This document shows, in pieces, positions 1-24,815 of a stretch of 24,815 nt of DNA (positions within the stretch are counted from its first letter, which is position 1; each line of letters starts with the position of its first letter). Made by a program: the position numbers and the translations under genes. The notes below the pieces were generated by a model that worked only from the letters and a program-made list of their open reading frames with translations, was not told where the DNA came from and made no database searches. Source of the stretch: a virus; the IMG/VR virus record IMGVR_UViG_3300047359_000408, positions 1-24,815 of that record; one strand, 5' to 3'.

Positions 1-115
1 CTGCTCTATCTGAGTATACACCTGTCCAAATATACAGCTCTAGTTTTGCTGTATGTAAAGATGAATTAGTTATCTTTTTGTAAAACGGTGATCTAGTATT
101 TATTATTGTTGACAT
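1..115 (-). CDS. Virion-module protein, N-terminal fragment
   Basis: The ATG at 113-115 shares its A with the TAA of the gene before it (TAATG), the usual junction in this genome, and the frame stays open to the window edge. The 38 visible residues begin MSTIINTRSPFYKKITN and continue with a segment reading LELYIWTGVYSD. I have a weak impression that openings of this kind occur in structural proteins of Bacteroidota phages, but no function can be assigned from this fragment. Its place directly after a gp10-like gene suggests a virion component. Most of the gene lies outside the window. Confidence 0.75.
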   Translation of the reverse strand, partial: MSTIINTRSPFYKKITNSSLHTAKLELYIWTGVYSDRA

Positions 116-699
116 TATCCTTTAATATGCGTTTCTATTGTGTAAGTATCTTTACCTTTCTTTTTATATCCTGCTTTAAGTAAAATATTGTCTATATCAA
201 CCTCAATATCTTTAACTACAGGTTTATATATGTCGTTTAATTGTTTAAACTCAGCATTTACTAAATCTGTTATAAATCCAGTTCTTTGTATTCCATTTAT
301 GTTTAATGATTTTTGTATTGCAAATGCAATTCTTCTTACTTTCTTAAAATCGTTTAATTGTACTATGTTTTTTTTTGAATCTACAAGTGTTTTGTTTTTT
401 GATATAAGCCAGTTGATTAACTTTTGTACAGGTGGTGTTGATCTTTTTGTTCCTTCGTCTACAGCTTCCCCATACGCATTTCCTGTTATGCTATAATTAT
501 AAACAACACCTGTAGTTTTTGCACCCTGAAGTCGCAAACTATCTTTTAAACTTCCGCTTGCATCTATAGCTCCTGTAATACTCCCACTTCTATAACTTCT
601 AGTTCTGTCAGCTTTTTCTATTTCTATCTTTGCTAACTTTAATAGATTCTTAGAATATTCTGCTAAGTATTTTTTTGTATTGTCTAGTTTAAAACTCAT
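115..699 (-). CDS. HK97 gp10-like head-tail/tail completion protein
   Basis: A 194-residue protein read from the ATG at 697-699. A TTG two codons upstream is also in frame, but the ATG shares its A with the stop of the preceding gene (TAATG), so it is preferred. The middle contains YGEAVDEGTKRSTPPVQKLI, like the segment of HK97-gp10-type proteins that precedes a helix, and the second half has NINGIQRTGFITDLV, a common C-terminal pattern of that family. Such proteins sit at the head-tail interface or complete the tail of siphoviruses. The family assignment rests on remembered patterns. The neighbours on both sides look like virion assembly genes. Confidence 0.55.
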   Translation of the reverse strand: MSFKLDNTKKYLAEYSKNLLKLAKIEIEKADRTRSYRSGSITGAIDASGSLKDSLRLQGAKTTGVVYNYSITGNAYGEAVDEGTKRSTPPVQKLINWLISKNKTLVDSKKNIVQLNDFKKVRRIAFAIQKSLNINGIQRTGFITDLVNAEFKQLNDIYKPVVKDIEVDIDNILLKAGYKKKGKDTYTIETHIKG

Positions 700-1190
700 T
701 AGCAAGGAGATTGACCATTAGCATTAATATCTGATATTTGATTGTTTGCTACTGTAATTGATACGTCAAGCGTCCAGCCAGCAAGTAGATTCTCAAACCT
801 GTCCTCAAACATATTAGCGGTGTAATCTGTATCTATTTGATACAAATCAGAAAACAACTCACCTCTTCTTAGTGCAGATTGTAATCCATTAACTACGGCA
901 AACTGAGTGTTTAACACATCTTGTTTGTTGTTTATGTCGTGAAAGTAGTTATTTAAATCTTTCTTATCTTCTTTAGTTTCATTTACAATATCCATGCATA
1001 ATATTTGTAAATTAAATACTACAACATGATCTTGAAATGTACAACTATTTACAATTATGTGAGATAATGGAAATATAGTTTGTTTAGCAAGATCAACTTC
1101 AAATATATCTCCAAATGTAACTGTGTTAACATTGTTGTTGCCTTGTAGATATGTTTTTAATTTATCTAGTATGTCGTAAAAACCTGTCAT
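699..1190 (-). CDS. Probable tail completion/terminator-type virion protein
   Basis: A 163-residue protein whose ATG (1188-1190) overlaps, as ATGA, the TGA of the -1 frame of the gene before it. It begins MTGFYDILDKLKTYLQ, typical of proteins that open with a helix before a beta-rich body, and contains IFPLSHIIVNSC and RFENLLAGWTLDVSI. Similar small proteins recur in Bacteroidota siphoviruses between the tail chaperone-like and gp10-like genes and are usually called tail completion or hypothetical. No enzymatic motif is visible. The tail-terminator role is inferred from size and position only. Confidence 0.45.
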   Translation of the reverse strand: MTGFYDILDKLKTYLQGNNNVNTVTFGDIFEVDLAKQTIFPLSHIIVNSCTFQDHVVVFNLQILCMDIVNETKEDKKDLNNYFHDINNKQDVLNTQFAVVNGLQSALRRGELFSDLYQIDTDYTANMFEDRFENLLAGWTLDVSITVANNQISDINANGQSPC

Positions 1191-1974
1191 TTTTTATATG
1201 CTTTTTTTATTTCTTGTTGTTCTATATCTATTTTCTCTTTTTCAAATGCTAAGTAATTTAAACATTGGTAGAGTGGAAGTTCGGTAACTGCATTGAAGTT
1301 TCTGACATCTCCTTTAGCGAGTGCATAAATTGATTGATACCACCCCCATTTTTTTCCAAATGCTTGTCTAGCGTCTGCATACCCTCTTTCTTCAAATTCG
1401 CCTCCAAATATTTCGGTATAGCTCCCAGCAACTCCTTCCCTAAATCGTAAAAAAAAACCATCGAACTCATTGCAACATCTAATGGCATTTCTTTCATTAG
1501 CTCTTGCGTTTCTTCATTAACCTTGTACGGTGCAATTCCATACTTATCTTTAACTTTAAAATTAACTGGACGATACAATACAGCCATAGCTTTGTGCATT
1601 TTTTGCCAATCAGAAATGTTTGATTCAATATCTACATATTCGCCAAGTGTGATGTCGTCAAGTTTGGGTATAAATCCCATATCAACATCAAGCAAGTCAA
1701 ATCTTTGCACAAGCTTAGGTTTTTCTTGAAATGCCTTATTTAATATTTCTAGTATTTTATTGTATTCGTTTAACGGTATCTTGCTTACATCAATAAGAGA
1801 TACGTTACAAAATATCTCAACAAGTTTCATGTTTAAGAAATCCATTACCTGATCTTGATCTTCGGCATCTTCTATTTTATTTTGCTCTAAGATTTTCATA
1901 TACTTTTGGTATTGCCAAAGTTTAATGTCAGATAGAGTTGTTGGTACTTCTAGTTCAATTTGTTTTAGTGCCAT
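1187..1974 (-). CDS. Tail assembly chaperone-like protein, predicted -1 frameshift product (262 aa)
   Basis: This is the fusion predicted if ribosomes slip at the heptamer A_AAA_AAT (1348-1354). Residues 1-209 are in the zero frame. The reading then continues for 53 codons in the -1 frame, beginning WGWYQSIYALAKGDVRNF and ending at TGA 1187-1189, which overlaps the next gene's ATG as ATGA. The -1 segment looks like real protein: W-x-W-Y, SIYALAKGD, then LPLYQCLNYLAFEKEK and a charged helix. The G/GT tail chaperones of siphoviruses use the same arrangement of a slippery site near the 3' end of the upstream frame. An alternative is that the A7 run is a sequencing error and only the 262-residue form exists. 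Confidence 0.6.
1258..1974 (-). CDS. Tail assembly chaperone-like protein, zero-frame product (238 aa)
   Basis: Starts at ATG 1972-1974 with MALKQIELEVPTTLSDIKLW and ends at TAA 1258. The body is helical and acidic, with LVEIFCNVSLIDV near residues 52-64, and FQEKPKLVQRFDLLDVDMGF and DDITLGEYVDIE in the middle. I remember proteins of this appearance from flavobacterial and marine phages without a firm function. The G/T-type chaperone reading rests on the slippery site near codon 208 and the neighbouring tail-type genes. The last 29 zero-frame residues (from GGGINQF) look less protein-like than the overlapping -1 frame. The gene is preceded by a 17-bp repeat array and no host-type promoter is seen. 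Confidence 0.6.
   Translation of the reverse strand: MALKQIELEVPTTLSDIKLWQYQKYMKILEQNKIEDAEDQDQVMDFLNMKLVEIFCNVSLIDVSKIPLNEYNKILEILNKAFQEKPKLVQRFDLLDVDMGFIPKLDDITLGEYVDIESNISDWQKMHKAMAVLYRPVNFKVKDKYGIAPYKVNEETQELMKEMPLDVAMSSMVFFYDLGKELLGAIPKYLEANLKKEGMQTLDKHLEKNGGGINQFMHSLKEMSETSMQLPNFHSTNV
1348..1354 (-). other. Slippery heptamer A_AAA_AAT for -1 frameshifting
   Basis: On the minus strand the zero frame reads GAA AAA AAT GGG GGT. The last A of GAA plus AAA AAT makes a canonical X_XXY_YYZ site inside a run of seven A. It is followed directly by a G-rich stretch (GGGGGTGG). After slippage the next codon is TGG and the frame stays open for 53 codons to a TGA coupled to the next gene. I did not find a clear downstream pseudoknot or hairpin by eye. 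Confidence 0.6.
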
Positions 1975-2030
1975 ATAATAAATAATAATTTAGATTGTTT
2001 TTGTACTTTACTTATTCCAACTGAATATAT

Positions 2031-2178
2031 GTCAGATATATATGTAATATATATGTATATATACATTATGTATTACACTATGTATATAATACACTATGTA
2101 ATATAATACACTATGCAATATAATACATTATGTAATATAATACACTATGTAATATATATATAATATAAATTATCTGAC
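2031..2178. repeat. Inverted repeat GTCAGATA/TATCTGAC flanking the palindrome array
   Basis: GTCAGATA at 2031-2038 and its exact reverse complement at 2171-2178 bracket the whole 17-bp repeat array. The distal arm reaches the stop codon of the 81-residue gene (TAG at 2178-2180). The interior is almost pure A/T. It could mark the ends of a functional site or form a large cruciform, or be chance in such DNA. Confidence 0.35.
2062..2151. repeat. Array of six palindromic ~17-bp repeats (putative origin or operator)
   Basis: Six copies of the core TACAYTATGYA start at 2062, 2074, 2090, 2107, 2124 and 2141, the last four at a regular 17-bp step. The unit ATATAATACACTATGTA is exact at 2084-2100 and 2135-2151, with one-base variants between. 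Wider copies form the palindrome AATACA-CTA-TGTATT. Alternating TA tracts flank the array on both sides and would melt easily. The array lies between an 81-residue gene and the first virion gene. The same 17-mer recurs at 13766-13825. Iteron-type replication origin or multi-site operator are the likeliest roles. Confidence 0.7.
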
Positions 2179-2423
2179 TATTTGTCGGTTGGGTTATGTT
2201 TGTAGTAGTAGAATGTATATAGCTCTATGATCTTATCACTCCATTGTTTTAATCCATAAGGTTCTGGTGAACGAACTATTTTACCATTATCATTTACTTC
2301 AACATAATATTCTCGTTGATTCTTTGGCACGGCATATATCTTTATGTTGTTGTCTATGCAAAAGGATATGTGCCTAAGATAATTCTCATCGTAAGTTACA
2401 AGTTTGTTTTTTTTGCGTGCCAT
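2178..2423 (-). CDS. Small basic protein of unknown function
   Basis: An 81-residue protein beginning MARKKNKLVTYDENYLRHI, with a mixed, Tyr-rich body (IKIYAVPKNQREYYVEVN, then IIELYTFYYYKH). I do not recognise a family and see no clear helix-turn-helix. It is a single-gene unit with a host-like promoter at 2439-2469 just upstream and the palindrome array just downstream, and two TATTRAATTYAT repeats sit in its promoter. That isolated, operator-rich position would suit a small regulator, but the sequence itself does not show this. Confidence 0.7.
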   Translation of the reverse strand: MARKKNKLVTYDENYLRHISFCIDNNIKIYAVPKNQREYYVEVNDNGKIVRSPEPYGLKQWSDKIIELYTFYYYKHNPTDK

Positions 2424-2427
2424 AAGG

Positions 2428-2456
2428 TATTAGATTTATAAAGGTATTGAATTCAT
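2428..2456. repeat. TATTRAATTYAT repeat pair, locus iii
   Basis: TATTAGATTTAT at 2428-2439 and TATTGAATTCAT at 2445-2456, 17 bp apart. The second covers part of the spacer and the first bases of the -7 element of the promoter at 2439-2469, and the first ends on the last base of that -7 element and extends downstream. This is where a repressor would block the promoter. It belongs to the family also seen at 4380-4517 and 15136-15192. Confidence 0.55.
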
Positions 2457-2469
2457 AAAGGATATACAA
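2439..2469 (-). promoter_or_regulatory. Bacteroidota-type promoter for the 81-residue gene
   Basis: On the minus strand TTG (2467-2469), a 20-bp spacer, then TACCTTTA (2439-2446), which matches the -7 consensus TAnnTTTG at all but the last base. It ends 15 nt before the ATG at 2423. The geometry equals that of the better matches at 6586, 10663 and 15025. Confidence 0.5.
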
Positions 2470-2780
2470 GTGTCAGATGGAAAGTATGAAGTGTAGAGAA
2501 AGTTAGTTCCTTACACCACACGGGTGCAAAACAGGTAGAGTGTCTAAATATTACATAAAAATAAGATATAAAATAAATAATAATCATTTTAAAGCGTTCT
2601 AATGCATTTAAATTGATCAAGGTATATGAATATACCACTATGCAATTAAAGTGTGTTAAATCTAACGTTAGATAGCTAAATATGGCTTTGTAGAGCTGAT
2701 TAAGAAAAGAAATATATATTTTCAATATTTAATTAATCATAATTAACTAAATGTCAGGAATCTAACAAAATGTGAGGAAT
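2457..2780. other. Non-coding intergenic stretch with palindromes
   Basis: No convincing gene on either strand. It holds the inverted repeat GGTATAT-GA-ATATACC (2621-2636), the perfect palindrome TCTAACGTTAGA (2661-2672), a short hairpin CACC/GGTG (2514-2526) in a locally GC-richer patch, and a near-direct repeat ATGTSAGGAAT (2751-2761 and 2770-2780). A weak promoter-like TTG-N20-TAATTATG is at 2738-2768 on the minus strand. The stretch lies between a terminator and the promoter of the next gene. It may hold a small RNA or regulatory DNA. Confidence 0.4.
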
Positions 2781-2805
2781 AAAAAAACCCCCTGAAAAGG
2801 AGGTT
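2781..2805 (-). terminator. Rho-independent terminator after the second small-gene operon
   Basis: In the minus-strand RNA a 7-bp stem (AACCUCC with GGGGGUU, one G-U pair) encloses a 6-nt loop and runs into seven U. It lies 42 nt past the stop codon at 2847 and closes the operon that starts at 4181. Confidence 0.8.
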
Positions 2806-2846
2806 AATTTTTAATAAAAGGCGATAAAAGATTAATATAATTTAAT

Positions 2847-3008
2847 TTATTCAGTTTGCCATGTTCCGCATTCTGAACAGTAAGCATCATTTAAATGTTG
2901 GTTAAATGTTACTTCTTGACTGTTACAATTTAAACAGGTTAACGGCTCAATATTATATCCTGCGTTAATAACATCATTTATAAAATACTTTCTTTGTTCT
3001 GTTTTCAT
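2847..3008 (-). CDS. 53-residue zinc-ribbon protein
   Basis: ATG at 3006-3008, protein starting MKTEQRKYFINDVINAG. Two Cys pairs, CLNC (residues 25-28) and CSEC (44-47), are spaced like a zinc ribbon, so it probably binds one zinc ion and may bind DNA, RNA or a protein partner. It is the last gene of the second small-gene operon, 11 nt after the previous stop and before the terminator. The function is unknown. Confidence 0.75.
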   Translation of the reverse strand: MKTEQRKYFINDVINAGYNIEPLTCLNCNSQEVTFNQHLNDAYCSECGTWQTE

Positions 3009-3019
3009 ATTAATATAAT

Positions 3020-3271
3020 TTAATTTATTGTTTCAATTTCGCCCTCTGAACAACAAGAACCATTATTTAAAATGTAATATCCATCTTCATCATGTTCTAT
3101 TATTTGTAAGATAGTATTTAGTTTATAGTTTGGGTGCTCTTCAAAATTATCTACTATCTTGACTTTAGTGCCTATCTTAATCATTGGTTCGTTACAACAT
3201 AAACAATTTAAGTTTCTTTGTTCTCTTCTTTTATTTGCATGGTGCAGTATGTTTTTTTCTAGTCGGTGCAT
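3020..3271 (-). CDS. Small SH3-like 'GTKVKI' protein with Cys motifs
   Basis: An 83-residue protein with a basic N-terminus (HANKRREQRN), a CLCC cluster at residues 23-26, then IGTKVKIVDNFEEHPNYKL and later GYYILNNGSCCSEGE. The G-T-K-V-K-I start followed by a short beta-rich segment is a recurring form of small SH3-like barrel in phage proteins. The gene 3576-3881 shares the IGT[KR]VKI motif, so the two may be related. The Cys residues could bind zinc. No specific function can be given. Confidence 0.65.
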   Translation of the reverse strand: MHRLEKNILHHANKRREQRNLNCLCCNEPMIKIGTKVKIVDNFEEHPNYKLNTILQIIEHDEDGYYILNNGSCCSEGEIETIN

Positions 3272-3275
3272 AATG

Positions 3276-3440
3276 TTAGTTTAATAAGTTATATTCATCT
3301 ATAAAATAAAAGGTGCCATCTAATTTAACAACACTATTTTTTTTAAGATATTGTATAAATATTTTAGAATCTATTTCTAAATAAGCACATTTTAATTTAA
3401 TATGTTCTATTGCTTCGTTAAATGTTTTAAATGTTTTCAT
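3276..3440 (-). CDS. 54-residue hypothetical protein
   Basis: ATG at 3438-3440; begins MKTFKTFNEAIEHIKLKC and ends with a hydrophobic, aromatic segment (KLDGTFYFIDEYNLLN). The alpha-then-beta pattern suggests one small folded domain. It ends 4 nt before the next start and begins 5 nt after the previous stop, so it is part of the same operon. No family recognised. Confidence 0.65.
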   Translation of the reverse strand: MKTFKTFNEAIEHIKLKCAYLEIDSKIFIQYLKKNSVVKLDGTFYFIDEYNLLN

Positions 3441-3445
3441 AATGT

Positions 3446-3571
3446 TTATTTTATTTTGTTTTTAAGTTCTTTTATTTCTTTTTCTAGCATGTTAATTTTC
3501 CACTCGTAAGCGTTGCAAGTAGTATTGTATATTTTTTGTAATTGTTTTAAGTTGTTATAATATAAATTCAT
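3446..3571 (-). CDS. 41-residue helical hypothetical protein
   Basis: ATG at 3569-3571; starts MNLYYNNLKQLQKIYNTTC and ends with a Lys/Glu-rich helix (MLEKEIKELKNKIK) that looks like a coiled coil. It starts 4 nt after the previous stop. Its length and spacing fit the operon, but there is no independent evidence of function. Confidence 0.6.
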   Translation of the reverse strand: MNLYYNNLKQLQKIYNTTCNAYEWKINMLEKEIKELKNKIK

Positions 3572-3575
3572 AATC

Positions 3576-3881
3576 TTAATTTAATTCAATAAAATCATTT
3601 CCCCAACTATCGCAGAGAATAGTATAATATTTATATTCTGAACATCTAGCAACAGGTTTAAAACCTTTTTCTATTAAATAATTCAAACCTTGCTGGGCAA
3701 TGTCCCCAATTTCATAATCATAAGATAAAATTACTTTTCTTGTTTTGTCTGTGTTATATCTTTTTGGTTCGGTTATTTTTACTCTTGTTCCTATGTTGTT
3801 AGTAGGGTGTAAAACTGAAATATTAAATTTTCTATAATTTTTAATTTCGTGAATTTGTTTTGTCTGTTCTTTTGTTTTCAT
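3576..3881 (-). CDS. 101-residue 'GTRVKI' hypothetical protein
   Basis: Starts at ATG 3879-3881 with MKTKEQTKQIHEIKNYRKF. The middle has NNIGTRVKITEPKRYN, the same motif as in the gene at 3020-3271, followed by a segment typical of small phage proteins: GLNYLIEKGFKPVARCSE and YYTILCDSWGNDF. This second half looks like a compact alpha/beta domain. Start and stop fit tightly between neighbours. No function known to me. Confidence 0.7.
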   Translation of the reverse strand: MKTKEQTKQIHEIKNYRKFNISVLHPTNNIGTRVKITEPKRYNTDKTRKVILSYDYEIGDIAQQGLNYLIEKGFKPVARCSEYKYYTILCDSWGNDFIELN

Positions 3882-3885
3882 TGTT

Positions 3886-4071
3886 TTATATTTCTAGGGT
3901 TAATAAAAGGGTTAAAATAAAAGCACTTGTATAAACAAATACTTTAATAAACAAATCACTTAAAATAAAGCGTTTTAAGATGCTTTTTGGGGCGTTTCTT
4001 TTTACTTTATATACTTTGCCCTTTGGCACTGCATAAAGGTTGTTTAATTCGTTAATTCTTTTTGTTTTCAT
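3886..4071 (-). CDS. Small membrane protein (61 aa)
   Basis: Begins MKTKRINELNNLYAVPKGKV, has a strongly basic middle, and ends with a hydrophobic segment (residues about 40-60, LFIKVFVYTSAFILTLLLTL) that should span the inner membrane, with the basic N-terminus in the cytoplasm. Its ATG shares an A with the stop of the 36-residue gene (TAATG). Small phage membrane proteins of this kind often alter host transport or exclude other phages, but nothing here points to one role. Confidence 0.7.
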   Translation of the reverse strand: MKTKRINELNNLYAVPKGKVYKVKRNAPKSILKRFILSDLFIKVFVYTSAFILTLLLTLEI

Positions 4072-4181
4072 TATATAAATAGTTTAGTTAAAATTATAAG
4101 AGATGCCACCATAACAAAGGCGAACGTAATAAAAGAAATTATTACTAAGGCATCGATAAAAAGTTTGTGAATTGTTTTCAT
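4071..4181 (-). CDS. 36-residue membrane peptide
   Basis: ATG at 4179-4181; starts MKTIHKLFIDALVIISF and is almost wholly hydrophobic (residues 8-34), one membrane span. It is the first gene of the second small-gene operon, 31 nt after the -7 element at 4213. It overlaps the next gene, also a membrane protein, by one base (TAATG), so the two may act together. Confidence 0.65.
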   Translation of the reverse strand: MKTIHKLFIDALVIISFITFAFVMVASLIILTKLFI

Positions 4182-4212
4182 ATTGTTTATTTATTTAGTT
4201 AATAATTATTCA

Positions 4213-4243
4213 CAATATTAGTTAATAAAATAATACAAGTCAA
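4213..4243 (-). promoter_or_regulatory. Promoter of the second small-gene operon
   Basis: Minus strand: TTGACT (4238-4243), then TAATATTG (4213-4220), one base off TAnnTTTG; the TTG-to-TA spacer is 20 bp. The bases around the -7 element (TTAACTAnnnTTGTG) match those of the promoter at 6586-6616. It also reads as a passable sigma-70 promoter (TTGACT, 17 bp, TAATAT). Confidence 0.65.
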
Positions 4244-4331
4244 CCCCACATGACAATTTATATTAATTCTAAATAAGAACATTAATTTGCTTTCTTGCTT
4301 TTATTGTTTTTAGCTTTGCAAGTTATCCAAC

Positions 4332-4360
4332 AAAAAACCCCCTGTAAAATTTACAGAGGG
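4332..4360 (-). terminator. Rho-independent terminator after the first small-gene operon
   Basis: In the minus-strand RNA a 10-bp stem (CCCUCUGUAA paired with UUACAGGGGG, one G-U pair), a 3-nt loop and six U. It lies about 200 nt past the last stop codon (4566), with the TATTRAATTYAT repeats in between. Confidence 0.85.
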
Positions 4361-4379
4361 CAAACAAACAAACAAAACG

Positions 4380-4517
4380 TATTAAATTTATGTATATTGA
4401 ATTTATATTGAATTCAAAGGTATTAAATTTATTCTATTAAATTCATGTATTGAATTGATCTGTGCCTTGAATACTGTTGAACTGTCCATTGAATTGATCT
4501 ATCCGTATTGAATTGCT
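4380..4517. repeat. TATTRAATTYAT repeats, locus ii (eight copies)
   Basis: Copies or one- to two-base variants start at 4380, 4395, 4406, 4421, 4435, 4448, 4487 and 4506. The core TRAATTYA is self-complementary. They fill most of the 205-bp gap between the stop at 4566 and the terminator at 4332-4360, where no gene is seen. The remainder (4518-4565) shows nothing recognisable. Spacing of about 11-16 bp in the first six would put neighbours at varied helical phase. Confidence 0.65.
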
Positions 4518-4565
4518 TTTTGTATGGCTCTTGTCCTACTTCTTTTATTTCAAACGTTAGAACTC

Positions 4566-4736
4566 TCACGCTTTACTCTTTCTATATTCTGATTCTAATT
4601 GTTGCCTATATAATTCATTCTTTGCTTCGAGTGTTCGATTCACATTCTTTAGCTTCATGATCTCAGATTTTAATATTTGATTCATATCTCTAAGGTGTCT
4701 GATTTCAATTCGGTTTAAATCTTCTAAGTGTGTCAT
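4566..4736 (-). CDS. 56-residue coiled-coil protein
   Basis: ATG at 4734-4736, ending TGA at 4566. The whole chain is charged and helical, starting MTHLEDLNRIEIRHLRDMN, with a Leu/Ile heptad pattern through MNQILKSEIMKLKNVNRTL, so it should form a coiled coil. It begins 2 nt after the previous stop and is the last gene of its operon. Function unknown; a phage-made assembly or adaptor peptide is possible. Confidence 0.7.
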   Translation of the reverse strand: MTHLEDLNRIEIRHLRDMNQILKSEIMKLKNVNRTLEAKNELYRQQLESEYRKSKA

Positions 4737-4738
4737 AT

Positions 4739-4927
4739 TTATTTATTTAAGTTTTTAGCGTGATAGTTCCAATAAGTAAAGAAATTGTCTAGCTTCTCTA
4801 GGTTTCTTTTAAATTCGTTGTTGTATTGATTATCTACAACATAGTTATTTATATTTCTATTTACATTGTAAAAACACTCATGTGCTTCAAGTAAATCCTG
4901 TTGTAAGTGTGCTTTTAAATTACTCAT
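4739..4927 (-). CDS. 62-residue helical hypothetical protein
   Basis: Starts at ATG 4925-4927 in an ATGA overlap with the previous gene. It begins MSNLKAHLQQDLLEAHECFY and ends with an aromatic stretch (LDNFFTYWNYHAKNLNK). It is Asn-rich and predicted helical. No family recognised; the coupled start supports translation. Confidence 0.7.
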   Translation of the reverse strand: MSNLKAHLQQDLLEAHECFYNVNRNINNYVVDNQYNNEFKRNLEKLDNFFTYWNYHAKNLNK

Positions 4928-5121
4928 AGTTTTATATCTATTCTATTATTTAATAATTCTATTATGGCATAAATTTGCTCTTCTTTTTCCTCTTTAGTTT
5001 CTGCGATTTCTTTTACTCTAATCCAAAAGTGATTAGATTGTTTAGGCATAAATAAATCCTTTATTAAATTGCCAAACTTTTTCATTGGGCGTACTGTTTT
5101 ATATACTCTGTTTACTTTCAT
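4924..5121 (-). CDS. 65-residue hypothetical protein
   Basis: Begins MKVNRVYKTVRPMKKFGNLI, with a basic first half and an acidic helix (AETKEEKEEQIYAIIELL) in the second. It overlaps the previous gene by 23 nt and the next by 4 (ATGA). An internal Met at residue 13 (5085) would remove the longer overlap. No function recognised. Confidence 0.65.
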   Translation of the reverse strand: MKVNRVYKTVRPMKKFGNLIKDLFMPKQSNHFWIRVKEIAETKEEKEEQIYAIIELLNNRIDIKL

Positions 5122-5296
5122 AATAATGTTTTAATCCTTTTATTTTATAATTTTTCATTCTTTCATTCTCTATAAAGTGAAGCAACATATCTCTTAATTC
5201 ATTATTGTTTTTTTTCGCTAATTGAATTAAATCTTGTCTGCTTTCAAATTCATCTCCTGCTAAATTAAGTATTCCGTTTATAAATTTTTTTCTCAT
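5099..5296 (-). CDS. 65-residue helical hypothetical protein
   Basis: ATG at 5294-5296; starts MRKKFINGILNLAGDEFESR and is predicted all-helical, with LAKKNNNELRDMLLHFIENE in the middle and a Lys/Tyr-rich end. It starts 2 nt after the previous stop. The function is unknown. Confidence 0.65.
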   Translation of the reverse strand: MRKKFINGILNLAGDEFESRQDLIQLAKKNNNELRDMLLHFIENERMKNYKIKGLKHYYESKQSI

Positions 5297-5298
5297 AA

Positions 5299-5406
5299 TT
5301 ATTTGTTTTGATTATCTAAGTGTTCTATAATTTTGTCAAATACTTTTGGGAAATCCCAATACAAAGTATCTACAACATCTGTATCTGTGTGTTCGTGTTC
5401 AATCAT
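5299..5406 (-). CDS. 35-residue acidic peptide
   Basis: ATG at 5404-5406, TAA at 5299. Starts MIEHEHTDTDVVDTLYWDF and is markedly acidic. It sits between two better supported genes with gaps of 1 and 2 nt, which is the main evidence that it is real. A very small acidic phage peptide could be a protein inhibitor or DNA mimic, but that is speculation. Confidence 0.5.
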   Translation of the reverse strand: MIEHEHTDTDVVDTLYWDFPKVFDKIIEHLDNQNK

Positions 5407-5407
5407 A

Positions 5408-5545
5408 TTATTTGTTTTCAAATTGGTTTGCTAGTGAATAAAATTTATAAGTTTCGTAAGGCATCTTATACCCTTTGCAATTATAACAGAATAATTGTTT
5501 AGCTTTCTGTTCTATTATTGCCGAACATTTGTTACACTTTCTCAT
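5408..5545 (-). CDS. 45-residue zinc-ribbon protein
   Basis: ATG at 5543-5545 overlaps the previous stop as ATGA. It starts MRKCNKCSAIIEQKAKQLFC. Cys4-x2-Cys7 and Cys20-x2-Cys23 form a classic four-Cys zinc site, followed by a basic/aromatic tail (GYKMPYETYKFY). Likely a nucleic-acid- or protein-binding zinc ribbon of unknown role. Confidence 0.75.
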   Translation of the reverse strand: MRKCNKCSAIIEQKAKQLFCYNCKGYKMPYETYKFYSLANQFENK

Positions 5546-5730
5546 TTGATATTTATTTGATGTTGTGTGCCATTAAAACTTATTATATACTCTTCATCAA
5601 ATTCATAACACACTCCTGTTTCAGCATTAAACAATGTTATGTTGTCAGATATTAATTGTAAAAAATATTGATGTTGTGCGGGTGTTGAATTATTGTAAAA
5701 GTCAATAACTTCTTTGTATTGTGTTTTCAT
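5542..5730 (-). CDS. 62-residue hypothetical protein
   Basis: Starts MKTQYKEVIDFYNNSTPAQ at 5730, with ATGA overlaps at both ends. A helical first half (HQYFLQLISDNITLF) is followed by a beta-rich end (GVCYEFDEEYIISFNG). No known family. The tight coupling supports expression. Confidence 0.7.
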   Translation of the reverse strand: MKTQYKEVIDFYNNSTPAQHQYFLQLISDNITLFNAETGVCYEFDEEYIISFNGTQHQINIK

Positions 5731-5966
5731 GTTGTTTCGTATTTGTTTTCTGTTGCGTACTCATAAACATCAATAAACATATCCTCATCAAGATAATCCC
5801 AATAAAATTTAGTTATGTCCATTCCGTTTAATCGTACCTCTTTGATGTCTAACCTGTCTTCTAATGGATCAAAGTGTGTTGGTGTTTTATGGTAGTATTC
5901 ATAATCTATTTCAAGATCATAACAACCCATATTTTCTGTTATTGTATATGTGTTTTTAACTATCAT
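5727..5966 (-). CDS. 79-residue acidic hypothetical protein
   Basis: Starts MIVKNTYTITENMGCYDLEI at 5966 and is rich in Tyr, Asp and Glu (DIKEVRLNGMDITKFYWDYL). The beta-strand-rich first half contains YDLEIDYEYYHKTPTHFDP. Similar small acidic proteins that open with a Tyr-rich beta segment are common in phage early regions without known function. Four-base ATGA overlaps on both sides. Confidence 0.7.
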   Translation of the reverse strand: MIVKNTYTITENMGCYDLEIDYEYYHKTPTHFDPLEDRLDIKEVRLNGMDITKFYWDYLDEDMFIDVYEYATENKYETT

Positions 5967-6109
5967 TGTTGTTCTACTTTTTCTTCTACTATTTTGCCTT
6001 CTAAATCTACAACTGTGTAGCCATGACTTCTTAATAGGTTAATTGATTTTTCTATTTGATTTACTCTTTTTCTGTAATGATCAAAGGTTTCGTTTTCTAT
6101 CCAACTCAT
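5963..6109 (-). CDS. 48-residue helical hypothetical protein
   Basis: ATG at 6107-6109; starts MSWIENETFDHYRKRVNQIE, then SINLLRSHGYTVVDLEGKIV. The segment after 'LLRSHGY' looks like a small helix-strand unit, often seen where a peptide describes a bound partner. It ends TGA in an ATGA overlap with the next gene and starts 4 nt after the previous stop. Function unknown. Confidence 0.65.
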   Translation of the reverse strand: MSWIENETFDHYRKRVNQIEKSINLLRSHGYTVVDLEGKIVEEKVEQQ

Positions 6110-6113
6110 AATG

Positions 6114-6311
6114 TTATAATTTTAATTGTTTATTTCTTTCTAATTTTGTTTTATACCATTCAACATGAACAATGTCATTGTTAAACATATCGTCTGTATC
6201 TAAATTTTTTTTAGGCACATCATAATGGTATATGCCATGTAACAAACCATTGTTATTGTCTTTTTTATCTGTTCTTTCTTGTTCATAATGAACTGCTAAT
6301 TTTACTATCAT
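6114..6311 (-). CDS. 65-residue hypothetical protein
   Basis: Starts MIVKLAVHYEQERTDKKDNN at 6311 as an ATGA overlap with the preceding gene, then GLLHGIYHYDVPKKNLDTDD and HVEWYKTKLERNKQLKL. His and Tyr are abundant. The first residues (MIVK) resemble the gene 5727-5966. No family recognised. Confidence 0.65.
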   Translation of the reverse strand: MIVKLAVHYEQERTDKKDNNNGLLHGIYHYDVPKKNLDTDDMFNNDIVHVEWYKTKLERNKQLKL

Positions 6312-6430
6312 GATTTCTTTGTTTTAAATTGTTTATTTAATAGTTCTAACATACGATTTTGATTACTGTTTTGTATCCAATCGTTTTTTAGTTTAAAGTG
6401 TTTGTTAATAATTTCTTTCTTTGCTTTCAT
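6308..6430 (-). CDS. 40-residue basic peptide
   Basis: ATG at 6428-6430; starts MKAKKEIINKHFKLKNDWIQ and ends LLNKQFKTKKS. It is strongly basic and helical, so it could bind nucleic acid. It overlaps the upstream gene by 26 nt and the next by 4 (ATGA). The reading frame is short, and its support is mainly the two coupled junctions. Confidence 0.55.
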   Translation of the reverse strand: MKAKKEIINKHFKLKNDWIQNSNQNRMLELLNKQFKTKKS

Positions 6431-6563
6431 GGTAATAAGTTAAAGTGTTAGGGTAGTTAAATAAATTACAAATATCGTCAACAATACAATCTCCATATTC
6501 TTGGCAACCGTACTCTATTAATATTTGTCTTAAATTGTAGTGTTTGTTTTTAATTGTTTTCAT
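6405..6563 (-). CDS. 52-residue hypothetical protein, first in operon
   Basis: ATG at 6561-6563; starts MKTIKNKHYNLRQILIEYG, then a Cys-containing acidic segment (CQEYGDCIVDDICNLFNY) that is a good candidate for a small amphipathic fold. It is the first gene of the twelve-gene unit, 22 nt past the -7 element at 6586. No family recognised. Confidence 0.65.
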   Translation of the reverse strand: MKTIKNKHYNLRQILIEYGCQEYGDCIVDDICNLFNYPNTLTYYHESKERNY

Positions 6564-6585
6564 AGTTTTATTTATTAGTTATACA

Positions 6586-6616
6586 CAAATCTAGTTAATT
6601 ATCTCCACCTGACCAA
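6586..6616 (-). promoter_or_regulatory. Promoter of the first small-gene operon
   Basis: Minus strand: TTTG/TTG (TTG at 6614-6616), a 20-bp spacer and an exact TAnnTTTG (TAGATTTG, 6586-6593). It sits between the stop at 6636 and the ATG at 6563. The core around the -7 element resembles that of the promoter at 4213-4243. Confidence 0.7.
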
Positions 6617-6635
6617 ATAAATTATAAAAAAAATG

Positions 6636-7133
6636 CTAAAAAACTTGAGTTATCTCTAATAAATCTGTTTTTTCAGTAACATAAGCCATGACTCTAGTCA
6701 TTCTCAGTTTAGATTTATCAAAAACCATTTCGTTTGTGGCAAACCCTTCAAATCTATATCTAGGGTATATGCAACTAAACAGAGCAAACAAATTACAATC
6801 TGTTTTGGCATAGGCAGGTATCATCAAAGGATTTTTATGATTTCTATTAACTTTCACATCAATAGTTTTGCCTTTGTATATAGCATCATAATTGTCAGTT
6901 CCATTTACTTTAGACGTATTATGTATTTTAAAGTCAGGGTATAGATTTAGTTCTCTACAAAATATAAACTCAGCACCAAACCCCACAATATCTAAATCTA
7001 ATTCTCCAGTTTCGTTTACTGTTTTATGACCATGCCAACCTGTATCTCTTTTGTTTTTATCTCTTTGATATGCACTTAGTTCAACAATTTGTTGTTCGTA
7101 CTTGTCTAATATGTAAACGTTTCCTATCTTCAT
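6636..7133 (-). CDS. Candidate PD-(D/E)XK-fold nuclease next to terminase
   Basis: A 165-residue protein starting MKIGNVYILDKYEQQIVELS. Around residues 51-95 it has GFGAEFIFCRELNL (E55), then NYDAIYKGKT (D83) and IDVKVNR (D92, K94). This order of a helix with Glu, a strand with Asp and a D-x-K strand is the restriction-endonuclease-like (PD-(D/E)XK) arrangement. I have seen no name for this family. It starts 3 nt after the large terminase stop and is the last gene of its operon, so it may act in DNA processing or packaging, or degrade host DNA. Assignment rests on motif order only. Confidence 0.6.
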   Translation of the reverse strand: MKIGNVYILDKYEQQIVELSAYQRDKNKRDTGWHGHKTVNETGELDLDIVGFGAEFIFCRELNLYPDFKIHNTSKVNGTDNYDAIYKGKTIDVKVNRNHKNPLMIPAYAKTDCNLFALFSCIYPRYRFEGFATNEMVFDKSKLRMTRVMAYVTEKTDLLEITQVF

Positions 7134-7136
7134 TTT

Positions 7137-8351
7137 TTATTTAATAAAGTAGCTACCATGTGGCACTGATCTAGTTAATAAATATTGAATTGCATATCTT
7201 GAGGCATCAATGCCGTGATTAAATTTATCGATAGGAATTGCACCTGTTAGTTTCCAAGTATAGTTATTAAATTCACGAATTAAATTCACAGATTTATCAT
7301 CTATAATTATTTGGTGATCCTGCATCAACGAGACACCTGCGAGAATACTGCCTTTCTTTTTTATGGTGGGTATTACGTTTAATCCTTTATTCTTTATGGA
7401 AGACAAAAGGCGTGGCTCGGAATTGTCCATTACAATTAAATTGCCACCTGCATAACGTCTATTCAATTCATATATTTGTGTTGTGCTTAATGCTTTTTTA
7501 TAGTAGTGTTCTTTTAACCAAATTACTTTCCTGTCTTTATCTATTGCTACCTCAACTAAAACACTTGGATCAACTGAAAATCCTATGTCCATACCAAATA
7601 TTGAATCTATCTCATCATTAAATTTACCTATGTTCCAATGTTTAAATATAACTCCTTCTGCTGATTCTAACCATCCTCCTTCAATCTGATGTTTAAACTT
7701 CTCTGGTCGTCTAACTTTCATTACATCTATTTGCTTAACAAATGATTTAGACAAGTGATCTAAGTTATCTTGGTATGTAGTATGTATATAAGTTATGTTT
7801 TCTTTAGTTCCATTGTGTCCGTCTGGAACACCTCTATTCTGAAAAAACCTTTGATATATCCAGTTCTCTTTTGTAGTAGGGTTTAGAATTAATATACATC
7901 TGTTCTTAACGAGCTTCGACCTAATACTGAAATCAATCTTATCAAAACTTTCCTCATCTGTTAGCTCTTCTGCTTCGTCTAACACAAATGTACTTACACC
8001 TTGTATAGATTTAAGCTTTGCCGTTTGATCTCCGCTTGATGTTCTAATACCACTAAAGTATATTGAACTGCCTGTTAAATTGTTTATGATCTCTGTTTTG
8101 TTTACAGTGAACTGATCGAGTACGCCCATTAACTCAAGCTTCTCTATAAACTCTGGTATAATTGACATACCTGCTGAGGTCATAGTATAACGAGTGAATA
8201 ATATCCTATGTCCTTTTTCGTAAGTTAGTAATACTAAGAATGTGTTTGTAGCAAATGATTTTCCAGAACCCCTCCCTCCAGTAATTACAAAGTAACGACT
8301 TTGAGAGTTAAATAAAGCTTGATACTTTTTATTGAGGTTTAGTTTCTTCAT
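7137..8351 (-). CDS. terL: Terminase large subunit (PBSX/Terminase_3-like)
   Basis: The 404-residue packaging motor. The ATPase half has Walker A GGRGSGKS (residues 25-32) and Walker B TFVLDEAEEL (Asp125, Glu126). The RNase H-like nuclease half has MDIGFSVDP (Asp255), IVMDNSEPR (Asp309) and HGIDASRYA (Asp382), the expected acidic triad. Length fits the family. It overlaps the small subunit by 15 nt. It translocates and cuts concatemeric DNA at the portal. Portal and capsid genes are not adjacent; this gene lies inside a recombination/replication operon, unlike the usual packaging-to-head order. Confidence 0.95.
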   Translation of the reverse strand: MKKLNLNKKYQALFNSQSRYFVITGGRGSGKSFATNTFLVLLTYEKGHRILFTRYTMTSAGMSIIPEFIEKLELMGVLDQFTVNKTEIINNLTGSSIYFSGIRTSSGDQTAKLKSIQGVSTFVLDEAEELTDEESFDKIDFSIRSKLVKNRCILILNPTTKENWIYQRFFQNRGVPDGHNGTKENITYIHTTYQDNLDHLSKSFVKQIDVMKVRRPEKFKHQIEGGWLESAEGVIFKHWNIGKFNDEIDSIFGMDIGFSVDPSVLVEVAIDKDRKVIWLKEHYYKKALSTTQIYELNRRYAGGNLIVMDNSEPRLLSSIKNKGLNVIPTIKKKGSILAGVSLMQDHQIIIDDKSVNLIREFNNYTWKLTGAIPIDKFNHGIDASRYAIQYLLTRSVPHGSYFIK

Positions 8352-8703
8352 CTTTTATATCTTCTGATTCAATGTCAATTATTTTTTCCTTATCTGCAAA
8401 ATCTATAATAGGGATGTTAACTTCTGTTTTTACATTTAACTCTTTTAACTCTTTTGGTTTACCGTACTTATATTCCCAAAGTAATCTCATGTGAGGGAAA
8501 CTATCTTGAGCTTGTTTAGCTAGTTCTAGCCACGCCTTCTCTTCACTACCAAACACCTTTTTCATAGCACCTAAAGCATAGTTACCTAGCTTTTTTTCTC
8601 TTGCCTTTGGTGGTCGTCCTTGTCCTCTGTAAATACCTTTTAAAGCACCGTTGTTTGCTCTTCCGTCTTTTTTCTTTTTGTTTTCGTTGTCTACTCCTTC
8701 CAT
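8329..8703 (-). CDS. terS: Probable terminase small subunit
   Basis: A 124-residue protein immediately upstream of the large terminase. A basic N-terminus (ENKKKKDGRANNGALKG, then GRPPKAREKK) precedes a helical segment (NYALGAMKKVFGSEEKAWLE) and MRLLWEYKYGKPKE, a pattern typical of small terminases of Bacteroidota phages, and the C-terminus is acidic (IIDIESEDIKDEE). It would recognise the packaging site and regulate the large subunit. It overlaps the previous gene by 13 nt and the large subunit by 23 nt. Evidence is position plus general pattern. Confidence 0.75.
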   Translation of the reverse strand: MEGVDNENKKKKDGRANNGALKGIYRGQGRPPKAREKKLGNYALGAMKKVFGSEEKAWLELAKQAQDSFPHMRLLWEYKYGKPKELKELNVKTEVNIPIIDFADKEKIIDIESEDIKDEETKPQ

Positions 8704-9029
8704 AAACCTTTTTTAATTAGTTGGCATATAATAGAGTAATTGCCTAAATCCTGATATGTATCTAAGAGGGTTTCGTTATTCCCTTTACGATTCTTAATTA
8801 TTAAGTTTTTCCAACGACTTATTTTGTCGTTCATTCTAAACCACAAACCATGTAAAGCAAAATCTTTACCTTCTTTAGTTTCTAAGTTTGCACCAGTGCT
8901 TATATTACTAATGCCATAATCTAATTGTTTTTTAGCAAAGAGTTCAAACTGCTCTTCAACAATATTCTCATAACTCTTGTATAAGTTAGGCGATTCCTTT
9001 TGTAAAAGCTTTCTGTATTTATTCTGCAT
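8691..9029 (-). CDS. Nmad1/DUF1599-like protein
   Basis: Read from ATG 9027-9029 (112 residues); a TTG six codons upstream is in frame but less likely. Diagnostic segments are FAKKQLDYGISNISTG, LWFRMNDKISRWKNLI and a DTYQDLGNYSIICQLI helix near the end. I recognise these as the DUF1599 family, also called nucleotide modification associated domain 1, found in many phages. The biochemical role is not established; the fold is related to MazG-type nucleotide enzymes by general appearance. No base-modification genes are seen nearby. Confidence 0.7.
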   Translation of the reverse strand: MQNKYRKLLQKESPNLYKSYENIVEEQFELFAKKQLDYGISNISTGANLETKEGKDFALHGLWFRMNDKISRWKNLIIKNRKGNNETLLDTYQDLGNYSIICQLIKKGLWKE

Positions 9030-9432
9030 ACTGTAATTCTTTATCAACCATATTGCTAATAACCATAGTTAACTCATCAACGTCTTTGTTGTTAAGATAA
9101 TTTACTTTGCTTTTAATATATTCTCTTTTACTATAATTATCCATTTTGTTTATTTTGTCAACAATCTTTTGTTCCCATACTATTAAATCTTTATTGTAAT
9201 TCTTATGAACCTCATAAGTTCTTAATGAATGTAATATAGTAGCGTGATTAACTTCCCATCCATACTTTTTATATATTCTTACAATTCTAAACAAAGTCAT
9301 TCGTTTGTGATTATAAAGTATATGATTTAATAAAGATCGTACTTCTACATATTCTCTTTTTCTAGTATTCTCAAATACATTGATCCTAGATAGTTCAACT
9401 ATTTTTTCTATTATGTGTTTTGGTGAAATCAT
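9019..9432 (-). CDS. DnaA domain IV-like DNA-binding protein
   Basis: A start at ATG 9430-9432 gives 137 residues and an ATGA overlap with the preceding stop; the longer frame start at 9492 would overlap that gene by 64 nt. Residues about 23-75 (TRKREYVEVRSLLNHILYN, then WEVNHATILHSLRTYEVH) match the DnaA domain IV pattern, with the HATILHSLR signature helix that reads the DnaA box. There is no ATPase domain, so it can bind DNA but not drive melting by itself. It may recruit replication proteins or act as a repressor. Confidence 0.75.
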   Translation of the reverse strand: MISPKHIIEKIVELSRINVFENTRKREYVEVRSLLNHILYNHKRMTLFRIVRIYKKYGWEVNHATILHSLRTYEVHKNYNKDLIVWEQKIVDKINKMDNYSKREYIKSKVNYLNNKDVDELTMVISNMVDKELQYAE

Positions 9433-9620
9433 GTTAAATAATTTTGATGAGCTTTGTAATCCTCTAAAGCGTGTAACATTGCACTGCAACATTCATAATG
9501 CTCTTCTAATTCGTATTGCTCGATTAATATAGGTATTTCGTTTTCTGTTATTACTCTTTTCTTTAGACATAATAGAGTGTCTTCATAACAATCTAAGTAA
9601 TCTAAATATTCATTTTCCAT
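9429..9620 (-). CDS. 63-residue acidic hypothetical protein
   Basis: Starts MENEYLDYLDCYEDTLLCLK at 9620 and is acidic and Cys-containing throughout, with EQYELEEHYECCSAMLHALE in the second half. It is followed by an ATGA overlap with the DnaA-like gene and preceded without a gap by the exonuclease. No family recognised. An acidic partner of one of the adjacent DNA-binding proteins is possible. Confidence 0.7.
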   Translation of the reverse strand: MENEYLDYLDCYEDTLLCLKKRVITENEIPILIEQYELEEHYECCSAMLHALEDYKAHQNYLT

Positions 9621-10394
9621 TTATAAAGTGTCTTCTACTAGGTAGTTTTCTAAATCAAATTCATTCTTAATATAGTTTTCATATACTTTTATAGCATACT
9701 CAACTTTTTGCTCACCACTAAAATAGAAATTTTCGCTGACATTAAAAATACCAATTTCATTTGTTGGTGATTTATCTATAACAATGTATTTAAAATCTTT
9801 ATAACTTTTACCAAACAGGTTACAATATATGTAACATTGACTATCATAATTATATTTATTGGCACTGTACTTAAATGCCGATAAAACTTGAGTTGTCTTT
9901 AAATCTATTAAATACTGACCTAAAACATCTGCCTTAGCTCTAAAAGGGTATCCCATTAAATTATTAACCATAGGCACTTCAAACTCACTATTCTCTATAA
10001 GTTCACTTGCAGGTTTACAATTATAAAATCTATCTCTTAATCTTAATGCTTTGTCTCTATCCTTTACAGTAAAGACATCCCACCTTTCTTCTTTGGCAAG
10101 TTTATATTCTTTATTTGCCTTTGTCTTAACATCTAAGAATAAACACTCGTTAAATTTATCCTCTTCTAATATACTAGCATGAAATAAATATCCTTGAGCT
10201 AGTGCATCTGATTCAGTAGGCAGGTTTATTTGATTTAAGTATTCTAATGGTGATTTAAGTAGTTGACTTATTGCACTACTTGATAAACAAGCTTTTGCTA
10301 AGTAGCCATAATAAAAGCTATCTTGAATTGCTTTTTGTGTGAGCTCATGTCTATCATGCATCTCATTGTCTAGTGTGATTATTGGTTCTTTCAT
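9621..10394 (-). CDS. RecE-like PD-(D/E)XK exonuclease
   Basis: A 257-residue nuclease. Motifs in order: GYLFHASILE (His72), FRAKADVL (Asp156), LIDLKTTQ (Asp164, Lys166) and YDSQCYIYC (Gln186, Tyr188). This is the layout of the RecE/exodeoxyribonuclease VIII PDDEXK family, which resects dsDNA 5' to 3' and leaves 3' tails for an annealing protein. The ERF gene at 14457-15020 is the likely partner. It is the second gene of the operon whose promoter is at 10663-10692. Confidence 0.85.
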   Translation of the reverse strand: MKEPIITLDNEMHDRHELTQKAIQDSFYYGYLAKACLSSSAISQLLKSPLEYLNQINLPTESDALAQGYLFHASILEEDKFNECLFLDVKTKANKEYKLAKEERWDVFTVKDRDKALRLRDRFYNCKPASELIENSEFEVPMVNNLMGYPFRAKADVLGQYLIDLKTTQVLSAFKYSANKYNYDSQCYIYCNLFGKSYKDFKYIVIDKSPTNEIGIFNVSENFYFSGEQKVEYAIKVYENYIKNEFDLENYLVEDTL

Positions 10395-10395
10395 A

Positions 10396-10641
10396 TTAAT
10401 TACAATTATAGTTATACTGATATGAAACGTAATACTCCCAACAACCTCCTTCTATATAGTAAGTGTAAACCTCACTATTAGAACCGTCTCTGCATAAATA
10501 AATATATTTTACGGTATTGTCTCCGTACTCTGCATGATAAGGTTCATCAAAGTAAGGAGCCGAAGGATAGTGACTTAAATCGCAGTTATCTGAGCAGTTA
10601 AACAATGTAAATAAAATTAGTGTATAAAGTATTGCTTTCAT
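10396..10641 (-). CDS. Small lipoprotein, first gene of the nuclease/terminase operon
   Basis: Read from ATG 10639-10641 (81 residues); an in-frame GTG six codons upstream is less likely. MKAILYTLILFTLFNCSDNC has a signal peptide and a lipobox-like L-F-N-C, so Cys15 is probably lipidated and the protein exported. The mature part is rich in Tyr and Cys (CRDGSNSEVYTYYIEGGC), which suggests disulfides. A lipoprotein made early and anchored in the envelope would fit superinfection exclusion, but no homology supports that. The promoter lies 22 nt upstream. Confidence 0.65.
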   Translation of the reverse strand: MKAILYTLILFTLFNCSDNCDLSHYPSAPYFDEPYHAEYGDNTVKYIYLCRDGSNSEVYTYYIEGGCWEYYVSYQYNYNCN

Positions 10642-10662
10642 ATTCTCTTTGTTATTCACTTA

Positions 10663-10692
10663 CAAAGTTAATAAAAGAAATGACTTATACAA
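10663..10692 (-). promoter_or_regulatory. Promoter of the lipoprotein-RecE-terminase operon
   Basis: Minus strand: TTG (10690-10692), a 19-bp spacer, and an exact TAnnTTTG (TAACTTTG, 10663-10670). The -7 element ends 21 nt before the ATG at 10641, in the 54-nt gap after the previous stop. Confidence 0.7.
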
Positions 10693-10695
10693 CTA

Positions 10696-10842
10696 TTACA
10701 TAAAATTCTTTTTCCAAACATCCATGCCTACTGCATAACGTTGTTTAGTATCTGGGTATTCTAAGATCATTTTAGCATTGTTCATGAACCTTGCCATAAA
10801 CGTAGCTTTCTCTTCGTATTTCTTTGGTTTTAAAAATGGCAT
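10696..10842 (-). CDS. 48-residue conserved small phage protein
   Basis: ATG at 10840-10842, TAA at 10696. It starts MPFLKPKKYEEKATFMARFM and ends YPDTKQRYAVGMDVWKKNFM. The pattern of FMxRFMxNxxM then E(Y/F)PDxxQRYAV recurs in phage peptides and at ends of phage proteins, with a helix-turn-helix-like shape; no function is established. It starts 2 nt after the previous stop and ends its operon before a new promoter. Confidence 0.75.
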   Translation of the reverse strand: MPFLKPKKYEEKATFMARFMNNAKMILEYPDTKQRYAVGMDVWKKNFM

Positions 10843-10844
10843 AA

Positions 10845-11246
10845 TTATATATTATATTCTTTATACACTCGTTCTAATTTCTTATGTAAGTTGTTTTTAA
10901 AGCATGACGAACAACTTGTTAAATTCATTTTTTGATGAAAAACCCTATTGTATATAGTAAGTAACTCTTGTTGTTTTTCTGGCGTTACAGTTGGTTTTGC
11001 CTCAGTATAATATTTATCTAAAATATTGTATTCGTCTTCCGTTAAACACTCTGGCTGATAATAAGGGAATAAGTAATTTAGTTTAGCTTTACGTTCATCA
11101 CAGCCACAATCTTCACCAAGTGCCCACTTAGCTACTTTAGCTATTCCAGTAGCTTCTAACACTTGTTCGACTGTATCGCCTAAACCTTTAGCTTTTGTAC
11201 TTTTTGTACTCTTCTTTGCTTTCTTGTCTAATTTTTTCTTTTGCAT
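10845..11246 (-). CDS. Conserved Cys-rich hypothetical phage protein
   Basis: A 133-residue protein with a Lys-rich N-terminus (KKKLDKKAKKSTKSTKAKG), then GLGDTVEQVLEATGIAKVAK, CGCDERKAKLNYLFPY and a late CSSC (around residues 112-115). I recognise GLGDTVE...GEDCGCDERK as a recurrent signature in Bacteroidota phages, function unknown. The Cys pairs may bind zinc. Its ATG lies 59 nt inside the end of the sigma-like gene; no later start is available, so the overlap is real. Confidence 0.7.
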   Translation of the reverse strand: MQKKKLDKKAKKSTKSTKAKGLGDTVEQVLEATGIAKVAKWALGEDCGCDERKAKLNYLFPYYQPECLTEDEYNILDKYYTEAKPTVTPEKQQELLTIYNRVFHQKMNLTSCSSCFKNNLHKKLERVYKEYNI

Positions 11247-11757
11247 TTGTTAATGTATTAAATATTGAACTTAAACTTATTTTAGTTTCTTTGCTTATGT
11301 CTCGCATACTCATTTCGGTATTCAAATACAACTTAGTTAATTTTTTATCGTACCAATACCAATCGTCTATTATATTATCTATTTTATTATATAATGCCTC
11401 AAGATCAATTTTCTTATTATAATTGTGTAATATCTCGTCTTCATTATACGCTATATTATTAATAATATAATTGTATTTTTCATCATCAATATCTGTAAAT
11501 ACAGTAATCTTTTTTTTCTTTTTATAGTTTGTATAATTACTGTAATACAAATTCCTTAATGTTATATAAATGTAAAATGTATTTATTTCATTATCATTAT
11601 ACATAATACGATTTACATCCTTAGTGTAATTATACATTCTAAGGTACATCTCTTGAACTAACTCCTTTGCATCATTATTGTTTAGCTTAAAGCTTTTAGC
11701 CATTTTAATCCACTCATCGTGTCTCTTAGCTAATATGTCTAATATCTTAGAGCTCAT
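11188..11757 (-). CDS. Sigma-70-like factor, ECF size
   Basis: A 189-residue protein with two helical domains. Residues about 14-75 (DEWIKMAKSFKLNNNDAKEL, then EMYLRMYNY) resemble sigma region 2, with the DA-EL-VQE-Y-R helix. Residues about 136-178 (YLNTEMSMRDISKETKISLS, then FNTLTNAKEKIR) are a region-4-type helix-turn-helix. The linker is unusually Asn/Lys/Tyr-rich. It would redirect host RNA polymerase, probably to late genes. It overlaps its upstream neighbour by 11 nt and its downstream one by 59 nt. Confidence 0.7.
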   Translation of the reverse strand: MSSKILDILAKRHDEWIKMAKSFKLNNNDAKELVQEMYLRMYNYTKDVNRIMYNDNEINTFYIYITLRNLYYSNYTNYKKKKKITVFTDIDDEKYNYIINNIAYNEDEILHNYNKKIDLEALYNKIDNIIDDWYWYDKKLTKLYLNTEMSMRDISKETKISLSSIFNTLTNAKEKIRQESKEEYKKYKS

Positions 11758-12037
11758 CTTTAAATATTATGTCTCTAAGTTTATCAAATGAATTCACAAC
11801 ATAATAATTACCTTGCCATTCAGCTTGAAACTTTATTTCGTCTGGTGTTAGTTTTTGTTGTGCTAACGGTTTATCTCCGTCTTTAATTTCTATAAGATAA
11901 TTATTACCTGCATATCCTACTATAATATCAGGAGCACCTTTGCCTAATTGGTGAGTGTGGAGGACAGAGCATCCTACCTCTCTGATTTGAGAGACAATCT
12001 TTTTTTGGTTAGCATCTACTCTAGCTCGTTTTCGCAT
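11747..12037 (-). CDS. VRR-NUC-type nuclease
   Basis: A 96-residue protein with GKGAPDIIVGYAGNNYLIEI (Asp37, Glu50, Lys52), the PD...ExK core of the VRR-NUC family, then LAQQKLTPDEIKFQ with the family's conserved Gln/Lys helix and a C-terminal VVNSFDKLRDI. Small VRR-NUC proteins in phages are thought to cut branched DNA such as Holliday junctions. It overlaps the primase-helicase stop by 22 nt. Role in resolving recombination or replication intermediates before packaging is inferred from the family. Confidence 0.85.
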   Translation of the reverse strand: MRKRARVDANQKKIVSQIREVGCSVLHTHQLGKGAPDIIVGYAGNNYLIEIKDGDKPLAQQKLTPDEIKFQAEWQGNYYVVNSFDKLRDIIFKDEL

Positions 12038-13743
12038 CTGATATTATCAACGTCATCAAAGGGTGTTTGATTATTGAAATAATATCTGTTCGATTTTCTA
12101 TGGTAAGTTATACCTTCAATGTCTTGTGGATAACCTACTAATTTCTGTTTCTTTATTTTTTGACTGCCAAATGTAACTTGAGTATTACTAAAATCTAATG
12201 CTCTATTTGGTCGCCATACAAAAAGTACATTGTCACTTTTATCTGCAAATGTCCCACCACCTTTAATAGTGTTAACATCTGGTTTTCTATACCTTCCATT
12301 ATCATCTTTTTGTGGCGTAACTTGGTGTGCAACTAAATGAACAGAGATTTTATTTTCTACGGCAAACCTTTTTAGCTCACTCATAAATCTACTAATGTAT
12401 AAATCTTCTCTTTCACCTCTTTGCATCCTGTGTTGTACAGTATTGTACGGATCAATAATTAAAGAACGTATACCTTTTGTCTTAACTAAAAACTTAGCTC
12501 TTTCAAAGATGTCCTCTAATTTATAACTTTTTTTTGGATATATAATAAAAAAGTGTTTTTTCATAAACTCCATGCCTTGCTTAAATTCAGCTTCACTCAT
12601 GTAATTGTTTTGATAAAAAGGATCAGAACTTTTGCCTATGTAACATTCTATAAGATCATGGAAAAAATCATTTATTGGCATATTCTCTGGTGAAAACACT
12701 GCAAACTTCCATCCATCGTGAAATGCTTTTAATACTGATAGTTGATTTAAAAACATACTTTTTCCTTCATTCTGATAACCTGTCCATATATTAACCTCGC
12801 CATTACGCCATGTCCATGCCCTATCAATAGCTTCTATATGTGTTGTAGAACCTCGTTCCTGACCGTTCTTATATCCGTCTAACATACTATCGTATATATC
12901 ACTGACATCAAATATGCCTTCAACTTTAGGCACTCTAGCATTTTTAAATCTATGCAGTAAAGAATCTATGCCTTCATTAAGTAAAACTTCATTTGCATCT
13001 TTATACGGATTAGTATCTATTAATCTAATTTTTTCAGCACCAATACGTCTTATTAATTCCTCTTCTAAATACCTTCCGTTTTCGTCATTATCAGTGCATA
13101 AATAAACTGCCTTAGCATTATCAAACACTTCATAACAATTTGTAATACATTCTAATTTCTTATCTAAGTTTTTGTCTCTAACATTTGGTGCTCCCATATT
13201 TACAGACGTATGGTAAGTAAAACCTGCAACCTCCCAACTTAACGAATCTAATTCACCTTCACATAGTATAACAAAATCTTGATTTACAACACGATCATAA
13301 TTAAATATTATAGGTTGTCCGTTTTTGCTTTGTGTAAATGTTTTATTATTAATGCCTCTTGTTTTATAATTGACAAGTTCATTGTTTTTAAGGTATGGAA
13401 ATACAACACTTTTACCGTCTTTTGTAGTCGTAATCTTATTGTTTTCTATAACTTGATTTGTAATGCCTCTAGCATTTAAAAACTTAATAGCGTTTGAGTT
13501 TATTTTTTGTAAATTACTTGTAGTTGGTTTTGTGTATATTTTTTCTTTAATCATATTGATGTTAGGGTTTACAGAACCGTTCCAACCACAATGGTGGCAA
13601 TGATATAAGCCATCCTCTAGGTTAATAGAAAGCGAGGTATCACTTTTATTTTTCCTAGTGTGGCTACATTTTGGGCACTTTACTTTCTGTTGAAAGTATT
13701 TGCCTTTAGGTACGATTCCAATTTTTACAAAGTTTTCTTGCAT
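12016..13743 (-). CDS. T7 gp4-type DNA primase-helicase
   Basis: A 575-residue bifunctional protein from ATG 13741-13743; an in-frame GTG 11 codons upstream falls in the repeat array and is less likely. Zinc finger: CPKC (23-26) and CHHC (49-52). TOPRIM: CEGELD (161-166) and CTDNDENG (216-223). RecA-like helicase: Walker A GYQNEGKS (322-329), Walker B SLIIDPYN (Asp431), and LVAHQV (His473). Together these lay RNA primers and unwind DNA at the fork as a ring. The gene opens after a three-copy palindromic array that may control it or be an origin. Confidence 0.93.
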   Translation of the reverse strand: MQENFVKIGIVPKGKYFQQKVKCPKCSHTRKNKSDTSLSINLEDGLYHCHHCGWNGSVNPNINMIKEKIYTKPTTSNLQKINSNAIKFLNARGITNQVIENNKITTTKDGKSVVFPYLKNNELVNYKTRGINNKTFTQSKNGQPIIFNYDRVVNQDFVILCEGELDSLSWEVAGFTYHTSVNMGAPNVRDKNLDKKLECITNCYEVFDNAKAVYLCTDNDENGRYLEEELIRRIGAEKIRLIDTNPYKDANEVLLNEGIDSLLHRFKNARVPKVEGIFDVSDIYDSMLDGYKNGQERGSTTHIEAIDRAWTWRNGEVNIWTGYQNEGKSMFLNQLSVLKAFHDGWKFAVFSPENMPINDFFHDLIECYIGKSSDPFYQNNYMSEAEFKQGMEFMKKHFFIIYPKKSYKLEDIFERAKFLVKTKGIRSLIIDPYNTVQHRMQRGEREDLYISRFMSELKRFAVENKISVHLVAHQVTPQKDDNGRYRKPDVNTIKGGGTFADKSDNVLFVWRPNRALDFSNTQVTFGSQKIKKQKLVGYPQDIEGITYHRKSNRYYFNNQTPFDDVDNIRCENELE

Positions 13744-13765
13744 AGTATTTTTTTTCGTGTATATT

Positions 13766-13825
13766 TTATAATACACTATGTATATAATACACTATGTATT
13801 ATTTATTTATATAATACACTATGTA
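13766..13825. repeat. Three palindromic 17-bp repeats upstream of the primase-helicase
   Basis: Cores TACACTATGTA at 13772, 13788 and 13815. The 17-mer ATATAATACACTATGTA is exact at 13782-13798 and 13809-13825 and has one mismatch at 13766-13782. The copy at 13809 abuts the stop codon of the winged-helix gene (13826-13828). The same 17-mer occurs exactly at 2084 and 2135. No TAnnTTTG promoter is visible in the gap 13744-13825. Confidence 0.7.
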
Positions 13826-14131
13826 TTACATACAACTGACATTCTTGGCATCTGGAGAGACATAAATCTTACGTTCTTTTCCGTCATTGCCTAAACTCTT
13901 TGTAACTCTTTTTATGTATTCTTTGTTTTCTAAACTCTTTAATATTCTGTATAAAGTTCTATCGTTTAAGTTTAATGCCATACAAATACTTTCATTTGAG
14001 GCATAACAATAACCTTTCTTAATGGATAATGAATCTATATAGGATAATACAGTAGCTTCTGATATTGATAAGTTTGTATTCATAAATGCTAAATTAATGT
14101 TAACGTATTTTGTGTTTTTTCTTTGTGTCAT
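13826..14131 (-). CDS. Winged-helix (HTH_36-like) DNA-binding protein
   Basis: A 101-residue protein. Residues about 22-80 read LSISEATVLSYIDSLSIKKG, then YCYASNESICMALNLNDRTL and YRILKSLENKEYIKRV: the pattern of an HTH_36 winged helix (conserved SNESI...LNDRTLYR, then LE-KEYI). Such domains occur in phage replication proteins and regulators. Its stop directly abuts the palindromic repeats at 13766-13825, so it is the best candidate to bind them, as initiator or repressor. No ATPase or other domain is present. Confidence 0.8.
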   Translation of the reverse strand: MTQRKNTKYVNINLAFMNTNLSISEATVLSYIDSLSIKKGYCYASNESICMALNLNDRTLYRILKSLENKEYIKRVTKSLGNDGKERKIYVSPDAKNVSCM

Positions 14132-14146
14132 AATGTAAGATTAAAA

Positions 14147-14174
14147 TCCCCCAAAACAACTAAGTAATGGGGGA
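14147..14174 (-). terminator. Hairpin between SSB-like and winged-helix genes
   Basis: TCCCCCA (14147-14153) and TGGGGGA (14168-14174) form a 7-bp stem with a 14-nt loop. In the minus-strand RNA it is followed by UUUUAAU, a poor U-tract. It could weaken transcription between 14182 and 14131 or protect an mRNA end. Confidence 0.45.
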
Positions 14175-14181
14175 ATGTTAA

Positions 14182-14442
14182 TTAAAATGGTAAATCCTGT
14201 GCTGGAAGTGGTGCTGAAGGAGCTTGTGCCTCTTTATTTTCAGGCACATATTCATCAATCCATATAGAATGTGTTTTACCGTATTGATCTACTTGTTTTT
14301 TATTTCCAATAGTTAACTTTAAAAAGCGTTTACCATTGTACTCAATCCAAGCATCTTGTGTTTTTTCTTCACTAATTGTGAAGTTCACTAAATCGTAGTT
14401 TCCAACTTTTTTTCCACTACCTACATACTTTTTTTCATTCAT
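14182..14442 (-). CDS. SSB-like small protein with an acidic DLPF tail
   Basis: An 86-residue protein. The body (KYVGSGKKVGNYDLVNFTIS, then YNGKRFLKLTIGNKKQV) is beta-rich, as expected for an OB-like domain, and the C-terminus PAPLPAQDLPF imitates the acidic tip (D-[LI]-P-F) with which bacterial SSB recruits partner proteins. It follows the ERF gene by 14 nt, so it probably covers ssDNA during annealing and replication. I did not recognise a named family; the tail is the main evidence. Confidence 0.55.
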   Translation of the reverse strand: MNEKKYVGSGKKVGNYDLVNFTISEEKTQDAWIEYNGKRFLKLTIGNKKQVDQYGKTHSIWIDEYVPENKEAQAPSAPLPAQDLPF

Positions 14443-14456
14443 AATTTTAATTTAAT

Positions 14457-15020
14457 TTAGGTTAATAATAATTTCTCTACTTTCTTACTTACTTTATATT
14501 TTTTTCTAATATCGGTGATAGTAAAACCTTTTTCTTTTATAGCTTGTTTAGCTTTATCAAACTTGTCTCCTTTGTCTTCTAACCAATCTTTATTTGGCTC
14601 TAAGACAGCCGTAGAGGCGTTTTTAGACGTGTTAGCGTGATTATTAGTAGCATCTGCATCTTTTGTATCATCAATTAAAAATAAGCCGTTTAAAGCGTAC
14701 TTTCTAGCATAACTGCTTGATGCACCATAGCATTGAGCTACATCCATTCCTTTACGATTTAAGTTAATACCTGCTTGAGCTCTGACTTGTATTTTGTCTA
14801 CACCGTCAGTGATCTCTGCAACTGCATTAACAAATAAAGGTTCTGGAGCAATAGAATCAGTAATTGTTAATAACAACTCTTCTTTTGCTAGTAATGGTTT
14901 TACTGCTTCTAAGATGTCTTCACAACTTCTGTAATTGTAATTACCAAAGTTATTCCTTTGATTTTTAGGTGCTTTCAAACTCCCTTGAATTCGCACCAAC
15001 TTCTTTGTTAGATTTTTCAT
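14457..15020 (-). CDS. ERF-family ssDNA annealing protein
   Basis: A start at ATG 15018-15020 (MKNLTKKLVRIQGSLKAPKN) gives 187 residues; the longer TTG frame runs back into the terminator and is rejected. The conserved core is NYNYRSCEDILEAVKPLLAK (residues 27-46) and GMDVAQCYGASSSYARKYAL (91-110), diagnostic of ERF. It anneals homologous single strands produced by the RecE-like exonuclease, for recombination and possibly genome circularisation. It is the first gene of the replication block. Confidence 0.9.
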   Translation of the reverse strand: MKNLTKKLVRIQGSLKAPKNQRNNFGNYNYRSCEDILEAVKPLLAKEELLLTITDSIAPEPLFVNAVAEITDGVDKIQVRAQAGINLNRKGMDVAQCYGASSSYARKYALNGLFLIDDTKDADATNNHANTSKNASTAVLEPNKDWLEDKGDKFDKAKQAIKEKGFTITDIRKKYKVSKKVEKLLLT

Positions 15021-15024
15021 ACAA

Positions 15025-15055
15025 CAAACATATAGATAAAATATGTCATGTGCAA
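15025..15055 (-). promoter_or_regulatory. Promoter of the replication operon, almost on the ERF ATG
   Basis: Minus strand: TTG (15053-15055), 20-bp spacer, exact TAnnTTTG (TATGTTTG, 15025-15032). Only TTGT separates the -7 element from the ATG at 15020, so the predicted transcription start falls at or next to the start codon. Confidence 0.75.
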
Positions 15056-15065
15056 GGCAAAAGAC

Positions 15066-15099
15066 AAAAAAAAGAGGTAACACTATGCTACCCCTTTTT
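15066..15099 (-). terminator. Rho-independent terminator of the late operon
   Basis: The stem 15069-15079 with 15089-15099 (11 bp, one G-U pair in the RNA) encloses a 9-nt loop, and on the minus strand it runs into eight U. It separates the lysis module from the ERF promoter. The A/T tracts on both sides suggest some activity in the other direction too. Confidence 0.88.
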
Positions 15100-15135
15100 A
15101 CTGAAAACAAAGAAAATCAACAGAATATCGCACCC

Positions 15136-15192
15136 TATTGAATTCACAAAGATATAAAAATACCTATTAAATTCATAGGGTATTGAATTTAT
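15136..15192. repeat. TATTRAATTYAT repeats, locus i (three copies)
   Basis: TATTGAATTCAC (15136-15147), TATTAAATTCAT (15165-15176) and TATTGAATTTAT (15181-15192) lie between the holin stop and the late terminator. A TATCTTTG, a perfect -7-type sequence, lies between the first two on the minus strand, but no TTG is seen at the right distance. Confidence 0.55.
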
Positions 15193-15195
15193 TTA

Positions 15196-15654
15196 TTATC
15201 CTTTAAATATGCTAGTAGATTTTTCTGCGGTACGACCACCAAAATATGCTAAGACAACAGCCATCATTACCTTCTCAAATGTGTCATTCCAAGTTGCTCC
15301 AATGTGAAATGGAACGCTTTCTATGCTGTCTAAAATGCCAGCTAAACTAAATACAACTATACACCACACTAAAACTAATGGACGTACATTTTTACTTAAC
15401 CACGAATCACTCATAGAATCAGCTTCCCATCTGCTAGTTATAGATTCTATTTCTTTATTTTGTTGATCGTAAATCATTTGCTGTAGCTTAATCTTATCAT
15501 CATTAGATATTTTAGATTTACCTATTTCAGCTAACGCTTCTTGTGGTGAACTTACACTATTTAATACCTTACCTAGTGTTGGATTAATCATTGATGCAGC
15601 ACCAAATAATAATTTACCAACCGTAGTTTCTTTAAACTTCTTTTTATCAGACAT
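15196..15654 (-). CDS. Holin, 3TM (GTA_holin_3TM-like) family
   Basis: A 152-residue protein. A hydrophobic N-terminal region (VGKLLFGAASMINPTLGKVL, residues 12-31), a long amphipathic helix, then RWEADSMSDSWLSKNVRPLV leads to a membrane span (about 92-107) and a second (127-140). This RW-x-D-x-x-SDSWLSK-x-RP signature is that of the 3TM holins. It would hold back and then release endolysin through the inner membrane. It overlaps the endolysin gene by 8 nt. Confidence 0.8.
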   Translation of the reverse strand: MSDKKKFKETTVGKLLFGAASMINPTLGKVLNSVSSPQEALAEIGKSKISNDDKIKLQQMIYDQQNKEIESITSRWEADSMSDSWLSKNVRPLVLVWCIVVFSLAGILDSIESVPFHIGATWNDTFEKVMMAVVLAYFGGRTAEKSTSIFKG

Positions 15655-16117
15655 TTGTTATATCAATATATTTAGTTTTACCGTCTTCTCTAATTGCTTT
15701 AAGGCATCTTTTTCTGTTAGAATCTTCGTCTACATAACTAACGTGAACCCAGTCAGGATTAGCATCTGTACCAAATTCCCAAATAAGTTGGTCAAAATCC
15801 AAATTATCCTTAATATAATAAAACATATAAGCATTAGAAACACTGCCGTAAACATCATCAATATCAATAGCTCTACCTTGACAATGTTGACTTTTACCAC
15901 TTCCACCAATTGCTTTATTAAGTTTTTCACTTCTAAAGAATGAATTAATTTTTATAGGAGCATCAACTGCTTCTCTTAACGGCTCAAACACTTTCTTAGC
16001 TATGATCTCCATGTTTTGTAACTCATACTCATTAGGTGTGTTTTCTATGCCTAATCTAAGAGCTGTAGCACTTCTAGTAGCTTCCTTGTAAGATATGTGT
16101 TTACTTATATTAACCAT
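15647..16117 (-). CDS. M15-family endolysin (L,D/D,D-peptidase type)
   Basis: A 156-residue zinc peptidase. SQHCQGRAIDI (His78, Asp85) and WVHVSY (His125) are the three zinc-ligand motifs of M15 enzymes, and LIWEF (Glu114) is a likely catalytic position. N-terminal FFRSEKLNKAIGG is also family-like. It cleaves the peptide cross-links of peptidoglycan for host lysis. No signal peptide is seen, so export relies on the holin. Its ATG overlaps the lipoprotein stop as TAATG. Confidence 0.9.
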   Translation of the reverse strand: MVNISKHISYKEATRSATALRLGIENTPNEYELQNMEIIAKKVFEPLREAVDAPIKINSFFRSEKLNKAIGGSGKSQHCQGRAIDIDDVYGSVSNAYMFYYIKDNLDFDQLIWEFGTDANPDWVHVSYVDEDSNRKRCLKAIREDGKTKYIDITNV

Positions 16118-16476
16118 TATTTATCGTTTCGTTTAGCTTTTATAGCGTTCATATCTATTCTTGATATGTCTTTTGTGTTATGATTGCTAGATGTATTGCT
16201 AGAATTATTGTTACTAGAACTACTATTAGATTCATAGTATATATTGCCAGAGTATATGTTATTATATCTCCAATTATTGTAGTAATAAGGATTCCATTCC
16301 CTAGCATACAAAGGATATATAGATTGATAAATGTTAGGACGTATTTTATCTATTGGTAATAGAAGAGTATCTCCTTCTGATGTAACCGCTAAAACGTGTT
16401 TGATTATTGGTTTTGGGGTGTAAGTTCCGCACCCTATTATTGACATTAGTATTATACATATAAATATTCTCATCAT
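16117..16476 (-). CDS. Ser/Asn-rich lipoprotein, possible outer-membrane spanin
   Basis: Starts MMRIFICIILMSIIGCGTYT; the lipobox S-I-I-G-C makes Cys16 the lipidated residue. After a Tyr/Asn-rich middle (REWNPYYYNNWRYNNIY) there is a low-complexity Ser/Asn stretch and a basic tail. Location in the lysis cassette and lipidation fit an o-spanin, which with an i-spanin fuses inner and outer membranes at lysis. The TM/coiled-coil protein at 16811-17092 could be its partner. Homology is not shown; the low-complexity stretch is unusual. Confidence 0.55.
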   Translation of the reverse strand: MMRIFICIILMSIIGCGTYTPKPIIKHVLAVTSEGDTLLLPIDKIRPNIYQSIYPLYAREWNPYYYNNWRYNNIYSGNIYYESNSSSSNNNSSNTSSNHNTKDISRIDMNAIKAKRNDK

Positions 16477-16814
16477 TAATTTGTGCTTGCTCTTCTACTT
16501 CTTTTCAATCTGTCAACAGTATTTTGTATCTCTAAGTTAGTAGCTTTTATTTGCAAAGATATATCTGCAACATATTGCATCCTTACTCTACCAGTTTGAT
16601 CCATAATAACAATAACAGGTACAGCCATTATACTGTTCTGTACATCGTTTGGTTGATCTTTTAGATAGCTAAATTTAACAGTAGCACCAGTAATGTTACT
16701 TAAATCGTAATTATTTTTTTTATTCCACTCTGCATTTATTTGCAAGACAGTTATGTCTTGACTATATACAGATGCCGCAACCAATACAAATATCGCACAT
16801 AATAATTTTTTCAT
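16476..16814 (-). CDS. Secreted thioredoxin-fold-like protein without a CXXC
   Basis: MKKLLCAIFVLVAASVYSQ is a signal peptide, with predicted cleavage near residue 19. The 90-residue mature part has ITVLQINAEWNKKNNYDL, then a MAVPVIVIMDQTGRVRMQYV segment that matches the cis-Pro-containing strand-turn-strand of thioredoxin folds. There is no CXXC, so redox chemistry is unlikely; it may bind a periplasmic partner. It ends TAATG-coupled to the lipoprotein gene and starts ATGA-coupled. The thioredoxin reading is an inference. Confidence 0.55.
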   Translation of the reverse strand: MKKLLCAIFVLVAASVYSQDITVLQINAEWNKKNNYDLSNITGATVKFSYLKDQPNDVQNSIMAVPVIVIMDQTGRVRMQYVADISLQIKATNLEIQNTVDRLKRSRRASTN

Positions 16815-17092
16815 TTACTAATTATTTCAAATAACTTATCATCAATCTTTTTTAAAGCATCTGAGTTTTCTTCAACTTTCTTTCCAGTATTCATGATAGT
16901 TTCTCTTACCAGTTTATCTTTTAGATCGTATTCAGTTCTTGATATTTCTGGCTTAGGCAATTCTTTTGCCTCTTCTATGTCTGCTTGTAAAGCAAACCAC
17001 ATACCTATAAGAGCTGACAATCCTGCCCCTATAGCTATAAGTGTTTTTATACTAATTTCAAATTTACTGTCTTCACTTAATTCTTTGCTCAT
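16811..17092 (-). CDS. TM-plus-coiled-coil lysis-cassette protein (i-spanin-like)
   Basis: A 93-residue protein with a short charged N-terminus, one membrane span (residues about 13-35, ISIKTLIAIGAGLSALIGMW), and a charged helical C-terminus (VRETIMNTGKKVEENSDALK) of coiled-coil type. N-in with the coil in the periplasm is the layout of an inner-membrane spanin, though a phage accessory or holin-like role is possible. It starts in an ATGA overlap with the 47-residue membrane protein. Confidence 0.6.
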   Translation of the reverse strand: MSKELSEDSKFEISIKTLIAIGAGLSALIGMWFALQADIEEAKELPKPEISRTEYDLKDKLVRETIMNTGKKVEENSDALKKIDDKLFEIISK

Positions 17093-17232
17093 TTTATTTT
17101 TCTAGTTTTTTGAATAGTATAAGCTATTGTGCAAATAAGTAATATAATTTTTAATGTAACTTCTACTTCTGTTAACGATATAACAAAAGCTACTGAATTG
17201 AGAAAATATAATTTCATATCTGCAAATCCCAT
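17089..17232 (-). CDS. 47-residue membrane protein, possible holin or pinholin
   Basis: ATG at 17230-17232, TGA 17089-17091, overlapping the next gene's ATG as ATGA. It begins MGFADMKLYFLNSVAFVISL, then VEVTLKIILLICTIAYTIQK and a basic end KTRKIK. Two hydrophobic segments, about residues 8-20 and 25-39, with a positive tail are holin-like; a single-span antiholin is an alternative. The codon frame is exact and both junctions are tight. Confidence 0.65.
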   Translation of the reverse strand: MGFADMKLYFLNSVAFVISLTEVEVTLKIILLICTIAYTIQKTRKIK

Positions 17233-17236
17233 AATA

Positions 17237-17491
17237 TTATTTGTCTTCTGGTATCTCTTCGTAAGAACCGTCTTCTAAATTAACTGAAACCTTACCATAC
17301 TGTTCCTCAAGCTCTTTCTTAAGTTTTAATTGTTTTGTTTCAACTTCAGATAATTGTTCTAACAAAGATTTTTCTTGCTTGTCAATATTAATTTTTTGTA
17401 TAGACAAAACGCCCATTTGATTAACAATTTGATTTAATTGTGTTTGACTTTCTTGTAGTAATTTTAATTCTTCTTCTTTAATTTTAGACAT
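17237..17491 (-). CDS. 84-residue coiled-coil protein
   Basis: Starts MSKIKEEELKLLQESQTQLN, with a long Gln/Glu/Lys/Leu heptad helix through residue about 65 (then SVNLEDGSYEEIPEDK at the end). It is a predicted coiled coil with an acidic tail. It lies between tail-region and lysis genes, 4 nt before the 47-residue membrane protein. Similar short coiled coils occur near lysis and tail modules of marine phages; no specific function is known. Confidence 0.75.
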   Translation of the reverse strand: MSKIKEEELKLLQESQTQLNQIVNQMGVLSIQKINIDKQEKSLLEQLSEVETKQLKLKKELEEQYGKVSVNLEDGSYEEIPEDK

Positions 17492-17528
17492 TATATTAAA
17501 TTTATAGTTATATTACAAATATAGTAAT

Positions 17529-17864
17529 TTATACTGGATCGTTCCAGTTTGGATATAAAATCTCATCTACTGGATTTTTCTTTTGATATAATAATTGATC
17601 AACATCTTCTTTTAATTGATCTATATTAACTGTTGATTCTAACCAGCCAACAACAATTTCTTTAGTTAAATCCTCGTAAGGTATAAAAGGATTTTCTGGG
17701 TTATATTCAATATTTTGTACACCAACCTGTCTAGCAGTTGTTGGATTTGCCTCACCATCAGATGCTATATAAACAAATATTATTTCATAAATAACATTTT
17801 TATTATCACCCTCTTGTATTTTTGCGTTAAATTGAGATATTTCCCAAGAATAAGTATTTGCCAT
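17529..17864 (-). CDS. Small phage virion-region protein (TYSWEI-type)
   Basis: A 111-residue protein starting MANTYSWEISQFNAKIQEGD, then NVIYEIIFVYIASDGEANPT and later IPYEDLTKEIVVGWLEST. The opening N-T-Y-x-W with a YxxxFxYxAxDG strand recurs in small proteins of marine and T4-like phages that are found near tail-fibre genes; I cannot give a function. It lies downstream of the fibre and a second tail-type gene. Confidence 0.65.
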   Translation of the reverse strand: MANTYSWEISQFNAKIQEGDNKNVIYEIIFVYIASDGEANPTTARQVGVQNIEYNPENPFIPYEDLTKEIVVGWLESTVNIDQLKEDVDQLLYQKKNPVDEILYPNWNDPV

Positions 17865-17895
17865 AATTTATTTATTTTAATTTATATTTATTTAT

Positions 17896-18420
17896 TTAAC
17901 AATCATCAACCTCAATTATTAATCCATTATTGCCAACACGAATATATGAACCACTTGGCGAACCGCCAGTTGTGTATATAGCATAATAACCAGCTGTGGC
18001 AACAGTTGTTCCAGTTTGTGTTGTATACGCAGTATAAATATTTACATTATCTGGCACTAAATTATTTGCATCATCATGATAATATGTGTCAAAAGGTATT
18101 GCAAAAGCACAAGCATTATTGCTTGACTGACTGTTATAATTAAACATAAATGCTGTTCTAGGAGGGTTTTGATCGTATAAACTAAATTCAGACATAGCCA
18201 ATGGATTTTCACCATCTGGTCGGTTAGTGATTGGATTTGCTAATGCAACTGCTGGATAGCTTCGACCTGATCCACTTGAATCGCCACCACTTAATCTTTG
18301 TATGTCTGACATATATATTGGTGGTGCTATTGTAAAATTTGATGTATAACCAGCTCCAGTTCTTTCTCTAGCTGTTTTAAGCATTGATATTTCATCATTT
18401 GCAATATTTGGACAAGGCAT
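17896..18420 (-). CDS. Probable fibre-associated virion protein
   Basis: A 174-residue protein directly after the fibre gene. PIYMSDIQRLSGGDSSGSG and NPLAMSEFSLYDQN form the (I/M)S(D/E)-(I/F) ... G ... P-(I/L)-x-(L/M)-S-E-(F/Y) motif that recurs in phage fibre and receptor-tip proteins. The second half is beta-rich with Gly/Thr/Tyr. Likely an accessory tip or short tail protein. It starts 3 nt after the fibre stop. Homology not proven. Confidence 0.55.
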   Translation of the reverse strand: MPCPNIANDEISMLKTARERTGAGYTSNFTIAPPIYMSDIQRLSGGDSSGSGRSYPAVALANPITNRPDGENPLAMSEFSLYDQNPPRTAFMFNYNSQSSNNACAFAIPFDTYYHDDANNLVPDNVNIYTAYTTQTGTTVATAGYYAIYTTGGSPSGSYIRVGNNGLIIEVDDC

Positions 18421-18423
18421 ATT

Positions 18424-21400
18424 TTATTTTTTTAATTGTTTAATTTCTTGTTTTAAACTATCAACTTCTGCTTTTAATTCTTTTATAGCTTCTATAAATA
18501 CACCAGCCATATTACCATAAGCAACAGAGTGCTTATCCTCATCATCAATACTTACAACCTCTGGCAACACCTCTAAAACTTCTTGTGCAATAACACCAAT
18601 TTTAGTTGATTTATCATCAATATCTTTTCTGGTATATGTAACACCTCTTAATTGTGTAACCTTATCTAGTGCATTGTCAACAGTAACAATGTTTTCTTTT
18701 ATTCTACGATCAGAAAAAGCTATAACATCACTTGTGGCTCTTATTGTACCAGAAACATCACAAGTATATGTTGATCCTGGCAATGTTGTATCACCTTCTC
18801 CATAACCTAATCTAAGTGAATGTGCTATTGTAAATTTACCTTGAGTAGTACAAGCAAAAGCACCTTGAGAATTTGTATGACCAGTATCACCCCACCAAAA
18901 ACCTCTTGCTGATGTATTGCTCATTTGACAAGTTATGGCATAACCATTTAACCCACCAAATGTATGAGTAGTTTGCATACCAAAACCATAAGTAGAACCT
19001 GACCATACTGAAATCTTAACCCTTTGGTTTACAGCTTTTGTCTCAACTAAATTAGTTAACAATTTTAATGTACTTGCTGAACGAGTACCAGACATTATCA
19101 GAGTACCATTATCAACACCATTATGTCCCCACATACCCCATTCACCATTTCCTATTTGTGTTAATAAGCCATTAACGCCACTAGGTAAAGATGTACCACC
19201 ACCTCTATAACCAAGTGACATTCCATAAGCATTTTTTGCTCCAGTTGTTGAATTGTGTTCAGCAAAGAATATTCTACCAGAACCTTCGCCATCAGTACCA
19301 GTATTGCCCTCAATAGTACAGAATCTTCCATTTACATTTGCTCCATTGCCAGGTATTCCAAAATTCATTGTGCCACCCTTAACTAAAACAGTTTGACCAG
19401 TTCCATTGTTTAAATCAACAGTTCCACTATTATTAATTTTTAAACCTACTAAATTTGCTGTATTTGTAAAACTAAAAGCACCTAATGAATCCATTGAAAT
19501 TTTAGGATGTCCAGATGATGCGCTTGTGTTAAAACCTATATAGCTGTTGTTTGTTAAAAACATATTGCCATTAACCTGTAACTCCTCAGCACCACTAACT
19601 CCTTTAATTCCAACATTACCAGTAACTCTATCTATCTCAAATGAATTAACACCTCCAGCACTATTATTATGTGTTGTTATTGCAAATTTATTTGCTGAGC
19701 CATCATTAACTAAAGCATAACCATAAGTCATTACACCAGAGGCATTAATTGATTCACCTAGTTCTAATTTAGAACTTTCATTACTACCTGCACCACCAAT
19801 TCGCATTGTTGATGATTGACCATTAGAAGAACTATAATTCTGAAAATCAAAATCTACTTTTGGTGATTGTTCATTAACACCAAATCTATAATCATCGTTG
19901 CTATGCTGTTTAATTGTAATTAATCTAGTGTGAACACCCCCAGATGTTGATAATCCTATATGACCAATACCCCTATCGCTATTTGCTCGACCACCCTCAA
20001 GCACCATACCTCTATCATTAGAATGATTTATAATTATTGCAGCACCAGTATTATCAGCATCTGCACCAGCTTGAAACCTTGCGGTTAATCTAAATTCACC
20101 ATTAGCGCCAGCACCTAAAACATGTAATCTTGGCGGAACAGAACCAAAGTCGTTATTAGTTGGAACAGCAATAGCAACTCCTAAATTGCCACCATTAAAA
20201 TAAGTATCGCCATAACTTCTAATCAAAAAACCACCACCGCCAATACCCTTAACAACACCGCCACTTGAATTAGCTTCAAATCTAGCATAATGTGTTGAAT
20301 CGTATTCTGATGTGACTGTATTGGTTGAAGTACCTACTGCTTTAATATCATGATTACTTGCGGTTATATCAGTATAAAAGGTTGATGTATTGTCATTAAT
20401 AATTAACCTGTTATTCCCATTATGCACTCCCCTAACTCCAAATACCAAACTCGCACTAGCAGCAGTATTGCCGTTTGTAATATATACATTACCAGCTCTG
20501 TTACCCATTATTCCATAGCCAGTTACTCTTAATTGATCATCTGTTCCAGTTACATTACCAGCCGCATCAACACCATCTATTATTACATTGTTATCACATA
20601 TTATATAACCCTGTAAATCCATGTTACCGCTGTCATTTATAGTCATTAAATTAGAACCAGTAGTAGATGATTGACCATTGTGCTTTAAACTAAAAACATT
20701 TCCAACACCATTATCATTACTGTCAATCATTAAAGTCATGTTGCCACCAGATTTAAAGAAACCAGTTTGTAATTGATTGTTAGTATCTTGCAGTTGTATT
20801 ACCTGAGTAGCGCCAATAAGTACACTACCACCTAAAACGACATTATGTTCTACATCAATACTTAAATGACTTGCTCCAGATGTTCTAAAATAAAATGTTC
20901 TAGTACCTCCAGATTGCTGTTCTAAAACTGTATTATAACCATCTGTCCCATATCCAGCTGGCATTGCTGGTTTAAACACTATTGCATTTGTTGGTGTTAC
21001 AGTTCCACTTGTAGATGTAGTTTCTGATGTGCCTATTAATGACAAAATATTAGCACCTAGTGTGCCACCATCTGCTACTGCTGGAGTTTTAATATCTAAT
21101 AAAGCATCAGCACTTGAATTATCTGTACCTAAGCATAATTCTCCAGAGTGCAATAATCTCATTTGCTTTACACTCCCTTGTGTTCTAAAAACAATGTCTC
21201 TATCTGCTCCACTCGTTCCAAAATAGAAATGGTCGCCAACATTCATTATCTCATTTGAATCAATACCAATTCCAACGCTTGTTGTACCTACTAATAGAGT
21301 TGAGTTTGCCATTGTAGTTCCGCCAATAGTAGCTCCACTTCCAAAAACTCTCAAAGGTATTGTTCCATTAGGTGATGAACCAAATGTAGCTTGTGCAACA

Positions 21401-24400
21401 CCTCCAGTAGAAATACCTATTACATTTGCTCCAGCATCATAAAAACCAGTATCTGTATCACCTATTTGCAATGAGGGAACTGCGGCAGTACCAGATTGTA
21501 CATATAATGAACCATTTTGTATAAACACACCATCAGCGGTCAATTGTATTTTTCTTGAACCATTAACAACAAAACCTAGTTGATGATTAGCTGGTCGATA
21601 CATACCAGTATTTAAATCTGCTACAAAACCATAATCAACCTCTGCTGTTGATGCTCTTGAATAAGATAAAAAATTCCCCTCGCTAGTAGCATCACCAGAT
21701 ACAACACTAACTTGTGTTTCAGTAGTATCAAAATGAAAAGCGGCACCACTACCTATTGAGGTGTTGTCTGCATGAGCAAAATATAATGTACCCTCTTGTA
21801 AAGTTCCAGTTGTTATATGATCACTAAAATTTATTTTAGCTCCAACACCATTTGTTGTTGTTCTTATTTTTAAACCAGTATCTGAGGTTACAGTTAAAGA
21901 ACCATTAGCAGTAGTATTTCCAGTAACATTTATATTATTTTTAAAATCAACACTACCATCAGAATTGAAAAAAACAACATCTGTTAATGTACTTACATTT
22001 GTTCCACTACCATGTATTGTAAATGAATCATCATCTGCTACAAAATATTTAATTTCTAATCTGTTATTTGTAATACTATTTGTTAACCCAAAACCTTGAT
22101 TAGCACCTCTTAATAAAAGAGAACCTGAGTGTTCTCCTAAATCTTGTGATACAAGATCAATTTGAGATTCGTTACCTACCATTCTCATACCAGTAGTATG
22201 AGTATATGCAGCATAAAAATAACTAGGTGAGTTCCATCCACTTGTACCAGTCATATCAACTCTTGATGTAAATGTAGATACACCAGTAACTGACAATGTA
22301 TTTCTGCTAATTACACTACCAGCATCTAAACCACCTAAAGTGTATAAATTGCCAGATGTATCTAAAGTCATTGACCTTGTAGTATCTTTAACAAATTGTA
22401 AATTACCAGAAGCATTACTTAAGTCGTTAGGTGATTCAAATATTCTCCATAAGTTACCACCATTCCAATTTATACCTTCATTACCGCCAGGATCATTAAA
22501 TGTTAAATTATTTACATTAACAATGTTACCATTAACCATATCGATTTGTTGACCACCCATTGTAATACCACCAGCAAACGCTACTGTGTTTGCACCTCTG
22601 CCAATAGTAATTACATCTACTCCAGCAGCACTATTATCATGTCTTATAACTTTAAATTGATTTGCAGTTCCATCATACCTTAAAGTAAATCCATAATTAT
22701 CAGTCGATTCTCTTAATTGTAATTCAGTATTATACTCTGCTGCTGTTTGAATTTTTAATATTCTATCAGCTTCAATAGTTGTGTTACCAATAGTTTCATT
22801 ACCAGCCACAACAATATTACCATCACCAAATAAACTTAAAACATCTGTTGTATCGTTATCAACATCATTATGTAGTGAAAATTTCATGTAATTACTAGCT
22901 AGAGTTGTTGAAACGTAGTTTTTTATTAAATGAAACCTTGTTGTATTGCCATCATATCTACCTATTTTTATTGAACCCTCAGATTGATGAGTTGGCATTA
23001 CATTTAAATCAACAGTACCTTGAGCTACAAAATTGTTGTTTGCAATTAATTTATCTAAAAACTTAGATTCGCCATCTATAAACAATTGACTAGCTGTTGA
23101 ATCCCATTTAATACTAGCATCATCGCTATCACCAAAAGTTAATTCAGAATCATCTGTAAAATTCATATCCCTATTAACTCTATTAGGTATATCATTTGAC
23201 CTACCAGCACCAAATACTTTTATTAATCCATTACTTGCATGAGATTTTACTACAATAGCAATCTTTTGTACTTCTTCATTTGTTGCAGTTGGTTTAGTCG
23301 CTGTAAATTGCCCAGCAGTTGCAGAAACATATAACTCATCACCAACACTAAAACCAGATGTATCAATGCCTTGTACAGTTCCAAACATTACTGCTTTTCC
23401 TTCACCATCATCTAATAATGCCTCATTTAAAACACCTATTGCTGGCATTCGAGTATTTGCATCTGCTGCAACAACCTCAATAACATTTCCACTTAATGTT
23501 CCAGTGGGTTCTGCATGAACAACAGTACCTTTTGCTAAAGTAGCACCATGAACATTTTTAACATCAACCTCTAATCTTTTAGCTGAATCAGTACTTCCAG
23601 TATTATCATCAACATATTTTTTAGATGCTGCATGAGCATCTGCTGTTGGTGTTTCTGGAATAGTTACTTGACCACTAAAAGTAGATTCTGTTTTACCTAA
23701 TGTCAAAGGTATTACAGTAGCTTCACCATCATTACCACTTAATCTAAAACTATAAGTACCAAAAACACCTGTACCTTCACTACTTGTATCTTCTATGTAG
23801 TTAAAAATAGCAACAGTATCAGTTATTCCAATTTGTAGTGTTTGACTAGAGGTGATACCTAATCTAGTTATATTTAATGGCTGTGCATTTGTGTTAGTGT
23901 CTATAACTAAAGTTGTATCTATATTGCCTATTGTAGTAATCCTACCATCTTTTGTCATATTAAATCTTGTAGTAGAGTTGTCTTGAAATCTAATTAACGA
24001 ATCTCCTACCTCATCTAAACCAGTTATGTTAATTCTAAAACCAGATGCAGCGTTACTACTGTTTACTGTCATAACTGGAGCAGTACCATTAAAGGCAAAA
24101 CTATCAGAATTTATAATAAAATTACTACTAAAAGTACCAGTTGTTCCACTTATAGTGCCACCAGTAACATTTCCCTCTAAATTACCTGTTACATCACCCG
24201 TAACATCACCTGTAACATCTCCTGTAACATCTCCTGTTAAATTTCCTTCAACATTAGCCACAAGAGTTCCAACTGTATATCCACTATCACTAACATCAAC
24301 TGTTGTTGTTGGTTCTGTTGTTAATCCTGTAAATATTTTGAATTTATCGTCACTAGCATCATTAAAAAAACCCTTATACTTAACATTTGTAGAAACAGCA

Positions 24401-24756
24401 TATTTACCAAATAAACCAATGTCTAATATATTAGCGTCATTGTCTTTTGCTAATTTTATTAGCGGATCTTCTACAGCTAAATCTGTTACGTTTAAATATG
24501 TTAAAGTACCATTGACTGTTAAATTACCAGAAACGTCTAGGTTTGCACCTATTTTAGTGTTACCGTAAACATGAAGGTCATAGCTTGAGTTAGGAGACGT
24601 TCCGATACCAACCTGTGTGGTAGATACATAAAAAGGAGAAACGTTCCCAAAACCGTCTGTAAGACGCTTAGGAGACGTTGTTATATTACCATTGTCATTA
24701 AACTTAACAAGCGACTGATAAGTATCTTTTATTTTAGTATTCGAAAGTGTAGCCAT
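18424..24756 (-). CDS. Giant tail fibre with C-terminal S74 self-cleaving chaperone
   Basis: 2110 residues. After an N-terminal segment (MATLSNTKIKDTYQSLVKF) comes a long Gly/Asn/Thr/Ser-rich beta region with many repeated strand motifs (such as 'GNLTVNGT', 'TSGNL') and four tandem GDVT units near residues 174-190. The C-terminal domain from FSDRRIKENI carries the S74/endosialidase chaperone signature: Ser2015 with DRR-x-KENI, GVIAQEVLEVLPEVV and a terminal coiled coil. Cleavage before Ser2015 would release a 96-residue chaperone and leave a trimeric fibre. It is the host-recognition fibre by inference. Its ATG overlaps the upstream stop as TAATG. Confidence 0.85.
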   Translation of the reverse strand: MATLSNTKIKDTYQSLVKFNDNGNITTSPKRLTDGFGNVSPFYVSTTQVGIGTSPNSSYDLHVYGNTKIGANLDVSGNLTVNGTLTYLNVTDLAVEDPLIKLAKDNDANILDIGLFGKYAVSTNVKYKGFFNDASDDKFKIFTGLTTEPTTTVDVSDSGYTVGTLVANVEGNLTGDVTGDVTGDVTGDVTGNLEGNVTGGTISGTTGTFSSNFIINSDSFAFNGTAPVMTVNSSNAASGFRINITGLDEVGDSLIRFQDNSTTRFNMTKDGRITTIGNIDTTLVIDTNTNAQPLNITRLGITSSQTLQIGITDTVAIFNYIEDTSSEGTGVFGTYSFRLSGNDGEATVIPLTLGKTESTFSGQVTIPETPTADAHAASKKYVDDNTGSTDSAKRLEVDVKNVHGATLAKGTVVHAEPTGTLSGNVIEVVAADANTRMPAIGVLNEALLDDGEGKAVMFGTVQGIDTSGFSVGDELYVSATAGQFTATKPTATNEEVQKIAIVVKSHASNGLIKVFGAGRSNDIPNRVNRDMNFTDDSELTFGDSDDASIKWDSTASQLFIDGESKFLDKLIANNNFVAQGTVDLNVMPTHQSEGSIKIGRYDGNTTRFHLIKNYVSTTLASNYMKFSLHNDVDNDTTDVLSLFGDGNIVVAGNETIGNTTIEADRILKIQTAAEYNTELQLRESTDNYGFTLRYDGTANQFKVIRHDNSAAGVDVITIGRGANTVAFAGGITMGGQQIDMVNGNIVNVNNLTFNDPGGNEGINWNGGNLWRIFESPNDLSNASGNLQFVKDTTRSMTLDTSGNLYTLGGLDAGSVISRNTLSVTGVSTFTSRVDMTGTSGWNSPSYFYAAYTHTTGMRMVGNESQIDLVSQDLGEHSGSLLLRGANQGFGLTNSITNNRLEIKYFVADDDSFTIHGSGTNVSTLTDVVFFNSDGSVDFKNNINVTGNTTANGSLTVTSDTGLKIRTTTNGVGAKINFSDHITTGTLQEGTLYFAHADNTSIGSGAAFHFDTTETQVSVVSGDATSEGNFLSYSRASTAEVDYGFVADLNTGMYRPANHQLGFVVNGSRKIQLTADGVFIQNGSLYVQSGTAAVPSLQIGDTDTGFYDAGANVIGISTGGVAQATFGSSPNGTIPLRVFGSGATIGGTTMANSTLLVGTTSVGIGIDSNEIMNVGDHFYFGTSGADRDIVFRTQGSVKQMRLLHSGELCLGTDNSSADALLDIKTPAVADGGTLGANILSLIGTSETTSTSGTVTPTNAIVFKPAMPAGYGTDGYNTVLEQQSGGTRTFYFRTSGASHLSIDVEHNVVLGGSVLIGATQVIQLQDTNNQLQTGFFKSGGNMTLMIDSNDNGVGNVFSLKHNGQSSTTGSNLMTINDSGNMDLQGYIICDNNVIIDGVDAAGNVTGTDDQLRVTGYGIMGNRAGNVYITNGNTAASASLVFGVRGVHNGNNRLIINDNTSTFYTDITASNHDIKAVGTSTNTVTSEYDSTHYARFEANSSGGVVKGIGGGGFLIRSYGDTYFNGGNLGVAIAVPTNNDFGSVPPRLHVLGAGANGEFRLTARFQAGADADNTGAAIIINHSNDRGMVLEGGRANSDRGIGHIGLSTSGGVHTRLITIKQHSNDDYRFGVNEQSPKVDFDFQNYSSSNGQSSTMRIGGAGSNESSKLELGESINASGVMTYGYALVNDGSANKFAITTHNNSAGGVNSFEIDRVTGNVGIKGVSGAEELQVNGNMFLTNNSYIGFNTSASSGHPKISMDSLGAFSFTNTANLVGLKINNSGTVDLNNGTGQTVLVKGGTMNFGIPGNGANVNGRFCTIEGNTGTDGEGSGRIFFAEHNSTTGAKNAYGMSLGYRGGGTSLPSGVNGLLTQIGNGEWGMWGHNGVDNGTLIMSGTRSASTLKLLTNLVETKAVNQRVKISVWSGSTYGFGMQTTHTFGGLNGYAITCQMSNTSARGFWWGDTGHTNSQGAFACTTQGKFTIAHSLRLGYGEGDTTLPGSTYTCDVSGTIRATSDVIAFSDRRIKENIVTVDNALDKVTQLRGVTYTRKDIDDKSTKIGVIAQEVLEVLPEVVSIDDEDKHSVAYGNMAGVFIEAIKELKAEVDSLKQEIKQLKK
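18466..18714 (-). other. S74 intramolecular chaperone domain of the fibre
   Basis: Codes residues 2015 to about 2097: SDRRIKENIVTVDNALDKV, then GVIAQEVLEVLPEVVS and GNMAGVFIEAIKELKAE. In characterised relatives the Ser in [F/x]SD-R-x-K is the cleavage nucleophile; here it is present. The remaining residues to the stop (18424) form the coiled coil. Confidence 0.8.
24191..24238. repeat. Four tandem 12-bp repeats in the fibre gene
   Basis: Four near-identical 12-bp units (plus strand ACATCMCCYGTA type) encode four GDVT-type tetrapeptides in the fibre N-terminal third. Silent third-base changes in individual copies show that they are diverging. The copy number could vary between strains by slippage. 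Confidence 0.7.
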
Positions 24757-24815
24757 TATTCAAAACAAGTTGGTTGTGAATCGATATGTAATGTACTTTC
24801 GTTTGCAGTGTCACC
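24756..24815 (-). CDS. C-terminal end of an upstream gene, partial
   Basis: The minus-strand frame is open from the window edge to TAA (24756-24758), giving GDTANESTLHIDSQPTCFE. The stop overlaps the fibre ATG as TAATG, the junction style used throughout, which supports it as the end of a real virion gene. Nothing more can be said of its identity. Confidence 0.6.
   Translation of the reverse strand, partial: GDTANESTLHIDSQPTCFE

Follow-up and report, generated by a model that had tools for sequence, protein, structure and literature searches.

In long-tailed phages, a frame change in the tail assembly chaperone gene is widely conserved, and the cases described in the available text of the source are ribosomal (PMC5009743). 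The G/GT pair of phage lambda and gp13/gp14 of HK97 each comprise a short product and a longer one carrying a C-terminal domain from the -1 frame, and the same arrangement is predicted for the locus analyzed here. Tail assembly chaperones of T4-like phages have reportedly been treated by Vladimirov et al. in 2022 (cited in PMC10885494). T runs over eight nucleotides are cited as sites of transcriptional slippage, with mxiE and Thermus dnaX as cases (PMC3711429, PMC1088944). Among the open-access titles and abstracts listed, we found none describing a tail gene pair recoded at a run of nine T.

The locus lies on the minus strand of the window, by which we mean the whole 24,815-nucleotide stretch analyzed (positions 1 to 24,815 of the IMG/VR virus record IMGVR_UViG_3300047359_000408). 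Its features are as follows.

1258..1974, minus strand: zero-frame gene, 238 aa, putative G-like product; stop codon at 1260-1258.
1449..1457, minus strand: run of nine T (T9; U9 in mRNA), the proposed slip site, with an in-phase T_TTT_TTT at 1456-1450.
1187..1456, minus strand: -1 frame counted from the slip, 89 codons (FFLRFREG...AYKK) followed by a TGA at 1189-1187.
1261..1448, minus strand: dual-coding overlap of about 63 codons, both frames open and constrained.
1440..1442, minus strand: TAG ending the +1 frame soon after the T9 run; the product of a one-U deletion would be 177 aa.
1348..1354, minus strand: A_AAA_AAT, taken as the slip site in a preliminary description; Lys-Lys-Trp codons of the -1 frame, not a conserved slip site.
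699..1190, minus strand: next gene, 163 aa; its ATG (1190-1188) overlaps the TGA of the -1 frame (1189-1187) as ATGA.

The zero-frame gene consists of 173 codons ahead of the slip and 65 that overlap the -1 frame, and its protein falls into phrog_32199, a PHROG of unknown function. A fusion (GT-like) of the 173 upstream codons with the 89 codons of the -1 frame would be 262 aa long. The preliminary description had correctly recorded A_AAA_AAT at 1354-1348 in phase with the minus-strand gene, the 53 codons (WGWYQSIYALAKGDVRNF...) that a -1 slip there would open and whose TGA overlaps the next ATG, and the filling of the gap after the zero-frame stop by the -1 frame. Of the 159 relatives whose ends are complete, 99 also have ATGA at the -1 stop. 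Upstream of the gene, a very AT-rich intergenic stretch (2030-2165) contains repeated TACACTATGTAATATAA-like units.

We propose, with a probability of roughly 0.6, that one gene gives rise to two main proteins by programmed recoding at the T9 run, via slippage of RNA polymerase, and that the two proteins play a role like that of G and GT. Standard decoding would produce the 238-aa G-like protein. Slippage of RNA polymerase on T9 would produce mRNA with one extra U (or two fewer), and ordinary translation of this mRNA would enter the -1 frame to yield the 262-aa fusion with a helical C-terminal domain, whereas loss of a single U would lead to immediate termination and a 177-aa product. On the model of lambda G/GT, the proportion in which short and fused protein are made would serve to build the tail around the tape measure protein.

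To collect relatives, IMG/VR was scanned with the zero-frame protein (best 80 of 105 relatives taken) and with the 53-residue -1 segment (best 80 of at least 595 taken). These two scans gave 160 loci; with the window included, the 161 loci comprised 125 distinct ones, where distinct means not letter-identical and close relatives are counted separately. Locus sets from IMG/VR scans are samples rather than a census. A further scan with the protein of Nonlabens phage P12024L, together with three loci from metagenome-assembled genomes labelled Winogradskyella, Bacteroidetes, and Flavobacteriaceae, added 65 new loci, 49 of them distinct; a few of these 49 share contigs with loci of the first set, and L178 is P12024L itself. 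One search pattern of the P12024L-protein scan spans the slip Phe codons and permits TTT or TTC. From 190 loci, 171 of them distinct, 159 full loci remained after twelve had been left out for incomplete ends or for zero-frame proteins of at most 180 aa (L178-L180, the P12024 type, with a shorter overlap). The tests of dual coding, folding, T-run scarcity, Phe columns, divergence, and doubly silent sites are based on these 159 loci or on 56 representatives. Two more scans used DNA patterns for the WGWY motif and were therefore blind to the T run; they gave at least 239 loci and at least 230 distinct sites; four of these had too little upstream sequence (at least 150 nt needed), and 226 were usable. 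All sets, joined and made distinct, comprise 371 contexts.

All 159 plus-strand loci with matches to both queries (some contigs counted twice) place the W-domain in the -1 frame with respect to the zero frame; one locus (L149) was left out, its zero-frame match being absent at a contig end. Programmed access to the -1 frame is thus strongly supported by the comparison of homologs, and this part of the preliminary description stands; its placement of the site, and a canonical ribosomal slip on A_AAA_AAT, do not. Conservation of the -1 protein runs from the T9 run onward (FFLxFRxx...SYxxLF...FGKKWGWYQSIYALAKGD). To judge from this pattern, the -1 protein begins at the T9 run, about 34 codons upstream of A_AAA_AAT.

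The run itself is nearly invariant. T_TTT_TTT is present in phase 34 to 40 codons 5' of the Trp in 125 of the 125 distinct sequences, always within a run of exactly nine T, and each of the 49 more distant distinct loci has an in-phase run (T9 in 47, T10 in two). At the WGWY-motif sites, at least nine T occur 70-150 nt upstream in 225/226 (T9 in 200, T10 in 24, T12 in one). Counted over all 371 distinct contexts, 344 runs are T9, 26 are T10, and one is T12; none is shorter. Both Nonlabens phages, P12024S and P12024L, carry T9, and the window has no coding-strand T run above eight other than the T9 run (1457-1449). The one motif site with no T run (L418) lacks it because a stretch of about 50 codons, with the entire slip site in it, is absent from the gene around 6800-7060. 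In L418 the flanking frames are both still open, and the gap is a true deletion or an assembly error.

Of the 225 motif sites that have the run, 224 keep both frames open through the slip site. A +1-frame stop is found at the same offset in 170/171 loci, and 1-9 nt past the run in 218/225 motif sites. One run-bearing locus counts against our proposal: L455 (1-170) is the only one of the 225 with the W-domain in the zero frame, an indel lying between the run and the W-domain near the contig end. Where the borders of the run move, its length seems to be kept. A Ser AGT ahead of the run (L298, L367, and L387) removes an upstream T, and one more T is present downstream; with CTG after the run (L288 and L334), the run starts further upstream. 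All five still have T9, these loci being few and some closely related. Run length thus seems to be what selection keeps, as far as the sequences reveal it. Phase variation by run length was considered and rejected, relatives with T10 and T12 holding both frames open.

Past the slip, the zero frame extends for 50 to 90 codons (65 in the window) and the -1 frame for 84 to 94 codons in the 159 complete loci; in three loci outside this set, with zero-frame proteins below 181 aa, the zero frame ends 18 to 27 codons past the slip. We resampled the synonymous codons of one frame in the 56 representatives and asked whether the other frame stayed open as long as observed. By this test, the zero frame is expected by chance to be open in 0.48 of 56 and the -1 frame in 0.18 of 56. 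Third positions of the zero frame diverge less in the overlap (0.113) than upstream (0.263), and second positions diverge more (0.071 in the overlap, 0.025 upstream), as expected where second positions of the zero frame are third positions of the other. Judged by resampling and divergence, both frames of the overlap are under selection.

The same two proteins would result if ribosomes shifted to -1 on the in-phase U_UUU_UUU within T9, as in other tail assembly chaperones, a route that we consider possible but doubtful. The feature expected of -1 ribosomal frameshifting, an in-phase X_XXY_YYZ, is present as T_TTT_TTT in 125/125 of the first set and in 49/49 of the more distant loci, and ribosomal slipping is always possible at the run because any T9 here holds an in-phase T_TTT_TTT. 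Described chaperones shift on the ribosome (PMC5009743), and in E. coli U_UU.U_UU.Y counts among the efficient heptamers if a stimulator accompanies it (PMC4066793). The feature expected of transcriptional slippage, a conserved A/T homopolymer of roughly nine or more nucleotides followed by an ORF in a different frame, is present in 371/371 contexts. For a ribosome, T7 or T6C would do, yet runs of seven or eight T occur in none of the 371 contexts, and nine T's persist when the borders of the run move.

The third bases of the slip codons point the same way. Those of both slip Phe codons show no T/C change (159 and 158 sequences), compared with 10-25 changes at four other conserved Phe columns. 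In the second slip Phe codon, changing the third base from T to C would be silent in both frames (Phe in one; TTR/CTR Leu in the other). This doubly silent base is C in 0/158 at the run and in 33/181 at other such Leu sites of the overlap; among the 56 representatives, the figures are 0/55 at the run and 17/72 elsewhere in the overlap. With a stimulator in E. coli, the U_UUC tetramer slips better than U_UUU (PMC4066793), and therefore ribosomal slipping should tolerate C at the run. In addition, U_UUU_UUU is far less shift-prone than A_AAA_AAG (PMC5009743). No excess RNA structure flanking the run was detected in the 56 representatives (mean folding z near zero on both sides, -0.03 and 0.01 downstream), and alifold found no consensus structure near the run in the same set, the scope of this search being structures other than pseudoknots and Shine-Dalgarno-like elements. 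On these comparisons, transcriptional slippage appears favored over ribosomal frameshifting by roughly two to one.

The surrounding T content sets bounds on this argument. Some of the T's flanking the run are dictated by what the two frames encode. In the other ORFs of at least 100 aa, T runs are seen less often than expected (T6, 65 seen and 106 expected; T7, 13 and 23; T8 and longer, 1 and 7.5), and this scarcity says nothing special about nine because it holds at every length from six. Eleven other T runs of nine or more occur in 10 of the loci used for this count, none of them in a counted ORF (at least 100 aa). A point for transcription is that avoidance of A/T runs is visible from nine in many bacterial genomes (PMC1088944, PMC3711429). 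In AT-rich bacteria without avoidance of T9, slippage at such runs may be suppressed (PMC1088944). The hosts of these phages may likewise suppress slippage at T9. Elsewhere in the window, the gene at 705..115 has an A9 run on its coding strand (376-368). Among 142 loci with at least 1,100 nt past the -1 stop, there is no A run of eight or more in 121, an A8 in 17, and an A9 in four, which makes the run in the window probably a matter of chance.

It is very improbable that an independent start makes the -1 segment a gene of its own, or that the split reflects a sequencing error or a decayed gene. In the Nonlabens phages P12024S and P12024L, the recoded gene (L162:12010-12704 and L163:4001-4695) is annotated as two separate hypothetical genes (CDS 38/39 and 40/41), and an ATG, GTG, or TTG occurs in the -1 frame 5' of the Trp in 32/125 distinct sequences. 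Such a codon is lacking in the other 93/125, among them the window, where the -1 frame is open from 1513, and the stretch 5' of A_AAA_AAT (EFEERGYADARQAFGKK) is protein-like. Conservation of the -1 protein begins at the run, inside the zero frame; both frames are constrained, and the same layout occurs in hundreds of contigs.

Least probable of all, and hardly tenable, is the proposal of the preliminary description that ribosomes shift to -1 on A_AAA_AAT at 1354-1348: the heptamer is in phase in 32 of the 125 distinct sequences, window included, but is missing from 93 that keep the -1 domain, and the -1 protein is conserved far 5' of it. Other relatives have AAAAAGT (13), TCAAAGT (11), CAAAAAT (8), AAACGAT (8), or other sequences at this position. 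The A7 run is, on this comparison, a spelling of Lys-Lys-Trp codons in the -1 frame. Over 7,471 codons in 41 minus-strand ORFs, the window has 71 in-phase X_XXY_YYZ heptamers (Y = A or T), and the presence of A_AAA_AAT means little because six of these 71, the one at 1354-1348 included, are in-phase copies of it. An error in the A7 run, which had been named as the main alternative to a frameshift, is moot, the conserved T9 element lying about 100 nt upstream.

A tail assembly chaperone role for the pair, which the preliminary description had also put forward, is plausible. The gene layout fits a G/GT-type pair, with a shared N-terminus and a longer predicted product reached by a frame change. 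For the structural model of the zero-frame protein (mean pLDDT 79), VIA ranked the HK97 chaperone 2ob9 second among 120 aligned chains, with Z 4.1 and an rmsd of 2.4 across 62 residues; this Z is within the chance range, and unrelated chains matching other parts of the model rank level, so that we regard the fold match as suggestive, not decisive. With the -1 domain, VIA aligned five chains and gave one weak row. Foldseek against the PDB found no significant match for either model, the zero-frame model having none at E <= 0.001. Sequence comparison gave no match in the PDB with an A2 profile up to E 1, none by hhalign of single sequences against HK97 gp13 and lambda G, and no family of known chaperone function or useful function in Pfam and PHROGs. 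In BFVD, the 36 matches at E <= 0.001 are all uncharacterised or unnamed; among the 50 matches listed, two are named tail assembly chaperone (E 0.4 and 1.4). The earlier identification is thus matched weakly by fold and not by sequence.

The gene neighborhood was read in the closely related record G001, which encodes a 238-aa protein identical to the zero-frame protein of the window. There, four genes follow the recoded gene and are succeeded by a 707-aa protein that is tape-measure-like by eye (a coiled-coil-like start and a hydrophobic stretch); beyond it lie a protease of the XkdF type, a protein with weak resemblance to a virion structural protein, and a portal. The fibre seems to differ between close phages such as these two: the window encodes a fibre-like protein of 2,110 aa (18424-24756), and G001 has an ORF of 1,175 aa whose start is very similar (L171:14467-17994). 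In Flavobacterium phage 6H (L240:9586-10927), a weak fold relative, the frame ends just past a TTTTTTC, and a C-terminal ORF lies downstream in another frame; this break may be programmed or may be an error.

If the nine-T run is the selected feature, the same kind of protein pair would be reached at a different step, transcription. The family supplies hundreds of natural sequences for testing the run length needed, and its analysis exposes a dual-coded gene where named relatives are annotated with two hypothetical ones. We see close to an even chance that a large, mostly uncultured, apparently Bacteroidota phage group sets its tail-chaperone ratio by polymerase slippage at T9, with overprinted, constrained C-termini (about 50-90 zero-frame codons) and a third frame closed at once.

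Lambda slips on G_GGA_AAG and leaves six zero-frame codons, whereas the window has T9 and 65 codons left. The lambda pair stands directly before the tape measure gene and HK97 has one small gene between, whereas four genes precede the tape-measure-like gene here. No sequence similarity to lambda G or HK97 gp13 was found for this locus, and the N-domain matches the fold of the HK97 chaperone weakly. Like Thermus dnaX (nine A) and Shigella mxiE (a run of U), in which transcript length sets the frame at a homopolymer (PMC1088944, PMC3711429), the locus has a homopolymer at the proposed site; those two are not phage tail genes, and slippage was measured there, whereas here we infer it from sequence. 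Among named isolates, the Nonlabens phages P12024S and P12024L share the T9 run and the -1 layout at about 33% identity, the zero frame of P12024L ending about 27 codons past the slip compared with 65 in the window.
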